Shown: one piece after another, positions 1 through 64,000 of the stretch | How the letters are laid out: the number at the start of each line of letters is the position of its first letter | Numbering within the stretch: position 1 is the first letter of the stretch | Assembly: GCA_903856805.1 (NCBI GenBank) | Contig: CAIOCZ010000022.1 | Location: 1-64,000, forward strand | Length of the DNA stretch: 64,000 nucleotides | DNA from: an uncultured cyanobacterium | Lineage (GTDB): Bacteria > Cyanobacteriota > Cyanobacteriia > PCC-6307 > Cyanobiaceae | Direction of reading: 5' to 3' | Made by a program: the position numbers and the translations under genes | Notes under the pieces: generated by a model | What the model was told of the DNA's origin: nothing | Database searches by the model: none | Seen by the model: the letters and a program-made list of their open reading frames with translations, nothing else

Positions 1-408
1 CACCAGGCGAGCAATCTCAAACTGGCGGAGCATGAAGCCGATCAGGGCGAAGGCACCGTGCAGGGCCACGAACGGCCAGAGGCCGCCCAGCTGGCACCAA
101 CGGACGAAATCACCCTGGGCCTCAGGTCCCCAAAGCAGGAGGAGGCTGTGGCCGAGGGCGTCGGCAGGGGTGCTGACGGCGGCGGTGAGGAAGTTGCAGC
201 CCTCCAGGTAGGAGCTGGCAATGCCGTGGGTGTACCAGGAGGTGACGAAGGTGGTACCGGTGAGCCAGCCGCCAAGCGCCAGGTAGGCGCAGGGGAACAG
301 CAACAACCCGGACCAACCCACGAAAACGAAGCGGTCGCGCTTGAGCCAGTCGTCGAGGACGTCGAACCATCCCCGCGCTGACGGCGCGCGGCCTACAGCG
401 ATCGTCAT
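1..408 (-). CDS. psbD: Photosystem II reaction centre protein D2 (5' part, cut by window edge)
   Basis: The minus strand from the ATG at 408 reads [29 protein letters not shown] and continues through [24 protein letters not shown] to the window edge. This is the highly conserved N-terminal third of D2, which binds the PSII reaction-centre cofactors in the thylakoid membrane. The 136 visible codons cover the lumenal/stromal N-terminus and the first transmembrane helices; the rest lies left of the window. The ORF track misses it because no stop codon is present. It is divergent from ycf4, an arrangement I recall from marine picocyanobacteria, where psbC normally follows. A two-residue SA insertion after RAP differs from the usual RAPQRGW. 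Confidence 0.97.
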
Positions 409-604
409 GAATGATGCGGTGTGGAAAACCCGCTGAGCTGTGGGATACCGGGGGATGGTAACAACGGTTCCGGACCGGCCGAGGCAGGTTGATACCGGCT
501 GACATTCCAGCGGAAGTCGGGTTTTTTAGGTATTTCTTCTGATTGCTCGCCGGCCCGTGGGCCCGCAGGCCAAGATGGCCGGTCATTGTCCCCTTGGTTT
601 CTCA

Positions 605-1231
605 ATGGCTTCCCAAGGCCCGTCCTCCAGTGGCCCGTCCGTGCCTCGGTCCACGTCGGCGGAGGCCTCCCCTGGCGCCGCTTCCGTGGGCCCCGAGGCC
701 CAGGTGTATGAGCAGCCCGTCCTGGGCTCCCGCAGACTGTCGAATTTGTTGGTGGCCGCGGCTGTCAGCCTGGGCGGCCTGGGATTTCTGCTCACCAGTG
801 CCTCCAGTCGTTTGGGTCGCGATTTCCTGCCGATTGGCCATCCAGCTGAACTGGTCTGGGTTCCCCAGGGGCTGGTGATGGGTCTGTACGGCCTCGCCGC
901 CGTCCTGCTTGCGACCTATCTCTGGATCGTGATCGTGATCGATGTCGGTGCCGGCACCAATCGCTTTGATCGGGGGTCGGGTCTGGCCTGCATCAGCCGT
1001 CGTGCCTTCCGCCAGCGAATCGATGTGGAGATTCCCCTGCGGGAGATTCAGGCCGTGAAGGTGGAGGTGCGGGATGGCCTCAGCCCGGTGCGTCGCCTGG
1101 CGTTGCGGGTGCAGGGGCGGCGCGATCTGCCCCTTACCCGGGTGGGGGAGCCGATGCCGCTCGCCGATCTTGAGCTGGCGGGCGCGCGCTTGGCCCGATT
1201 TCTGGGGGTGCCGCTGGAGGGACTCGGATGA
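605..1231 (+). CDS. ycf4: Photosystem I assembly protein Ycf4
   Basis: Ycf4 is a thylakoid membrane scaffold for photosystem I assembly. The product has two adjacent hydrophobic segments (about residues 46-64 and 87-112), then a soluble domain with the conserved stretch [17 protein letters not shown] and later [18 protein letters not shown], as in the family. I start at the ATG at 605 (208 residues) because family members are about 185-190 residues; the track's earlier start at 557 only adds a low-complexity tail. It overlaps the next gene by ATGA, so the two are probably cotranscribed. Confidence 0.93.
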
Positions 1232-1965
1232 GTACTCCCGTTCTTGTCCACCGGGCCTCAGGTTTCACGGCCCGGGTGCTGCTGCTGGCCATGCTGGCTC
1301 TGCTGCCCTTGGGCCTCGTTGCCTGTGCTGCCGACCAGGTGGCCCGGCCGTTGGGATGTGGATCGTCGTCGACTCCCTGCCTGAGCGGGACGGCCTTGAT
1401 TTCCCTGGAAACCAGTAAGGGTTCGGTGGAATTGCGACTGGATGGGCAGGCGGCACCCCTGACCGCCGGTCAGTTCGTTGATCTGGTGCGGCGAGGGGTG
1501 TACAACGGCACGGTCTTCCACCGGGTGGTGAAGGATCCGGTCCCCTTCGTGGTCCAGGGGGGCGATCCCCAGAGCGCCAATCCCAAGGTCCCATCCAGTC
1601 AGTACGGCCTGGGCAGCTTCATTGATCCAGCTTCAGGAGAAGCGCGCATGATTCCCTTGGAGCTCAAGCTCAAGTCGGAACCGAAGCCCCGTTACGGCGA
1701 GCCGGTGACCAATCCGATGGTGAGTCGTGAGCTGGCCCTCTCCCATGAACGGGGGGCACTGGCGATGGCCCGTTCCGCCGATCCCAATTCCGCCAGTGCC
1801 CAGTTTTATGTGGCGCTTCAGGCCCTGCCTGAGTTGGATGGTCGCTATGCCGTCTTCGGCCGGGTCACTCGGGGCATGGAGGTGATGGACCGGATCGAGC
1901 AGGGCGATCGCTTGGTGAGGGCCAGCGTGATTGAGGGGGGCAAGCTCGTTCAGCCCAGCCCCTGA
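1228..1965 (+). CDS. Cyclophilin-type peptidyl-prolyl isomerase, probable lipoprotein
   Basis: A cyclophilin that should catalyse proline cis-trans isomerisation. A hydrophobic N-terminal segment ends in the lipobox-like LVAC (about residues 29-32), suggesting a lipid-anchored protein of the thylakoid or periplasmic lumen. The catalytic domain follows: [51 protein letters not shown] and [10 protein letters not shown], the usual cyclophilin blocks. At 245 residues it matches exported cyanobacterial cyclophilins. It overlaps the ycf4 stop by four bases; its own stop converges on ilvN. Confidence 0.9.
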
Positions 1966-1977
1966 CGGGGAAACCGA

Positions 1978-2508
1978 TCAGGCCGGCACCCGTTTGCCTG
2001 ATGTGGTGGCCTTAAGCAGTTCGGTATTCACCCCAGAGGCCCGCTCGAGGGCCACCTTGCCAGTGCGGGCAATCTCCAGAATTCCGTAACTCTCGAGCAG
2101 CCGTTCAAGGGCCACCAGCTTGCCCGGGTCGCCCACCACTTCCAGGGTGAGGGCATCGTCGGCCACATCCACCACCTTCGCGCGAAAGACCTTCACCAGA
2201 TCGAAGATGGCGCTGCGGTTTTCCGCTGGGGCTGCCACCTTGAGCAACATCAGTTCCCTCTCCACCGCTGGAATTGTGGAGAGGTCGATCACCCCAAGCA
2301 CGTTCACCAGCTTGTCGAGTTGTTTGCTCATCTGTTGGAGGGTTTGGTCGTCTCCCTCCACCACCATCGTGAGGCGGGAGACGCCACGGTTCTCGGCCGG
2401 CCCGACGGCCAGGCTTTCGATATTGAAACCGCGCCGGGCGAACAGGCCGGAGATGCGGCTGAGGGCACCGGATTCATCTTCCACCAGCACGGACAGGGTG
2501 TGCTTCAT
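1978..2508 (-). CDS. ilvN: Acetolactate synthase small (regulatory) subunit
   Basis: Regulatory subunit of acetohydroxyacid synthase, the first common step of branched-chain amino acid synthesis; it binds valine for feedback inhibition. It begins [37 protein letters not shown], the canonical ACT domain (residues 1-75), followed by the C-terminal domain ending near [21 protein letters not shown]-like sequence (here ALERASG). The 176-residue length is typical. It lies downstream of the alpha/beta hydrolase on the same strand with a 25-base gap. Confidence 0.96.
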
Positions 2509-2533
2509 GCCTCTACGGTTTCGAGCTCCAACG

Positions 2534-3517
2534 CTACGCGTCGGCCTGGGGCGATGGTGACGGCATCAAGTCCGCCAGCCAGCTGAGCAGGTGATGGTTG
2601 AACTGCTCCGGGCGTTCGTCGTGGGGACAGTGCCCTGCCCGATCGATCACCCGGACCGGCAGGTCGGGCCGGACCCGGCGGCATTGGTCGGCCACCGCCA
2701 GCGGCACCAGCCGATCCTGCCGTCCCCAGATCACGAGCATGGGGAGTTGTTGGCGGCGCAGCAGGGCAGCTGCGGTGGCGCCATGGGGGCGCAGCGCCAT
2801 GCCCATGCTCATCGCCCGCAGGGACCGCACCGCTCCAGGCCTTCGGGCCGGGCGGGCCATCACCCGGTGCAAGTCCTGATCGCCGATCACCGGCTGGTGG
2901 TAAGCCGCCTGAATGGCCAGGTCGAGCAGGGGGGAATGGGCCAGCACCGGCACCACGAGTTCCAGGGGAAGCAATCGGCAGAGGCTCACAACCAGCAGCC
3001 GTTGGAGGCGCCGGCGCCAGGGTCGACGGCGGGGCGCCCAGGGCCCCGCCTCGATCGCCGCCATCAGCAAGGTGGGGTCCGGCAAGGGTGCGGCCACCAC
3101 GGCCCGTACCCAGCGGGGAAAAAACACGCTGCAGCTGAGCGCCACCAGCCCGCCCAGGGAGTGGCCCACCAGCACCGCCGGCGCCTGGACCACCTGGGCC
3201 AGAAAGGCCTGGACCTGGCGAGCCCAGAATCGGTTGTCGAGGGGCCGATGGCGCTGGCGGCCCGGCTGGCTGGAGGCGCCGAAGCCGATCAGGTCGAGCG
3301 CGTAGACGCACCAGCCCGCGGCGGCAAGGGGTTGGGCATTTTGGCGCCAGTGACCACTGCCAGCCCCGAAACCGTGGAGCAGCACCAGGCTTGGCTGACG
3401 TGGATCCCCCAGGCGTCGCCAGTGACAAGCATGGCCCTTCCACGTCCAGGTGCCGTGATCCCCCCAATCCACATCCCCGGGGAGTTCACAGGCAGGCTGA
3501 AGATCGGCACTGCGCAC
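2534..3517 (-). CDS. Alpha/beta hydrolase fold protein
   Basis: A serine hydrolase of the alpha/beta fold with unknown substrate. Visible motifs are [14 protein letters not shown] (oxyanion region), the nucleophile elbow [15 protein letters not shown] (acid region) and [10 protein letters not shown] (catalytic histidine). I choose the GTG at 3517 ([12 protein letters not shown]...) because the track's longer version to 3616 runs far into the divergent trm1 coding region and has a low-complexity N-terminus. Related proteins occur widely in cyanobacteria, often annotated only by fold. Start confidence is modest; the fold assignment is strong. Confidence 0.88.
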
Positions 3518-4686
3518 CGGCGGCCCTGACGACGACGAATCCCCATCACTATTGCGAAGGGGCCGCCCAGGTGGAGCTCGGGCATGGCTTCTTCCGCCCG
3601 GCCTCGCGGCCTTCAAGGGACCTTGGCGTGCTGCTCGCCGCCGAGTTGGCCGAGGTCGGACCGGTGCGGGTGCTGGACGGGATGGCCGGCTGTGGCATCA
3701 GGGGCCTCCGCTATGGCCTGGAGGCCGGGGCTGCGGCGCTATGGGCCAATGATGCCGATCCCGATCGTCTGCCCCTGCTGCAGGCCAACCTTCGGCCGCT
3801 GGAGGAGAAGGGGACGATCCAGTGCAGCAGCCACACGGCCCAACAGCTCCTGGCGGGCTGTCTGCAGCGTCGTCAGCGCTTCGAGTTGGTGGATCTTGAT
3901 GCCTTCGGCTGTCCCAGCGCCCTGGTGCCCCTGGCCCTGGAGGCGGTGGCCTTTGGCGGGGTTCTCTATCTGGCCAGTACGGATGGACGATCGCCAACGG
4001 GCCATGACCGGCCGGCCGCCGTGCGGAGCCTTGGGGCTGCGGCCCGGGCCCATCCGGCGAGCTGGGAGCTTGCCCTCCGACTTCAGTTGGGAGTGTTGGC
4101 CCGTGCCGCCTGGGCCATGGGGCGCGGGCTGGAGCCGCTGTTCAGTTTCAGTGAGGGGCGCACGTTCCGAACCGCCGTGCGGTTGTTGCGCCATCCGCTG
4201 GCAGGGGAGGAGCGTGAGCTGGGGCTTCTGGCCCATTGCCATGGCTGCGGGGATCAGCAGGTCCAGCCGCTCCTCACCCTCCGGGGCTGGACCGCCTGTG
4301 CCTGTGCCGAGGCCGCCCCATCGGCCCCCCTGGCGGTGTCCGGCCCCCTTTGGCTGGGGCCCTTGCAGGATGGGGTCATGCTCAGGGCGATGCAGGCGCG
4401 GGCGGGGTCCTTACCCGGAAGCCTTTCCCAGGCTGGTGCCCGCCTGCTGGCAAGGCTGGCGAACGATCCAGGCTGGCCGGCTCGCTGTTGGCCCACCGCG
4501 GGCATTGGCCGTTGTCTTGGCCAGGGGGCACCGCCGCTGCAGCCATTGGTGCAGGCGTTGCGCCAGGAAGGATTTCAGGCGCAAGCCAGCGGCGTGATGG
4601 ACGCCCAAGTGCGCACCGATGCCCCATGGCCGCTGGTGCTGAGGCTTGCCCGTGAGTTGCTGGAGGCTCCAAGGCGCGCTCCGTAG
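3391..4686 (+). CDS. trm1: tRNA (guanine-N2)-dimethyltransferase, Trm1 family
   Basis: SAM-dependent methyltransferase that makes N2,N2-dimethylguanosine in tRNA. Conserved features are HHYCEGAAQVELGHGFFRPASRPSRDLGVLLA at the domain start, the SAM motif VLDGMAGCGIRGLRYGLE, ANDADPDRLPLLQANL, and the catalytic DLDAFGCPSALVPLA block. A four-cysteine-like zinc region (CHGCG, CACAE) follows. The domain clearly starts around base 3526, but no ATG, GTG or TTG lies between the GTG at 3400 and that point. Translation therefore starts either at 3391/3400, overlapping the divergent hydrolase by over 100 bases, or at a CTG at 3526. The end is certain. Confidence 0.88.
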   Translation: MADVDPPGVASDKHGPSTSRCRDPPNPHPRGVHRQAEDRHCAPAALTTTNPHHYCEGAAQVELGHGFFRPASRPSRDLGVLLAAELAEVGPVRVLDGMAGCGIRGLRYGLEAGAAALWANDADPDRLPLLQANLRPLEEKGTIQCSSHTAQQLLAGCLQRRQRFELVDLDAFGCPSALVPLALEAVAFGGVLYLASTDGRSPTGHDRPAAVRSLGAAARAHPASWELALRLQLGVLARAAWAMGRGLEPLFSFSEGRTFRTAVRLLRHPLAGEERELGLLAHCHGCGDQQVQPLLTLRGWTACACAEAAPSAPLAVSGPLWLGPLQDGVMLRAMQARAGSLPGSLSQAGARLLARLANDPGWPARCWPTAGIGRCLGQGAPPLQPLVQALRQEGFQAQASGVMDAQVRTDAPWPLVLRLARELLEAPRRAP

Positions 4687-4688
4687 AA

Positions 4689-4706
4689 CGAGGCTTCGCT
4701 GCCTCG
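4689..4706 (+). terminator. Small hairpin after trm1
   Basis: CGAGGC and GCCTCG form a six-base stem with a six-base loop, three bases after the trm1 stop and 36 bases before petM. There is no clear T-run, so it may be a weak terminator or processing hairpin. The AT-rich TTAAATAG just downstream could be a -10 element for petM. Confidence 0.3.
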
Positions 4707-4741
4707 CGGTTAAATAGTGGGCCCGATTGCCTGCCTGGTCC

Positions 4742-4840
4742 ATGGCCTCTGAAATCTTCGGCACCGCTGCGCTCTTCTGGGTCCTTATCCCTGTGGGTCT
4801 GGCCGGAGGGGCCCTGTTGCTCAAGCTGCTCAAGGACTGA
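4742..4840 (+). CDS. petM: Cytochrome b6f complex subunit PetM
   Basis: A 32-residue single-helix subunit of the cytochrome b6f complex, too short for the ORF track. The translation [32 protein letters not shown] is nearly identical to picocyanobacterial PetM. It has one transmembrane segment (about residues 7-28) and a short basic tail. The ATG is preceded by the spaced sequence CCTGGTCC without a strong ribosome site. It sits between trm1 and ycf39 on the same strand. Confidence 0.95.
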
Positions 4841-4930
4841 CCGCCGCCCACCCGCTGCGCTTCAGCCACGAGTCCCTGTCGCATCCGCGACACCCTCCTT
4901 CTAGGCTCAGCCGGCTTTGCGGACGCGTCC

Positions 4931-5896
4931 ATGCAGGTTCTGGTCGTCGGCGGTACTGGCACCCTCGGCCGTCAGATTGCCCGCCGCGCCCTCGATCAGG
5001 GCCACCACGTGCGTTGCATGGTCCGTTCGCCCCGTAAAGCTGCATTTCTGCAGGAATGGGGGTGTGAGCTGACCCGGGGCGATCTGCTGGAGCCCGCCAG
5101 CCTCGATTACGCCCTGGAGGGTCAGGACGCCGTGCTGGATGCGGCCACTGCCCGTGCCACCGACAGTGCCAGCGCCTACGACATCGATTGGATCGGCCAG
5201 CAGAATCTGTTTGCGGCCAGTCAGCGGGCTGGGCTTAAGCGTCTGGTCTTCCTTTCCCTGCTGGAGGCACCCCTCTATCGCGATGTGCCGTTGATGGACA
5301 TCAAGGCCTGCACCGAGCAGTTTCTAGAGGCCTCTGATTTTGATTACACCATCCTGCGCTGCGTTGGCTTCATGCAGGGGCTGATCAGTCAATTTGCGAT
5401 TCCGGTGCTGGAGAGCCAGACCGTTTGGGTGAGTGGATCGCCCACACCGATTGCTTACATGAACACCCAGGACGTGGCGCGCTTTGCCGTGGCTGCCCTT
5501 GAGCATCCTGAGACCACGATCCGGCGGGCCTTTCCCGTGGTCGGGCCCAAGGCCTGGACCACCGGGGAGATCACCCAGCTGTGCGAGAGATACAGCGGCC
5601 GTTCCGCACGAACGGTACGGGTCCCACCGGCTGTGTTGCGGTTCATGCAGGGCCTGACCAGTTTTTTTGAAGCCAGCTTGAACGTGTCGGAGCGGCTCGC
5701 GTTCTCCGACGTGATGGGGGGGGGGCGTCCCCTGGATGCCCCGATGGCGGAGAGCTACGCCGCCTTTGGCCTGGATCCCGCGGAGACCACTGGACTGGAG
5801 GGGTATCTCAAGGAGTATTACGACACCATTCTCAGGCGCCTCCGCGACCTGGAAGCGGACCTTGACAAGGATGCGAAGAAGAAACTTCCGTTCTGA
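4931..5896 (+). CDS. ycf39: NmrA-like atypical SDR, Ycf39 / HCF244 family
   Basis: A Rossmann-fold NAD(P)-binding protein of the Ycf39 family, known as a photosystem II assembly factor that acts with high-light-inducible proteins to deliver chlorophyll to newly made D1. The protein starts MQVLVVGGTGTLGRQIARRALDQGHHVRCMVR, with the GGTGTLG dinucleotide-binding loop at residues 7-13. The family-typical DIKACTEQFLEASDFDYTILR and YMNTQDVARFA follow. The length of 321 residues is normal. A cyanobacterial -10-like TAGGCT lies about 40 bases upstream. Confidence 0.93.
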   Translation: MQVLVVGGTGTLGRQIARRALDQGHHVRCMVRSPRKAAFLQEWGCELTRGDLLEPASLDYALEGQDAVLDAATARATDSASAYDIDWIGQQNLFAASQRAGLKRLVFLSLLEAPLYRDVPLMDIKACTEQFLEASDFDYTILRCVGFMQGLISQFAIPVLESQTVWVSGSPTPIAYMNTQDVARFAVAALEHPETTIRRAFPVVGPKAWTTGEITQLCERYSGRSARTVRVPPAVLRFMQGLTSFFEASLNVSERLAFSDVMGGGRPLDAPMAESYAAFGLDPAETTGLEGYLKEYYDTILRRLRDLEADLDKDAKKKLPF

Positions 5897-5946
5897 TCGT
5901 CAGTTCATCTGTACTATTGGAGTTGATTGCCTTCGGCCGTGCGGCT

Positions 5947-6162
5947 ATGTCCATCGCCCAGATCAAGAACCTTCAGCGCCGACTCGGAAATCTGGAGCAG
6001 GAGGCGATCGCGGAGGTGACCCGGGCCTGCGGACATGAGCTCTGGCAAAGCCTTGGCTTTGATGCCCTCGATGCCATTGAGGATCCCGACCGACGCGCTC
6101 GTGCCAACTACTACTACGGTCAGTTGCAGGTCGTCCGGGAGCTCAGCGACGTGATCGGTTGA
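5947..6162 (+). CDS. Conserved small hypothetical protein
   Basis: I do not recognise a function. The 71-residue product MSIAQIKNLQRRLGNLEQEAIAEV... is mostly helical and charged, with no membrane segment and a YYYGQLQVVRELSDVIG tail. I prefer the ATG at 5947 because the track's start at 5917 adds a short non-conserved-looking extension. It follows ycf39 and its end overlaps the convergent pseudouridine synthase by 20 bases. Codon use is like the neighbours, supporting a real gene. Confidence 0.65.
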   Translation: MSIAQIKNLQRRLGNLEQEAIAEVTRACGHELWQSLGFDALDAIEDPDRRARANYYYGQLQVVRELSDVIG

Positions 6163-6766
6163 ATCGCCGTTCGCTCCCTAAGAGTGCGTTCAACCGGTCT
6201 TGTTCGTTGGTGTTGGCCTGGCGCCATTGGCCCGGAGCCAGGTCTGCCAGGGTCAGGGGTGGGCCCTGATCCATCAGATCGATGGCGACCCGTACCAATC
6301 GCAGGGTGGGCAGGCCAACGGCAGCGGTCATGCGACGAACCTGCCGATTACGGCCCTCCTGCAGGCCGAGTTCCAGCCAACTCGTGGGCACGTTGAGGCG
6401 CTGTCGAATCGGTGGATCGCGTTCCGCCAGCTGTGGTGGCGGAATCGTCCGGGCTTGGGCGGGGAGGGTGCGTTTGTTCTGGATCATGAGCCCGTCCCGT
6501 AGCGGCTGGAGGTCCTCTTCGCGGGCCCAACCTTCGACCTGCGCCTGGTAGTAGCGCCAGTGACCCCAGGTCGGATCCGTTAGGCGGTGTTGCAGCTGGC
6601 CTTGATCCGTGAGCAACAGCAAGCCCTCACTGTCCGCATCAAGCCGGCCGGCGGCGTAGACCCCGGGCCAACGAATGAACTCCGCCAGGCAGCTCCAGGA
6701 GCTGCCCGGTTCCGGACGGAACTGGCTCAACACCCCATAGGGTTTGTGGAACAGCAGCGTGGTCAG
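6143..6766 (-). CDS. rRNA/tRNA pseudouridine synthase, RsuA/RluE family
   Basis: Isomerises a uridine in rRNA to pseudouridine. Family motifs in order: LLFHKPYGVLSQF (N-terminal strand), AGRLDADSEGLLLLTDQG with the catalytic aspartate in GRLD, then TSWLELGLQEGRNRQVRRMTAAVGLPTLRLVRVAID, the RsuA/RluB/E/F signature. The track begins at a GTG (6733) inside the first conserved motif. The frame is open to 6796 with no ATG, GTG or TTG, so the real start is probably the CTG at 6766 (LTTLLFHKPYG). Subfamily (RluE or RluB) is not settled. Confidence 0.85.
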   Translation of the reverse strand: MTTLLFHKPYGVLSQFRPEPGSSWSCLAEFIRWPGVYAAGRLDADSEGLLLLTDQGQLQHRLTDPTWGHWRYYQAQVEGWAREEDLQPLRDGLMIQNKRTLPAQARTIPPPQLAERDPPIRQRLNVPTSWLELGLQEGRNRQVRRMTAAVGLPTLRLVRVAIDLMDQGPPLTLADLAPGQWRQANTNEQDRLNALLGSERRFNRSRR

Positions 6767-6796
6767 GGGAGCTGGAGGCGGTGGCGGGTCTGAGGA

Positions 6797-6886
6797 TCAG
6801 GCGTTTTGGCGGGCTCGCCAAAGGTTGACCACGCCGATTGAGATGAGCAGCAGGCCCAGATCCATGGAAACGGGGGGCAGGACCAT
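6797..6886 (-). CDS. Possible 29-residue membrane peptide
   Basis: An ATG at 6886 opens a short frame, MVLPPVSMDLGLLLISIGVVNLWRARQNA, with one plausible membrane span followed by basic residues, the pattern of small thylakoid or photosynthetic subunits. It does not match a subunit I can name. Its TGA is in the same frame as the pseudouridine synthase downstream, so it could also be chance. It is a candidate only, supported by composition and by the otherwise unexplained 270-base gap between two genes. Confidence 0.25.
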   Translation of the reverse strand: MVLPPVSMDLGLLLISIGVVNLWRARQNA

Positions 6887-7005
6887 GGTGATGGGGCTGA
6901 TCGGGCTCGGGAACCCTATCGCTCTCGCCTCACGACCCGGGGGAGTTGTTCAGGCCGTCGGCCGTTAAGCTGAACAATCGCCCTTCTGCCGTTGAACCCT
7001 CCCGC

Positions 7006-7275
7006 ATGATCGAAACGTCCGGTGTGATCGAAAAGGAACAGGGCAACGGGTTTTACCTGGTCACCCTCGAGCAGCCGGCCGGACACCAGTGCCTCTGCCG
7101 GGCCGCAGGCAAGCTCACCAAGTTCCGCATCAAACTGCTGGCCGGTGACAAGGTGTTGGTGGAGATCAGTCCCTACGACCTCTCCCGTGGCCGCATTACC
7201 TATCGCGAGCGGAATGCAGGGGCAGCAGGACCCCGTCCGGGTGGTAACCGACCCGGCGGGCCCCGGCGCCGGTGA
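7006..7275 (+). CDS. infA: Translation initiation factor IF-1
   Basis: S1-fold initiation factor that binds the ribosomal A site with IF-2 and IF-3. The 89-residue product MIETSGVIEKEQGNGFYLVTLEQPAGHQCLCRAAGKLTKFRIKLLAGDKVLVEISPYDLSRGRITYRER has the IF-1 hallmarks: KxRIxLLAGDKVxVExSPYDLxxGRITYR. The C-terminal GPRPGGNRPGGPRRR tail is a basic extension beyond the usual 72 residues. I start at the ATG at 7006 rather than the track's 6946, because this is where homology begins. Confidence 0.95.
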   Translation: MIETSGVIEKEQGNGFYLVTLEQPAGHQCLCRAAGKLTKFRIKLLAGDKVLVEISPYDLSRGRITYRERNAGAAGPRPGGNRPGGPRRR

Positions 7276-7291
7276 ACAACTGATCCGAACC

Positions 7292-8716
7292 TCAGCTGGA
7301 CGGGTTCAACAGGGCATCGATGGCCTGGAGGAATTCACTGCGCTGCTTCACACCTTTCCACTGCTGCTTGAGTTCTTTATTCAGGAACAGCTGAACTGTT
7401 GGGGTGCCCGTCACCCCGGCTTGCTCGGCAATGTCCTGATCGGTCTCAATGTCGATCTCAACCCCCTGGGCTCGGCCTTCCAGCTCCTTGAGCACCCGTT
7501 TGAGCTGGGGCTTCAACACATGGCAGGGACCGCAGCTCGGGGAGCTGTAGACCACGAGGAGGGGCCTGTTGCTGTCGTGATAGAGCTTGCGCAGGGCGTA
7601 GCCCCCTTTCTGCCAGAGGGCAACGGGGTCGTAGTTGTCGCCATCACTGACCGGGGTTTGAACGGGTTCGCCTAAGGACTTGGGTTCCACCTCCGCCCGG
7701 GGGACGGTGAGGGCCAATCCCTGGGCACTCAACCAGCGTTCGGCGGCCAGGGCCGCCTGACAGCCGCTGGCTGCGGCAGTGATCCCTTGGCGCCATTCGG
7801 CATCCGCCACGTCCCCGGCCGCGTAGACCCCCTCCAGGCTGGTTTCGGGATGGCCGGCACGGGTGATCAGATAGCCACGCGGATCAAGGGCCAACTGGTC
7901 GCGCATGAGCTGGGTGTTGGGGGTGTGGCCGATCGCATAGAAGAGGCCCCGAACGGGAAGGGTTTCGCTGCTTCCACCCGTGGGATCGCCCAGGGTGATC
8001 GCTCCTAGCCAGTTGCCGTCGCCTGGTTCAGGGGCCACGCCGATCACCTGACGGTGCCAATGCACGGTGATGGCGGGGTTGGCGCGCACCCGGTCTGCCA
8101 TGGCGGCGCTGGCCCTTAACCTGGCGCCGCGAACGATCAGGTGAACCTTGCTGCCGTACTTGGTGAGATAAACGGCTTCTTCACAGGCGGAATCTCCACC
8201 GCCCACTACCGCCAGCTGGGCGTTGCGGAACTGGGGCGTCGCCCCATCACAGATGGCACAGGCACTGATGCCCCGGCTCCAGAAGCGATCTTCGTCCGCA
8301 ATCCCGAGTCGGTTGGCGCTGGCGCCGGTGGCGAGGATCAGGGACTGGCTGATGATCGTTTGACCCTCCACTCGAATCCGGTAGGGCCGCTGACTGAGGT
8401 CCAGACCCTCGGCGTCGGCTTCGAGCAGGCGGGTGCCCCAGCGGACCGCTTGGGACTTCATGCGATCCATCAGCTCCGGACCCAGGATGCCATCGGGGAA
8501 CCCCGGAAAATTTTCCACATGGGTCGTGGTCATCAGTTGCCCTCCGGCGATGCCACCGACCTGGAATCCCGTGATCAGCAGGGGATTGAGGTTGGCTCGG
8601 GCGGCGTAGATGGCAGCGGTGTAACCCGCAGGTCCGGAGCCGATGATCACCAGATTCTCTGGGGCTACGCCAAGGTTTGGATCTGGCGCGCCCAGGCCTG
8701 TACCGGAAGCAGCCAT
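7292..8716 (-). CDS. ntrC-like (NTRC): NADPH-thioredoxin reductase with C-terminal thioredoxin domain (NTRC)
   Basis: A fused NADPH:thioredoxin reductase and thioredoxin, which in cyanobacteria and chloroplasts reduces 2-Cys peroxiredoxins. FAD-binding GSGPAGY is at about residues 26-32, the reductase active site CAIC at 153-156, and the NADPH-binding GGGDSACEEA just after. YAAGDVAD closes the reductase part. The C-terminal 110 residues are a thioredoxin domain with VYSSPSCGPCHVLKPQL, active site CGPC. The 474-residue length fits NTRC. It converges on infA with 16 bases between stops. Confidence 0.95.
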   Translation of the reverse strand: MAASGTGLGAPDPNLGVAPENLVIIGSGPAGYTAAIYAARANLNPLLITGFQVGGIAGGQLMTTTHVENFPGFPDGILGPELMDRMKSQAVRWGTRLLEADAEGLDLSQRPYRIRVEGQTIISQSLILATGASANRLGIADEDRFWSRGISACAICDGATPQFRNAQLAVVGGGDSACEEAVYLTKYGSKVHLIVRGARLRASAAMADRVRANPAITVHWHRQVIGVAPEPGDGNWLGAITLGDPTGGSSETLPVRGLFYAIGHTPNTQLMRDQLALDPRGYLITRAGHPETSLEGVYAAGDVADAEWRQGITAAASGCQAALAAERWLSAQGLALTVPRAEVEPKSLGEPVQTPVSDGDNYDPVALWQKGGYALRKLYHDSNRPLLVVYSSPSCGPCHVLKPQLKRVLKELEGRAQGVEIDIETDQDIAEQAGVTGTPTVQLFLNKELKQQWKGVKQRSEFLQAIDALLNPSS

Positions 8717-8858
8717 GGGCTTAGGCGGATCAACTATGGATTAACCCTAGGGTCGCTGCGAATTGCTTGGGGATCTGGCGGCAGGCCAGAAGCAGTGAGG
8801 GCTGGATTGCTTAAGAGTGTGACAGTTTGCAGCTTGGGCAAGCCAGGAAGCCCCACGC

Positions 8859-8875
8859 CTAAAGCTTCGCTTTAG
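8859..8875 (-). terminator. Perfect 7-bp hairpin at a gene end
   Basis: CTAAAGC and GCTTTAG form a perfect seven-base stem around a three-base loop. The hairpin overlaps the stop codon of the 78-residue minus-strand gene. There is no T-run downstream, so termination is only a possibility. Confidence 0.25.
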
Positions 8876-9108
8876 ATTTCAAGGAGGCCATCGGTTTCGG
8901 GCCTGCGGAAGGCGTTGAAGTCGCGGGGAACCATCAGCACATTGGCTTCAAGGATCTCTGGGTTGTCCTCGAGGCACAACAACCATTCTCTGAACTCTTC
9001 ATTCAGGGAGAAGCTGTCTTCGTAGTGCTCTTGGCTGTCGAGGGCGGCGCGTCGGGCCAAGGCCCAACACACCGCCACGGTCAGCCTCCGATGCGCTGAG
9101 GCGTCCAT
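8872..9108 (-). CDS. Conserved small hypothetical protein
   Basis: No recognised function. The 78-residue product MDASAHRRLTVAVCWALARRAALDSQEHYEDSF... has an amphipathic helical N-terminus and an acidic middle (LEDNPEILEANVLMVPRDFNAFRRPE). There is no signal peptide or membrane span. The ATG at 9108 is chosen because sequence upstream of it in the track's longer version looks non-coding. It stands alone between NTRC and the helicase, on the same strand as both. Confidence 0.6.
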   Translation of the reverse strand: MDASAHRRLTVAVCWALARRAALDSQEHYEDSFSLNEEFREWLLCLEDNPEILEANVLMVPRDFNAFRRPETDGLLEI

Positions 9109-9217
9109 GGCTGTTATCCAGCTGAGCCCTACGCTGCCGGCTTGTGGGCCGTTTGTTGGTAGTGGTTGACACAACGTCGCACATCTTCTGCAGCTTGCGG
9201 CCTCGGTGTTAAAGGGT

Positions 9218-10672
9218 TCAGGCGCTGCGGCGTAAGAAGCCTGGGAGCTGCGGGCCTCCCATCGCGATCATGGCGCCGGCGTTGTCGGCAAGGGCCTGCA
9301 GGGGCAGCGTGGCGCCCTGGCCCCCTGGACTGCTCCCCTCGGGGGACGGGGCGTCGCGGAGGCGAATCAGGTAGGGCTCGCTCAGGGCCCACGTGCGGGC
9401 GTACTCGATCAGTAGGGGGTCCGCGGGGGCAAACACATAGGAGGCTTGGCGGGGAATGGTTTCGAGCGCCGCCCGACTCCCGTCCAGGCGCACGGCCCGG
9501 GTGATCGCCTGGACGAAGCGGCTGCGGGTCACCACGGTGCTGAGGTAGGCCACCACCCGCAGCCGGGGAGCATCAAAGCCTTCTGCGCACATGTCGACGC
9601 TGACCAGCCAGTCGCCTTCGCCGGCCTGGAAGGCGCTCAGATGGGAGGACGCCTCCGGATCCTGGGAATGGACCAGCTTCACCCTGGCGCCTTGCTCCGC
9701 CAGCAGGGCGCCTAGGCGGCCGGCATGGTCGATGTCCCGGGCGACCACAAGCCCACCGGCCCCTGGGTGGTCGTGGCGCAGTTGCTCCAACTTGTGGTTC
9801 GCCCGCAGCAGCAACCTCAGGGCGATGCCGCCAGAGTCCCCCAGGCGGATGGCCCGGCGCAGGTTTCGGGCGCGCCAGCTTTCGCGTTCTTCGGCCGAAA
9901 GGGGCGAGGTCTCCCGATCTCCGGCCTCGGGCTGCCGACCGTGTTCCACCCAGCCATCCTGAAAGCGGAATTCCAGGGGGCGTACGTCCCCCGCCTCGAT
10001 CAGCTGGCGGGGCTCTACGCACAGATCAGGCATGATCCGCTCCACCACCTCGCCCTTGTCCCTGCTCCTCAGCCGACGGGCGGCGCAGAAGGCCAGGTTG
10101 TCGGCCCGGAACGGGGTACCGGAAAGACCCAGGCGCAGGCTGGCGGCTTCGGTGAGGCTCGTGAAGGCATGGCCCCAGGCCGTGGCCTCGGGTTCTTCCG
10201 GATCCAGGCCCAGATGGTGGACTTCGTCGGCGATGGCCAGCCAGCGTTGCTGCCGCAGTTCATGGGGCCACTCCACCTCCAGGCGGTGCCGGTGACGACT
10301 GGCCGCCTGGTAGCTGAGCAGCAGGCCCGTGGCCTGGGCGCCACCACCATGGGGATCCCACTCCTGCAGCTCCAGGCCGACGCGGTCGGCCGCCATTCGC
10401 CATTGGCGGGCAATGGTGTTGCGGTGGCAAAACACCACAAACCGTTCCAGATGGCCTTCGGCCTGGAGCTGTTGGAAGCTGAGCAGGGCACCCAGGGTTT
10501 TCCCGGCTCCTGGCCCCGCATGGATCAGCACGTCCTGGCCGTGGCTGTTGGAGCTGCTCAGCCTCCGTTGCAATAAGTGGATCAGCTGCCGTTGCCATTG
10601 GCGAGGTTGAAGGCGTTCCCCCGGGGGGCGGCGGCTGCCGATGGGATCGAGCTCGAAGGACGGTTGCGGCAT
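9218..10672 (-). CDS. DEAD/DEAH-box superfamily 2 helicase
   Basis: ATP-dependent SF2 helicase or translocase of unknown substrate. Motif I is HAGPGAGKTLGALL, motif II IADEVHHLG (DEVH type), motif III GLSGTPFRAD, then CAEGFDAPRLRVVAYLSTVVTRSRFVQAITRAVR, the motif V-VI region. The 'DEVH' and 'SGTPFR' forms resemble restriction-type or XPB-like helicases. The start MPQPSFELD at 10672 is preferred over the track's 10708. I see no nuclease, methylase or DNA-binding domain and no restriction genes next to it. Confidence 0.88.
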   Translation of the reverse strand: MPQPSFELDPIGSRRPPGERLQPRQWQRQLIHLLQRRLSSSNSHGQDVLIHAGPGAGKTLGALLSFQQLQAEGHLERFVVFCHRNTIARQWRMAADRVGLELQEWDPHGGGAQATGLLLSYQAASRHRHRLEVEWPHELRQQRWLAIADEVHHLGLDPEEPEATAWGHAFTSLTEAASLRLGLSGTPFRADNLAFCAARRLRSRDKGEVVERIMPDLCVEPRQLIEAGDVRPLEFRFQDGWVEHGRQPEAGDRETSPLSAEERESWRARNLRRAIRLGDSGGIALRLLLRANHKLEQLRHDHPGAGGLVVARDIDHAGRLGALLAEQGARVKLVHSQDPEASSHLSAFQAGEGDWLVSVDMCAEGFDAPRLRVVAYLSTVVTRSRFVQAITRAVRLDGSRAALETIPRQASYVFAPADPLLIEYARTWALSEPYLIRLRDAPSPEGSSPGGQGATLPLQALADNAGAMIAMGGPQLPGFLRRSA

Positions 10673-10810
10673 GGAGCGATTCTGCAGGGTGTCCCTCGTC
10701 TTCCGCACGTCTGGCGCCGCCCATGGGGAAATGAGTATTGATGCTGATGGGAGGGAGAGAGGGCGTTCCTAAGTTTCAATTATCCCTAGGACATTCTGTT
10801 GTTTTGTTCC

Positions 10811-10978
10811 ATGTCCTATGACCGCCAGTCGATCCACGATTCCCGGGAACATTTGTTGCGTTGTTGGCAACGGGAATTTGACCTTGATCCCTTGATTCTT
10901 CGCATTCGCGTGCTCCGGTTTCGAGGGGCGTGGCTCCAGGTTCAATGCCTGGAGCAGGAGCTGCAACCATTGATTTAG
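10811..10978 (+). CDS. Small conserved hypothetical protein (55 aa)
   Basis: Too short for the ORF track. The ATG at 10811 opens MSYDRQSIHDSREHLLRCWQREFDLDPLILRIRVLRFRGAWLQVQCLEQELQPLI, then TAG. Composition and the even codon pattern look coding, and the ORF fills an otherwise empty gap. Function unknown; it has no membrane span. Its last four bases overlap the stop of the convergent [2Fe-2S] protein gene. Confidence 0.5.
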   Translation: MSYDRQSIHDSREHLLRCWQREFDLDPLILRIRVLRFRGAWLQVQCLEQELQPLI

Positions 10979-11334
10979 TTGTTTGTCGGAGCTGCGCTGC
11001 CGCTCAGGGCATAGCGCCTCAGAATCCATTCCTCGATGGCTGTTCCTCCCATCACGTGGTCGAACACAATCCGCTCGATCCGCTCCGGGGTGACGCCGCC
11101 GTAAACGATCCCTTCGGGCCAGATCAGCAGGATCGGCCCATCGCCGCAGATGCGGAGGCAGTCGGCCTTGGTGCGCAGCACGATGCCCTGGGGCCGATCG
11201 GGAGTGTCCAGGCTCAGCTCCCGCACAAGCGTCTTGAGACGGTCCCAGCTGGCGGCGCCGAGGGCCGGATCGGGGCAGCAGAGGGCCTTGGTGGGGGTGG
11301 CGCAGAGAAGGAGGTGGTGGCTGATCTGGGGCAT
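10975..11334 (-). CDS. [2Fe-2S] thioredoxin-like ferredoxin domain protein
   Basis: A small protein of the thioredoxin-like [2Fe-2S] family. The probable cluster ligands are in HLLLCATPTKALCC and later RTKADCLRICGDGPILLIWPEGIVYGGVTPE. The GDGPxxxxxPxGxxYxxVxPE block is characteristic of these (2Fe-2S) ferredoxin domain proteins. At 119 residues it is a single domain. Electron partner unknown. It lies downstream of dxr on the same strand. Confidence 0.85.
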   Translation of the reverse strand: MPQISHHLLLCATPTKALCCPDPALGAASWDRLKTLVRELSLDTPDRPQGIVLRTKADCLRICGDGPILLIWPEGIVYGGVTPERIERIVFDHVMGGTAIEEWILRRYALSGSAAPTNN

Positions 11335-11424
11335 TCCAGTGTTGGCGGTGGTCGCCCAGAGGCGTTGGTTCTGCTTCCCCTTGGCCGGCCCGACGTTGGA
11401 GCTGGGGATTCGGAGGGTGGGGGA

Positions 11425-12675
11425 TCAGGCCAGGAGGGGGGTTGGGGTGGAGGTCGACAGCGTGGCGGCCGCCTCCCGGACAGCCTCCCGGGCCCAGGCA
11501 TCGACGGCCAGCACATCGGCCAGGGACGGGCTGGTCGTGAGGTCGACGCGGTGGCGATCACAGACCCGCTCGATCAGGCGGGGAATGTCGAGGAAGTGGA
11601 TGCGTTCCTCCAGGAACAGCGCCACGGCCTGCTCGTTGGCCGCATTCATCGCCGCCGGCATCGTGCCGCCCGCCCGGCCGGCGGCGTAGGCCAGCTCCAT
11701 GCAGGGGTATTTGGCCCGGTCCGGGGCGCGGAAGGTGAGTTGGCCCACCTCGGTGAGGTCGAGGCGGCGCCAGGGGGTGGCCTGACGCTCGGGCCAGCTG
11801 AGGCAATAGAGAATGGGGAGTTTCATGTCCGGCCAACCCAATTGGGCGAGCACCGAGGAATCGTCCAGCTCCACCATCGAATGGATGATCGATTGCGGGT
11901 GGATCACGATCTCGATGTGGTCGTAGTCGAGGCCGAACAGGTAGTGGGCTTCGATCACCTCCAGCCCCTTGTTCATCAGCGTGGCCGAATCCACCGTGAT
12001 CTTGCGGCCCATGCTCCAGTTGGGGTGGCTGGTGGCATCGGCCACCGTGGCCTTGTGAAGATCGGCGGCCGCCCAGTCGCGGAAGGCCCCACCGCTGGCG
12101 GTGAGCTGGAGGCGGCGCAGTCCCGGGGTGGGCACACCCGTGGACAGTCGGGCGGACTCGGCCCAGGGGGTGCCCTGCAGGCACTGGAAGATGGCGGAAT
12201 GCTCCGAATCGGCCGGCAGTAATCGGCTGCCGCTGGCTTCCAGGGCCGGCAGCACCACCGGCCCGGCGGCGATCAGGGTTTCCTTGTTGGCCAGGGCCAG
12301 GTCTTTCCCGGCACCGATGGCCGCCAGGGTGGGCAGCAGGCCCGCGCAACCCACGATGCCAGTCACCACCAGGTCGGCGCTGGGCCAGGCGGCGGCGGCG
12401 CAGAGGCCATCGCTGCCCGCCAGTAGTTCCGGTTGTCGGGCTGGGCGGGCGCTCGGTTCGAGGGCCTCCAGCCGTTGTCGCAGTTCCTCCAACCGTTCTC
12501 CATCGGCCAGGGCCACCACTTCCGGACGATGACGACGAATTTGTTCGATCAGGAGGTCGAGGTTGTTGCCCGCCGTGAGGGCGACCACCCGAAAGCGCTC
12601 GGGAAACTCCTCCACGATGGCGAGGGTTTGGGTGCCAATCGATCCGGTGGAGCCCAGCACGGTGATGGCTTTCAT
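11425..12675 (-). CDS. dxr: 1-deoxy-D-xylulose 5-phosphate reductoisomerase
   Basis: Second enzyme of the MEP isoprenoid pathway: NADPH-dependent conversion of DXP to 2-C-methyl-D-erythritol 4-phosphate. The protein begins [21 protein letters not shown] (NADPH site, residues 8-14). It carries [15 protein letters not shown], the metal/substrate region [24 protein letters not shown] and [18 protein letters not shown], with [12 protein letters not shown]. The 416-residue length is within family range. The C-terminus ends at TSTPTPLLA. Confidence 0.97.
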
Positions 12676-12777
12676 GGCGGACGACCGCGGGGTGGTGGTG
12701 GCGCCCAGTGTCCCATCGCTGCCGGCCCCATTGGCGGGGGGGCGGGCTTGACTGGGGGCATTCGCTGTTGCGCGCCG

Positions 12778-13011
12778 ATGCTCTGGTTACAACGCTGGAA
12801 TTTCATCGAGCGGGCGAAGCAGGAGCGGGCGCTCTGGGAAGCCTTTGAGCGGGGTGAGGATCTGGAGGCCCTGGTGGCGGCCTGTCGCAGCAACGTCAGC
12901 GACGGGGATGACACGGCCCGTTTTCGCCTGGAGGTCTGGCAGACCACCCTGGGGCGCATCCGCAAGATCGAGGCGATGATGCAGGACAAGCCCGCCCCAG
13001 GGGGCCGTTGA
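12778..13011 (+). CDS. Conserved small hypothetical protein (77 aa)
   Basis: No recognised function. [39 protein letters not shown]... is strongly helical and charged, with C-terminal [19 protein letters not shown]. The track lists a longer frame from 12433 that runs over dxr; the ATG at 12778, just after the divergent dxr start region, gives the sensible product. It converges on the PiT-like permease gene. Confidence 0.6.
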
Positions 13012-13027
13012 GGTCGGGTGTCCGTGC

Positions 13028-14014
13028 TCAGGAGCTGCCCTTGAGCAGGGGCACGGCCAGGGCCACCGCCACGCTCACTCCCAGACCCAGTCCGGCCTTC
13101 AGCAGATCGGGCCCCAGGCTCCGAACCAGCCCCATCGCCTTGGGATCCCGCCCCCCCCAGGTGAGGGCCAGCTCGCGGCCCCCCAGCAAGCCAAGAAAGA
13201 CCCAGGTGGTGCTCAGGGGCATGGGGCTCCAGCGGGCCAGTCCAAACAGGATCAGTCCATAGAGGCTGGAGATCAGGGTGGTGGCACGGGGATCCTGGGT
13301 GGCGCTCTTGCTGGCCAATACCCCTTGGATGGCGCCCCCGTTCTGTCCCACCACCAGACAAAGCCCGACGACGAGCACCGCCAGGCTGCCCGCCATGGCT
13401 GGTCCATCGAGGTGCCGCGGCAGGTAGATGTAGAGATTGGCCAGGTCTTGAATCAGCCATTGGCTCCACAGCCAGCCCGTGGCCAGCCACTGCAGGGTCA
13501 GCCAAAGGCGGGTGGCCGGGGGCGTCGCGGTGGCGGCCGGGGCCTCGCGGTCCGCTCCCACTCCGACTGAACGCCTGACCAGGGCGGCGCCGCCATAGGC
13601 CAGGCTGCCTACGAGAAAGGCCACCCCATAGCCCGCCAGCGAATGGATGAGGAGGGCCGGCAGGTTGCTCCCCTGAAAGGCGGTGAGCACAAGAAAAGAC
13701 GTGCTCACCGGTGCCCCCGCCTGGGTGAGCAGCAGCACGGCCAGGGGGGGGATCAGGTCGGGCCAGGCGAAGCGCTCGGGCAGGGCGAAGCAGGCCAGTC
13801 GGCCCCAGGCCGGATCCCCCCCGCCCCGCACCCAGCCCAGCAGCAGGACGGCCACCAGGACCGCCCCCAGGAAGAGGGCCTGCCAGCCCTTGGGGACGCG
13901 GCCCCGGTTGGCGGCCAGGAAGGGGCCGAGGGTCTGCAGGGCGTCATTGCCGAGGACGGCATAGCTCGCCAGCAGGAAGCCCAGGGCCTGGAGCGGCGAG
14001 ATGGCGGCGCTCAC
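13028..14014 (-). CDS. PiT-like (phosphate permease-like) membrane protein
   Basis: An integral membrane protein with about nine hydrophobic segments. [22 protein letters not shown] near the N-terminus and [26 protein letters not shown] near the C-terminus are the duplicated signature regions of the inorganic phosphate transporter (PiT) family, in divergent form. At 328 residues it is short for PiT. It overlaps the upstream cysS by ATGA, so it is probably translated from the same message. Substrate is not established; phosphate or sulfate is inference. Confidence 0.65.
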
Positions 14015-15519
14015 CCCCGGAGCCAGACCGTGATCCCACCGGGCTTGTCCACCAGTTCGATGCCCTGTTCCCGCAGCTCGTCCCGGAGGCGGTCGGCGGT
14101 GGCGAAATCCCGGTTCGCCTTGGCCGCCTTGCGCTCGGCCACCATGGTTTCAATGGCTCCATCGTGGAGCGCCTGCGGGGCCGTGCAGCCCGCCAGGTTC
14201 GCTTCTGCGCTGCTGGATCCAGGGGCAGTGAGGGGCCTGGGCTGGTCAGGCTGGAGTCCAAGCACCTCCGCCAGTTCCACCAGCAACCGCCAGCGGCCAC
14301 CCAGGACCCGGTCCGCTTCGCTGGGTAGATCGCCCCGTTGCAGGCGATTGGCGAGCGCCCGCAGGGGCCGCGCCAGCTCAAACAGCTCCCCCAGGGCCGC
14401 GGCGGTGTTGAGGTCGTCGTCCATGGCCGCGACGAAGCGCCTGCGGCTGGCCGCCAGCTCCTCGGGCAGGGCGGCCCCACTTCCGGCTGCGCTTTCGCTC
14501 CAGCCCAGCAGACCCTGCTGGCTGCGGCCGACGGCCAGGGCGCCGCCGAGGCCCTTCCATCCCGTGGCGGCCGCCTCCAGGGCTGCGGCGGTGAAATCGA
14601 GGGGTTTGCGGTAGTGGGCCTGGAGCACGAACAGCCGCAGGGTCATCGGACTGACACCGCTCTCCAGCAGGGCTCGGATCGTGGTGAAGTTGCCCAGGGA
14701 TTTCGACATCTTCTCGCCGCCCACGTTGACCATGCCGTTGTGGAGCCAATACCGGGCCAGGGGCTTGCCGCTGGCCGCCTCCGACTGGGCAATTTCGTTT
14801 TCGTGATGGGGAAAGATCAGATCGGCTCCCCCCAGGTGAATGTCGATCGTGTCGCCGAGTTCGGCGCGCACCATCGCTGAGCATTCGATATGCCACCCCG
14901 GGCGGCCGGCGCCCCAGGGGGAGGGAAAGGAGGGCTCTCCCGGTTTGGCGCCCTTCCAAAGGGCGAAGTCGAAGGGATGGCGCTTGCGGGCCTCCTCCAC
15001 ATCGGCGGTGCGGCCACTGGCCCCCCCCTGCTGCTCGGCAAGATCCCGGCCCGATAGTTTTCCGTACCCGGGCGCTTTCATCACCGCGAAGTAGACATCA
15101 CCATCGGCGGAATAGGCCGCCCCCCGCTGCTCCAGGTCGCCGATCAGGGCGCGGATCCCGTCGAGGCAGCGGGTGGCCCGCGGCATGCGATCGGCCCTCA
15201 GAATGTTGAGGGCGTCCATATCCGTGAAGAAGGCCTCAATATTGCGTTCGCTCACCGCGTCCATCGAACTGCCTTCGCTGGCCGCCCGCTGGAGAATCTT
15301 GTCGTCGATGTCGGTGAAATTCTGGACGAATGTGACCCGATAGCCTTGCCACATCAGATAGCGACGCAGCACATCCCAGACGATGTAACTGCGGGCATGG
15401 CCCAGATGACAGAGGTCGTAGACCGTGACGCCGCAGCAATAGATCGAAACCTCGCGATCCTTGAGCGGAATGAAGGTTTCGGTGGTTCGGGTAAGGGTGT
15501 TAGTGAGCCGCAGGGTCAA
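14011..15519 (-). CDS. cysS: Cysteinyl-tRNA synthetase
   Basis: Class I aminoacyl-tRNA synthetase charging tRNA-Cys. Visible motifs: [28 protein letters not shown] (HIGH-type HLGHA and the zinc cysteine), [42 protein letters not shown] with zinc ligands, and KMSKSLGNF. The length of 502 residues is normal. The start is a TTG at 15519 ([16 protein letters not shown]), which matches the conserved N-terminus; no better ATG lies nearby. Confidence 0.97.
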
Positions 15520-15581
15520 GGACGCGGGCCGGCGGCGGCCGGTGGGTCAGGGAACCGGTTCACGCTACGGCTGGATCAGAA

Positions 15582-16700
15582 CTACAGGCCGAGCAGGCGG
15601 AACAGGGAGCCTGCATTGATCAGGGGACTGATGGGCTCCACCATGGATTTAAGGGCGTCGTTCGTTTTGGCCCAGCCGTGGCGATCCACCACGACCACAT
15701 CCCCCTGCTGCAGGGGGGGATTCTGGAGGGAGCCCATCGGGGCGGCGGGGTCGAAGGCCACGGTGGCCTGTTTGATGGCGCCAGTGGATTCGAGTCGCAG
15801 GAGGCGCACGTTGCCGGGGCTGCCGCGACGGGTGAGGCCGCCTGCGGACAGCAGGGCCAGGGAGAGGGGGCTGTTGGCCTTGATGTTCTGGGTGCCGGGC
15901 CGTTCCACCTCCCCGACCACATTCACGCTGATCGTGTCGGGGGCAAAGGTGGAGGAGGCCACCGCCAGCAGCTCGGCTTCGCTGAGGTGGTCCGCCTTGG
16001 GAACAAGGATGCTGTCGCCGTCATAGAGCAGGGGATTATTGATTGGTCCCCCCGCCTGCAACACCCGCCAGAAGTCGAACTGGAGGGTGCGGATCGGCGA
16101 TCCTGGTCCGCCACTGGCCCGTTGCACGGTGATCTGGCGCAGGTCGCCGTAGGCGGTGATTCCGCCGGCTTTCTGCAGGGCATCCACCAGGGTGGGCCAG
16201 CCGCTGGTGCTGATCTGGGCGGCGGGGGTTACGGCGCTGCCTGAGCTGCTGAGTTGGTTGGTGCCACCACGGCCGATGCTGTACAGGCCTGGACGCTGCA
16301 CCTCGCCGCTGATCGACACCCGCACCGGCCTGGCTTCCGCCAGGTCGAGGTAGACGATCGGCCGGCGCAGGATGCGGGCGTACCCGGCGGTGATGCGCTG
16401 GCGGGCTTCATTGATGGTGAGGCCCCAGACGGCAACGCTGCCCAGACGGGGCAAGTTGATGGTGCCATCGCTGAGCACTTCAGCGACTGTCTCGTAGCCC
16501 TCCATCCGAAACACGGAGCACCGCAGGCGATCGCCGGGGCCGAGGCGATAGCGGACCACGCCAGTGGGGTTGCTGCCACCGCTGGCCTCGGCCGGGGCGG
16601 GGGTGGTCCGGGCCAGGCCTGCCGTTGGCAGCCCCAGCAGGACCGTCAGCGCGATCAGGGCGCAGGCCCGGCGCGGGCCCCCGGAGACGGGACGGAACAT
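15582..16700 (-). CDS. Polysaccharide export protein, Wza/SLBB-type
   Basis: Periplasmic or outer-membrane protein for capsule or exopolysaccharide export. A cleavable signal peptide is visible (LIALTVLLGLPTAGLA, about residues 15-30). The Poly_export domain follows, YRLGPGDRLRCSVFRMEGYETVAEVLSDGTINLPRLGSVAVWGLT, then SLBB-type repeats (VSISGEVQRPGLYSI and VNVVGEVERPGTQNI) with KAGGI and SAGGLTRRG. It stands first of the capsule-related genes between 15.6 and 22.9 kb. Confidence 0.92.
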   Translation of the reverse strand: MFRPVSGGPRRACALIALTVLLGLPTAGLARTTPAPAEASGGSNPTGVVRYRLGPGDRLRCSVFRMEGYETVAEVLSDGTINLPRLGSVAVWGLTINEARQRITAGYARILRRPIVYLDLAEARPVRVSISGEVQRPGLYSIGRGGTNQLSSSGSAVTPAAQISTSGWPTLVDALQKAGGITAYGDLRQITVQRASGGPGSPIRTLQFDFWRVLQAGGPINNPLLYDGDSILVPKADHLSEAELLAVASSTFAPDTISVNVVGEVERPGTQNIKANSPLSLALLSAGGLTRRGSPGNVRLLRLESTGAIKQATVAFDPAAPMGSLQNPPLQQGDVVVVDRHGWAKTNDALKSMVEPISPLINAGSLFRLLGL

Positions 16701-16807
16701 CGGTGGACGCTGCAGGGCTTGGGTCAGGACAGGGGCCTGAGACTAAAGGGCGTGGGTTGGGGGTCGTTGCAGGGGCGGCCAGCTGCTGGCCTGGGTTGGG
16801 GTCCGCC

Positions 16808-17782
16808 TCAGCCCGGTTCCCCCCGGCTCAAGGCCAGGGCCCGGGCGCGGCCGGCGCCGGCCAGCCGCTGCCGCTCCTCCGGGGCGGCGATCAGGCGCTC
16901 GATCGCGGCCAGCCAGCTGGCGTGGTCATCCTCAAGCAGCAGGCCATCGATGCCATCCCGGACGAAACCGCGATAGGGGGGGCGGTTGGAGTACAGACCG
17001 ACGGCACCCGATCGGGCGGCATCGATGGTTTTCACCGGGGCCCGGCAGGCGTTGAAGCGGCTCTCCAACAGGGGGCTGAGCAACAGATCGATGCGGTCGG
17101 ACCCCGTTTCCGCCAGATAATTGCTCCAGCCCATCGGGTGAAGAATGCGAACCCTGGGCAGGTGGCGGAACAGCCGATTGATGCCCAGGTCGCCGAACAG
17201 ATCCACATGGGTGTGGGGCTGGCGTTGTTGCAGGCGTTCCAGCAGGGGGACTAACCAGAGAAATTCCTGGGTGTGAACACTGGTGCCCAGGTAGGCCAGC
17301 TGCAGTCGGGGCTGGGGGGCCAGCAGGCTGGCATGGGGCCAGAGCGGCAGCTGTTCGGCGCCGAGGCCGGCGTATTTGCGGGCCAGCGGTGCGCTGGTGA
17401 CCAGGAGTCGATCGAACAGCTTGGGAACCCATCGCCGGCGGTTGGTGATGCGTTCCTGGAGGCGCCGGCGGTAGGGGGGAGGCAGGTCCTGCAGCACCTT
17501 GGGATCCAGCAGGTCATCGTCCATCAGCAACACCAGCGGGATGCCGCCTCGGCGCGCCTGCCGTAGGCCGGCCAGCCAGGGCCGCGGCAGGTAGCGCACC
17601 ACCACGACCGCCGCCGCCCCAAGCAGGGCCTTCTGACTGGTTGCGTCTGGGGGCCGGGCGGAATCCAATTCCAGGATCTGGGCCTGCTGGGCTTCGAGCG
17701 GCGCCCTCAGAAAGTGATCAATCGTGGAGCCGGCGCCCTGGTGGAGCAGGACAATCTCCGCCCCAGGGGAAACCGGGAGCAG
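16808..17782 (-). CDS. Glycosyltransferase (GT-B-like) of the capsule block
   Basis: Probable glycosyltransferase. Recognisable parts are PLVLLMDDDLLDPK, LGTSVHTQEFLWLVPLLERLQQRQPHTHVDLFGD, and the C-terminal donor region KTIDAARSGAVGLYSNRPPYRGFVRDGIDGLLLEDD. The track starts at a TTG (17668) inside coding sequence. The same frame continues upstream as EIVLLHQGAGSTIDHFLRAPLEAQQAQILEL, a typical start, and stays open to 17830 with no ATG, GTG or TTG. I use the CTG at 17782 as a placeholder. Acceptor and donor unknown. Confidence 0.78.
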   Translation of the reverse strand: MLPVSPGAEIVLLHQGAGSTIDHFLRAPLEAQQAQILELDSARPPDATSQKALLGAAAVVVVRYLPRPWLAGLRQARRGGIPLVLLMDDDLLDPKVLQDLPPPYRRRLQERITNRRRWVPKLFDRLLVTSAPLARKYAGLGAEQLPLWPHASLLAPQPRLQLAYLGTSVHTQEFLWLVPLLERLQQRQPHTHVDLFGDLGINRLFRHLPRVRILHPMGWSNYLAETGSDRIDLLLSPLLESRFNACRAPVKTIDAARSGAVGLYSNRPPYRGFVRDGIDGLLLEDDHASWLAAIERLIAAPEERQRLAGAGRARALALSRGEPG

Positions 17783-17890
17783 GGCAGGGCAGGGAGGATG
17801 GACCTGGTCAGGCAGTTTCGCCAGAGTCTTCTATCCCACCGCAACCCCAAACTAGAGCGGCGATGATCGTCTGATCAGGCGCGACAGGCC

Positions 17891-18868
17891 ATGGATGCAT
17901 GCGGCGCGGGCGATCCGACCGAAGACGTCTCAAACGGACTGGAGGGGAGCGTTGCCGTCGATCCCTTGGCCGCTGCGTTGGCTAGTCCCGAGCTGGCCGC
18001 CCAGCTTTGCTTTCATCAGGAGCCCTTCGACGCCTACTTCCTCTCCCCCGAGCTGTTTCGCCGGGTGGCCCCCTGGGTGGGAGCCACCCGGGCTCGAACC
18101 TTCAAGAACGTGTCGCCCCATGGGCCGCTGGATCTCGATCTGGATGGCCGTGATGCCCACTACTGGCATCTGCTGGTGTGGGATGGGCAGCGCCAGGTCC
18201 TGGCGGGCTCACTGCGCATGGCCCTGTCCCGTTGGCATGGGGCGGAATGGGACGGCCAGTGTTCCTATCTGGAGCACTGCTACCCCGGCCTGGATCGGGC
18301 CATGGCCGAGCGGGGTCTGGCCTATGCCGAGATTGGTCGCACCTTCGTGGCCCCTCCCTATCAGCGCACCTCCCTGGCGCTGATGGTCCTGCTGCGGGCC
18401 ATGGCCAGTATTCCCCTGGCCACGGGGCATCGGCACCTGCTGGGGATGGTGTCGTTCAATCACTTCCAGCACGGCGAGGAGGTGGCTCGGCAGTTTCTGG
18501 CTGCGTTGTGTGAGCCCCCCTTCGCGGGCGATCTGATCGTGCCGCCCGCCCGGCATCCGCTGCTGGATTTGCCTGCGCTGGGGGAGGATAGCGGCGAGCC
18601 TGCGGCCAGCCTGAGCCTGTTGGAGCAGCAGTTGGAGCAACGTTTTCAGGAGCCGTTCCGGGTGCCGGTGCTGCTGCGGCGCTATCTGCAGTTTGGCAAC
18701 GCCCGAGTGGTTGGCCTGTCCCTGGCCAAGGATTTCAACCAGATCACCGAGATTCTCAGCCATTGTGATCTGGACCAGCTGGCGGAGCGGCAGCGCCGCC
18801 AGTTTGTGGTCACCGACCTCAGGACCGTGTGGTCGCGGGACCAGGGCAACGGTGGCCTGGCGGGCTGA
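17891..18868 (+). CDS. GNAT-fold N-acyltransferase, OlsB/hemolysin-like
   Basis: A GNAT-family protein resembling the ornithine-acyl-ACP N-acyltransferase/hemolysin group. LLVWDGQRQVLAGSLRMALS and AYAEIGRTFVAPPYQRTSLALMVLLRAMASIPLATGHRHLLGMVSFNHF match the conserved core of that family (ExGRxxVxPxYR then a C-terminal G-S-F strand). At 325 residues it has an extra N-terminal 60 and a C-terminal coil-like tail. It converges on the KpsS-acyltransferase fusion gene, with 24 bases between stops. A lipid or acyl-sugar substrate is inference. Confidence 0.75.
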   Translation: MDACGAGDPTEDVSNGLEGSVAVDPLAAALASPELAAQLCFHQEPFDAYFLSPELFRRVAPWVGATRARTFKNVSPHGPLDLDLDGRDAHYWHLLVWDGQRQVLAGSLRMALSRWHGAEWDGQCSYLEHCYPGLDRAMAERGLAYAEIGRTFVAPPYQRTSLALMVLLRAMASIPLATGHRHLLGMVSFNHFQHGEEVARQFLAALCEPPFAGDLIVPPARHPLLDLPALGEDSGEPAASLSLLEQQLEQRFQEPFRVPVLLRRYLQFGNARVVGLSLAKDFNQITEILSHCDLDQLAERQRRQFVVTDLRTVWSRDQGNGGLAG

Positions 18869-18892
18869 GCCTGGGAGTTCTTCGGTGGGGGT

Positions 18893-20872
18893 TTAGCTGG
18901 CCCGCTCCAATCGGGCTTGGGCTTGGCCGTAGAGCTGGCGAATATGCATGGAGAGGGCCTCGCTGCCGGCGAAATGGCGGGGATCGATCGGCGCCCCTTC
19001 CCGGCAGAGGATGGTGGCCTGAGGCCCCAATAACCGCTGCACCAGAAGCCGGAAGGGCCGATAGCGCGATCCTTCCTCTTGGCGAGCAAAGCCCCGGTAG
19101 GTGGTGAACCAGGGAACGATCAGGGCATCACTGCGGCGGGACAGCACATAAAGGCTGCCCGAGACCCGCTCGGTGATCGGGGTGACCAGCGAACCACTGG
19201 GGAAGAGGAACAGGCGGCCGCGGCGTTGCATCAGGCGCAGCAACTGCCGCAGCCCATCCAGCCGGGAGTGGGGGCAACGGTGGTCGAGGCTGATGTGGCC
19301 GTAGTTCCTGGCGCTGGCCTTGAAGAAGGGCAGCAGCCAGCGCAGGTGCAGGGCGGCGGTGGTGATGCTGCACTCACGAAAATGGCCCTGGACCAGGAGG
19401 ACGTCCAGGGGATGGCCGTGGTTGGCGATATGGATCTGGGCACGGCTGATGGGATCCATGCGCCGATCGATCAGGACCCGAACCCCCAAGGCGGCGAGCC
19501 CCTGGCGGGAGGCTTGCTCTAGCAAGCGACAGGCCGTCTGGCGGGCACCGATCGCCAGGGCCAGCAGCTGCAGGCCATAGGTGCCATAGCCGATCAGCAG
19601 GGTGAGCAACCTCACCAGCACCTGGGCTGGATGGGGGTAGGCCCCGACGGCATGGATGGCGAGTTCCGGGGAGATGCGGAAGGTGCCATCAAAGGGGAAA
19701 TCGCCATCAAAATTGCCATTGATTTGAGTTGTTTCGATCAGGTGTAGATAAAACTTTCGAAACAACTCCCGATCGGAAGCCTGGGGTTTCAGCCAGAAAT
19801 CGGCCAGGGATTGTTGATCGGTGATGCCCTCCAGATTGTAGAAGGTTTGTCCCATCACTTTGGTGGGAGTAGCATGATAGAGCGCCTGCAGGCCAACGGT
19901 GCTGTTGATCGTGATCACGGCCCGGGCTCGCTTGAGAATGGGACCGAGGGCGCCATCATGGAAATAGAGCACGCGTTCCGCGATGCCATGCTCCAGGGCC
20001 AGGTCGTGGATGAATCGCCCGTAATGGTTGTAGCCGCGGTCGCGGGGATGATGTTTGAACACCAGCCGATCCTGGGAACGGCCTGAGGCGGCGAAGGAGG
20101 CAATCAACTCGGTGATGAATGGCTCCATTCCCGAGTACTGCGAGCTGAGGTTCACCTGGGAATCGCTGGCAACCTGCAGGGGAACCAAGATAAATGGAGT
20201 TCCATCCATCAGCTGATCGCGGATCGAATGTTCGCTAATGCGATACAGGTGTTTGCGGGCAAATCCAGCCAGCTGGGCGAGAAGGTAGGAGGGTTTTGGT
20301 TGGAGTTTGTGGGGGCCGGAGATGATCGGATAGGGTGTAAAACTATGCTGAATGAAGGTGGGGGCTTTCCACCATTTACGCCAACGGATTCCCGTCTCAC
20401 GGCGGGCTTGGGGGATCACATCAGCGGGGGGCAGCGCGCGATAGTGGCCCGGGGGACGATTGAGGCTGGAGCGGGCATTGACCCGCTCCAGCTCCAGGCT
20501 GACGTAGTTAGGACGGATATAGCCAAGTTCGAAAACCCAGGGCTCAATCTTGTAGGGGCGATTGGCCTGGCTATTGAGTTCCTGGGTGAGGCCAATGGCG
20601 ATCCGATGGGGATCAATAAAATCGCCATACATGAAGAGATGGCGAATGCCTTTTTCGTGAAAAATTCGACGGAGGTAATTCTCAAAATCAGCCATTTCCC
20701 CGGCGTAGGGAAGGCGCTGATGTGCGGGAAAGCCGTATTCATGCAGCGGAAAACTGACTTTCCACACCGGCACCCCTCGCCGTTCCAGGTGGTTGGCCAG
20801 ACGACTGAAGAAGCTGCCGATGGGCCCCATCAGCAGCAGCACCGGTCCCTCGATGCTGACTTCGCGCGTCAC
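18893..20872 (-). CDS. KpsS-like beta-Kdo transferase fused to a PlsC-like acyltransferase
   Basis: Two domains in one 659-residue protein. Residues 1 to about 410 resemble KpsS, the transferase that starts the beta-Kdo linker on (lyso)phosphatidylglycerol: GPVLLLMGPIGSFFSRLANHLERRGVPVWKVSF, FMYGDFIDPHRIA, FELGYIRPNYVSLE, LVPLQVASDSQV, FKHHPRDRG, TINSTVGLQALYHATPTKVMG. The C-terminal 200 residues carry glycerolipid-acyltransferase blocks: ANHGHPLD (NHxxxxD), GHISLDHR, LFLFPSGS (variant FPEGT) and ALIVPWF. I start at the GTG at 20872, 37 bases after the kpsC stop; the track start at 21001 overlaps kpsC. Confidence 0.85.
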   Translation of the reverse strand: MTREVSIEGPVLLLMGPIGSFFSRLANHLERRGVPVWKVSFPLHEYGFPAHQRLPYAGEMADFENYLRRIFHEKGIRHLFMYGDFIDPHRIAIGLTQELNSQANRPYKIEPWVFELGYIRPNYVSLELERVNARSSLNRPPGHYRALPPADVIPQARRETGIRWRKWWKAPTFIQHSFTPYPIISGPHKLQPKPSYLLAQLAGFARKHLYRISEHSIRDQLMDGTPFILVPLQVASDSQVNLSSQYSGMEPFITELIASFAASGRSQDRLVFKHHPRDRGYNHYGRFIHDLALEHGIAERVLYFHDGALGPILKRARAVITINSTVGLQALYHATPTKVMGQTFYNLEGITDQQSLADFWLKPQASDRELFRKFYLHLIETTQINGNFDGDFPFDGTFRISPELAIHAVGAYPHPAQVLVRLLTLLIGYGTYGLQLLALAIGARQTACRLLEQASRQGLAALGVRVLIDRRMDPISRAQIHIANHGHPLDVLLVQGHFRECSITTAALHLRWLLPFFKASARNYGHISLDHRCPHSRLDGLRQLLRLMQRRGRLFLFPSGSLVTPITERVSGSLYVLSRRSDALIVPWFTTYRGFARQEEGSRYRPFRLLVQRLLGPQATILCREGAPIDPRHFAGSEALSMHIRQLYGQAQARLERAS

Positions 20873-20909
20873 TCCAGTGCAACCAAGAGAATTGAACCTA
20901 GCCGTAAGG

Positions 20910-22934
20910 TCAGGAAAAACGGTGCGGAGCGATACGCTCCCGCAGCCGTCCCCAGTGGCGGAACAACCGACGCCACCAGCCCAGGCCCGCCACCGGTTCA
21001 AGGCGCCAGGCCAGCAGTTCGGCGATCGCCTCCTCCGGTTCGATGAACAGGCCGCTACGGCGGCTCACGTAGCGCGGGTAATCGATCAAGGTTCCGTGCA
21101 CCAGCGCGTTCAGGCTGAGTTGGCGGCCGCGGCGGGGACAGGCAAGCTGGTCCTGGGTCAGGCCCCAGCCGGCATAGAAGGGCAGTCCCCAGGTATGCAC
21201 CGGAACCCCCCGCAGCAGGGCCTCAAACCCGGCCAGGGAGGTCAGCACATGGATGGCGTCCACCTGCCCATAGAGCTGGTCCATGGACCCGTTCAAGAGA
21301 ATTTCGTTGCAGTGGGCGGCCGCAGCGGTGTCGCTGGTCGTGCCCTGGCGCAGTCCGGCCACCACATCCGGATGGGGTTTGTAGAGCACCCAGGCGTCCG
21401 GTTCGGCCCGTCGTACCGCCTGCAACAGCGCCAGGTTGGTGCTCAGCCCAGGGGCTCCGTAGCGGATCGAGGCGTCGCTTTCCACCTGGCCGGGGACCAG
21501 CACCACCCGCTGCGCCCCTTCCGGCCGACGCCAGGGGTCGGCAGAGAGGTTGTATTTGGTGAGACCGGCGGCCACCAGGAGCTCCCGCAGCGCCGCCGCC
21601 CGCTGCCGCTCCGCGGCGCTGAAGTCATGGTGGGCCAGGTGCCATTCCAGGTCACTGGCCGCTGTGGCGTCGTAATAGATCCCCCGGTGGTCCACCACCC
21701 AGGACACCGGGGCGATCAGGTTGGCCCCCAGCCCCACCGACCGCAGGAACCCATCCTCGATGTGGAGCAGGGTCGGTGGGGCTGGCTGGCGCAACCGCTG
21801 GCGCACCCCCAGCCCCGGTTCCCGACCCCAGACCGCCAGGGCCCTGGCGGTGGGGCTGGCCGGGCTGTGGCGGCGCCGGAAGCGGATCCGGGATCCGGCC
21901 AGGAAGCGCCGCAGGATCGGCTGTTTCCAGGGTTTGAAGCCGAAGGCCTCGATCACGGCCGGTTGACCGCAGCGCTGACGTCGCTGCAGGCCGAGCACCT
22001 GGATCAGTCGCTCCGGTTCGCAGCGCTGTCCTTGATGGGGGTCCAGGTAGCGGGGATAGGCGATCAGGGTGGCATGCACCAGTTGGGCCAGCTCGGGACG
22101 GGGGCCGCAGCGGCGCTCCGGCGAGGGCAGCGCATCCGTGGTGAGACCCCAGCCGGCGTAAAAGGGCATGCCGAAGCAGCGCACCGGCCGGTTCCAAAGC
22201 AGGGCCTCAAAGCCCAGTTGGGACGTCACCACGTACACCGCCTGGGCCTGCTCCAGCAGGGCCGTGGGATGGCCACCGTCGGCACAGAGTTCCAGCCGTG
22301 GATCGCTCAGCTGCTCCGGAGTGAAGTGGCTGCGCTTGCGACCGGCGGCCACATCGGGATGGATCTTGACCACCACCTGGCTGTGGGGGTGTTCCGCCAG
22401 GGCGGCGGCCAACATCTGCCCAAAGCTGGCAGCGTCGGCCAGTCCCCCGCCGATGGAGAGGTCGCCGGCGGTTTGGTCCACCACCAGCACGAAGGGGCGC
22501 GTGGGGGCTGAGGATTCCGGGGCGCCGTTGTATTTGCTGACCCGCTGGTCACACCACAGGCGCTGCAGGGCCTGGGCCCGATCCCGCTGGCCTGGCGCCA
22601 GGGGCTGGGCAATCAGCGCCTCCAGCCGGCTCGGCGCGGTGGCGTCGTAGTAGATGCCCAGGTCGTCCACCACCAGCGAGAGCGGTGGGCTGTCCGGCCC
22701 AAGAGCCAGGGAGCGCAGGAATCCATCCTCACAGCGCCAAAGGGGAAGGCTCCGTTGCCGTGCGATCTGCTCGGCGAGGCGCGCCGAGGGTTTGCGACCC
22801 CAGGCCAACAGGGCCTCCAGCTGCTCCCGTTGACAGGCGCGCCCCCCCCGGACCACCGTCGCCGGGGCCAGCAGGGGGCCGAGGGTGGGGATGCGGGCCA
22901 TGCCGCGGGATGGGATGCCAAGAATTGCTCCCAT
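20910..22934 (-). CDS. kpsC: KpsC-like capsule beta-Kdo transferase, two modules
   Basis: Extends the poly-beta-Kdo linker of group-2-type capsules in the cytoplasm. The 674 residues contain two homologous modules, about 1-330 and 331-674. Each has EDGFLRS(L/V), D.(L/R)GIYYDATA, a T/SKYN block, KIHPDV or KPHPDV, TSLxGFEALL, and FYAGWGLT. This duplicated architecture is that of KpsC. The gene is directly upstream of kpsS on the same strand (37-base gap), forming a kpsC-kpsS pair. An alternative start is the ATG of MARIPTLGP. Confidence 0.93.
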   Translation of the reverse strand: MGAILGIPSRGMARIPTLGPLLAPATVVRGGRACQREQLEALLAWGRKPSARLAEQIARQRSLPLWRCEDGFLRSLALGPDSPPLSLVVDDLGIYYDATAPSRLEALIAQPLAPGQRDRAQALQRLWCDQRVSKYNGAPESSAPTRPFVLVVDQTAGDLSIGGGLADAASFGQMLAAALAEHPHSQVVVKIHPDVAAGRKRSHFTPEQLSDPRLELCADGGHPTALLEQAQAVYVVTSQLGFEALLWNRPVRCFGMPFYAGWGLTTDALPSPERRCGPRPELAQLVHATLIAYPRYLDPHQGQRCEPERLIQVLGLQRRQRCGQPAVIEAFGFKPWKQPILRRFLAGSRIRFRRRHSPASPTARALAVWGREPGLGVRQRLRQPAPPTLLHIEDGFLRSVGLGANLIAPVSWVVDHRGIYYDATAASDLEWHLAHHDFSAAERQRAAALRELLVAAGLTKYNLSADPWRRPEGAQRVVLVPGQVESDASIRYGAPGLSTNLALLQAVRRAEPDAWVLYKPHPDVVAGLRQGTTSDTAAAAHCNEILLNGSMDQLYGQVDAIHVLTSLAGFEALLRGVPVHTWGLPFYAGWGLTQDQLACPRRGRQLSLNALVHGTLIDYPRYVSRRSGLFIEPEEAIAELLAWRLEPVAGLGWWRRLFRHWGRLRERIAPHRFS

Positions 22935-22978
22935 GGGATGATGAAGTTACCCTGAAAAACCTACAGGATTGGTCGAAA

Positions 22979-23503
22979 ATGCTCAAAAATGGGCTGTTAA
23001 TTCGTGAGCGCCATTGTCGTCTTGACCTCGATTGTTCGGACGCCTCCAAGCTGGCTCTCGCTCGCTATTTATCTACGGTGGATCGAGTGATTTCCGCCAT
23101 GCTAGCGAGGGATCGGCTTGATAGCCTTGGCGATGGTCGCTTTAGTTATAATTCTAACAGCTTTAATGTGCTTGGCTATGAGATACGGGCGGTTGTAAAG
23201 CTGAGCGCCAATTGGAATGGCCAGTGTCTGCAGATCTGTTGCGAAGGTTGCGGAGTTGATGGACCAATTGGTCTCAATCGTGAGCTGGATTTTCAGCTGG
23301 AGGCTGAGATTCGGCCTGGGCCTTTTTTGTTGATCGCTGACGTCTGGGTGGGAATTCCGTGGCAACAGGATCGTTGGCTCGGGAGTCGGTCAATCGTGCA
23401 GCGGGTTTTGGATCTTGTGCTGGATCGGATTGAGCGGCGCTTTCGACGGGGACTGAGGAAGGATGTGATGGCTTGGATTTCTTGTTGTGCCAATTATGAA
23501 TAG
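22979..23503 (+). CDS. DUF1997-like cyanobacterial protein
   Basis: A 174-residue protein resembling the DUF1997 family of cyanobacteria and plastids, role unknown to me. Supporting stretches are LARYLSTVDRVISAMLARDRLDSLGDGRFSYNSNSFNVLGYEIRAVVKLSANW and a C-terminal amphipathic helix VQRVLDLVLDRIERRFRRGL. The ATG at 22979 is chosen; the longer track frame from 22685 runs over kpsC. The gene and its downstream spacer are visibly richer in A+T than the neighbours. It is divergent from kpsC and lies upstream of hoxE. Confidence 0.65.
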   Translation: MLKNGLLIRERHCRLDLDCSDASKLALARYLSTVDRVISAMLARDRLDSLGDGRFSYNSNSFNVLGYEIRAVVKLSANWNGQCLQICCEGCGVDGPIGLNRELDFQLEAEIRPGPFLLIADVWVGIPWQQDRWLGSRSIVQRVLDLVLDRIERRFRRGLRKDVMAWISCCANYE

Positions 23504-23561
23504 GAAAATAATTGTAATAACAGGCCCCCGCTTGCGTTGGATTTTAGGATTTCAAAGATGC

Positions 23562-23581
23562 AGCTAATTTGGCGATTAGCT
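23562..23581 (+). terminator. AGCTAAT inverted repeat after the DUF1997 gene
   Basis: AGCTAAT and ATTAGCT form a perfect seven-base stem with a six-base loop, followed by AAAATTATT. It lies about 60 bases past the DUF1997 stop and 200 bases before hoxE. It could be a weak terminator or a regulator site. The whole 23504-23786 spacer (283 bases) is AT-rich and has no convincing ORF. Confidence 0.35.
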
Positions 23582-23666
23582 AAAATTATTGACGCATGAT
23601 TTTCCGGTGGATGGTCGTTGATGTTCGCGGTTTGGATGTTGTGTGGCGAAGATCCCCGCGCTCAAA

Positions 23667-23686
23667 TTGCATTTGTCATCATGCAA
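23667..23686 (+). promoter_or_regulatory. TTGCAT-N8-ATGCAA dyad upstream of hoxE
   Basis: A perfect six-base dyad, TTGCAT and ATGCAA with eight bases between, centred about 110 bases before the hoxE ATG. The left arm could serve as a -35 element, with TATTGA 16 bases further as a -10. The size and symmetry suit a dimeric transcription factor, but I cannot name it; cyanobacterial hox regulators described elsewhere are LexA and AbrB-like proteins. Confidence 0.35.
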
Positions 23687-23786
23687 AATATTGATGGCGT
23701 GTTCAGATCTTCTCCTGCTGGCGTCACCGCAGGCAGCCCAGCCCTGCGGCCCTAGGCAGGGAATGATCTTGAACCTCGGTGGGCCG

Positions 23787-24341
23787 ATGACGACAGCGAT
23801 CGAAACGGCGATGGCGGCGGCTGCCAAGCCCCTGGCCCCGGCGGCGGCGGATCGACGGCTGGAACGCTTAATCGCCGGCAGCAGTTGGAGTCAGGACGCG
23901 TTGATTGAGCTCCTCCATCGGGTTCAGCCTCTCTATGGCTACTTGCCCGCCTCGGCGCTGCATCGCGTTGCTCAGGAGTTGGCCTTGCCCCTGAGCCAGG
24001 TGTATGGGGTGGCCAGTTTCTATCACCTGTTCCACCTTTCTCCCCCCAGTGCCCAGCGCTGTGGCGTCTGCCTTGGGACCGCCTGTTACGTGCGCGGTGC
24101 GGCGGCTCTGGTGGAGCGGCTTGAGCGTCGGCTTGGGGTGGGGTTGGATCAGCCGCTGGGGCACCATGGTTGGACTCTCATCAGCCTGGGGTGCCTGGGG
24201 GCCTGCGGACAGGGCCCCCTGGTGTGCCTGAATCACCGTTTGGTCGGGTTCGACTCCGACAACGCCCCTGCTGCCCTGGAGGCTCGACTGGATGCCCTTG
24301 GCTTCCCCTCACCCCGGCCTCAGGCACCTGCGGCGCCGTAG
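23787..24341 (+). CDS. hoxE: Bidirectional hydrogenase diaphorase subunit HoxE
   Basis: Small [2Fe-2S] subunit of the diaphorase part of the bidirectional [NiFe]-hydrogenase, related to NuoE. It has LIELLHRVQPLYGYLPASALHRVAQELALPLSQVYGVASFYHLF, then the cluster ligands CGVCLGTACYVRG and SLGCLGACGQGPLV. I start at ATG 23787 (MTTAIETAM, 184 residues); the ATG at 23763 would add eight residues. Its stop overlaps the opposite-strand gene at 24320 by 22 bases, and hoxF follows only 824 bases later. Confidence 0.92.
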   Translation: MTTAIETAMAAAAKPLAPAAADRRLERLIAGSSWSQDALIELLHRVQPLYGYLPASALHRVAQELALPLSQVYGVASFYHLFHLSPPSAQRCGVCLGTACYVRGAAALVERLERRLGVGLDQPLGHHGWTLISLGCLGACGQGPLVCLNHRLVGFDSDNAPAALEARLDALGFPSPRPQAPAAP

Positions 24342-24994
24342 GCCACCTGGCAGGCCGTGTTCAACAGCTGGGCATCCTGCAGCGTGAGGGGTGTGCCGCC
24401 ATTCAGGAGGCCTGCGTTGCAATCCGCATTGCCGCTGTAATAAGGACCATTGACATTGCTGCTGAACACGAAGGTCACCCCGGCCGTGCCCACCGCCTGA
24501 ATCGATCCGTAGTTCAGTTGGTAGGACGTCTGGGGCACCACGATCACCGGCGTTTGGTTGCGACTGGCGTTATTGATCAATGCCGTGATGGTGGCCGCGG
24601 TGGCGAGCCCTGCCACCCCCCAGGCCACGGCGTTGGTGTTCCACCAGCCCCAGCTGGAGGGGGTCCAGGCATACCAACCGGTGCGCCAGCTCCGATAGCC
24701 CCAGTAGCCGCCATTCGACCACCGGGCTGACCAGGCCGTGGGCCGTCCGGTGTAGACAACCGGTCGTGCCGCCGGCCGATAGAGCGGTGCCGCCACGGGT
24801 CGTACGACGGGGCGGGCGACGGGGGCCGGCCGCACCCCAGGACCAGCCCCCGGCCGATAGACACCGCCGCCGAGGGGTTCCCGCACCCGTTCCGCCAGCA
24901 CCGCCGGCGTGGCCAGCACTTGCAGGGCCAGGGCACTGACCAGGCCCAAGGACCCCAGGGGGTGAGGGGGGGAGCTGGAGGGGGCGTTGGGCAT
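24320..24994 (-). CDS. Secreted hypothetical protein inserted between hoxE and hoxF
   Basis: Opposite strand to the hox genes. The 224 residues start with a signal peptide (LGLVSALALQVLATPAVLAE), then an RP-rich stretch with repeated RPV (RPAPVARPVVRPVAAPLYRPAARPVV), an aromatic region rich in W, Y and G (WSNGGYWGYRSWRTGWYAW), a hydrophobic helix (AVAWGVAGLATAATITALI), and a C-terminal domain with two cysteines (DCNAGLL, NTACQVAYG). The RP and WG composition suggests a cell-surface protein. No function known to me. It overlaps hoxE by 22 bases at its end. Confidence 0.65.
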   Translation of the reverse strand: MPNAPSSSPPHPLGSLGLVSALALQVLATPAVLAERVREPLGGGVYRPGAGPGVRPAPVARPVVRPVAAPLYRPAARPVVYTGRPTAWSARWSNGGYWGYRSWRTGWYAWTPSSWGWWNTNAVAWGVAGLATAATITALINNASRNQTPVIVVPQTSYQLNYGSIQAVGTAGVTFVFSSNVNGPYYSGNADCNAGLLNGGTPLTLQDAQLLNTACQVAYGAAGA

Positions 24995-25164
24995 GGGCCG
25001 GTCGAAGCAACATTTTCCACCCTAGGCAGCACTCGATCGGGTGGTTCAGACGTCTCCTTGGGGAGTAGGCGGGCGCTCGGTGTTGGGGTTGGGCCCGATC
25101 GACATCCTCCACTCATCGCCACGGTCCCGCGTCGCTAGCACGGTTGCCTGAGCCCGGAGGTGCC

Positions 25165-26784
25165 ATGGCGACGGCCCATTTCCACGCGCCGCGTTGGCGT
25201 TGCTGTGATGCCAGCGCCTGCCGCATGGCTGGTTCCGCGCCCCTGTGGCGGGCCCTGCGGCGGGCCCGCAGGGCCGCTGGCCTGTCGGCTGTGCAGTTGC
25301 CGATCAAGCGTGTGGGCTGCCTGCGGCTGTGCAGTGAGGGGCCGTTGTTGGCCCTGGATGGTGGGGCCGTCTCCGCAGATCCGGCGGCCGGCCGTGCGAC
25401 CCGGCTCTATGGCCGACTCACGCCGGAGCTGGCCGCCGATCTGCTGATGGAGGCGTTGGCGGGAGCGGTCCCCGCCCTGGAGCCCCATCGCCTCGATCCC
25501 CACCTCCCCTTCTTTGCCCTGCAGCGCTCCGTGGTGCTGGAGCACTGCGGCGTGCTGGACCCCGGGGCGATCGACGATGCCCTCGCCCACGGCGCCTACG
25601 CCCAACTCCGTCACTGTCGACGTCGCCTCAGCCCGGCCGCGGTGCGCGCGATCGTGCGCCTCAGTGGGTTGCGGGGACGGGGCGGCGCCGGGTTCCCCAC
25701 CGGCCTGAAATGGGACACCGTGGCCCAGCAGCCGCCTGGACCGCGCCTGCTGGTCTGCAATGCCGACGAGGGCGACCCCGGAGCTTTCATGAACCGCAGC
25801 GTGCTGGAGGGGGATCCCCACCGTCTGGTGGAGGGGATGGCGATCGCCGCCTACGCCGTCGGCGCCGAGCGGGGCTACATCTACGTGAGGGCGGAATATC
25901 CCCTGGCGATTCGGCGGCTACGGGTGGCCCTGGCCCAGGCCAGGCGGCGGGGCCTGCTGGGGGATGGGCAGGCCAGCGACCCGATGGCGTTACGGCTGGA
26001 GTTACGGGTGGGGGCCGGGGCCTACGTGTGCGGAGAGGAGACGGCGCTGCTGCGTTCGATCGAGGGGCGGCGGGGCGTCCCCCATCCCCGTCCTCCCTAT
26101 CCGGCGGAGGTTGGCCTGGGCGGGGCGCCCACCCTGATCAATAACGTCGAAACCTTCGCCGCCGTGCCGTCGATCCTTCGCCATGGTGCCGCCTGGTACG
26201 GGGCGATCGGCAGCCCCGCCAGTCCGGGCACCAAGGTGTTTGCCCTGTCCGGCGCCCTTCGCCACACCGGTCTGGTGGAGGTGCCCCTGGGGACCCCCCT
26301 CCGCCAGGTGGTGGAGACGATGGGGGGCGGCGGCTCCGAGGGCTGGCCGATCAAGGCGGTGCAGACCGGTGGTCCTTCCGGCGGCTGTGTGCCGGCCAGC
26401 CAGCTCGACGTCCCCCTCGATGACGACCATCTGCGGAGTCTGGGGGCCCGGATCGGCTCTGGCGGCCTCGTGGTGATAGGCCCGACCACTTCGATGCCGG
26501 CCCTGGCGCGGCAATTCATGCGGTTCTCCAGGCAGGAGAGCTGCGGTCAGTGCCTCCCCTGCCGTGCCGGCACCGTGCAGCTGGAGCAGCTGCTGGATCG
26601 TTTTGTGGGTGGCGTCGCCAGTAGGGCGGATGTCGAGCGGTTTGAGGCCCTCGCCGCCATGGTGCAACGCACCAGTCTCTGTGGCCTGGGGCAGGCGGCT
26701 CCCACGCCGGCCCTGAGCAGCCTGCGCTGGTTTCGTCAGGAGTACCTCGACGCCTGCATGGCCACCGAGACGCCATGGAGCTGA
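25165..26784 (+). CDS. hoxF: Bidirectional hydrogenase diaphorase subunit HoxF
   Basis: NAD(H)- and FMN-binding diaphorase subunit, related to NuoF. The N-terminal thioredoxin-like [2Fe-2S] domain has CCDASAC and GCLRLC; NAD/FMN-binding motifs are LRGRGGAGFPTGLKW and CNADEGDPGAFMNR; the C-terminal 4Fe-4S ligands are SCGQCLPCRAG with TSLCGLG. I start at the ATG at 25165 (MATAHF), with GGAGG six bases upstream, rather than the track's 25144. It overlaps hoxU by 10 bases. Confidence 0.96.
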   Translation: MATAHFHAPRWRCCDASACRMAGSAPLWRALRRARRAAGLSAVQLPIKRVGCLRLCSEGPLLALDGGAVSADPAAGRATRLYGRLTPELAADLLMEALAGAVPALEPHRLDPHLPFFALQRSVVLEHCGVLDPGAIDDALAHGAYAQLRHCRRRLSPAAVRAIVRLSGLRGRGGAGFPTGLKWDTVAQQPPGPRLLVCNADEGDPGAFMNRSVLEGDPHRLVEGMAIAAYAVGAERGYIYVRAEYPLAIRRLRVALAQARRRGLLGDGQASDPMALRLELRVGAGAYVCGEETALLRSIEGRRGVPHPRPPYPAEVGLGGAPTLINNVETFAAVPSILRHGAAWYGAIGSPASPGTKVFALSGALRHTGLVEVPLGTPLRQVVETMGGGGSEGWPIKAVQTGGPSGGCVPASQLDVPLDDDHLRSLGARIGSGGLVVIGPTTSMPALARQFMRFSRQESCGQCLPCRAGTVQLEQLLDRFVGGVASRADVERFEALAAMVQRTSLCGLGQAAPTPALSSLRWFRQEYLDACMATETPWS

Positions 26785-27494
26785 TCCAGTTGTGGCTCAA
26801 TGATCAAGCCGTGACGGTGTCGGTCGGAACGAGCCTGTTGGCGGCCTGTCGCGCTGCCGGCCTGACCCTTCCCACCCTCTGCCATCTGGATGGACTCACG
26901 CCCGTGGGGGCCTGTCGGCTTTGCCTGGTGGAGATCGCCGGCTGCTCCCGGTTGCAGCCTGCCTGCACCACCGCGGCCGCTGACGGACAGCGGGTGCATA
27001 CCCACACCCAGGAGTTGCTGGACCTACGACGCATGGCCGTGGAGCTGTTCTTTGCGGAAGGCAACCACATCTGTGCCATCTGTGTGGCGAACGGCAACTG
27101 CGAGCTTCAGTCGATGGCCGTGCTGGTGGGGATGGATCACAGCCGTTTCCCCGCCCAGGCCCCCCAGCGGGACGTGGACGCCTCCCATCCCCGCTTCACC
27201 CTGGATCACCACCGCTGCATTCTCTGCACCCGCTGCGTGCGGGTCTGTGATCAGATCGAAGGGGCCCACGTCTGGGATGTGGCCTACCGCGGCGAGCACT
27301 GCAAGGTGATTGCCGGGCTGGATCAGCCCTGGGGTGCGGTGGCCGCCTGCACCGATTGCGGCAAGTGTGTGGATGCTTGCCCCACCGGTGCCCTGTTTCG
27401 CAAGGAGGAGGGTCTGACCGGCAAGCAGCCCGATCCGGCCGGGCCGGCCCGCCTGCGCCTCGCCCGGGACCAGGGCCGTTGGTGGATCCCATGA
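26775..27494 (+). CDS. hoxU: Bidirectional hydrogenase diaphorase subunit HoxU
   Basis: Iron-sulfur electron-transfer subunit related to the N-terminus of NuoG. It has a plant-type [2Fe-2S] domain (CRAAGLTLPTLCHLDGLTPVGACRLCLVEIAG), then HICAICVANGNCELQ, and two 4Fe-4S motifs CILCTRCVRVC and CTDCGKCVDACPTGAL. At 239 residues it is full length. Its stop overlaps the hoxY start by ATGA (27491-27494), consistent with translational coupling. Confidence 0.96.
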   Translation: MELIQLWLNDQAVTVSVGTSLLAACRAAGLTLPTLCHLDGLTPVGACRLCLVEIAGCSRLQPACTTAAADGQRVHTHTQELLDLRRMAVELFFAEGNHICAICVANGNCELQSMAVLVGMDHSRFPAQAPQRDVDASHPRFTLDHHRCILCTRCVRVCDQIEGAHVWDVAYRGEHCKVIAGLDQPWGAVAACTDCGKCVDACPTGALFRKEEGLTGKQPDPAGPARLRLARDQGRWWIP

Positions 27495-28054
27495 GGCGCC
27501 TGCGACTGGCCACGGTGTGGCTGGCCGGCTGCTCCGGCTGCCACATGGCCCTGCTCGATCTCGACGAGGAGTGGTTTGATCTCGTCGAACGGGTGGAGAT
27601 CGTCTACTCGCCTGTCTTCAGCGACACCAAGCAGTTTCCTGCCGCCGTGGATGCCTGCCTGGTGGAAGGGGCGGTGGGCAGCACCCACGACCTGGCCCTG
27701 GCCCGGATTCTGCGCAGTCGCAGTCGCCTGGTCATTGCCCTCGGCGATTGTGCCGTGACGACGAACGTGCCGGGGTTGCGCAACCTGTTGCGATCGCCGC
27801 AGCGCAGTGGTGCCGAAGCCGTTCTCGATCAGGCCTACGGCGCCTTGGCCGACCTCCACCCCCAGCATCCCCAGGCCCCGGGCCTCCTGCCCGCCCTGCT
27901 GGACACCGTGTTGCCCCTCCATGCCGTGATTCCCGTGGATGCCTACCTGCCCGGTTGCCCTCCTCCCCTGCCCCGCCTGCGCCTGCTGCTGGAGGCCCTC
28001 ATGGCCCACCAGCTGCCGCGGCTGGATGGGGACGCCCTGTTGCGTTTCGGCTGA
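27491..28054 (+). CDS. hoxY: Bidirectional [NiFe]-hydrogenase small subunit HoxY
   Basis: Small hydrogenase subunit that carries the proximal 4Fe-4S cluster. Ligand-containing motifs are VWLAGCSGCHMALLDL, GDCAVTTNVPGLRNL and YLPGCPPPLPRLRLLLEAL. I start at the ATG at 27491 (MRRLRLATVW), which overlaps the hoxU stop; the track's 27356 start lies inside hoxU. The 187-residue product is normal for HoxY. HoxH follows after 10 bases. Confidence 0.96.
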   Translation: MRRLRLATVWLAGCSGCHMALLDLDEEWFDLVERVEIVYSPVFSDTKQFPAAVDACLVEGAVGSTHDLALARILRSRSRLVIALGDCAVTTNVPGLRNLLRSPQRSGAEAVLDQAYGALADLHPQHPQAPGLLPALLDTVLPLHAVIPVDAYLPGCPPPLPRLRLLLEALMAHQLPRLDGDALLRFG

Positions 28055-28064
28055 GGCCTGCACC

Positions 28065-29504
28065 ATGGGACGTCTCGTCTGTATTGATCCCGTCACCCGC
28101 ATCGAAGGGCAGGCCCGCATCAGCCTGCACCTCGATGACGCCGGCGTGCTGGTGGATGCCCGGCTGCATGTGTTGGAGGTGCGGGGGTTTGAGGCGTTCT
28201 GCGTGGGGCGGCCCTTCACGGACATGGGAGCGATCACGTCGCGCATCTGTGGTATTTGCCCGGTGAGTCACCTGCTGGCGGCCGCCCGCGCCGGCGACCA
28301 GCTGCTGGCGGTGACCATCCCAGCGGCGGCGCGGCAGTTGCGGGAACTGCTCAACCTGGCCCAGATCCTCCAGTCCCATGCCCTGTCGTTTTTCCACCTC
28401 AGTTGCCCGGATCTCCTGCTCGGCTGGGACAGTGATCCCGCCCGGCGCAATCTGTTCGGTCTGATGGCCGCCGAACCCGATCTGGCCCGGGCGGGCATTC
28501 GCCTGCGTCAATTCGGTCAGCGCATTATTGAGCTGCTGGCGGGCCGGGCGATTCATGGCCTCTGGGCGGTGCCCGGCGGCGTGCTTACCCCCCTGGGCCT
28601 CGAAGCCCAGGCCTGGATCCTGGACCGCCTGCCGGAGGCCCGCGCCGCTGCCCGGCTCGCCCTGGAGCGCTACAAAACCCTCCTGGACGGCCCGTTGCAG
28701 CAGGAGCAGAGCCGCTTCGGCCGGTTCCCGAGCCTGTTCCTGGCCCTGGTGGGGCCCCAGGGGCGCTGGGCCCATCTCGACGGCGACCTGCGCCTGGCCG
28801 ATGCCGCTGGGGGCTGGATCGGGGAGCCGATCGACCCCCTGGCCTATGGGGAGCTGATCGCCGAGGCGGTGGAACCCTGGAGCTATCTCAAATTTCCCTA
28901 CATCCGTTCCCTGGGCTACCCCGAGGGGATCTACCGGGTGGGGCCCCTGGCGCGGCTCAATGTGTGCAGGGGCATCGGCACGCCCTGGGCCGAGGCGGAA
29001 CTGGTGGAACTGCGCCAGCGCTCCGGGCCGGTGCTGCTGGCCTCCTTTGCCTATCACCACGCCCGGTTGGTGGAGATCGTCGTCTGCCTGGAGGCGATCG
29101 AGCGGCTGGTGGAAGATCCGGGCTTGCGCAGCGCGCAGGTGCGGGCCAAGGCGAGTCTGAATCGATGGGAGGCCGTGGGGGTGAGCGAAGCGCCCCGCGG
29201 CACCCTCTTCCACCACTACCGGGTGGACCCCGACGGCCTGATCACCCACGTGAACCTGATCATCGCCACCGGCCAGAACAACCTGGCGATCAACCGCACC
29301 CTGCTGCAGGTGGCCCAGGCCACCATCCCCTCGCCCTTGGCGGCAAACGCCGAGATTCCCGAGGCGATCCTCAACCGCGTCGAGGCGGGCCTGCGCTGCT
29401 TCGACCCCTGCCTGTCCTGCAGCACCCACGCCGCTGGCCAGATGCCCCTCCTGGTGCAGTTGATCGACGCGAGGGGAGAGCTGTTGGCGGAGCGGAGCCG
29501 TTGA
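28065..29504 (+). CDS. hoxH: Bidirectional [NiFe]-hydrogenase large subunit HoxH
   Basis: Catalytic large subunit with the NiFe centre. The L1 motif is SRICGICPVSHLL and the L2 motif is DPCLSCSTH near the C-terminus. The 24 residues after that histidine (AAGQMPLL...ERSR) are the tail removed by the HoxW protease once nickel is inserted. Start at ATG 28065 (MGRLVCIDPVTRIEGQARI). Its TGA overlaps the hoxW ATG. Total 479 residues, normal length. Confidence 0.97.
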   Translation: MGRLVCIDPVTRIEGQARISLHLDDAGVLVDARLHVLEVRGFEAFCVGRPFTDMGAITSRICGICPVSHLLAAARAGDQLLAVTIPAAARQLRELLNLAQILQSHALSFFHLSCPDLLLGWDSDPARRNLFGLMAAEPDLARAGIRLRQFGQRIIELLAGRAIHGLWAVPGGVLTPLGLEAQAWILDRLPEARAAARLALERYKTLLDGPLQQEQSRFGRFPSLFLALVGPQGRWAHLDGDLRLADAAGGWIGEPIDPLAYGELIAEAVEPWSYLKFPYIRSLGYPEGIYRVGPLARLNVCRGIGTPWAEAELVELRQRSGPVLLASFAYHHARLVEIVVCLEAIERLVEDPGLRSAQVRAKASLNRWEAVGVSEAPRGTLFHHYRVDPDGLITHVNLIIATGQNNLAINRTLLQVAQATIPSPLAANAEIPEAILNRVEAGLRCFDPCLSCSTHAAGQMPLLVQLIDARGELLAERSR

Positions 29505-30004
29505 TGGCGCTCGACCTGGTGATCGGCATCGGCAACCCCCTGCGAGGGGATGATGGGGTGGGGCCTCACTTGGCGGCTACGGTTGCGGCCTCGGTTGCTA
29601 CCGCGGTTGCAACCACGGTGTCTTCCCCGGGGTCGGCTGGGCATGGGGGGGTGCAGGTCCTGGTGGTGCACCAGCTGACCCCCGAGCTGGCCGAACCGCT
29701 CTCGGAGGCGCGGCGGGCCCTGTTCCTGGATGCCTGGTTGGCGTCCACGGCCAGTCGGCCCTGCCTCCAGCCCCTGCGGCCGGCTCCCCATTGGGAAGGC
29801 AGCAGCCATCGCCTCACCCCCGCGGTGCTGCTGGGCCTCGCGGATCTGCTCTACGGCGCGACGCCAACGGCCCAGCTGCTGCTGGTCCCGGCGTTTGTCA
29901 TGGAGCCCATGGCCGAGGGATTTTCACCGCCCCTGCGGCGCGGCCTGCCCCGGGCCCGACGTCTCCTGGCGCAATGGCTCGCGTCGGGAGGGGACGATGC
30001 ATGA
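29504..30004 (+). CDS. hoxW: Hydrogenase maturation endopeptidase HoxW
   Basis: Aspartate-type protease that removes the HoxH C-terminal peptide after nickel insertion. Conserved nickel-sensing residues are in IGIGNPLRGDDGVGP, LFLDAW and SSHRLTPAVLL. A low-complexity insertion rich in V, A and T (AATVAASVATAVATTVSS) sits near residue 25, encoded by repeats of GGTTGC-like sequence. The 166-residue length is near normal. ATG at 29504 overlaps the hoxH stop; its end overlaps hypA by eight bases. Confidence 0.93.
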   Translation: MALDLVIGIGNPLRGDDGVGPHLAATVAASVATAVATTVSSPGSAGHGGVQVLVVHQLTPELAEPLSEARRALFLDAWLASTASRPCLQPLRPAPHWEGSSHRLTPAVLLGLADLLYGATPTAQLLLVPAFVMEPMAEGFSPPLRRGLPRARRLLAQWLASGGDDA

Positions 30005-30356
30005 ACTGAGCCTGATGGTGGCGCTGCGGGAGCAGGTGCTGGCGGCGGCGGCGGCCCGGGGGGCGCGGGCGGTCACGGCCATCCATCTGCGGATTGGTCG
30101 CCTGGCCGGAGTGGAGCCGGAGGCGCTGCAGTTCGCCGCTGCGTTGGTGTTGGCGGGCAGCCTGGCGGCTGGCGCGGCGTTGGTGATCGATTCGGTGGAA
30201 GCCCGCTGCCATTGCCGCCCCTGTGCAGCGCCGTTTGAGGTGCTGGACGGGATGTGTGTCTGTCCCCGCTGTGGGGCCATCAGTCGCCAGCTGTTGTGTG
30301 GCCGTGAACTGGCGCTGGCGGCCCTGGAACTGGAAGGGCTGGAGCCGGATCCCTAG
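29997..30356 (+). CDS. hypA: Hydrogenase nickel insertion protein HypA
   Basis: Nickel metallochaperone with HypB. The N-terminus MHELSLMVALREQVLAAAAARG has the nickel-binding His2; the zinc-binding CRPC and CPRCG pair lies around residues 77-97. The 119-residue length matches HypA. I start at ATG 29997, inside the last codons of hoxW; the track's 29730 is a shadow of hoxW. Confidence 0.95.
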   Translation: MHELSLMVALREQVLAAAAARGARAVTAIHLRIGRLAGVEPEALQFAAALVLAGSLAAGAALVIDSVEARCHCRPCAAPFEVLDGMCVCPRCGAISRQLLCGRELALAALELEGLEPDP

Positions 30357-30441
30357 GCCGCGTGCTCCGGGGGTGTCTGACGTCGCTATGCGTTCTCGAT
30401 CGGCGTCCTTAGGTTTCCTTCATCCGTTCCCGTTGCCGTTG

Positions 30442-31161
30442 ATGTGCCTGGCCTGTCCCTGCTCCCGGACCGCGCCGGCTGCCATGGCTCCTGTCCCCCC
30501 CGCTGCGCCCGATCGCCAGCTTCTGCGGCTTGGCCAGGATCTGCTGCACCGCAACGACGCCCTGGCGGTCGCCAACCGAAACCGCTTTGATCAGGCCGGT
30601 GTGCGGGTGGTCAATCTGCTCTCGGCGCCGGGATCTGGCAAAACCGCCCTGCTGGAGCACTTGGGGGGCCTGACGGCGGGGCCCATGGCGGTGATTGTTG
30701 GGGATCTGGCCACCGACAACGACGCCCGTCGGCTGCGGGCCGCCGGCCTGGCGGCGGTGCAGATCACCACCGGCCAGGCCTGCCACCTGGAGGCCGCCAT
30801 GGTGGCGCGCGCCGTGGATCAATTGGAGCATTCCGGGGTGCCTCTCTCCTCGCTGCGGTTGCTGGTGATCGAGAACGTGGGCAACCTGGTGTGCCCCGCC
30901 GCCTACGACCTGGGCGAACACCTGCGGCTGGTATTGCTGGCGGTGACGGAGGGGGAGGACAAACCGCTGAAGTATCCGGCCCTGTTCCACAGCGCCGATC
31001 TGGTGGTGATCAGCAAGCTGGATCTGGCGGCCGCCGCCCCCTTCGATCTGGCCCTCGCCCGGCGGGCGATCGCCCGGGTGGCGCCGCGGGCGCGGATCCT
31101 GGCGGTGTCGTCGCGCCGTGGCACCGGCCTGGCGACCCTGGCGGCGGCGCTGGTTGCGTGA
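30442..31161 (+). CDS. hypB: Hydrogenase nickel incorporation GTPase HypB
   Basis: GTPase that delivers nickel to the HoxH precursor. It begins MCLACPCSRTAP, a variant of the CxxCGC metal site, then the P-loop NLLSAPGSGKTALLEHL, DLATDNDARRL, and VIENVGNLVCPAAYDLG. The histidine-rich nickel-storage stretch found in many HypB proteins is absent, leaving a short linker. I start at ATG 30442 because it yields the CxxC motif at position 2. Its TGA overlaps the hypF GTG. Confidence 0.93.
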   Translation: MCLACPCSRTAPAAMAPVPPAAPDRQLLRLGQDLLHRNDALAVANRNRFDQAGVRVVNLLSAPGSGKTALLEHLGGLTAGPMAVIVGDLATDNDARRLRAAGLAAVQITTGQACHLEAAMVARAVDQLEHSGVPLSSLRLLVIENVGNLVCPAAYDLGEHLRLVLLAVTEGEDKPLKYPALFHSADLVVISKLDLAAAAPFDLALARRAIARVAPRARILAVSSRRGTGLATLAAALVA

Positions 31162-33653
31162 TCAGCGGCCTGCGTCTCGACTGCCGCGGTGTGGTTCAGG
31201 GGGTGGGGCTGCGGCCGGCCCTGCACCGGCTCGCCGCGGAGCTCGGCCTGGGGGGGGAGCTGTGCAATGGGCTGGAGGGCCTGCGGGTGGAGCTGGTGGG
31301 GCCCCGGCCGCAGCTGGAGTTGTGGCTGCAGCGCCTGCCCACCGCCCTGCCGGCGGCGGCGCGGCTGGAGCCTTGCCACCCCGTTTGGCTGCCGGCAGCC
31401 GTGGTGACGGCCCTGGCGGCCCGCCCCGGCCTTTGGCTGGGGGCCGGCCCGCCCCGGTCCCTGGCGCAGGCGCTGGTGGCTCCAGCCCTGAGCGCCGATC
31501 GGGCCCCCTGCGCCGCTTGCCTGCGGGAGCTGGTCGATCCATCTCAGCGCCGCTGGGGGGATCCGTTCCTCAGTTGCAGCGCCTGCGGTCCCCGCTACAG
31601 CGTGGCCAGCGCCGAACCCTTCAGCCGCGCCCACACCAGCCTGGCCGCCTTCCCCCTCTGCACGGCCTGCGCGAGGGAGTTCAGCGATCCCGCCGATCGC
31701 CGCTTTCATGCCGAGACGATCGGCTGCCCGACCTGCGGCCCGCGCCTCACCCTGCTGGATGGCGCAGGCCAGGCGATGGATTTCCCCGAGTCGCTCGGCG
31801 CCAGCGCCGCCGGCCGGGCGGCGGTTTTGATCCAGGCGGCGGCGACCCTGTTGGCCGCGGGCCAGATCCTCGCCCTGCAGGGGGTGGGGGGCTTCCAGCT
31901 CCTGGTGGCGGCCACCAATCCGGCGGCCGTGGCCCGGCTGCGACGGCGCAAGCGCCGACCCACCAAGCCCATGGCCCTGCTGGTGGCCGATCCGGCCTGG
32001 GTGGAGGCGGTGGTGGGGCTGACGCCGGCCGCCCTGGCGGCCCTGGCCTCGCCGGCGGCGCCGATCGTGCTGCTGCCCCGTCGCCCCGGGCCGGAGGCCT
32101 ATCCGGGGGTGGCGCCCGGCAGCGCCGATCTGGGGGTGATGCTGCCGGCTTCCCCCCTGCAGGCCCTGCTGGTGCGGGCCTGTGCCGGGCCGTTGGTGGC
32201 CACCAGTGGTAATCCCAGTGGCGAGCCCCTCTGCACGACGCCGGACGAGGCCCGTCAACGGCTCGCGGGGCTCGCCGATGGGTTCCTGATCCACGACCGC
32301 CCGATCCTGCGGCCCCTGGACGACTCACTGCTGCAGCTGATTGATGGCCGGCCAGCCCTGTTGCGCCGGGCCCGGGGTTATGCCCCCGAACCGTTGCCCC
32401 TGCCGGCCCCCGTGCCCCCCCCCGGCGTGCTGGCCCTGGGGGGCGACCTCAAGTGTGCGCCGGCCCTGGCCTGCGGCGATCGCCTCTGGCTGGCCCCCCA
32501 TCTGGGGGACCTGGAGGCGCCGCAGACCCTGGAGCGGCTGCGGGCGGGGCTGGCCGCGTTGCACGCTCCCCTGCCCCTGCTGGTCGCTGACGCCCATCCC
32601 GGCTACCACAGCCATCGGCTGGCCCTGGGCTGGCCGGGGGGAGCGCAGCTGGTGCCCCATCACCTCGCCCATGCCCTGGCGGTGGTGGCCGAGCACGGCC
32701 TCGTGCCGCCCCTGCTGGCGCTCTGCTGGGATGGATTGGGCTACGGACCTCCGGCCGGGGGTGCGGCATCCCCGCGGGTCCCGTCCCTCTGGGGGGGCGA
32801 ACTGTTGGCGATCGCGGCCGGCAACGGGGCCCAGGGCCCCCAGCTCCGGGCCCAGCGGCTGGCGGCCCTGCGTCCCTTCCCCCTGCCGGGGGGCGGGCGG
32901 GCCCTGCGCGAACCGCGCCGTTCAGCCCTGGGGCTGCTGCTGGCCGGTGGCCTGGTGGACCATCCCGGGGCCCGCCACTGCCGAGCCGCCTTCGCCCCCG
33001 ACGATTGGTTGCTGCTCCGCCAGGCCGTGGCCGCCGGCTGTGGCAGTCCGTTCACCACCAGCGTCGGCCGGTTGTTCGATGCCGTGGCCTCCCTGCTGGA
33101 TCTGGTGCAGGGGCTGGGCCATGAGGGCCAGGGCGGCCAGGTGGTGCAGGCCGCCGCCGCCCGGGCGTCCCGGGAGCGGCGGGCCTATCCGCTGCCGTTG
33201 CGGCGGGCCCCGAGCGGCCTTGCCTGGGCCGCCCCTGGCACGGTGTCAGTCGGTTCCCCTCCGCCCCTGGGTTGGCTCGACTGGCGGCCCCTGCTGGCCG
33301 CCCTGCTGGCGGACATCGACGCCGGCATGCCTGTCGCCGTCTGCGCCGCCCGGGTCCAGAACGGTCTGGCCCGGGGGGCGGCCCGGGCCCTGGCGCGGGC
33401 CGCCCGCAGCCCGGAGTGGAGGCGTGTTCCGGCGGCTTCTGATCCCCCTCCGGGGCTGGCCGTGGCCCTGGCCGGAGGTTGTTTCCAGAACCGCTTGTTG
33501 CTGGAAGGCATGATTGCCGCCCTGCGGGGCCGGGGGCTGCGGCCCTATTGGGGAGAGGCGCTCCCCGCCAACGACGGCGGCCTCGCCCTGGGGCAGGTGT
33601 GGGCGGTGGCCCTGGGGCTCACCGCCCTCAGCGATGGCGCTTCTCCTCCCTAG
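31158..33653 (+). CDS. hypF: Carbamoyltransferase HypF
   Basis: Makes the thiocarbamate on HypE that becomes the cyanide ligands of the NiFe centre. In order: acylphosphatase domain LDCRGVVQGVGLRPALHRLA (residues 5-90), zinc fingers CAACLREL and CSACGPRY (about 115-165, plus CTACAREF and CPTCGPRL), a YrdC-like domain ALQGVGGFQLLVAATNPAAVARLRRRKRRPTKPMALL, and the Kae1-like carbamoyltransferase domain with ALAGGCFQNRLLLEGM. GTG start at 31158 overlapping hypB. At 831 residues it is somewhat long for HypF, mostly from alanine-rich insertions. Confidence 0.95.
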   Translation: MISGLRLDCRGVVQGVGLRPALHRLAAELGLGGELCNGLEGLRVELVGPRPQLELWLQRLPTALPAAARLEPCHPVWLPAAVVTALAARPGLWLGAGPPRSLAQALVAPALSADRAPCAACLRELVDPSQRRWGDPFLSCSACGPRYSVASAEPFSRAHTSLAAFPLCTACAREFSDPADRRFHAETIGCPTCGPRLTLLDGAGQAMDFPESLGASAAGRAAVLIQAAATLLAAGQILALQGVGGFQLLVAATNPAAVARLRRRKRRPTKPMALLVADPAWVEAVVGLTPAALAALASPAAPIVLLPRRPGPEAYPGVAPGSADLGVMLPASPLQALLVRACAGPLVATSGNPSGEPLCTTPDEARQRLAGLADGFLIHDRPILRPLDDSLLQLIDGRPALLRRARGYAPEPLPLPAPVPPPGVLALGGDLKCAPALACGDRLWLAPHLGDLEAPQTLERLRAGLAALHAPLPLLVADAHPGYHSHRLALGWPGGAQLVPHHLAHALAVVAEHGLVPPLLALCWDGLGYGPPAGGAASPRVPSLWGGELLAIAAGNGAQGPQLRAQRLAALRPFPLPGGGRALREPRRSALGLLLAGGLVDHPGARHCRAAFAPDDWLLLRQAVAAGCGSPFTTSVGRLFDAVASLLDLVQGLGHEGQGGQVVQAAAARASRERRAYPLPLRRAPSGLAWAAPGTVSVGSPPPLGWLDWRPLLAALLADIDAGMPVAVCAARVQNGLARGAARALARAARSPEWRRVPAASDPPPGLAVALAGGCFQNRLLLEGMIAALRGRGLRPYWGEALPANDGGLALGQVWAVALGLTALSDGASPP

Positions 33654-33680
33654 ACCGGATCGATGGCAAGGGAGTTCAGC

Positions 33681-33890
33681 ATGTGCCTGGCGGTGGCCGG
33701 TCGCATTGTTTCGGTCCACGTGGAGGCCGGCGCCGCCCACGACGATCCCCTGGGGCGCTGCGCCGAGGTGGACTTCGGCGGCGTGCGCCAACGGGTGAGC
33801 CTGGCCTGTCTGGAGGACGCCCGGGTGGGCGATCGGGTGCTGGTGCACGTGGGGCTGGCCCTGTGCGTGGTGACGGAGCAGGGTCCGTGA
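33681..33890 (+). CDS. hypC: Hydrogenase assembly chaperone HypC
   Basis: Small chaperone that carries the iron-cyanide-carbonyl unit with HypD. The N-terminus MCLAVAGRIVSV has the essential Cys2; the rest (VDFGGVRQRVSLACLEDARVGDRVLVHVGLALCVV) is the typical HypC beta fold. I start at ATG 33681 rather than the track's 33663, because the cysteine must be residue 2. Length 69 residues. Its TGA overlaps the hypD GTG. Confidence 0.95.
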   Translation: MCLAVAGRIVSVHVEAGAAHDDPLGRCAEVDFGGVRQRVSLACLEDARVGDRVLVHVGLALCVVTEQGP

Positions 33891-35032
33891 TCGGTGCCGA
33901 TGCCGCAGCGGCGGCCCCGCGGGTGCGGGCGCTGGTGGCGGCCCTGGCGGCCACGTGCACCCGCCCTTGGACCCTGATGGAAGTGTGTGGCGGCCAGACC
34001 CACGTGATCGTGGGCGCCGGCCTGGATCAACTGTTGCCCCCGGGGCTGCGTCTGATCCACGGGCCCGGCTGTCCGGTGTGTGTCACCGGCGCTGTCTGGC
34101 TGGATCAGGCCCTGGCCCTCACCCGTCTGCCCGGCTTGATTCTCTGTTCCTACGGCGACATGCTGCGGGTGCCGGGATCGTCGGTGGGGACGGATCTGCT
34201 TGCCGCCCGGGCCGCCGGGGGTGACGTGCGGCTGGTGACTTCGCCGCTGCAGGTGCTGGCCCTGGCCCGGGCCCATCCCCAGCGGCCGGTGGTGTTCCTG
34301 GCCGTGGGCTTTGAGACCACCGCCCCCGCCACCGCCCTGTTGGCCCGTCAGGCCCTGACAGCGGGGCTGGCCAATCTCTGGCTGCTGTGCGCCCATGTGC
34401 GCGTGGTGCCGGCGATGGCGGCCCTGTTGGCGGATCCCGCCTGCCCGGTGCAGGGATTTCTGGCGGCTGGCCATGTGGGGGCGGTGATGGGCACAGCCGA
34501 ATTGGCGGCGTTGGTGGACCGCTGGCGGCGGCCGGTGGTGGTGAGTGGCTTCACCCCCGAGGAGTTGCTCCGTGCCCTGCTGGCGGCCGTGACCCAACTG
34601 GAGGCGGGCCAGGCCCATTTGGCCAATTGCTACGGCCAGGTGGTGCGTCCCGCCGGCAATCCGGCCGCCCGGGACCTGCTGGCGGAGGTGTTTGAAGTGG
34701 TGGATCGGCCGTGGCGGGGCCTGGGCACGATCGCCGCTGGCGGCCTGGCCCTGCGCCCGCCCTACGACTGCCTCGATGCCCAACGGCGCTTTGGATCCGT
34801 CCTGGCTACGGCCGCCGCGGCTGACGCAACCGCCGGGGCGGCGCTGGCGCCGCCGCAACCTTCCCCCTGCCTGGCCGGCTCCATCCTGCAGGGGAAAGCC
34901 CTGCCCAGCGACTGCTCCGCCTTCGGCGGCGCCTGCACCCCCGAGCGTCCCCTGGGGGCACCGATGGTGTCGAGTGAGGGGGCCTGTGCCGCCTATCACC
35001 GCTACCGCCCGGTCGCCGTCCACCGGTCATGA
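33887..35032 (+). CDS. hypD: Hydrogenase maturation protein HypD
   Basis: Iron-sulfur protein that assembles the Fe(CN)2CO unit with HypC and HypE. Motifs: LMEVCGGQTHVIV, HGPGCPVCVT, AVGFETTAPATALL, and C-terminal cluster ligands in CLAGSILQGKALPSDCSAFGGACTPERPLGAPMVSSEGACAAYHRY. GTG start at 33887 gives 381 residues; the longer track frame from 33479 is a shadow over hypF and hypC. Its stop overlaps hypE by ATGA. Confidence 0.96.
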   Translation: MIGADAAAAAPRVRALVAALAATCTRPWTLMEVCGGQTHVIVGAGLDQLLPPGLRLIHGPGCPVCVTGAVWLDQALALTRLPGLILCSYGDMLRVPGSSVGTDLLAARAAGGDVRLVTSPLQVLALARAHPQRPVVFLAVGFETTAPATALLARQALTAGLANLWLLCAHVRVVPAMAALLADPACPVQGFLAAGHVGAVMGTAELAALVDRWRRPVVVSGFTPEELLRALLAAVTQLEAGQAHLANCYGQVVRPAGNPAARDLLAEVFEVVDRPWRGLGTIAAGGLALRPPYDCLDAQRRFGSVLATAAAADATAGAALAPPQPSPCLAGSILQGKALPSDCSAFGGACTPERPLGAPMVSSEGACAAYHRYRPVAVHRS

Positions 35033-36054
35033 GCGCCTCCCTGGGCGGCTCCTTGGGCGGCTCCCTGGGGGAGCGGATTCGCCTGGCCCATGGCGGGGGC
35101 GGCGTGGCGATGCAGCAGTTGATCGCCAACGAACTGAGCGGGTTGTATGCCGATCCCACCCAGCTGCTCCACGATGCCGCCAGCCTGGCCCTGCCCCACG
35201 GCCGGTTGGCGTTCAGCACCGACAGCTACGTGGTGCAGCCCCTGGAGTTTCCCGGCGGGGATATTGGCCGGCTGGCGGTGATCGGAACCGCCAACGACCT
35301 GGCGATGGTGGGCGCCCGACCGCTGCATCTGAGCGTGGGCCTGATTTTGGAGGAGGGGCTGGAGCTGGTGGTGCTGCGGCGGGTGATCGCTTCCCTGGCC
35401 GCCGCCGCCCGCGAGTGCGGTGTCACGGTGGTGACCGGGGACACCAAGGTGGTGGAGCGGGGCAAGGGGGATGGGGTGTTCATCAACACCAGCGGCCTCG
35501 GCCTGTTGGACGGCCTGGCGCCGATCGGGCCGGCGGCGATCCGCCCCGGTGACCAGCTGGTGGTGAGTGGGGATCTCGGTCGCCATGGGGTGGCGATCCT
35601 GGCGGCTCGCCATGGGTTGCGGCTGGAACCTCCCTTCCCCAGCGACTGCGCCCCCCTATGGCCGGCGGTGCAGCGCCTGTTGGCGGCCGGCCTGCGGCCC
35701 CATGGCCTGCGGGACCTCACCCGCGGTGGCCTGGCCGCCGCCCTGCAGGAACTGGCCAGCGCCGCCGCCGTGGATCTGGTGATCGAGGAACCCCTGGTGC
35801 CGGTGGCGGAGCCGGTGGCGCGCACCTGTGCCCTGTTGGGGTTGGAGCCATGGCAGCTGGCCAATGAAGGGCGCTTTCTGGCGGTGCTGCCGGCGGCGGC
35901 CCTGGCGCCGGCCCTGGCGTTGCTTCAGCCCAGCGGCGCCACCTGGATCGGCACGGTGGAGGCGGGCCCGAGCCGGGTGCGGCTGCGCACCGGCTTCGGC
36001 AGCGAGCGGCTGTTGGCGCCCCTCAGCGGCGACCTGCTCCCCCGCATCTGCTGA
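35029..36054 (+). CDS. hypE: Hydrogenase maturation protein HypE
   Basis: Dehydrates the carbamoyl group on its C-terminal cysteine to cyanide. It has IRLAHGGGGVAMQQLIANEL, FSTDSYVVQPLEFPGGDIGRLAVIGTANDLAMVGARP, VVTGDTKVV and the essential C-terminal PRIC. The N-terminus ASLGGSLGGSLGE is a short repeat absent from most homologues. It is the last gene of the hox-hyp run; about 26 bases separate it from the convergent Calx-beta gene. Confidence 0.96.
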   Translation: MSASLGGSLGGSLGERIRLAHGGGGVAMQQLIANELSGLYADPTQLLHDAASLALPHGRLAFSTDSYVVQPLEFPGGDIGRLAVIGTANDLAMVGARPLHLSVGLILEEGLELVVLRRVIASLAAAARECGVTVVTGDTKVVERGKGDGVFINTSGLGLLDGLAPIGPAAIRPGDQLVVSGDLGRHGVAILAARHGLRLEPPFPSDCAPLWPAVQRLLAAGLRPHGLRDLTRGGLAAALQELASAAAVDLVIEEPLVPVAEPVARTCALLGLEPWQLANEGRFLAVLPAAALAPALALLQPSGATWIGTVEAGPSRVRLRTGFGSERLLAPLSGDLLPRIC

Positions 36055-36080
36055 GCCCGCATCGGCAGAGCCCGCCTTGA

Positions 36081-39000
36081 TTAGAACACCCGCAGCTCCG
36101 CCAGGCCATTGGGCCCGGCGCTGAAGCCGCTGATCTCCACAAGGGCGTCGGTGGTGGCGGCGTAGCCGGCCGTGGCGTTGTTCAGGGCCAGGAAGCTGCG
36201 GCTGCCGAAGCTGAAGGTGGCGGCTCCGTTGGCGGGGAATCGGGCCGAGGTGAGCAGGGCCCCAAGGGCGGCGGTGGTAAGGGCCGTGACCGATCCCAAC
36301 ACCGTGGGATAGAGCGGCGTGGTGCGCAGCACCGGGGTGTCGATGACATCGTCGAGCACCGCGAAGTCGGTGATGCGATCGATGGCCGTGGCGCTGAACA
36401 GGGAGGTGGTGAGGCTCAGCATCTGGAAGACATCCGCTCCGCCCAGGCCGGTGAGGCTGTCGCTGGCGCTGGTGAAGGTGAGCACATCGGCGCCGGGGCT
36501 CGGGGCCGGGTTGACGGTGTCGTCGTTGCTGATCGTGCCGGTGACCGCCGTGGTGGTTTTGCGGGTGTAGCCACTGCCGTTGGCGAGGGTGAGTTGCACC
36601 GTCTCGTTGGCCTCGATGATCGGATCGGCCAGGGGATCGATCACCACCGAGGCACTGGCGGCATGGGCGGGGATGACCACGCTGGAGCCAATTGCGGCGT
36701 AGTCGACGCCCATGGTGGCCGTGCCCGCCGTGGTGACGTTCACCAGGAGCGGATCGGCGGTGGCCACCGAGCGGGTCACGGTGAACACCAGGTTGGCGAG
36801 GCCGTCCTCCGCCACCGCCGTCGGCGCCGCGAGGCTGAGGGTCACCCCCGGCAGGTCGTCGTTGAGGATGAGGCCACTGGCGCTCTGGGGCGTGAGGGTG
36901 CGGTAGCCGTTGCCGGGCAGCACGGTGAGCAACACGGTTTCGTTGGCTTCCACCGTGAGGTCGCTGGTGGGATTCACGGTGACGCTGGCCGTGCTGGCTC
37001 CGGCCGCAAAGGTGAGGCTGGTGCCGAGGCTGGCGTAGTCGACGCCATGGGTGGCGCTGCCGCCCACGCCGTAGGCCACGGTGAGGGGGGCCGTGAACGG
37101 ACCGGTGCGGCTGAAGGTGAAGATCAGGTTCGGGGCGCCGTTCTCCAACACCTGGGCGGGGGCCACGGCCAGGCTGATCAGGGGCACGTCGTCATTGGTG
37201 ATCGTGCCGACCATCGCGGTCGGGGTGCCGATCCGATAGCTGGGATCGGGCAGGAGGGTGAGGCTCACCGTTTCATTCGGCTCCACCTCCAGATCGGCGA
37301 TCGGCGTCACCACCACGGTGGCCGAGCTGGAGCCGGGCGCAAAGCTGACGCTGGGGGGGAGGTCGCCGTAGTCCACCCCCTTGGTGGCGGTCCCCCCGAC
37401 GGCCAGGGCCACGGTCAGCGCCTGGTCCACCACGCCGCTGCGGGTCAGGGTGACGATCAGGGGGTCCGGGCCGTCCTCGTTCACCGCACTAGGGCTGAGG
37501 CTGGCCAGGATCACGGGCAGATCGTCGTTGAGGATCAGGCCGGTCACCGGATCCAGGCTGTCCACCCGATAGAAGGCCTCAGCCACCAGGGCCAGACTCA
37601 CCGTTTCATCGTGTTCGTAGTCGCCGTCGGCCAGGGGGTCCACGACCACGGTGGCGCTGCTGGCACCGGCGGCGAAGGTCACGCTGTTGGCGATGGCGGC
37701 GTAGTCCACCCCATTGATCGCGACGCCGCCAACGGCCAGGGTCGCCGTTAGGGGGGCGGTGGTGGGACCGGTGCGTTGGAGGGTGTAGAGCAGGGTGCCC
37801 GGGCCATCTTCGCCGGTGCTGCCGGGTGCCAGGGTCAGCGATAGCGCCGGCAGGTCGTCGTTGCCCAGGATGGCGGTGAGGGGGAGGGCGGAGTCCGCCA
37901 CGTAGCGATCGGCCGCCAGCAGGCCCAGCACGATCGTTTCGTCCGCTTCGCAGTCAGGGTCGGCGGTGGGGGTGAGGAGCAGGCTGGCGGTGGCCTCCCC
38001 CGCCGCGAAGGTCACGCTGGTGGCACTGCTGGAGTAGTCGAGGCCCGGCGTGGCACTACCCCCGAAGCTCAGCTCCACCGTCAAGGGTTCGGCGGTCACC
38101 AGGGAGCGGCTGAGGGTCACCAGGATCGGCGTGCCACTGTCCTCCTGCACGGAAAGGGCGTCGAGGGCCAGGCTGATCGCCGGCAAGTCGACGTTGAGGA
38201 TCGTTGCCTCCACCGGCACGCTGGTGCCGATGCGGTAGCCGGGGCCGTCGCTGAGGCCCAGCACCACCGTTTCATCGGCTTCCGCCAGGGCATCCTGAAT
38301 CGGACGCACCCGCAGGGTGGCCGTTGGGGCGTAGGGAGCGAACTGGAGGCTGGAGCCGATCGGGTCATAGTCGCTGCCGTTGTCGGCCGTGCCGGTCAGG
38401 CTCAAGGCCACGGTGAGGGCGGTGGCGGTGGCCACCGAGCGGGTGACGGTGACCACCATCGCCTCGCCGCCGTTTTCGGTCACCTGGATGGGCGACAGGC
38501 TCAGGGTCAGCTCCGGAAGATCGCTGTTCAGGATCGTGGCCATCACCGCACTGCCGCTGGCGATGGCGTAGGCGTCACTGGGAACCAGATTGAGTTCCAC
38601 CGTTTCATCACACTCCACCAGGCCATCCGCCACGGGAGTCACGGTCAGCGTGGCGCTGGCCTCGCCGGCGGCAAAGTTGACGCTGGTGCCGATCGGCTCG
38701 TAATCGCTGCCGGCGGTGGCGGTGCCAGCCACGGCGAAGTTCACGGTGAGGGGGGCCTCGGTGAGACCGCCGCGCTCGAAGCGATAGGTGAGGGTGGTGC
38801 CATCAATCTCGGTGATGGCCGTTGGCGACAGGCTGAGGCTGATCAGGGGCAGATCGTCGTTTTGGATCGTGCCGATGGCACCGTTAACGGAGCCCAGGCT
38901 GTAGCCGTTCCCACTGGCCAGGCTCACCACCACCGTTTCGTCGTGTTCGAACGTGGCATCCGCGATGGGATCCACCAGCAGGCTGGCGCTGGTGGCAAAG

Positions 39001-41309
39001 GCGGGGATCGTGAGGGTGGGCAGGCCGGTGGCGGTGGGGACCACCTGGTAATCGCTGTCGGCATTGGCCGTGCCCCCCAGGCTATAGCTCACCGTGAGCG
39101 GATCGGCGGTCGCCACGTTGCGGCTGATGCTGAAGCTGAGCTGACCGGGGGCGTCCTCGGCGATTGCCGCCGCCGCCAGAGTGAGGCTCACCGTCGGCAG
39201 GTCGTCGTTGAGGATCGTGCCGACCACCGGGCCCGAGCTGCCCAGCCGATAGCCCGCTCCGGGGCTAAGGGTGAGCTCCACCATTTCGTTGGCTTCCACC
39301 GTGCTGTCCGGGGTGGGGTTGGCGGTCACCACGGCGGTGGTGGCATTGGCGGCGATGGTGACGGTGCGCACCACCCCGTTCGCCGCGATGCCGCTGTAGT
39401 CACCCCCCACGCTGGCGCTGCCGCCCACCAGATAGCTCACCGTCAGCGGGCTGATGCTCGGCTGGGAGCGAGTGAACAGGAAGTCCAGATTGGCCGTGCC
39501 GTCCTCCAGCACCGTCGCTGTCCCCAGGCTCAGGGTGATCAGGGGCTGGTCGTCATTGCGCAGGACGCCGATCACCGGGGCGATGGTGGCCAGCTGATAG
39601 CCGCTGCCTGCGACCAGGGTGAGGGCGACGGTTTCATCCCCTTCGTCCTGCCCATCCGGAGTGGGATCAAGGGTCAGGCTGGCACTGTTGGCCCCGGCGG
39701 CAATGGTGACGCTGGTGCCGATGGCGCCGTAGTCGACCCCGTTGGTGGCGCTGCCCGCCACGCTGAACTGGACCGTGAGCGGGGTGGGGTCGGCCGTGGG
39801 ACGGCTCACGGTGTAGATCAGGTTGGCTGGGCCGTCCTCGTCCACGGCGAAGGGGGCGAGGCTGAGGCTGATGGCGGGGGTGGGATCGGCGCCGCTGATG
39901 GTGCCGCTGATTCGGTAATGCCCCAGGCTGCCGAAATCGCTATAGCCGCTGGGGGTGCTGGCGGTGGGTGTGCCGAAACCGACCCCATCCAGCCGCAGGG
40001 CATAGCTGCCGGTGGCCAGCCCGGTGAGGTTGAGGCTGGCCGCCAAGCCCGCCGGATTGGAGCTGGCCACCACCGTGCCGGTGCTGTCGAGCAGATCCAC
40101 CGCCAGATCAAGGTTGGTGCCGTTCTCCACCCAGGCGGTGCTGGTGGTGGCATCGCTGACCGTGGCGTAGGTGCTGCTCACCTCCCCTCCCCAGATCCCA
40201 TCGCGATCGATGAAGGCGCGATAGAGGTAGGGATCGAAGCTGAGGTTGATGGCCCCTGGGCTGAGGAGATCGAAACGGAACCAGTCGGTGTCTGTGCGGG
40301 TTTCGATGCTGCCGAATTGGCTCACGCTGCCGCCATTGAGGAACAGGAAGCCAGCCGTGGCGAAGCTATTCCCTTCCTGATCACCCAGAACGGAGACGCC
40401 ATTGTTGGCCACGATGACGGCCAGGTCGTCGGCACCCTTGCTGTTATTGGCGCTGGCACCCGTGTTGTTGCTGCGGTAGTAGGAGCCGCTGTCCCAGGTG
40501 CTGACCGACTGGTCGTAGCTGGCGCCCATGATCGGTGCCCAGCCATTTTCGCCGCTGCCATGTCCCTGGTAATAGGTCGCCGCGGGTGTGCTGATGCCGT
40601 CGTGGGTGAGGCCAAGGCTGTGGCCTGCCTCATGGCTGCTGGCCTCGGATACCCCCGACAAGGAGCCGTTGTAAACATAAGCGGGGGTGTCGCTGTCCCA
40701 GGTGAAACTGTTGATGTAGGCGATGCCTCCCGATGTTTTGGAGGAGGGACCGAAGCTGCTGATCACCACACGGATCCCGTAGTTGGGATCGCTGGCGTTG
40801 GTTTTGATCAGCCAGTCAGCTGCTGGCTCCTGGGTGGTGACGTTGATGTCAAGACCGGTGAAGTCTGCCGCAACCCGCTGCCACACACGCTGAATCAAGG
40901 TGAGTTCTGTGTTGCTGAAGGCCGCCGGATTGCCGTCGCTATCAAAGGCGGGCGAGTAGAAGCTCGTCCCCATTGTCGTGTTATTCCATGCGGTTCCAGT
41001 GGTGGTGTGGCCGTTGAAATCCAGATAGATGGTGGTGTTCGCCGTGGGGTTGGAGTGGAGGCGAAAGGTGTCAGCGAAGGCCACCAAGGGGGTGGCCAGC
41101 GTGAGGGCGGTCGCTGGGGCGAGGCTGCCGTTGGCGATCAGCTCGCGATCCGCTGGCAGGGCGGCACACACCAGGGGGGGCAGAGGGATCGACGCCGCCA
41201 CGTTCGGCGCACTGATTGGCGCACTGATTGGCGCACTGATCGGCGCCTCGGGGCCCTGCTGCCGCAGCCTGCGCAGGCGCCGCTCGAATCGGGAGGCAGA
41301 ACGGCCCAT
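36081..41309 (-). CDS. Large surface metalloprotease with ten Calx-beta repeats and a bluetail-like C-terminus
   Basis: A 1742-residue protein. After a low-complexity N-terminus with repeated APIS, a metzincin-like protease region contains the zinc motif HEAGHSLGLTHD (about residue 225-235, HExxHxxGxxH). Residues about 478-1600 are ten Calx-beta-like repeats of roughly 110 residues, each ending near (G/A)TIxNDD and containing DYxxIGxSVTFAAG and ExxETVxLxL. The C-terminus TFTSASDSLTGLGGADVFQML...FPANGAATFSFGSRSFLALN resembles the bluetail surface-protein domain of cyanobacteria. No cleavable signal peptide is evident, so secretion by a type I system is plausible. Confidence 0.88.
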   Translation of the reverse strand: MGRSASRFERRLRRLRQQGPEAPISAPISAPISAPNVAASIPLPPLVCAALPADRELIANGSLAPATALTLATPLVAFADTFRLHSNPTANTTIYLDFNGHTTTGTAWNNTTMGTSFYSPAFDSDGNPAAFSNTELTLIQRVWQRVAADFTGLDINVTTQEPAADWLIKTNASDPNYGIRVVISSFGPSSKTSGGIAYINSFTWDSDTPAYVYNGSLSGVSEASSHEAGHSLGLTHDGISTPAATYYQGHGSGENGWAPIMGASYDQSVSTWDSGSYYRSNNTGASANNSKGADDLAVIVANNGVSVLGDQEGNSFATAGFLFLNGGSVSQFGSIETRTDTDWFRFDLLSPGAINLSFDPYLYRAFIDRDGIWGGEVSSTYATVSDATTSTAWVENGTNLDLAVDLLDSTGTVVASSNPAGLAASLNLTGLATGSYALRLDGVGFGTPTASTPSGYSDFGSLGHYRISGTISGADPTPAISLSLAPFAVDEDGPANLIYTVSRPTADPTPLTVQFSVAGSATNGVDYGAIGTSVTIAAGANSASLTLDPTPDGQDEGDETVALTLVAGSGYQLATIAPVIGVLRNDDQPLITLSLGTATVLEDGTANLDFLFTRSQPSISPLTVSYLVGGSASVGGDYSGIAANGVVRTVTIAANATTAVVTANPTPDSTVEANEMVELTLSPGAGYRLGSSGPVVGTILNDDLPTVSLTLAAAAIAEDAPGQLSFSISRNVATADPLTVSYSLGGTANADSDYQVVPTATGLPTLTIPAFATSASLLVDPIADATFEHDETVVVSLASGNGYSLGSVNGAIGTIQNDDLPLISLSLSPTAITEIDGTTLTYRFERGGLTEAPLTVNFAVAGTATAGSDYEPIGTSVNFAAGEASATLTVTPVADGLVECDETVELNLVPSDAYAIASGSAVMATILNSDLPELTLSLSPIQVTENGGEAMVVTVTRSVATATALTVALSLTGTADNGSDYDPIGSSLQFAPYAPTATLRVRPIQDALAEADETVVLGLSDGPGYRIGTSVPVEATILNVDLPAISLALDALSVQEDSGTPILVTLSRSLVTAEPLTVELSFGGSATPGLDYSSSATSVTFAAGEATASLLLTPTADPDCEADETIVLGLLAADRYVADSALPLTAILGNDDLPALSLTLAPGSTGEDGPGTLLYTLQRTGPTTAPLTATLAVGGVAINGVDYAAIANSVTFAAGASSATVVVDPLADGDYEHDETVSLALVAEAFYRVDSLDPVTGLILNDDLPVILASLSPSAVNEDGPDPLIVTLTRSGVVDQALTVALAVGGTATKGVDYGDLPPSVSFAPGSSSATVVVTPIADLEVEPNETVSLTLLPDPSYRIGTPTAMVGTITNDDVPLISLAVAPAQVLENGAPNLIFTFSRTGPFTAPLTVAYGVGGSATHGVDYASLGTSLTFAAGASTASVTVNPTSDLTVEANETVLLTVLPGNGYRTLTPQSASGLILNDDLPGVTLSLAAPTAVAEDGLANLVFTVTRSVATADPLLVNVTTAGTATMGVDYAAIGSSVVIPAHAASASVVIDPLADPIIEANETVQLTLANGSGYTRKTTTAVTGTISNDDTVNPAPSPGADVLTFTSASDSLTGLGGADVFQMLSLTTSLFSATAIDRITDFAVLDDVIDTPVLRTTPLYPTVLGSVTALTTAALGALLTSARFPANGAATFSFGSRSFLALNNATAGYAATTDALVEISGFSAGPNGLAELRVF
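41206..41241 (-). repeat. Three tandem 12-base units in the protease gene
   Basis: GGCGCACTGATT occurs three times in a row (the last copy ends in C), encoding APIS APIS APIS near the N-terminus of the Calx-beta protease. It is in-frame and would let copy number vary without a frameshift. Confidence 0.85.
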
Positions 41310-41394
41310 GGCAGCTGTGCTGGAGATCTGAACCTAAGTGCCGCAGCAAGGCTGGTCGCTGGACAGCGCTGGTTGGTTCAGAGCTCCTGGCGCA

Positions 41395-42045
41395 TCACCG
41401 GCTGGACTGCGCCACCACCGCGAAGAACGGATCCCCCTGGCCGCCGAGCCACCCCAGGGGCCCCTCCGCCCGGGTGGGTTCAGCAATCCGCAGCGGTGGG
41501 GGCCAGCCCTGCGCCACCAATACCCTTGCCACCAGCGCCAGGCGCCCCTGATCGCTGGCCTCGGTCCAGATCCGCGGTGCCTTCTGGGCAAACATCCGAT
41601 TCGAAAAGGCCACGATCAGCTGGCCCCCTGGGTGCACCACCCGCAGCAATTCGGCGGCCACCGCTTCCGGATACTCCAGGTACTGCCAGCCCGCCACGAT
41701 CAGGGCGGCATCGATGCTGGCGCTCTCCAGGGGCAGCCGCTGATCACGGTTGAGGTTCTGCCGCCAATGGCGCGTCAGCCGTGGGTTGGCCTCCAGCTCC
41801 CGGGCGTTGAGGCCGTGGCCGATCACGGCGGCGTAGGCCACGGTGTCGGGCAGATGGCTGACCCAGCTGCTCATCAGATCGAGCACCACCGCCCCGGGGG
41901 GGATCCGTTCGGCGTAGAGCGCCCTGAGCCGGGCACGGAACGCCCCGTCGAGATGCTGAACAAAACGCGGTTCGGCATAGAACTGGGCGTCATCGGAGCG
42001 GTCGAGCTTCCAGCGTTCCTCCCCGCTGAGCACCTGCACGGCCAT
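41395..42045 (-). CDS. SAM-dependent methyltransferase
   Basis: A 216-residue class I methyltransferase of unknown substrate. The SAM-binding region is GAVVLDLMSSWVSHLPD, followed by VIGHGLNARELEANPRLTRHWRQNLNRDQRLPLESASIDAALIVAGWQYLEYPEAVAAELLRVVHPGGQLIVAFSNRMFA, a typical class I arrangement. The N-terminal RWKLDRSDDAQFYAEPRFVQHLD resembles a group of cyanobacterial and plant methyltransferases. It is divergent from the photolyase gene. Confidence 0.82.
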   Translation of the reverse strand: MAVQVLSGEERWKLDRSDDAQFYAEPRFVQHLDGAFRARLRALYAERIPPGAVVLDLMSSWVSHLPDTVAYAAVIGHGLNARELEANPRLTRHWRQNLNRDQRLPLESASIDAALIVAGWQYLEYPEAVAAELLRVVHPGGQLIVAFSNRMFAQKAPRIWTEASDQGRLALVARVLVAQGWPPPLRIAEPTRAEGPLGWLGGQGDPFFAVVAQSSR

Positions 42046-42141
42046 GGCGACGGTCTGCCAAAGCCCCAGTCAATCGGGTTTCCCGTGCCACCGTGTCCCC
42101 TGGCCGACCGTGGCGGTCACGGTGGCCCCGGCAGGTGAGCG

Positions 42142-43359
42142 TTGGCGGACGACTTCACGATTGCGGTGGCCCTGGAGGGCCAGCTCCGCCTCGACGACCA
42201 GCCGGCGCTGCAGGAGGCCGTGGCCCTGGCGCGGCGCCAGCCTGGGGCCCGTCTGCTGCTGCTGGCCTGCCGGCCCGAGGGCCTGCGGCTGCGGGGGCCC
42301 CAGCAGCGGCGGCTGGAGGCGGAGGCCCTCGACTCCCTGCGGACCCGCCTCGCGGCGGTGGGGATCCCATTGCTCCACTTCCCTCAGCACACCACAGCGC
42401 AGGCCCTGGCCGCGATCGCTCCCGAGCGGCGTCCGGCGCTGGTGCTGCAGGCCCACGAAAGCCGGTTGTTTGCGGATTGGCCGCTGCCCGCCGCCACCTT
42501 CCCCCGGGTGTTCTCGGACTTCCGCCGTGGCCTGGGCACCCCCCCGGAACCTCCCCTGCCCCCCCCGCCCCTGGACGGCCTCGGCGGGTCCCTGGAGGTC
42601 GGGGAGGGCTGGCCTGGGTGCGCTCCCGTGCCTGGTCCCCAGCCCTTTCACCCCCGCGCCGATCCCCGCAGCGCCTTCCCCTTCCGCGGGGATGAGCCCA
42701 CCGCCCTGGCCCGTCTGCAGCACTACGTGGTGGGCTCCGAAGGGCTGCGCACCTACAAAGCCAGCCGCAACGGACTGGTGGGCACGGAGTTCTCCTCCAA
42801 GGTCTCGCCGTTTCTGGCGATCGGTTCCCTTTCGGTGCGCCGCATCTGGCACACCGTTCTCCGCTATCAGGAGCTGCACGGCGCCGACGAGGGGTCGGAA
42901 TGGATGAAACAGGAACTGCTCTGGCGCGAGTTCTTCCTCTGGTCGGAACAGTGCCATGGCGCCCGCTTTCACGCCCCGGGCGGCATTCAGGAGCGGCCGC
43001 CGCAGTGGCGGGAGGATCGGGAGTGCTTCCGACGCTGGACCCGGGGCGACAGCGGCCACCCCCTGATCGATGCCCAGCTCCAGGAACTGCTGGCCACCGG
43101 CTACCTCTCCAACCGGGGGCGCCAATGGGTGGCCTCCCATTTCATCCATGATCTACGCCTGCCCTGGATCTGGGGCGCCCGCTTCTTCGAGTGGGCGCTG
43201 ATCGATGCCCATCCCGCCCTGAATACGGGCAATTGGGCCTACCTGGCCGGCGTTGGATCCGACCCCCGCAGCTTCGGCGGCACCCCTCGCCGCTTCAACC
43301 TCGAACGACAGCAGCAGCTCTACGACCCCGAGGAGAGGCATCGCCAGCTCTGGTTATGA
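42142..43359 (+). CDS. Cryptochrome-DASH / photolyase family protein
   Basis: Flavoprotein of the photolyase/cryptochrome family, DNA repair or blue-light sensing. The FAD-binding half has TYKASRNGLVGTEFSSKVSPFLAIGSLSVRRI, WMKQELLWREFFLW, GYLSNRGRQWVASHFIHDLRLPWIWGARFFEWALIDAHPALNTGNWAYLAGVGSDPR, which match CRY-DASH closely. At 405 residues it is shorter than most, with a reduced N-terminal alpha/beta domain. The frame is closed by TGA just upstream, so translation starts at the TTG at 42142. Confidence 0.88.
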   Translation: MADDFTIAVALEGQLRLDDQPALQEAVALARRQPGARLLLLACRPEGLRLRGPQQRRLEAEALDSLRTRLAAVGIPLLHFPQHTTAQALAAIAPERRPALVLQAHESRLFADWPLPAATFPRVFSDFRRGLGTPPEPPLPPPPLDGLGGSLEVGEGWPGCAPVPGPQPFHPRADPRSAFPFRGDEPTALARLQHYVVGSEGLRTYKASRNGLVGTEFSSKVSPFLAIGSLSVRRIWHTVLRYQELHGADEGSEWMKQELLWREFFLWSEQCHGARFHAPGGIQERPPQWREDRECFRRWTRGDSGHPLIDAQLQELLATGYLSNRGRQWVASHFIHDLRLPWIWGARFFEWALIDAHPALNTGNWAYLAGVGSDPRSFGGTPRRFNLERQQQLYDPEERHRQLWL

Positions 43360-43412
43360 CGGCGTGAAGAGAAAGTGCGAGGGAGGGCAATGGACGCCGA
43401 CATTAGCAGCAT

Positions 43413-44570
43413 TCAGCTGTAGTAATAAGCCCCATTGTCTTGCTTATTGCCGACGAAACTGCAGTGAAGGGCGACATCCCAGAGTGCCTTGTGGATGGGG
43501 GTGGGGTCGTAGCGAATGTGCTCAGGGAATTGAGATCGAATCAGTTCGGTGGCATTCCATGCGTTGTAGTGCGGGATGCGCGAATTGAGATGGTGGGCCA
43601 CATGGGTGGAGCCGATGCCGTGATGCAGCAGATTAAGAAGGGGGCCATAGGGACGATCCACGGTTTGAAGGGCTCCTTTAGCCCAGTCCCAGTCTTCCGT
43701 CGAGAAGTGAGGGATGGCCGGATCCGTATGCTGCAACCAGGTGTAGGACACCAGCCAAGCATTCACGATCAGATAGGGAAGTCCATAGACGCACAGCACA
43801 CGGGCGATTGAGGTGTTGATCATCGCCAAGGCCAGCAGTGCGAGGACACCAATGATGCCAAGATTGGATGTTCTCATCAAGCCAATCCACTTGCCAGGAA
43901 AGAGCTTGCGAATTCCGGAGTTGAACGGTGGAATAGTGGTGAAGTGTGAGGTTGGTTGGCCATAGTCTGGCCCGCTGGAAACCCCAATCAGCAAATACAA
44001 GGGCCAACCTACGAGCAGGTGAATGGCCAACGAGACCACGGCATAGAAGGAGGGCCCTAGAAACCGCTTGAGGGCGATGCTAAATGTTGCCCAGCGTGAA
44101 TCTTGAAGGGCGGGGACATGGGTTTCTCCCGCTTCCAAGTGATTGCAATTGGCATGATGCACCGCATGGCTGCGCTGCCAGGAAAAATAGGGAACAAGCA
44201 GCAGGCTGTGCAGGGTGAACCCAATAAAGTTTTCCACAGTTTGGTTGGGATGGAAGGCATTATGTCCGCATTCATGGGCCAAGACCCAGCATCCTGTGGC
44301 CAATGTGCCGGTGACCACGGCATAGACAATCCAGAGCGGTGCCGCACTCCACTGCAGCGGGATGAAGCCGCCCACGCTGTAGGCAGCCAACGACGTCAAT
44401 AGGGAGAAGGCCAGGCTTCTCCAGGCTTTGCCAACGTTCTTCTCGGTGAGATGTTCAGGAATGGAGGCCAGCAATTGCTGCTTGGTTGGCCATGGCTTCA
44501 ACGTTGACTCTTGGTTGAAGGGGCCTTGGCTGGCCTGGTCGCGTCGTGAATCGATCGCTGATTGAGTCAT
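43413..44570 (-). CDS. desA-like: Delta-12-type fatty acid desaturase, FAD2-like
   Basis: Integral membrane desaturase introducing a double bond in acyl lipids. Three histidine boxes: HECGHNAF, HAVHH, and HVAHH, with LLVPYFSWQRSHAVHH and WDWAKGALQTVDRPYG, the wording seen in plant/fungal FAD2 (oleate delta-12) desaturases. At 385 residues it is full length. The gene reads as clearly less G+C-rich than its neighbours, suggesting recent acquisition. Start ATG 44570; an inverted repeat lies 17 bases upstream. Confidence 0.88.
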   Translation of the reverse strand: MTQSAIDSRRDQASQGPFNQESTLKPWPTKQQLLASIPEHLTEKNVGKAWRSLAFSLLTSLAAYSVGGFIPLQWSAAPLWIVYAVVTGTLATGCWVLAHECGHNAFHPNQTVENFIGFTLHSLLLVPYFSWQRSHAVHHANCNHLEAGETHVPALQDSRWATFSIALKRFLGPSFYAVVSLAIHLLVGWPLYLLIGVSSGPDYGQPTSHFTTIPPFNSGIRKLFPGKWIGLMRTSNLGIIGVLALLALAMINTSIARVLCVYGLPYLIVNAWLVSYTWLQHTDPAIPHFSTEDWDWAKGALQTVDRPYGPLLNLLHHGIGSTHVAHHLNSRIPHYNAWNATELIRSQFPEHIRYDPTPIHKALWDVALHCSFVGNKQDNGAYYYS

Positions 44571-44586
44571 GAATGAATCGTTCTAA

Positions 44587-44608
44587 TTTTGCCCCAAGTA
44601 AGGCAAAA
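44587..44608 (-). promoter_or_regulatory. TTTTGCC-N8-GGCAAAA inverted repeat before the desaturase
   Basis: A perfect seven-base inverted repeat with an eight-base spacer lies 17 bases upstream of the desaturase ATG. It could be an operator or a 5' leader hairpin. The rest of 44571-44822 has no convincing gene; it contains a GGGCCTTCGGGCC-type small hairpin. Confidence 0.4.
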
Positions 44609-44822
44609 TCCACTGTTGGGATAAGAACTTAGCTGCAATCCGCCCCCCGCCGTGGCTGGCTGCCGCAGATCGCGCTTCCGCTCCCTGCCGTAGGGCCTTC
44701 GGGCCTCGCTCGGGATCCTTGCCCGTTGATCAGCACCTCCTGTCTTGGTCCCCGTCGCGACCACGCACCTCCCCTTCCAGGGACAGGATCGGGGGCATCA
44801 CCCGTTCCACCGTCCGTTCCCC

Positions 44823-45629
44823 GTGCACCTGCGCATCGGCTGCCAGCTTGAGGTCCACTGCGACCAACCCACCCCCCTGCTGGCCCTGGTGCATCCCCAT
44901 GGCAGCCTGGTGCCGGATCTCCTGGCCCCGGAGCGGTTGCAGTGGGGGCCCGAACGCGCTTATGAGGTGCTCAGCGACCTCTCCGGTAACCGCTGGTGCC
45001 GCCTGCTGGCCCCCGCCGGCACCACCCGCCTGCACTACGCCGCCACCCTCCACTGTTCGGACGCGGTGGATCCCGTGCTGCCGTCGATGGGCGCCTGTCC
45101 AGTGGAGGCCCTGCCGATCGACACCTACCGCTTCCTCAACCCCAGCCCCTATTGCGACACCCCGGCCCTGATGGAGCTGGCCTGGAGCACCTTCGCGGGG
45201 GTGGCCCCGGGCTGGCCCCTGGTGCAGGCCATCTGCGATTGGGTGCATGGCCGCATCCGCTTCGATTACGAGGCGGTGCGCCCCCATAAGCGCGCCAGTG
45301 ATGCCCTCGCCGATGGCGCCGGCGTCTGCCGCGACTACGCCCACCTGGCCATCAGCCTCTGCCGGTGCCTCAACATCCCCGCCCGCCACTGCACCGGCTA
45401 CCTCGGCTACACCGGGATTCCCATGGGGGAGGCGCCGGTGGATTTCTCCGCCTGGTTCGAGGTGTTCCTTGCCGACCGTTGGGTTGTCTTCGATGCCCGC
45501 CACAACATCCCCCGCTGCGGCCGGGTGTTGATCGCCCGGGGGCGGGATGCCGCCGATGTGCCCTTCCTGCGCTCCTTCGGCCCCCATCAGCTCACCGGCT
45601 TCGAGGTGATCACCGAGTTGATCACCTAG
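44823..45629 (+). CDS. Transglutaminase-like protein
   Basis: Papain-fold transglutaminase-like protein, perhaps a protease or peptide-crosslinking enzyme; substrate unknown. The core is ICDWVHGRIRFDYEAVRPHKRASDALADGAGVCRDYAHLAISLCRCLNIPARHCTGYLG with the catalytic-type cysteine in GVCRDYA. The usual histidine region reads DFSAWFEVFLADRWVVFDARHN, with serine where many members have HAW. I prefer GTG 44823 (VHLRIGCQLEV, typical N-terminus); the track's 44745 adds a non-conserved stretch. Confidence 0.8.
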   Translation: MHLRIGCQLEVHCDQPTPLLALVHPHGSLVPDLLAPERLQWGPERAYEVLSDLSGNRWCRLLAPAGTTRLHYAATLHCSDAVDPVLPSMGACPVEALPIDTYRFLNPSPYCDTPALMELAWSTFAGVAPGWPLVQAICDWVHGRIRFDYEAVRPHKRASDALADGAGVCRDYAHLAISLCRCLNIPARHCTGYLGYTGIPMGEAPVDFSAWFEVFLADRWVVFDARHNIPRCGRVLIARGRDAADVPFLRSFGPHQLTGFEVITELIT

Positions 45630-45712
45630 CGGCTCGTTGCCTCCGCTCGCCCTCCCTACGCTCCCTGGGTCAGCTTCGGTCCTCCGGGCGGGCGCCCTCC
45701 GTTGCCAGGTTG

Positions 45713-48304
45713 ATGTCGATCTCGCGGGAGCCCTTCTGGAGTCAACCCCTCCCCCAGCTGCTGGCAGACCTGGACACCGGCGCCGCTGGGCTCACGGCGG
45801 CGGAGGCGGAGCGGCGTCTGCTGCGGCAGGTGGCCGCCCTTGGCGAGCGGCGCCAGCTGCCGCCGGCCCTGATGCTGTTGCTGCGCCAGTTCACCAGCCC
45901 GATCATCCTGATCCTGGCGGTCGCGGCCCTGTTGTCGTTCCTGTTGGAGTCGCCGACCGACGGCTTGATCATCCTGGCGATTGTGCTGATCAGCGGCCTG
46001 CTGGGGTTCTGGCAGGAACACGGCGCCAGCCGGGTGGTGGAGCAGTTGCTGCGCACCGTGGCCAGCACGGTGCGCGTCTGCCGCGACGGCCAGCCGTGCA
46101 CCATCCCCCACGACCAGGTGGTGCCCGGAGATCTGCTGGTGCTGGAGGCCGGCGCGGCGATTCCCGCCGACTGCCGGCTGCTGGAGGAACGGGATCTGAG
46201 CGTGGATGAGGCGGCCCTCACCGGCGAAAGCTTTCCCGTGAGCAAGCATCCGGTGGCGGTGCCCGCCGCCGCACCACTGGCGGAGCGCCGCAACGTCCTG
46301 TTCTTCGGCACCCATGTGGTGAGCGGCAGCGGTCGGGCGCTGGTGGTGGCCACCGGGCGGGACACCGCCTTCGGGGCGATCGCCGAGCGGCTGCGGCAGC
46401 GCAGCCCGGAAACGGAATTCGAGCGTGGGGTACGCCAGTTCGGCGCCCTGCTGCTGGAGGTGACCCTGCTGCTGGTGCTGGCGATCTTCGCCGGCAATGT
46501 GGTGCTGCAGCGGCCGGTGGCGGACTCGTTCCTGTTTGCCCTGGCCCTGGGGGTGGGGCTGACGCCCCAGCTGCTGCCGGCGATCATCAGCGTCAACCTG
46601 GCCCGGGGCGCCCGCCGCATGGCCGCCCAGAAGGTGATCGTGAAGCGGCTGGCGGCGATCGAGAACTTCGGCAGCATGACCATCCTTTGCTCCGATAAAA
46701 CCGGCACCCTCACCGAGGGGGAGCCCCAGCTGCGGCGCTGTTGTGGCCTCGATGGCCGGCCCAGTGCCCGGGTGTTGGAGCTGGCCCAGGTGAACGCCGG
46801 CTTTGCCAGTGGCTTCAGCAATCCGCTGGATGGGGCCATTGCCCGGGGGTTGGGCGGGTTGGGCGATCCCCAGGCGCACGAAGTGCCAGCCACCCTGCCC
46901 CCCCCGGCGTTGGAGCACTGGAGCAAGCTCGACGAATTGCCGTTCGATTTCCTGCGCAAGCGCCTGAGTGTGCTGGCCCGCCGCGATGGCGAACCGGTGC
47001 TGATCACCAAGGGGGCGTTCGCCAAGGTGCTGGAGGTGTGCGATTGGGCGGAAGCGCCGGACGGCAGCCTGCTGCCCCTCGCCGTGGCCCGGCCCGTCCT
47101 GGAGGCCCTCTTTGCCGAATGGAGTGATGCCGGCGAGCGGGTGCTGGCGGTGGCGATGCGGCGCTGGCCGCCGGAGGGGGAGCGGCTGCCGCGGGCGGTG
47201 GGCCGGGCCGATGAGGCGGGCCTCACCCTGGTGGGGTTGGTGGGCCTGAGTGATCCGATCAAGCCCGGGGTGGCCGCCACCGTGGCCGACCTGGCCCGGC
47301 TCGGCGTGCGCCTCAAGATCATCACCGGCGATAACGCCAGGGTGGCGGAACGGGTGGCTCGGGAGGCGGGTCTGGCCCGGCCCGAACCGCTCACCGGCGC
47401 CCGCCTCGACCATCTCAGCGATGACGCCTTGCCGGTGTTGGCCCGGGAGCGGGATGTGTTCGCCGAGATCGAACCGCGCCAGAAGGAGCGCCTGATCCGG
47501 GCCCTGCAGCGGGCCGGCCATGGGGTGGGCTACCTCGGCGATGGCATCAATGACGCGCCCGCCCTCCATGCCGCCGATGTGGGGCTATCGGTGCAGGGGG
47601 CGGTGGATGTGGCCCGGCAGGCGGCGGACATCGTGCTGCTGGATGCCGACCTGGGGGTGTTGCTGGCGGGCATCCGCGAGGGCCGTCGCACCTTTGCCAA
47701 CACTCTTAAATACGTGTTCATGGCCACCAGTGCCAATTTCGGCAACATGCTGAGTATGGCGGTGGCGTCGTTGCTGTTGCCCTTTCTGCCCCTTCTTCCC
47801 AAGCAGATTCTGCTCACCAATCTGCTCACCGACTTGCCGGAGATGACGATTGCCGGCGATCGCGTGGATGCCGATTGGATCGCCAGGCCCCATCGCTGGA
47901 GCATTCCCTTCATTCGCCGGTTCATGGTGACCTTCGGGCTGGTGAGTTCGTTCTATGACGGGCTCACCTTCGTGATTCTGCTGGGCGTGCTGAAGGCCAA
48001 TCCTGCCCAGTTCCGCACCGGTTGGTGCCTGGAATCGGTGGTGTCGGCGGCGGCGATCGTCTTGGTGATCCGCACCCGGGGCCCCCTGCTGCGCAGCCGC
48101 CCCTCCAGCGGCTTGATCGTGGCCACCGCCACCGTGCTCGTGGCCACCCTGCTGCTGCCTTGGACCCCCCTGGGCCACCTGTTCGGCCTGGTGCCGCTGC
48201 CGCCCTTGTTTCTGGTGTTACTGGCCCTGGTGCTGCTGGCCTACGTGATGAGCGCCGAACTGGCCAAGCGTTGGTTCTATCGCCACTGGGGGGCCCAGGA
48301 TTGA
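45713..48304 (+). CDS. mgtA: Magnesium-transporting P-type ATPase
   Basis: P-type ATPase of the MgtA/MgtB group, importing Mg2+ at the membrane. Motifs: LTGESFPVSKHP, phosphorylation site CSDKTGTLTEGE (about residue 326), KRLSVLARRDGEPVLITKGAF (nucleotide domain), KIITGDNA, and GDGINDAPALHAADVGLSVQGAVDVARQAADIVLLD (about residue 608). About ten membrane segments. Start ATG 45713 gives 863 residues, normal; the longer track frame is a shadow over the preceding gene. Confidence 0.93.
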   Translation: MSISREPFWSQPLPQLLADLDTGAAGLTAAEAERRLLRQVAALGERRQLPPALMLLLRQFTSPIILILAVAALLSFLLESPTDGLIILAIVLISGLLGFWQEHGASRVVEQLLRTVASTVRVCRDGQPCTIPHDQVVPGDLLVLEAGAAIPADCRLLEERDLSVDEAALTGESFPVSKHPVAVPAAAPLAERRNVLFFGTHVVSGSGRALVVATGRDTAFGAIAERLRQRSPETEFERGVRQFGALLLEVTLLLVLAIFAGNVVLQRPVADSFLFALALGVGLTPQLLPAIISVNLARGARRMAAQKVIVKRLAAIENFGSMTILCSDKTGTLTEGEPQLRRCCGLDGRPSARVLELAQVNAGFASGFSNPLDGAIARGLGGLGDPQAHEVPATLPPPALEHWSKLDELPFDFLRKRLSVLARRDGEPVLITKGAFAKVLEVCDWAEAPDGSLLPLAVARPVLEALFAEWSDAGERVLAVAMRRWPPEGERLPRAVGRADEAGLTLVGLVGLSDPIKPGVAATVADLARLGVRLKIITGDNARVAERVAREAGLARPEPLTGARLDHLSDDALPVLARERDVFAEIEPRQKERLIRALQRAGHGVGYLGDGINDAPALHAADVGLSVQGAVDVARQAADIVLLDADLGVLLAGIREGRRTFANTLKYVFMATSANFGNMLSMAVASLLLPFLPLLPKQILLTNLLTDLPEMTIAGDRVDADWIARPHRWSIPFIRRFMVTFGLVSSFYDGLTFVILLGVLKANPAQFRTGWCLESVVSAAAIVLVIRTRGPLLRSRPSSGLIVATATVLVATLLLPWTPLGHLFGLVPLPPLFLVLLALVLLAYVMSAELAKRWFYRHWGAQD

Positions 48305-48318
48305 GGTCCCTCCAGCTG

Positions 48319-48816
48319 TCAGCGCCGCTCGCTCCGTCCCAGCTGCCAGGTCTGCAGGCCGCAGGCCGCGGCGCGGCTGAGGTCGCCATCGGGGCGGAGG
48401 TCGAACACCCATCCGGGCGACTGCATGCTGCAGGCCAGGGCGCGCCAGGCGAGGGGGCGGCTCTGGCGAAAGCCCGGCAGCAGCACCACCGCCGCAGCAT
48501 TGCGGAAGGCGCAGGTCACATCACTTTCCAGCTCACAGCTGCCGGGGATGCCGCCGCTTTGATTGCTCATGGCCAGCAGGCTGGTGAGCACCACCAGGTT
48601 CTGGGGACGGTCGAGGATCACCAACCGGGCCCCCTGGCCCAGTAGGTCTCGGCAGAGGTCCAGCCCGGCGGCGGATTGCAGGGGGTCCCGATGGCGCAGG
48701 GGGGTGAGTCCGAGGATCACAATGCGGCGGCCCTGCAGGGAACTGTCGCGTAATCCCATCAGTTGGGAACTGATGAACTGGGCCGCATCGCTTTCGAAAC
48801 AGATCATGGGCGCCAT
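48319..48816 (-). CDS. Orphan domain resembling the UDP-glucose dehydrogenase C-terminus
   Basis: 165 residues without a match to a complete enzyme that I recognise. The middle, RRIVILGLTPLRHRDPLQSAAGLDLCRDLLGQGARLVILDRPQN, followed by CAFRNAAAVVLLPGFRQSRPLAWRAL and WVFDLRP, resembles the nucleotide-sugar-binding C-terminal domain of UDP-glucose/GDP-mannose dehydrogenases. The NAD-binding and catalytic domains are absent. It may be a stand-alone binding protein or a decayed dehydrogenase. The preceding spacer (48817-48898) is strongly AT-rich and likely holds its promoter. Confidence 0.6.
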   Translation of the reverse strand: MAPMICFESDAAQFISSQLMGLRDSSLQGRRIVILGLTPLRHRDPLQSAAGLDLCRDLLGQGARLVILDRPQNLVVLTSLLAMSNQSGGIPGSCELESDVTCAFRNAAAVVLLPGFRQSRPLAWRALACSMQSPGWVFDLRPDGDLSRAAACGLQTWQLGRSERR

Positions 48817-48845
48817 GGGACGGAGGGGGACGGGGGCAGCGGTTT

Positions 48846-48898
48846 GAAGCTATATGTATTTAGTGAAATATTTATGGGTTAACATCAGTACTGCATCG
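48846..48898 (-). promoter_or_regulatory. AT-rich promoter-like stretch
   Basis: This stretch is much richer in A+T than its surroundings. On the minus strand it reads TTAACC-N17-ATACAT, a plausible -35/-10 pair for the downstream orphan-domain gene. It sits between that gene and the sigma factor stop. Confidence 0.35.
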
Positions 48899-49738
48899 TC
48901 AATGCCGCCGATCTGTTGCATCCACGCGCTGCCGCAACTTGGCGAGGGCGCGCTGTTCATGCCGTTGAACTTTGTATTGGCTCAGCCCTGTTTCGCGGGA
49001 CACGTCTGCGAGGGAGCTTTTCTGTTCCTGGAAATAGCGTAAATCGAGGATTTGCCGCTCCAGTCTCGAGAGCTGCTCCAGTTGGGCGTGTAACCACCGG
49101 TAGTCCTCCGGCAGCAGCGGTTCGCGGCCGTCGCTGATCCAATCGAGCAGGGTGCCGCGCCCCTCATCGTGCCCGCAGTCCCGATCCAGGGGCACCAGTT
49201 GCCGCACCCGCAGGGCCGCCAGGGCCCGCTCCAACCGCCGCGGCGGCACCTCCAGGGCCACGGCCAGCTCGGCCGTGGACATCGCTGTTCTCGCCTGTTG
49301 CCGCATCTGGTTGGCGCGGGCCGCCAATTCCAGTAGGGGATTGGGCACCCGGATCAGGTGGCCGTGCTCCTGGAGATGGTTCTGCACCGCCTGTTGAATC
49401 CACCAGTAGCCGTAGGTGGAAAAGCGATAGCCGCGGCTGGGGTCGAAGCGTTGCACCGCCTGGATCAGGCCGATGTTTCCTGCCTGAATCAGATCCATGG
49501 CGTCCTGCTGAAGATGGGCGATCCGGCGTTGATGGCGCAAACTGATGGAAATAACCAGGCGCAGATTGGCGCGAATCATCCGCTGCATGGCCCGCCGGCC
49601 CCGCCGTTCCAGGATCGCATCGTTGTTCAGGGCTGATTTCCAGCGTTGGACCAGGGTGCCGAGATGGATTTCCTCCGCTGGAGTTAGCAGCGGAATGGCG
49701 CGAACTGATCTGATGTAGTCGCTGTAGGCATCGTTCAT
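48899..49738 (-). CDS. Sigma-70 family sigma factor, group 2-like (left flank)
   Basis: RNA polymerase sigma factor of the alternative cyanobacterial type. Region 2 is DLIQAGNIGLIQAVQRFDPSRGYRFSTYGYWWIQQAVQNHL, preceded by DAYSDYIRSVRAIPLLTPAEEIHLG (region 1.2). Region 4 is LSRLERQILDLRYFQEQKSSLADVSRETGLSQYKVQRHEQRALAKLRQRV. There is no region 1.1. It is 279 residues. It lies downstream of the leader-peptide gene at 49913 on the same strand, after a strong terminator. Confidence 0.93.
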   Translation of the reverse strand: MNDAYSDYIRSVRAIPLLTPAEEIHLGTLVQRWKSALNNDAILERRGRRAMQRMIRANLRLVISISLRHQRRIAHLQQDAMDLIQAGNIGLIQAVQRFDPSRGYRFSTYGYWWIQQAVQNHLQEHGHLIRVPNPLLELAARANQMRQQARTAMSTAELAVALEVPPRRLERALAALRVRQLVPLDRDCGHDEGRGTLLDWISDGREPLLPEDYRWLHAQLEQLSRLERQILDLRYFQEQKSSLADVSRETGLSQYKVQRHEQRALAKLRQRVDATDRRH

Positions 49739-49855
49739 GCGCCGCAGTTTCTTAGCCGCAGTGATCCTGAACCTTCAGTCCCTGTTTTCGCTTTTTCATG
49801 GCGGATCTGCTGCACTTTTGATGTAGAAAATCTCTTGTGTCAGGGTATGGCCAGC

Positions 49856-49880
49856 AAAAAAGCCCGCCAACTGGCGGGCT
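49856..49880 (-). terminator. Strong rho-independent terminator
   Basis: On the minus strand the perfect eight-base stem AGCCCGCC/GGCGGGCT with a four-base loop is followed by a run of six T. It lies about 33 bases after the stop of the leader-peptide gene at 49913, so it ends that transcript before the sigma factor gene. Confidence 0.9.
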
Positions 49881-49912
49881 GCTGCATCGTTTCCCCAGGG
49901 GGATCCGCTTCC

Positions 49913-50140
49913 TTAGCAGGTGTAAGCCTTGGCCAGCTTGGTGTAGTCGAGGGCAATCTCCTTGATGTCCTCAGCTTTGGCCATCAGATCATCGCCGAGG
50001 GCACAGACTTGCTTGAGGTTAACCAGGCAATTGGTCGAGGCAACGATGTGGTGAAGCCCTTTGGGGCCACGACCATGGCCACCGCTGAGGCTGGCCTGGT
50101 CGGCGTCACTGAGAAACTGCAGGGAGATGGTGGAGGTCAT
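49913..50140 (-). CDS. Double-glycine leader peptide (putative exported peptide precursor)
   Basis: 75 residues, MTSTISLQFLSDADQASLSGG then a core HGRGPKGLHHIVASTNCLVNLKQVCALGDDLMAKAEDIKEIALDYTKLAKAYTC. The leader LSDADQASLSGG matches the pattern of double-glycine leaders cleaved by C39 peptidases, and aligns residue for residue with the leaders of the two peptides at 52939 and 53282. The core has three cysteines and a helical C-terminal half. ATG at 50140 preferred; track TTG at 50146. It is divergent from hsp20 (149 bases) and ends in a strong terminator. Confidence 0.7.
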   Translation of the reverse strand: MTSTISLQFLSDADQASLSGGHGRGPKGLHHIVASTNCLVNLKQVCALGDDLMAKAEDIKEIALDYTKLAKAYTC

Positions 50141-50289
50141 TCGCAAAATTGGCGCGATGGACCTGGCCAGCCTGTGGGCCTCGGCTTGCCCCGTGCGTTC
50201 CCCTCAGCGGCACTGCCACGGTCATGCGTCACCCACCGTTACTCCCGTATCGACTCCATAGGCTGAAATCGTTCCTGGACTTGTTGGTT

Positions 50290-50730
50290 ATGTCTCTGAT
50301 TCGTTGGGAGCCCCTGCGCGACATTGAAGACATGCTCGGGCGTTATGGCCGTTCGATGGGCCTCCCCTTGGCCCGTGGCATGGAGCCGTTTAATAACGGC
50401 GAATGGTGTCCACGGGTGGATATTAGTGAAAAGGATTCCTCTTACACCATCCGCGCTGAATTGCCTGGCGTGAAGCGCGAGGACGTCAAGGTGACGCTTC
50501 AGAACGGGGTGCTCACCCTGGAGGGACAGCGCCGCCATGAGGAGGAGGAGCATGGCCGCCGCTTCCATCGCATCGAGCGCTCCTATGGCAGCTTCGTGCG
50601 CAGCTTCACCTTGCCGGAAGCGGTCGATGCCGACCACCTCTCCGCCCATTTCCACGAGGGCATGTTGGACATCGAACTGCCGCGCATCGCCCAGCCGGAA
50701 ACCCCGGTGGTGGAGGTGCCGGTCAGTTGA
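50290..50730 (+). CDS. Hsp20/alpha-crystallin small heat-shock protein
   Basis: ATP-independent chaperone. The alpha-crystallin domain is WCPRVDISEKDSSYTIRAELPGVKREDVKVTLQNGVLTLEGQRRHEEEEHGRRFHRIERSYGSFVRSFTLPEAVDADHLSAHFHEGMLDIELPR, including the conserved A-x-x-x-N-G-V-L region. ATG 50290 gives 146 residues, normal. It is divergent from the leader-peptide gene and converges on the AraC gene, with its stop overlapping that gene by eight bases. Confidence 0.95.
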   Translation: MSLIRWEPLRDIEDMLGRYGRSMGLPLARGMEPFNNGEWCPRVDISEKDSSYTIRAELPGVKREDVKVTLQNGVLTLEGQRRHEEEEHGRRFHRIERSYGSFVRSFTLPEAVDADHLSAHFHEGMLDIELPRIAQPETPVVEVPVS

Positions 50731-51832
50731 GCGACGGCGGCTCTAGGTCCCGTGCGGGGGCGCCTTCTGGGGCGTCGCTGTTCCGGGGACGCTTGGACTC
50801 GCGCAACAGCTCGGAGGGACGCACCCCGAAGCGACGCTGGAAATCCTGGCTGAAGCTGGCGGCGCGCCGGTAGCCGCAGCTCTGGGCCACGCTGGTGACG
50901 CTGTCGTTGGGTTCGGGCCGCTGCAGTCGGGCTAGGGCGCAGCTCAGCCGCTCCTGGCGCACCCAGCGCATGGGGCTGCAGCCAAACCGTTCCTGAAAGG
51001 CGTAATGCAGACCGCGGCGCGAATAGGAGCTGAGTCGCTCCAGGTCAGTCATGCTAATCGGCTCATTGAGATGGGTGCGCACCCAGTTGAGGGTGGCCTC
51101 AAAGGATTCGCGGCCGCGGCGCAGGCGATGCTGCAGCCGCTCCAGGCTGTCGGGGGCCACGGCCTCCGGCACCAGCAGCGCCCCCAGCAGGCGATAGATC
51201 TGATCGTCGATCTGGAGGGCAGTCAGCAGGGCCGGATCGGCGTGGAGCAGTTGATCGGTGAGGGCAAGTAGGCCGTGCAGGGCCCCCAGCAGGCCGGCGC
51301 TGGGGGGATCGCCGGCCAACCATTGGCTGGGCCGTTGCACGGCCGTCCGCAGCTGGGGGGGGCACTGGCGCCAGCCGGCCATGGCCTGGGTGGTGGTGAT
51401 CAGGCGCTCGGGATCCAACCGCAGCACCAGGCCCGCGGCATGGTTGGTGTGCAGCCGATGGGCGGCATTGGGGAGATAGGTGCAGGATCCGGGCCGGCTG
51501 AACCAGCTGGCGCCGTCGTGATCGATCCGCTGCAGGCCATCAAAACCGAGGTAGAGACAGCTGATCGGTTGCTCATCGAAGCGGGCGGTCGTGGGGGAGG
51601 AGGCCAGGGCGAACAGCCCCAGGGAGCTGGTGTGGATCAGCCGATGCCGACACCACCAGGCCTCGGCCGGACCAATCGGCGCAAACTCCGTCAGGGGCAG
51701 GAGCCGGCTGAGGTCGCGGCGGGTGGCCGGGGGGGCGGCCGTGGCGCTGAGGTGGCTGGCAAGGGGATGGTGGAGGCGGTGGCCGTCGGGCCCTTCCACC
51801 ACCGGTGCTTCCGGGGTGGCCCGATCGTTCAT
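50723..51832 (-). CDS. AraC family transcriptional regulator
   Basis: 369 residues. The C-terminal AraC DNA-binding domain with two helix-turn-helices is clear: LNWVRTHLNEPISMTDLERLSSYSRRGLHYAFQERFGCSPMRWVRQERLSCALARL and SVTSVAQSCGYRRAASFSQDFQRRFGVRPSELLRE. The N-terminal 250 residues are a probable sensor domain with no recognised motif. Its start overlaps the ribbon-helix-helix gene by ATGA, so the two are translated together. Confidence 0.92.
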   Translation of the reverse strand: MNDRATPEAPVVEGPDGHRLHHPLASHLSATAAPPATRRDLSRLLPLTEFAPIGPAEAWWCRHRLIHTSSLGLFALASSPTTARFDEQPISCLYLGFDGLQRIDHDGASWFSRPGSCTYLPNAAHRLHTNHAAGLVLRLDPERLITTTQAMAGWRQCPPQLRTAVQRPSQWLAGDPPSAGLLGALHGLLALTDQLLHADPALLTALQIDDQIYRLLGALLVPEAVAPDSLERLQHRLRRGRESFEATLNWVRTHLNEPISMTDLERLSSYSRRGLHYAFQERFGCSPMRWVRQERLSCALARLQRPEPNDSVTSVAQSCGYRRAASFSQDFQRRFGVRPSELLRESKRPRNSDAPEGAPARDLEPPSLN

Positions 51833-52032
51833 GCCCCCTCGCTACTACGGTTGATCTCATCGACGGCGCCTTCTAGCAGAAAGGCACTGAGGTTGGAGAG
51901 GGAGCGCCCTTCGTGGTCACTGCGGCGCAGCAGTTCCTGGTAGAGGCCGTGGGAAATCGTCACGCTGATCCGAACCGGATGGCGCGCCATCACCCGCTGG
52001 GGCTGCTCATTTTGCAAATTCTGTAGGGCCAT
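51829..52032 (-). CDS. Ribbon-helix-helix (CopG-like) regulator, copy 1
   Basis: 67 residues: MALQNLQNEQPQRVMARHPVRISVTISHGLYQELLRRSDHEGRSLSNLSAFLLEGAVDEINRSSEGA. The beta strand RISVTI then two helices with RSLSNLxAFLLExA are CopG-like. It shares GRSLSNL(S/C)AFLLE(G/E)A with the divergent copy at 52508. I use ATG 52032; the track's 169-residue version extends into the spacer. It overlaps the AraC gene by four bases. Confidence 0.78.
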   Translation of the reverse strand: MALQNLQNEQPQRVMARHPVRISVTISHGLYQELLRRSDHEGRSLSNLSAFLLEGAVDEINRSSEGA

Positions 52033-52507
52033 GCGTTTTTGAGTGGGGTAGGAAATTTGGCTTCGCAATGGCAGATACGCCAGCGGTACGAAGCAAGTAT
52101 GCCGCTCAGTGCTGGTGGAAAACTGAGCTTCTGTTTGCATTGTGCGCTTTGCGATCGATCCTGCGTAAAAGACTTCCAACGCGAATTGAATTTGTCCGTT
52201 GTGCGACTGGGTATTTGCACCCCTTGTTAGGAGTTGCGCTGAATGAATTTGCGCCAATGTGGACAAGTCTGCTGCAGGTAGGGTCGTCTGCGCGCCATAA
52301 TCGTGATGCGTCAAGAAGCTTCCGGTTTTTATTTTCATCGCCTTTTAATTATTTGTGGGAATCTGAAGGCGGCAGATGCGCATCATCCAGTGGCGTTGTT
52401 GAAGGTCTTCATATACTTTGAACATCCAATGGGGACGAAGGGAAGCATTCCTGCTGCCCGTCTGTTGTTCCTGCTGTGATGCTCCTTTCCCCGACTGCAA
52501 TGAGACA
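52033..52507. promoter_or_regulatory. 475-base spacer between two divergent RHH genes
   Basis: This spacer is less GC-rich than its neighbours and has no convincing gene; the track's 117-residue ORF at 52068 (+) has no recognisable features. It should contain promoters for both RHH genes. I see no obvious perfect operator repeat. Confidence 0.4.
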
Positions 52508-52810
52508 ATGAATGATCGGATCAGGGTGTTGCAACGCCAGCCGCGACGCATCTCCATCACGTTGAGCTATCAGGTCCACCAGGCTCTGCTCACCCGTTCC
52601 GAGGAGGAGGGGAGGTCGTTGTCTAATCTGTGTGCCTTTCTCCTGGAAGAGGCCCTGCGGGATGCCACCCGGATGGGACTGGACATTCCCGCGCGGGCCC
52701 CGGCCCAGCCCATGGCCATGAAGCACGAGGCCTTCCGGGCCGACCCGCTGCGCTCCGATGGACTGCGGGGCGAGATGAGCCGTGTCGATGGTCATCGGGA
52801 TCGGCGCTGA
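52508..52810 (+). CDS. Ribbon-helix-helix (CopG-like) regulator, copy 2
   Basis: 100 residues: MNDRIRVLQRQPRRISITLSYQVHQALLTRSEEEGRSLSNLCAFLLEEALRDATRMGLDIPARAPAQ. The RHH core is RRISITLS plus EEGRSLSNLCAFLLEEAL. A charged tail (LRSDGLRGEMSRVDGHRDRR) follows. ATG 52508; the track's longer start at 52418 is less likely. It is divergent from copy 1 and lies 128 bases upstream of the first leader peptide, so it is the obvious candidate regulator of the export genes. Confidence 0.8.
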   Translation: MNDRIRVLQRQPRRISITLSYQVHQALLTRSEEEGRSLSNLCAFLLEEALRDATRMGLDIPARAPAQPMAMKHEAFRADPLRSDGLRGEMSRVDGHRDRR

Positions 52811-52938
52811 TTGGGGTAGGGATGGGGTCGCGGCAGGCTCGCTGTAACAGCGCCGCAGCCCAATACGCCCCCGAGTCGAATCCCTACAACTTGTGAGGGC
52901 AAACGCCCAATCCAATTCCATCCAATGGAGATCCTCAA

Positions 52939-53127
52939 ATGACCATGATTGCACTCCTTGCTGATTCCCGCGCCGAAATGATCAACGGCGGTCGTCGTCG
53001 TCGTTCTACCAGCATCGAATTCACCTCGGTTGATGTCGGCCAGGCCAACATCGGCGCCGCTCTTGCTTTCAGGGGCCGGGCCGAGCTGAACCAGGAAAAC
53101 AATGCCGCGGTCATCATCCTCGGATGA
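52939..53127 (+). CDS. Double-glycine leader peptide (putative exported peptide precursor)
   Basis: 62 residues. Leader MTMIALLADSRAEMINGG; core RRRRSTSIEFTSVDVGQANIGAALAFRGRAELNQENNAAVIILG. The leader pattern L-A-D-S-x5-GG-type matches the other two peptides. The core has a four-arginine start, no cysteine, and a repeated small-residue pattern suggesting beta-rich or membrane-active structure. GGAG eight bases before ATG 52939 is a good ribosome site. Two hairpins separate it from the second peptide. Function inferred; no match to a known bacteriocin recognised. Confidence 0.78.
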   Translation: MTMIALLADSRAEMINGGRRRRSTSIEFTSVDVGQANIGAALAFRGRAELNQENNAAVIILG

Positions 53128-53132
53128 TTGAC

Positions 53133-53179
53133 TGTGCCGGCGTAACAGTTGAATCTGATTCCCCTGTTCCGCCGGCACA
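53133..53179 (+). other. Intercistronic hairpin with perfect 10-bp stem
   Basis: TGTGCCGGCG pairs perfectly with CGCCGGCACA; a 2x2 internal loop and a further ACAG/CTGT stem extend it. The hairpin lies just past the first peptide stop. No T-run follows. It may stabilise, attenuate or process the message between the two peptides. Confidence 0.6.
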
Positions 53180-53204
53180 CTGATTTAACCGCTCCGGCTA
53201 TGTT

Positions 53205-53234
53205 GGCCATGGAGGAGTGCATTGCTCCATGGCC
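53205..53234 (+). terminator. Second intercistronic hairpin (possible weak terminator)
   Basis: GGCCATGGAG pairs perfectly with CTCCATGGCC around a ten-base loop, followed by TTTAT. A weak terminator or attenuator is possible. It is 25 bases after the first hairpin and 48 before the second peptide start. Confidence 0.55.
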
Positions 53235-53281
53235 TTTATCACTTCAGCAATGAAGTTTAGTCCCCCTTTTTTTGGCGCCCC

Positions 53282-53464
53282 ATGCAGACCCTCACTGATT
53301 CTCAATCCGCAGTCGTTCAAGGTGGTGGGAAACTCGCCACAATTAATTTGAACGTCAGTCCCACAACCGTTGTGATTCCCCAGGTCAATGCCGGGGCTGC
53401 TGTTGCTATTTTTGGAGCTCGAGCCACCCTGCTCCAGGGCAATTTCGCTGGCGTGAAGGCCTGA
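53282..53464 (+). CDS. Double-glycine leader peptide (putative exported peptide precursor)
   Basis: 60 residues. Leader MQTLTDSQSAVVQGG; core GKLATINLNVSPTTVVIPQVNAGAAVAIFGARATLLQGNFAGVKA. The leader aligns with those at 52939 and 49913. The core shares QxNxGAAxAxxG(x)RAxLxQxNxAxV with the first peptide, so the two are paralogues. No cysteine. A weak ribosome site precedes ATG 53282. The exporter begins 10 bases after its stop. Confidence 0.78.
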   Translation: MQTLTDSQSAVVQGGGKLATINLNVSPTTVVIPQVNAGAAVAIFGARATLLQGNFAGVKA

Positions 53465-53474
53465 GCCAGAATCC

Positions 53475-55706
53475 ATGGCGAGCCCTGTGGTGGTGACCTT
53501 TTTCTCGCTCCAGTTGCGCCGACTCGGTCGTGTTTTGCGGCCCCGTCGTCGCCCCCCCTGCGTGCTTCAGTATGACGCTGAGGACTGTGGTGCCGCCTGT
53601 CTCGCCACCATCTGCCAGACCCACGGCCAACGCCTGCCCCTGGCGCTCGTGCGCCAACGGGTGGGCACCTCCGCCCAGGGCACGACCCTGTTGGGCCTCA
53701 AACGTGGGGCCGACAGTCTTGGCTTTCAGGCCCGGCCCGCCAAGGCTGAACCGTCCGTGCTCGATCATCTTGAACAGGTTCCCCTGCCGGTGATCTGTCA
53801 CTGGCGCGGTAACCATTGGGTGGTGCTGCACGGCCGCCAGGGCAACCAGCTGCTGGTGGCCGATCCCTCCATGGGGCTGGTGCGATTGGATCGCAAAGCC
53901 TTCCTGGCCGGTTGGGATGACGGTGTGCTGCTGCTGCTCGACCCTGATCCCCTGCGCTTCCCCCCGGATCTTTCCGGCGACACTGTCACCCCATCAGCCC
54001 AGGGTCTCTTGGCCTTGGGCCGTTATGTGTTGCCATTTCGTCGTTTACTGCTGCAGGCTTTTGGCCTGAATTTATCCATCGGCTTTCTGGCCCTGGGGAT
54101 GCCGCTGCTGATGCAGATCCTCACCGATGACGTGTTGGTGCGGGGCGACGATCAGATGCTGATCAGTCTTTCCCTCGGCATCATGATGATGTTTGTGATG
54201 CGGGGCCTGCTGGAACTGCTGCAGGGAACCCTGGTGGGTCACTTCGGCCAGAAGGTGCAGTTGCAGATGATCCTGCACTATGGCCGCCATCTGCTGCAAT
54301 TACCGCTCAGTTATTTCGAAAGTCGTCGCAGTGGCGAGGTGGTGAGTCGCCTCGAAGATATCCAGCAGATCAATAAGCTCGTGGCCCAGCTGGCCCTCGG
54401 CCTGCCTGGTCAGTGCTGCATCGCCCTGGTCTCCTTGCTGTGGATGTGGACCTACAGCAGTGGCCTCACCCTGGCCGCGTTGGTGGGCTTTGGCCTCGTG
54501 ATCGGGGTCCAGGTGGTGGCGTTGCCCGCTCTCCATCGGCGCACCCAGGGATTGGTGGTGCAATCCGCCGATAACCAGGGGTTCCTGGTGGAAGTGTTCC
54601 GGGCCGCCACCCTGCTCAAAACCACTGAGGCCAGTGAACAGGCCTGGCAGCAGTTTCAGCGGGATTTCGGCCGCCTCGCCAATCTCTCCTGGACCGTCGG
54701 GCTGCTGGACCTCAAGCTGTCCTCGGTCACCGGGCTGCTGGGCAGCCTCACCAGCATCGGCTTGCTCTGGTACGGCAGTTCCTTTGTGCTCGCCAAGCAG
54801 ATGAGCATCGGCCAGTTGCTGGCCTTTAACGGCATGGGCAGCAATGTGCTGGTGTTCCTGGCTGCCATCGGTGGCCTCAGCCAGGAGCTGATCACCTCCC
54901 AGGTGGTGATGCGCCGCCTCAATGATGCCCTGGAGCATCCGGTGGAGGCCAGCGGCAACGCCCCGCGCCAGGAGGCCACCCTCAACGGCGACGCCGACAT
55001 CGTCTGCCGGGGGGTCACCTTTCACCATCCCGGTCGGCTGGCCCTGCTCGATGACCTCAATCTGCGCCTTCCCGGTGGGTTGACCACGGCGCTGATCGGC
55101 GAATCGGGCTGTGGCAAGAGCACCCTCACCAAGCTGATTGCTGGCCTCTATCCCTTGCAGCAGGGATCCATCGAGTATGGCCCCTTCAGCAGTCGGGATC
55201 TTTCCCTCGCCTGCCTGCGGCGGCAGGTGGTGCTGCTGCCCCAGGAGGACACCTTCCTCAATCGCTCGATCTTCGACAATTTTTTGTTTGCCTACCCCTG
55301 GCTCAGCTTCGATCAGGTGGTGAATCTCTGCCAGCTCACCCTGGCCGACGAGTTCATCCGCGACCTTCCCAATGGCTACGGCACGGTGTTGGGGGAATTC
55401 GGCGCCAATCTTTCCGGGGGCCAGCGCCAACGGTTGGCCCTGGCCCGAGCCCTGGCCAGTGATCCGCCGGTGCTGCTGCTGGATGAATCCACCTCGGCCC
55501 TGGATCCGGTGTTGGAGGCACGGCTGATGGATCGGCTGCTGCACCAGCGCCAGGGCAAGACCACCGTGATGGTCAGCCATCGGCCGGCGGTGATCCTGCG
55601 GGCCGATTGGATCGTGTTCATGGAGCACGGCCGGGTGCGGCAGCAGGACCGTCCCCAGGGTCTCCGCGATCACGTCCTCGTTGCCCCCTACCTCCAGGCC
55701 GCCTGA
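53475..55706 (+). CDS. C39-peptidase-containing ABC exporter
   Basis: Peptidase-containing ABC transporter that cleaves and exports peptides with double-glycine leaders. N-terminal C39 peptidase: Gln32, Cys38 (VLQYDAEDCGAACLA), His114 (GNHWVVLHG) and Asp130 (VADPSMG), all present. A six-helix membrane domain follows (GLNLSIGFLALGMPLLMQI onward), then the ATPase with Walker A GESGCGKST (about 542), LSGGQRQRLALARAL (about 645) and Walker B VLLLDEST. 743 residues, normal. It directly follows the second peptide and abuts the HlyD gene. Confidence 0.95.
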   Translation: MASPVVVTFFSLQLRRLGRVLRPRRRPPCVLQYDAEDCGAACLATICQTHGQRLPLALVRQRVGTSAQGTTLLGLKRGADSLGFQARPAKAEPSVLDHLEQVPLPVICHWRGNHWVVLHGRQGNQLLVADPSMGLVRLDRKAFLAGWDDGVLLLLDPDPLRFPPDLSGDTVTPSAQGLLALGRYVLPFRRLLLQAFGLNLSIGFLALGMPLLMQILTDDVLVRGDDQMLISLSLGIMMMFVMRGLLELLQGTLVGHFGQKVQLQMILHYGRHLLQLPLSYFESRRSGEVVSRLEDIQQINKLVAQLALGLPGQCCIALVSLLWMWTYSSGLTLAALVGFGLVIGVQVVALPALHRRTQGLVVQSADNQGFLVEVFRAATLLKTTEASEQAWQQFQRDFGRLANLSWTVGLLDLKLSSVTGLLGSLTSIGLLWYGSSFVLAKQMSIGQLLAFNGMGSNVLVFLAAIGGLSQELITSQVVMRRLNDALEHPVEASGNAPRQEATLNGDADIVCRGVTFHHPGRLALLDDLNLRLPGGLTTALIGESGCGKSTLTKLIAGLYPLQQGSIEYGPFSSRDLSLACLRRQVVLLPQEDTFLNRSIFDNFLFAYPWLSFDQVVNLCQLTLADEFIRDLPNGYGTVLGEFGANLSGGQRQRLALARALASDPPVLLLDESTSALDPVLEARLMDRLLHQRQGKTTVMVSHRPAVILRADWIVFMEHGRVRQQDRPQGLRDHVLVAPYLQAA

Positions 55707-56990
55707 ATGATGGACGACAGCTCAAGCCTCCAAGTCGGTTCCACTCCCCTTGCCCCCACGCCCAAGGCCGTCGCCCCGCCAGCGGCCATCACCGTGCCGG
55801 GGGCCGTCGCCCCGCCGCCGCCACCGCTCGCCCCGGGCGGCGACGAGTTCCTCCCCGGACCTGGGCCCTGGGCGGCCCAGCTGGGGAAGGCGCTGTTGGT
55901 GTTGATCAGCCTCAGTGGAGTGGCCCTGGTGGTGTGGCCCCTGAACGAAACGGTGCGGTCCAGTGGCGTGGTGCGTCCCGTCGGCGAAAACACCTCGGTG
56001 CAGAGCGAACTGGGGGGCACGGTGGCGGAGGTGTTGCTCCGCCCCAATCAGACGGTGGTGGCTGGCCAGCTCCTGGCGCGCCTGGATGCCAGCACCTATC
56101 TCGACACCCGAATCCAATTGCTGACCGAATTGGCCACCCTGCAGCGCCAGGCCCAGCAGGCCCGGGAGGAGCAACGCTCCCTGGAGGCCCAGGCCCAGGC
56201 CCTGGGCAGCCTTAGCACCGCCCTCACCGAAAGTTCCCGGCGGGGGGTGGACCAGGCCCAGGCCACCCTCGCCTTCGATCGCAGTGAATTGGGCCGCTAT
56301 CGCCAACTGCTGGAGAGTGGCGCCGTGCCCCGCAGTCTCGTGGATGAGAAACAGGCCCGCCAGATGGTGAGCCAGTCGGAGGTGCTCAAGGCGCTGCAGT
56401 CGGTGACCGAGGAGCGGGCCCGGGGCTTGAACGAGCTGGCCCGGCTGCGCCAGTCGGTGAGCCAGGCCCACACCTCCGCCGATGAACTCGACAAGCAGGT
56501 GGCCGAGCGCCGCACCCGGTTGGAGGAGGTGGAACGGGCGCTGCGCCACAGCGAGCTCCGATCGCCCCAGGCTGGATCGGTGCTGAGCACCACCCTGCGC
56601 CACCGCGGTCAGGTGATTCGCTCCGGGGAGGAGGTGGCCGTGTTGGCGCCGCTCAATCAACACCTGGAGGTGAAACTGCAGGTGCCGGCCCGCGACATCA
56701 GCCAGATCCGTCCCGGGCAGCGGGCCATGCTGCGGCTGTCCGCCTGTCCCACGCCGGAATACGGCGTGTTGCCGGCCCAGGTGCTCAGCCTCTCGGCCGA
56801 CACCTTGCCGGCGGCTGAGGGGCGTCAGGGGTCGTTCGAGCTGCTGCTGCGGCCGGAGCGCCGCCAGCTCCAGGGCCGCCAAGGAACCTGCCTGTTGCGG
56901 CCCGGCCTGGATGTGGTGGGCGACGTCCTGACCCGGCGCACCACCGTGCTGATGTATCTGCTGAATAAGTTGCGGCTGGGCACGGCCTGA
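55707..56990 (+). CDS. HlyD-family membrane fusion (adaptor) protein
   Basis: Periplasmic adaptor that links the ABC exporter to the outer membrane. A proline-rich N-terminus is followed by one membrane helix (GKALLVLISLSGVALVVW, about residues 62-84), then biotinyl-lipoyl-like halves (VRSSGVVRPVGENTSVQSELGGTVAEVLLRPNQTVVAGQLLARLD and LRSPQAGSVLSTTLRHRGQVIRSGEEVAVLAPL) around a long coiled coil (about residues 140-280). 427 residues. It starts the base after the exporter stop. The outer-membrane partner is not in this window. Confidence 0.92.
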   Translation: MMDDSSSLQVGSTPLAPTPKAVAPPAAITVPGAVAPPPPPLAPGGDEFLPGPGPWAAQLGKALLVLISLSGVALVVWPLNETVRSSGVVRPVGENTSVQSELGGTVAEVLLRPNQTVVAGQLLARLDASTYLDTRIQLLTELATLQRQAQQAREEQRSLEAQAQALGSLSTALTESSRRGVDQAQATLAFDRSELGRYRQLLESGAVPRSLVDEKQARQMVSQSEVLKALQSVTEERARGLNELARLRQSVSQAHTSADELDKQVAERRTRLEEVERALRHSELRSPQAGSVLSTTLRHRGQVIRSGEEVAVLAPLNQHLEVKLQVPARDISQIRPGQRAMLRLSACPTPEYGVLPAQVLSLSADTLPAAEGRQGSFELLLRPERRQLQGRQGTCLLRPGLDVVGDVLTRRTTVLMYLLNKLRLGTA

Positions 56991-57019
56991 CCACCCGCCC
57001 CCGAACGATCGCTCCGCCG

Positions 57020-57035
57020 GAGGCCCAAGGGCCTC
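57020..57035. terminator. Hairpin between convergent HlyD and sigma genes
   Basis: GAGGCCC-AA-GGGCCTC forms a seven-base palindrome embedded in an outer CCGGAG...CTCCGG pair, overlapping the sigma stop. Positioned to end transcription from both sides; no long T-run. Confidence 0.4.
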
Positions 57036-57891
57036 ACTCCGGGCTGAGCATGGGGGCGATCTGGCGGCGCAGCTTGAGCAGGGCCTGCTTTTCGATCCAC
57101 TGCACCTGGCCCTTTTTTAGGCCGGTGGCTTCCGCCACCTTGGCCATGGAGAGCGATTGGTCGCGGTTGTAGCGCAACTGGATCACCCGCCGCTCCTGGG
57201 GATTGAGCAGGTTGATCTTGTCGTGCAGCCAGCCGTAGTCATCAACGGGGTTGAGGGCTTGACCATCGCTGATCACATCGATCAGGTTGGATTCGTTGTC
57301 GTCGCCCCCAATGCGTTGATCCAGGGACAACAGATTGCAGCGATGACTGACTTCCAATACGAAGTCAATTCGTTCTTCGCTTTCCCCCAGGGCTTGGGCT
57401 ACATTTTGTTTGGTTAGAGGGGCGGAATTGGCGGCACGGATAGCGGTGGCACGTTTGGCAAGGTCGTTAATGTCTGCAGGAACTTTGATCGTTTGTGTGC
57501 GTTCTCTTAGGTAGCGATTAACCGCCTGTCGAATCCACCAGTAGCCGTAGGTGGAGAAGCGGTAACCGCGGCTTGGATCGAAGCGCTCAACCGCACGCAT
57601 CAGGCCAAGATTTCCAGCTTGTACTAAATCGAGGACGTCCACCTGGAGATGGATGATATGGCGGTTGCGACGCATGCAGATCATCACAACTAACCGCAGA
57701 TTTGCGCAGACCATTCGATGCATGGCTCGGCGTCCGCGCCTTTCCACAGCTCGACTGGGCTCCGTTTGAACCAGCCATTCCTGCACCAGGCTGGCCAGGT
57801 GAACTTCCTCCGCCGCCGTGAGCAGGGGGATGCGACCAATGTTGCGTAAATAGTCGCCGAGAGCGTCTTGCATCGATGACCTGTTTAACAA
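57034..57891 (-). CDS. Sigma-70 family sigma factor, group 2-like (right flank)
   Basis: Second alternative sigma factor, 285 residues. DALGDYLRNIGRIPLLTAAEEVHLASLVQEW (region 1.2), DLVQAGNLGLMRAVERFDPSRGYRFSTYGYWWIRQAVNRYLRER (region 2), DINDLAKRATAIRAA-type region 3, and RRVIQLRYNRDQSLSMAKVAEATGLKKGQVQWIEKQALLKLRRQI (region 4). It is related to the copy at 48899. The two sigma genes flank the peptide-export island. Confidence 0.94.
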   Translation of the reverse strand: MLNRSSMQDALGDYLRNIGRIPLLTAAEEVHLASLVQEWLVQTEPSRAVERRGRRAMHRMVCANLRLVVMICMRRNRHIIHLQVDVLDLVQAGNLGLMRAVERFDPSRGYRFSTYGYWWIRQAVNRYLRERTQTIKVPADINDLAKRATAIRAANSAPLTKQNVAQALGESEERIDFVLEVSHRCNLLSLDQRIGGDDNESNLIDVISDGQALNPVDDYGWLHDKINLLNPQERRVIQLRYNRDQSLSMAKVAEATGLKKGQVQWIEKQALLKLRRQIAPMLSPE

Positions 57892-57977
57892 CCCTCAGAT
57901 CATGTAGAAAGACCCCTCCGAAAATGGCAAAACTCATCGCATTTGCAGCGCCCTTGCCGAGTCTCCGGCCCCGATGC

Positions 57978-58628
57978 TCAGGCCGTGGCTCCCGCTAACA
58001 GCTCGATCAGCTCGGAGTCGGTCGGCTGGGTGAAATCCCTGAACCATCGTTTTCGTTGCCCCCCCGCGATCACCGGCCGCAGCACCACCAGATCGTCGGC
58101 CAGGTTGGCCACCAGATTCCGTCCGCGGCGATCGGCCATCGGCGTCGCCACCGTGATCGAGGCGGGATAGAGGCGCCGTAGGGAGGTGAGGGCTGCCGCC
58201 ATCGTCAGCCCGGAACGGATCCCCTCGTCCACCACGATCAGCCGCTGGCCCCGGAGGTCATGGGGCAGGGCATCGGCGAAGCAGAGCTGGAGCCGCCGCA
58301 ACTCCGCCTCCAGAACGTTCAGCAGCTGGAGATCCTCCGGGTCGGTGGCGCGTTGGCCCGCCTCGGGGCGATCCCGCGCCACGACGTTGCCGGGGGCCAG
58401 GGCCATCCGCGTTCTGGCGCCGTCGCCGCCCAGCCGCTGCACAGACCAGCTCGCCAGCGGCAGCCGCAACTCCCGCGCCAGCCCCGCCGCCACCACCAAG
58501 CCGCCGTGGGGGAGACCCAGCACCCGGGTGTCCCAGAGGCGGCCGCGGCAGTGCGGCAGCTTGACCGCCAGGGCCTGCCCGGCCCGGTTTCGATCCGGCC
58601 AGGGAGCCCTCAAGTCCATGCGCCCCAT
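57978..58628 (-). CDS. Phosphoribosyltransferase, copy 1
   Basis: Type I PRTase fold protein. LWDTRVLGLPHGGLVVAAGLARELRLPLASWSVQRLG and LIVVDEGIRSGLTMAAALTSLRRLYP; the PRPP loop carries VDEGIRSG rather than the usual VDDGIATG. C-terminal LADDLVVLRPVIAGG. The start is one of clustered GTG/ATG codons (58631/58628); 58628 gives 216 residues. Related to copy 2 at 60909. Substrate unknown. Confidence 0.82.
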   Translation of the reverse strand: MGRMDLRAPWPDRNRAGQALAVKLPHCRGRLWDTRVLGLPHGGLVVAAGLARELRLPLASWSVQRLGGDGARTRMALAPGNVVARDRPEAGQRATDPEDLQLLNVLEAELRRLQLCFADALPHDLRGQRLIVVDEGIRSGLTMAAALTSLRRLYPASITVATPMADRRGRNLVANLADDLVVLRPVIAGGQRKRWFRDFTQPTDSELIELLAGATA

Positions 58629-58698
58629 CACTGCCCTCCCTGGTTCTGGTTCCAGCCTGACGGGGGTGGGCCTGGCTGTGCGCTGCGGGGCTAGGGGG

Positions 58699-58926
58699 TT
58701 ATTGGGGCCGGACAGCTCCGGCCTTGTCGCAGCTGCCGGCCTTTTCCAAGGTGGATCCCGTCGCCGTCTTGAGGCGGCACATGTAGGAGATTTTTTTGGC
58801 GTTGTTTTCGATCTTCTGCCAGTAGTAGCCCTTGGCTGGCTTGCCTTCGGCCAGCACCTTGGCGCTGCCTGGCAGTGCGGCCAGGCCGATCATCAGTCCC
58901 AGGGCGATCAATCGCAGGCTGTTCAT
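58699..58926 (-). CDS. Small secreted hypothetical protein
   Basis: 75 residues with a signal peptide (MNSLRLIALGLMIGLAALPGSAKVLA) and a short mature part, GKPAKGYYWQKIENNAKKISYMCRLKTATGSTLEKAGSCDKAGAVRPQ, with two cysteines that could form a disulfide. No family recognised. It lies on the same strand as PRTase copy 1. Confidence 0.6.
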   Translation of the reverse strand: MNSLRLIALGLMIGLAALPGSAKVLAEGKPAKGYYWQKIENNAKKISYMCRLKTATGSTLEKAGSCDKAGAVRPQ

Positions 58927-59112
58927 GGGGTGGAAGCCATCGGCCCCTCCCTGATAGCTCCTTCTTGGATCGGAGGCCAGGGGCGTGGCGTTCCGGGGCA
59001 GGGCCCCTGGCCGAGGGGTGGCGCAGGGATGCGCTGCCGATGGGGCAGTTGCGAACGCTGGACCGGCGGGGGGTGCTCCGCTCGTTAGACGGAGAGTCCA
59101 GGCGCGGCATTG

Positions 59113-59787
59113 ATGGGTGGGATCGAGACGGGCACGGCTCGGCTAGCGCTACCGCTGGCGGGGGTGGATCTCGCGGCCAGCCTGATCTTGCCCGCGGCCG
59201 CCCGCGGCCTGGTGTTGGTGGCCGACGGCGAGGCCGCCGACCTGCGGCCCGGCTGCGGTCCGCTCCTGGCCCGGATCCTCCATGAGGCCGACCTGGCCAC
59301 GTTGCTGGTGGAGTTGAGCACCGAGGGAGAACGGGGCGCCCCGCCGGTTGGCACCAGCGAAACGGCCGACATCGCCCGCCTCAGCACCCGGCTGATCGCC
59401 GCCATCGACTGGCTGGGCCAGCATCGGCCGATCGCCTCCCTTCCCCTGGGGCTGCTGGGGGTCCGGCGCGGCGCCGCCGCCGTGTTGCAGGCCGCCGCCG
59501 AGCGCCCCGGCGCGGTGCTGGCGGTGGTGTCCTGGAATGGACGGCCCGACCTGGCCTTCGATGCCCTGGCCCGCATCGTCAGCCCCACGTTGCTGATGGT
59601 GGGGGGGGAGGACGTGGATCTTCTGGAGTTGAACAGCTGGGCGGCGGCACGGCTGCAGGCCCTCCATCAGATGACCGTGCTGTCGATGGACCGACCCCGC
59701 CCAGAGGGCGAGGAGGTTCAGGGCCAGGCCGCCGCCCGCCAGGCCCGTGACTGGTTTCTGCAGCAGTTGCCCCGGGCGGCGCATTGA
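59113..59787 (+). CDS. Dienelactone-hydrolase-like alpha/beta fold protein, nucleophile apparently lost
   Basis: 224 residues with the layout of the alpha/beta hydrolases often fused to or next to PRTases. The elbow reads LGLLGVRRGAAAVLQAA, arginine where the GxSxG serine should be, and the C-terminal histidine region is not recognisable; the acid region VGGEDVDLLELN is present. I infer a non-catalytic (binding) role. ATG 59113; the track's TTG at 59110 is one codon upstream. It sits between PRTase copies 1 and 2. Confidence 0.7.
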   Translation: MGGIETGTARLALPLAGVDLAASLILPAAARGLVLVADGEAADLRPGCGPLLARILHEADLATLLVELSTEGERGAPPVGTSETADIARLSTRLIAAIDWLGQHRPIASLPLGLLGVRRGAAAVLQAAAERPGAVLAVVSWNGRPDLAFDALARIVSPTLLMVGGEDVDLLELNSWAAARLQALHQMTVLSMDRPRPEGEEVQGQAAARQARDWFLQQLPRAAH

Positions 59788-59874
59788 ATCGCTCCTGAAC
59801 CGTCGCTGCCGCAGCCAACACCATCGTCGCGGCGATGCCGCCGCCATCGTTTTGGCCTGCTTCCCGGGCGCCGC

Positions 59875-60354
59875 ATGCTGTCCGCCGTACCCCTCCCGGA
59901 TGCTGCTGTCATGCCCTGTTTCGCTGAGTCCCTCGCGGCCCCCGTCGCCCTGCGGACCGCCCTGCTGGCGGCCCTGTTCCTGCCCCTGCTGTCTGCACCA
60001 GGCCAGGCCGGAGGGTTGGAGGCTCGCCTGGGGATGAAGGATCTCAACAGCCGCACCATGGAAACGATCACCGACGGTTTCCGGGAACTCCACCAGGAGG
60101 GCAGCTCCCGGTCCAGCTGGAGTGGTGAGACCAGCAGCGAGAACGTCCATCAGGAGCTCAAGTTGAGCCTGGATGCGGATCCGACCTTCAAGGACCTGGA
60201 GCTGCGGCTGACGGGCGGCAGTATTTCCACCCTGATGCGGGCCGAGGGGGAGGACCGCAACAGCCGCGATGCCCTGGTGCGTGAGCACTACACCGGCACC
60301 ACCACGGTGGAGGAGCGCACGATCGAGAACTCCACCTTCGGCGGCACGTTCTGA
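59875..60354 (+). CDS. Secreted hypothetical protein
   Basis: 159 residues; a signal peptide runs through VALRTALLAALFLPLLSAPGQAGG. The mature part is hydrophilic and charged, DLNSRTMETITDGFRELHQEGSSRSSWSGETSSENVHQELKLSLD, then TGGSISTLMRAEGEDRNSRDALVREHYTGTTTVEER. No family recognised. Followed after nine bases by another secreted protein gene, so probably an operon. Confidence 0.6.
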   Translation: MLSAVPLPDAAVMPCFAESLAAPVALRTALLAALFLPLLSAPGQAGGLEARLGMKDLNSRTMETITDGFRELHQEGSSRSSWSGETSSENVHQELKLSLDADPTFKDLELRLTGGSISTLMRAEGEDRNSRDALVREHYTGTTTVEERTIENSTFGGTF

Positions 60355-60363
60355 GGTAGGAAG

Positions 60364-60999
60364 ATGGCCGGAATCGCAGACCAATTCACCGACCAAATGC
60401 GCAATGGGATGGGGCGGTTTCGGCGGCTCGGAGTGCTATTCGCTCTGCTGGGCCCGTTGGGCGCCCCCGCTGGCCTGGCCCAGGCCCTAGGCGGCAGCAA
60501 TGCCGCCAGCAGTGGCTCCGGGGCCGAGGCGAGTGCCATGGGCAGTGCCTCCAACTCCCAGCTGAACAGTTCCGAAAGTCGTTCCTTTGGAGGGAATAAC
60601 AACAGCTACCAATACAACACCGAATTCGGTCAGGCTTCCGAATACGGGTTCAGCGCTCGCCAGGTGCGCTGCGAGGGTCCGCGGGCCTTCGTGGGGGGCT
60701 GGGCCGATCCCCAGGCGGATTACTGGTATGGCGGGCAATTGCAGGGCAACAACAGCTGGGAGATGCGGGGCGGTGCCGGCGTGGTGGTGCCCTTCGGCTC
60801 CCTGAACCAGACCTGCCAGGCGATGAGTCGACTGTTGGAGCAGCAGCTGCGCTTCGATACGGCCGTGGGGGTGGTGAAGGCCTGCCAGGGCCTGCGCCGC
60901 AGCGGCGTTCAGTTCGACCCCTCCCTGCTGGCGGCCTTCCCGCCGTTGGCGGCCTGCCAGGCGATGGCCGCCCTGCCGGTGGCGGGCGCCCCACCGTGA
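60364..60999 (+). CDS. Secreted hypothetical protein
   Basis: 211 residues with a signal peptide (GVLFALLGPLGAPAGLAQA). Mature part: serine/alanine/glycine-rich start (GGSNAASSGSGAEASAMGSASNSQLNSSESRS), then NNNSYQYNTEF and a more ordered region with four cysteines (QVRCEGPRAFVGG, NQTCQAMSRLL, VKACQGLRR, AACQAMAAL). Good ribosome site (AGGTAGGAAG). Its 3' end overlaps the convergent PRTase copy 2 by 91 bases. Function unknown. Confidence 0.6.
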   Translation: MAGIADQFTDQMRNGMGRFRRLGVLFALLGPLGAPAGLAQALGGSNAASSGSGAEASAMGSASNSQLNSSESRSFGGNNNSYQYNTEFGQASEYGFSARQVRCEGPRAFVGGWADPQADYWYGGQLQGNNSWEMRGGAGVVVPFGSLNQTCQAMSRLLEQQLRFDTAVGVVKACQGLRRSGVQFDPSLLAAFPPLAACQAMAALPVAGAPP

Positions 61000-61697
61000 G
61001 CACCGCGCCCGGCCCTCGCCGCCGGTCCGTCGCGGAGGGCAGGTTGGAGGCCATGGCGCGCCAACAGCTGGATCACATCGTCGTCGTCCAATTGATCGAA
61101 GCGTCGGTACCAGCTGCCCACGGCCTCCAGCCCCTCCACCACCGCCAACGCCTCCAGCCGTTCCGCCAGGGGAGCCAGGGTGGAGATCACCCGCCGGTCC
61201 AGCACGGGCACCGCCAGGATCAGGCCGGCCGGCTGAAGCTGCCGCAGCGACCGCAGGGCCGCCTGGGCCGTGAGGCCGGTGGCGATGCCGTCATCCACCA
61301 CCACCAGCCAGCGGTGGCGGAGCGTCTCCGGTGACGGATCGGCGTAGGTCCGCTGGCGCCGTTCCAGTTCCGCCTGTTGCTCCGCCAGCAGCCGCTGCTG
61401 CTGGGCCTGGCTCAGCCCCAGGCGCCGCACGCTCTCCTCATCCCACAGCACCCATCCCCCCGGGGCCAGGGCACCGATGGCGTATTCCGGCTGGCTGGGA
61501 TGGGCGAGTTTGCGCACCGCCCAGGTGACCAACGGCAGCTGCAGCTCCTGCGCCATCGCTGCCGCCACGGCCACGCCCCCCCGCGGCAACGCCACCAGGG
61601 TGGTGGTGGCACCCTGGCCGCGGTGATCCGCCAGCCGCGCGGCCAGGGCGCGTCCGGCCTCCTGGCGATCGGTCCAGAGGGGGCGCGATCCGGTCAT
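60909..61697 (-). CDS. Phosphoribosyltransferase, copy 2
   Basis: PRTase fold. RPLWTDRQEAGRALAARLADHRG, TLVALPRGGVAVAAAMAQELQLPLVTWAVRKLAHP and the PRPP loop LVVVDDGIATGLTAQAALRSLRQL, canonical. ATG 61697 preferred over the track's 61754; 262 residues. The C-terminal AARAGRGAHGGAPATGRAAIAWQAANGGKAASREGSN tail is low-complexity and lies within the 91-base overlap with the convergent secreted protein, so the true end may matter. Confidence 0.83.
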   Translation of the reverse strand: MTGSRPLWTDRQEAGRALAARLADHRGQGATTTLVALPRGGVAVAAAMAQELQLPLVTWAVRKLAHPSQPEYAIGALAPGGWVLWDEESVRRLGLSQAQQQRLLAEQQAELERRQRTYADPSPETLRHRWLVVVDDGIATGLTAQAALRSLRQLQPAGLILAVPVLDRRVISTLAPLAERLEALAVVEGLEAVGSWYRRFDQLDDDDVIQLLARHGLQPALRDGPAARAGRGAHGGAPATGRAAIAWQAANGGKAASREGSN

Positions 61698-61776
61698 GGC
61701 CACAGGGTGCCGGGGGATGTGCTCCCATGCTGGGCAGGGCGATCGCGGCTGCATGGCCCCGGCGGGACGATGCCCG

Positions 61777-64000
61777 TCAGGGGCCGGACTCCGCCCCCTG
61801 CTGGCGGGAGGACCGCCTGCTGAGCTCCCAGCCCTTGATCAGGCGATAGAGCGCCGGCACCACGATCAGGCTGAGGACGGTGGACACCAGTTGGCCGCTG
61901 AACACCACCGTGCCGATGCTCAATCGGCTGGCGGCTCCGGCACCACTGGGGAACAGCAAGGGCAGGCAACCGGCCAGCGACGAGATCACCGTGAGCAAAA
62001 TCGGCCGCAGGCGGGCCACGGCGGCGCCCCGGATCGCGGCATCGATCGGTAGCCCCTGGGCCAGGCGTTGGTTGGCGAACTCCACGATCAGGATGCCGTT
62101 CTTGGCCGCCAGGCTGGCCAGCACCAGCAACCCCATCTGGCCGTACACATCCAGGGGCAGCTGGCGGAGCATCAGCCCCAGCGCCGCCCCGAGCAGGGCC
62201 AGGGGAACGGTGACCAGAATGATCAACGGGTCGGTGAAGTTTTCGTAGAGCCCCGCCAGCACCAGGGCCATCACCACCACGGCGAGCAGCAACAGGCGGC
62301 CGTTCCCCCCGGTGGCTCGGGCCTCTTCGCGGGCCAGGCCGGCCCATTCCAGGTCGATCACCGTGCTGGCCCGTTGTTGATGCACCCGTTCGAGCACCGC
62401 CATGGCCTGGCCACTGCTCACCCCCGGCCCCGGGAGGGCCCGGATGCTGATGGAGCGCACCAGGCGGTTGTGGTCGATGGTGGTGGGGCCCGCGTCCTGC
62501 TCCAAGGTCACCAGTTGGGCCAGGGGGATCAGCCGGCCTTCGCGGTTGCGCACCGGCAACGACAACACGCTGTTGGCCTCCCGCCGGCCGGGCCCATCGA
62601 GTTGCACGATCACCCGCCGCACCTGGTCGCCTTCGAAGCTGTCGTTCACGTAGTCGCTGCCGAAGCTGGCGCCGAGGGTGTCCACCACGCTGGCCGGATC
62701 CACCCCCAGGGCCGCCATCCGCAGCCGGTCTGGGATCAGCTGCAGCTGGGGGGCGCTGGCGGTGAAGCGGGTGGAGACCCGTTCGAAGGACCCCGTGGCC
62801 TGGGCCGCCGCGATGAAGGCGCGGGCCTCTCGCTCGAAGGCCTCCAGGTCGAGCTGGCCGGAGCTGGTGTCGAGCAGCTCCAGTTCCAGGCCCCCTTCGC
62901 TGCTGAAGCCCCGCACGCTGGGGGCTTCGCTCAGTTGCACCACCGCCGTGCGGATCGCCCGCCGTAATTTGCCGTTGATCCGTTCCGCCACCGCCACGCT
63001 GCTCTGGTTGGGGCCCAGGCGTTCGGCCACGGGCCGCAGGCGCAGGAAGAACTGCCCCTTGTTGGGGCTGCTGTCGCCGAAGGAGCGCCCGGCGTAGAAG
63101 TTGGCATGGGCGATCAGGGGCTCCTGAACCGCCACCTGGCGCACCTGCTCCAGCACCCGCTGGGTCTGGGCGAGGGCCAGGCCATCGGGCAGGATCACCA
63201 CCCCCCGCAGCTGGCCGGTGTCCTCCTGGGGGATGAAGGCCGTGGGGCGCTGCTGGAGGGCCCAGGCCGTGAGCAGCAGGCCGACCAGCAACAGCCCCAC
63301 CACCCAGCGCCGGCCCTTCAGCACCGCGTCCAGGGCCCGGGCGTAGGGCGCCTCCAGGGCTTCCAGGCCCCGGCGGGGGGGATCGATCCAGCGGCGCAGC
63401 CAGGCCGGTTCGCGCCGCCCGTTGTCCAGCAGTCGGCTGGCGGCCACCGGGGTGAAGGTGAGGGCATTCACCAACGAGAACACGATGGCGCTGGTGATGG
63501 CGATGGCGATCGGTCCGTAGAGCCGCCCCACGCTGCCCTCCAACCCCAGCACCGGGATGAACACCACCACCAGCACCAGGGAGGTGGCCACCACGGCGCC
63601 GCCCAGTTCCGCCATCGCCGCCCGGGCGGCCTGGAGGGGGGGCGTGCCCTCCTCAATCCGCCGGCCGATGTCCTCGCTCACCACAATCGCGTCATCCACC
63701 ACCAGCCCGGAGGCCAGCACCATCCCGAACAGGGTGAGGCTGTTGATCGAGCTGCCCGTCAGCAGCAACACGCTCAGGGAGCCGATCAGGGCCACCGGCA
63801 CCGCCAGGGCCGTGATCAGCGCCAGCCGGCTGTTGCCGAGGCCCAGCAGCAGCACCAGGAACACCAGCAGCACCGCATCCCGCAGCGCCTCGATCGCCCG
63901 GTCGATGCTGGTGCGTACCGCCTCCGCCTCGTCCACGATCACCTCCATGGCCACCCCTGGCGGGAACTGGGGGGTCAGCTCCTCCAGGGCCTGGCGCAGG
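61777..64000 (-). CDS. RND-family efflux transporter, inner-membrane subunit (5' end beyond window)
   Basis: Inner-membrane pump of the HAE1/AcrB type, exporting hydrophobic compounds by proton exchange. Motif-4 region [28 protein letters not shown], later [17 protein letters not shown] (porter domain) and the C-terminal membrane half with [21 protein letters not shown]. Reading continues in frame to the window edge ([32 protein letters not shown]), so roughly the first 290 residues are outside. The C-terminus ends near RQQGAESGP. Confidence 0.94.

Follow-up and report, generated by a model that had tools for sequence, protein, structure and literature searches.

The locus analysed here raises the question whether a short gene that stands apart from an exporter and its two linked peptides, on the opposite strand, encodes a further cargo of the same machinery, and whether more cargo of this kind is scattered through the genome. 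The gene, termed P3, was found in a 64,000-nucleotide stretch of DNA from an uncultured cyanobacterium, which was analysed as a whole and is called the window. With moderate confidence, we posit that P3 is a genuine, strain-specific precursor that is transcribed separately and cut by a C39 peptidase after Gly21, with its core being secreted via the neighboring exporter A (possibly via a second one, exporter B). The relevant features of the window are as follows:

48899 to 49738, minus strand: sigma-70 family factor, oriented like P3 and following its terminator
49861 to 49880, minus strand: intrinsic terminator of P3, between P3 and the sigma-factor gene
49913 to 50140, minus strand: P3, putative double-glycine precursor, ATG start, 75 aa
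50141 to 50289: intergenic region of 149 bp, from which P3 and hsp20 diverge
50290 to 50730, plus strand: hsp20, encoding a small heat-shock protein and diverging from P3
50723 to 51832, minus strand: AraC-family regulator
51829 to 52338, minus strand: second RHH-domain protein
52508 to 52810, plus strand: small CopG/RHH-like protein, upstream of P1
52939 to 53127, plus strand: P1, linked double-glycine precursor with a Gln/Asn-containing core
53282 to 53464, plus strand: P2, linked double-glycine precursor whose core is of the P1 type
53475 to 55706, plus strand: exporter A, with Peptidase_C39, ABC membrane and ATPase domains
55707 to 56990, plus strand: HlyD-family periplasmic adaptor

The translation of P3 consists of a leader of 21 aa, MTSTISLQFLSDADQASLSGG, and a core of 54 aa, HGRGPKGLHHIVASTNCLVNLKQVCALGDDLMAKAEDIKEIALDYTKLAKAYTC. 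The core has a mass of 5.84 kDa and contains 7 Lys/Arg, 6 Asp/Glu and three cysteines (Cys38, Cys46 and Cys75). A helix at residues 29-72 was predicted by single-sequence AF2 with a pLDDT of 48, which is very low confidence, and Foldseek found no match for this model. We therefore make no structural claim for P3, and describe the core as probably helical only in the sense of this prediction. The terminator hairpin (49880-49861, minus strand) follows the stop codon after 32 nt and has an 8-bp stem, in which 7 of 8 pairs are G-C, and a 4-nt loop, followed by the T-run TTTTTGCTGG. A previous sequence-only reading had described a leader peptide beside hsp20, on the opposite strand and 2.8 kb from the other two, with its own strong terminator and a different, three-cysteine core with a helical end. 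The reading frame, the hairpin and a core unlike those of P1 and P2 were all confirmed, the helix being that of the AF2 model. The same reading spoke of unlinked cargo, which does not fit the map, since P3 lies just 3.3 kb from exporter A (the 2.8 kb refer to P1, the nearer of the two peptides).

In the intergenic region upstream of P3 (50141-50289), no sigma-70 consensus promoter was found. An obvious Shine-Dalgarno sequence was not seen upstream of P3 either, and no 8-mers are common to the upstream regions of P3 and of P1 or P2. Neither an immunity gene nor a modification enzyme could be seen near P3. The catalytic Cys/His/Asp motifs of exporter A are intact (DCGAAC, HWVVL, ADPS), and the gene content at 48.9-57.9 kb comprises HlyD and a C39-ABC transporter of the short type, with neither a peptidase-less second ABC transporter nor LanM alongside. 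Two paralogous sigma-factor genes (49386-49611 and 57521-57746) in the same orientation and 8,135 bp apart enclose the block of P3, hsp20, AraC, RHH, P1, P2, exporter and HlyD. A long inverted repeat between P1 and P2 (53121-53191; 35-nt arms, 77% complementary, 1-nt gap) is perhaps a terminator or a processing hairpin.

The assignment of P3 as a precursor depends on its leader, which follows the pattern L-S-D-x5-L-S-G-G. Exactly three reading frames of the window, P1, P2 and P3, start with ATG, carry the strict leader motif and have cores of 20-90 aa, where 0.09 would be expected per 64 kb of order-2 Markov sequence. A leader HMM trained on 52 precursors from related loci, from which P1-P3 were all left out, scored P1 at 21.5, P2 at 15.9 and P3 at 9.8 bits, with the next reading frame of the window at 5.6 bits. 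Scores of at least 9.8 bits were reached by 1 of 58,847 ORF starts in order-3 Markov sequence. Among 834 kb of real sequence, all hits above 9.4 bits were precursor-like and the first clearly spurious one had 8.7 bits. When seven leaders were used in a leave-one-out comparison, P3 ranked first of 454 ATG starts besides the training members (E 0.09). Over ten residues, the P3 leader (DADQASLSGG) also matches that of the precursor adjoining a related exporter in G035 (DADAACLAGG). As P3 is second only to P1 and P2 in an independent leader HMM and stands above all other short ORFs of the window, its sequence is probably that of a genuine C39 (double-glycine) precursor. The asserted match to the leaders of P1 and P2 thus holds, little above noise. 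Judged by sequence, it is real and the weakest of the three. It is also marginal, because the genome-wide profiles A2 and A3, which were built without P3, did not recover it at their thresholds; it has Ser before the hydrophobic residue where most leaders carry Glu, and it is 3 residues longer.

This marginal leader leaves room for the reading that P3 is translated but is no C39 substrate, with a leader that is coincidental and a helical protein that stays inside the cell, perhaps acting with hsp20 or the sigma factor. We regard this as unlikely, although it deserves more weight than the other alternatives. It would agree with the leader, which ranks lowest in the set and is missed by profiles built without P3, and also with the core, which is unlike all of the more than 50 linked cargoes of the exporter family. 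Against it, a frame with motif, ATG and short core is rarely expected in random sequence and this one is located next to an exporter, and just a single random start equals its leader score.

Relatives of P3 were searched for at several levels. The 41 other genomes of the genus contained none, nor did GTDB contigs, phages and viral contigs or the 20 loci with related exporters. A 400-genome sample of the family gave chance-level hits only, many of them with E 0.01-1 in unrelated frames, a judgement based on those hits that were inspected. Pfam, NCBIfam and PHROGs contained no family for P3 (Pfam and NCBIfam at E<=1), including the NHLP and Nif11 (N11P) leader models. The PDB sequence hits, solely pectate lyase at E 0.21, were dismissed as chance. 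In two genomes where hsp20 is similarly located upstream of the exporter (G225 and G288), a different gene and no P3 counterpart lies beyond hsp20. Given the lack of relatives in related loci and this different gene, P3 is, as far as these sequence comparisons go, a strain-specific addition. Conservation as a protein in related genomes, the lack of which the sequence-only reading had named as refuting its idea, was not observed. This is a weak test for fast-evolving cargo, but orthologous loci do contain relatives of P1 and P2 (37-42% identity) and none of P3.

Relatives of exporter A with 57-76% identity occur in other genera of the family (20 loci, L160-L179). In 17 of them, between one and four short double-glycine precursors, in most cases two or more, are located immediately upstream on the same strand. 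Their cores are mostly N/Q-rich and of beta type with a consensus like VGQxNxxNNLGLG...NAxSxQxN, and some contain AFNI or AINI beside N/Q runs (NQINLAFNIVLNGGSIVNNQLNG). Five of these precursors were compared with NCBIfam and had no match. From their sequences, exporter and precursors look like a family-wide, EbfG-like secreted system that is possibly amyloid-forming. An hsp20 gene is found near the orthologous exporters in 5 of the 20 loci. Across genera, a CopG/RHH-like protein (56-88% identical) and a multi-copy sigma-70 family factor, often along with hsp20, are encoded again and in varying order at distances of up to 8 kb from the exporter (L160, L162, L165, L167, L173, L175, L177), with AraC in two, and these neighbors may regulate the exporter. 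Near related exporters, we also observed proteins with C39-type leaders at L153 11025-11393 (Nostoc plasmid NZ_CP151101) and at L154 5274-5642. The former is annotated as beta/gamma crystallin-related, which suggests a larger folded cargo.

Set against such mostly beta-type, N/Q-rich and EbfG-like cargo, P3 might represent a cargo swap, in which a strain-specific helical Cys peptide gained a double-glycine leader and thereby joined the exporter. We consider this scenario doubtful. If true, one PteB-like machine would secrete matrix peptides together with a structurally unrelated and separately regulated peptide, for example a modulator of matrix assembly or a competitor-directed peptide.

Two IUPAC leader patterns gave 43 in-frame matches in the whole genome, 6 of which passed the filter (start 12-35 codons upstream, core 20-90 aa). 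Four are convincing precursors with an ATG start, namely P1, P2, P3 and C120:9681, the last consisting of MEIFASLSDLQAELLCGG followed by the Lys-rich core KKGKKKK... Two weak candidates, on C137 (GTG start) and on C148 (within a 193-aa frame), were rejected, as were orphan leader candidates within long frames, for example LTDNNLEVTGG on C32. In this genome (G000; loci L140 and L042), contig C120 ends with the same 141 bases with which C92 begins. This overlap joins the Lys-rich C120:9681 precursor (KKGKKKKSKSS...) to exporter B, a second C39 system with HlyD, and exporter B on C92 is the only other C39 exporter of the genome. A third exporter-like hit, on C18, had no C39 match. The Lys-rich precursor resembles those of G008 and G001. 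Each of the four convincing precursors is thus no more than 4 kb away from one of the two C39 exporters, and precursors on the opposite strand beside exporters are also found in G008, G001 and on C120 itself. With C120:9681 linked to exporter B and P3 to exporter A, the genome contains no unlinked precursor at the sensitivity of this pattern and profile scan, which misses leaders ending in GA or atypically spaced ones. The leader scan that the sequence-only reading had proposed for finding further orphans thus yields one additional precursor, which is linked, and P3 provides no evidence for a hidden, scattered cargo set in its own genome. The general idea of unlinked cargo fares better elsewhere. 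A leader profile applied to 16 genomes gave 29 hits, of which 27 adjoin a C39 exporter. Of the remaining two, one lies within a 2506-aa frame and was discarded as chance. The other is in the relative G247, where two adjacent convincing double-glycine precursors on the 211-kb contig C23 (L202 / L206, about 22.8-23.5 kb) have no C39 exporter within 20 kb, and the exporter of this genome is on C4. This pair is likely unlinked cargo, in agreement with the precursors distant from their clusters that were already mentioned by Wang et al. (2011; PMC3140520).

The presence of another C39 exporter, accompanied by a Lys-rich precursor, allows for the reading that P3 is a substrate of exporter B (C120/C92) and not of exporter A. 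The P3 leader resembles leaders located by other exporters (G001, G035) at least as much as those of P1 or P2. However, P3 lies close to exporter A and is absent from the contigs of exporter B, and the leaders of both systems overlap, so that sequence cannot decide. We find exporter B as the sole route improbable; proximity is the one argument by which exporter A is favoured, with exporter B as the alternative. Very improbable is a locus that is not protein-coding, but gives rise to a terminated small RNA, forms the 3' part of some other transcript or carries just an open frame antisense to the plus-strand ORF at 49835-50266, since the complete lack of conservation, the strong terminator and this second open frame are outweighed by a codon score of 0.23 for the P3 frame (the top of six frames, against 0.00 for the antisense frame), a GC3 of 0.74 against 0.61, and G+C contents of 0.58/0.41/0.74 at the codon positions of P3, which is the coding pattern usual for genes in the window.

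In the reading that we prefer, P3 would be transcribed alone from the hsp20 intergenic region, with transcription ending at its own terminator. The leader would dock on the C39 peptidase domain of exporter A (possibly also on that of exporter B), the C39 domain would cleave behind Gly21, and the core of 54 residues, which contains Cys and is probably helical, would leave through the ABC-HlyD conduit. We infer that the core then most likely is a small secreted peptide whose place of action is the cell surface or the matrix, or else a competitor-directed or signal peptide. If true, the cargo of EbfG/PteB-type C39 exporters in cyanobacteria would include structurally unrelated peptides that are controlled separately. 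The context outweighs the orphan in its use, as it offers a family-wide system in which the exporter and short N/Q-rich precursors repeatedly have an RHH regulator, a sigma factor and hsp20 as neighbors.

Among known systems, the closest counterpart is EbfG1-4 and PteB of the unicellular cyanobacterium Synechococcus elongatus PCC 7942, where small proteins with a GG motif are exported by a C39 peptidase-ABC transporter (PMC4997328, PMC9981879) and support biofilm formation (PMC4997328). The hotspot A[F/I]NI[G/S] has been reported for EbfG proteins, of which EbfG1-3 behaved as amyloids (PMC9981879). Judged against this published motif, P1, P2 and their relatives resemble EbfG in that their cores are N/Q-rich and include stretches like AFNI, AINI or QANIG: P1 has QANIG, and AFNI or AINI, which come close to the hotspot, occur in the related loci. 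The P3 core, in contrast, lacks the hotspot, and P3 is a divergent, separate gene, whereas the EbfG genes form one operon beside pteB. EbfG/PteB may therefore be taken as an analogy for the export route of P3, not as a family to which it belongs. By gene content, the locus also resembles the group III clusters of Wang, Fewer and Sivonen (2011; PMC3140520), which have a short-type C39-ABC transporter with HlyD and no peptidase-less second ABC transporter. These clusters contain several short double-glycine precursors each, 3.9 on average, with almost no conservation of the core (PMC3140520). Compared with them, P3 is on the opposite strand and 3.3 kb away from the exporter, which is within the 20-kb range of that search. 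With class II microcins and double-glycine bacteriocins, P3 shares the GG leader, the short core and a dedicated C39 exporter with HlyD, but it has neither a recognised immunity gene nor a homologue. Prochlorosins, which are also cited in PMC3140520, are lanthipeptides made with LanM, and one processing system serves unlinked precursors. P3 shares with them only the idea of one machinery for precursors located elsewhere, as it is itself linked in cis, and the LanM domain PF13575 had no match in its genome, nor in the control genomes. Taken together, these comparisons make P3 a plausible, putative extra cargo of a known export system that is PteB/EbfG-like and similar to group III of Wang et al.
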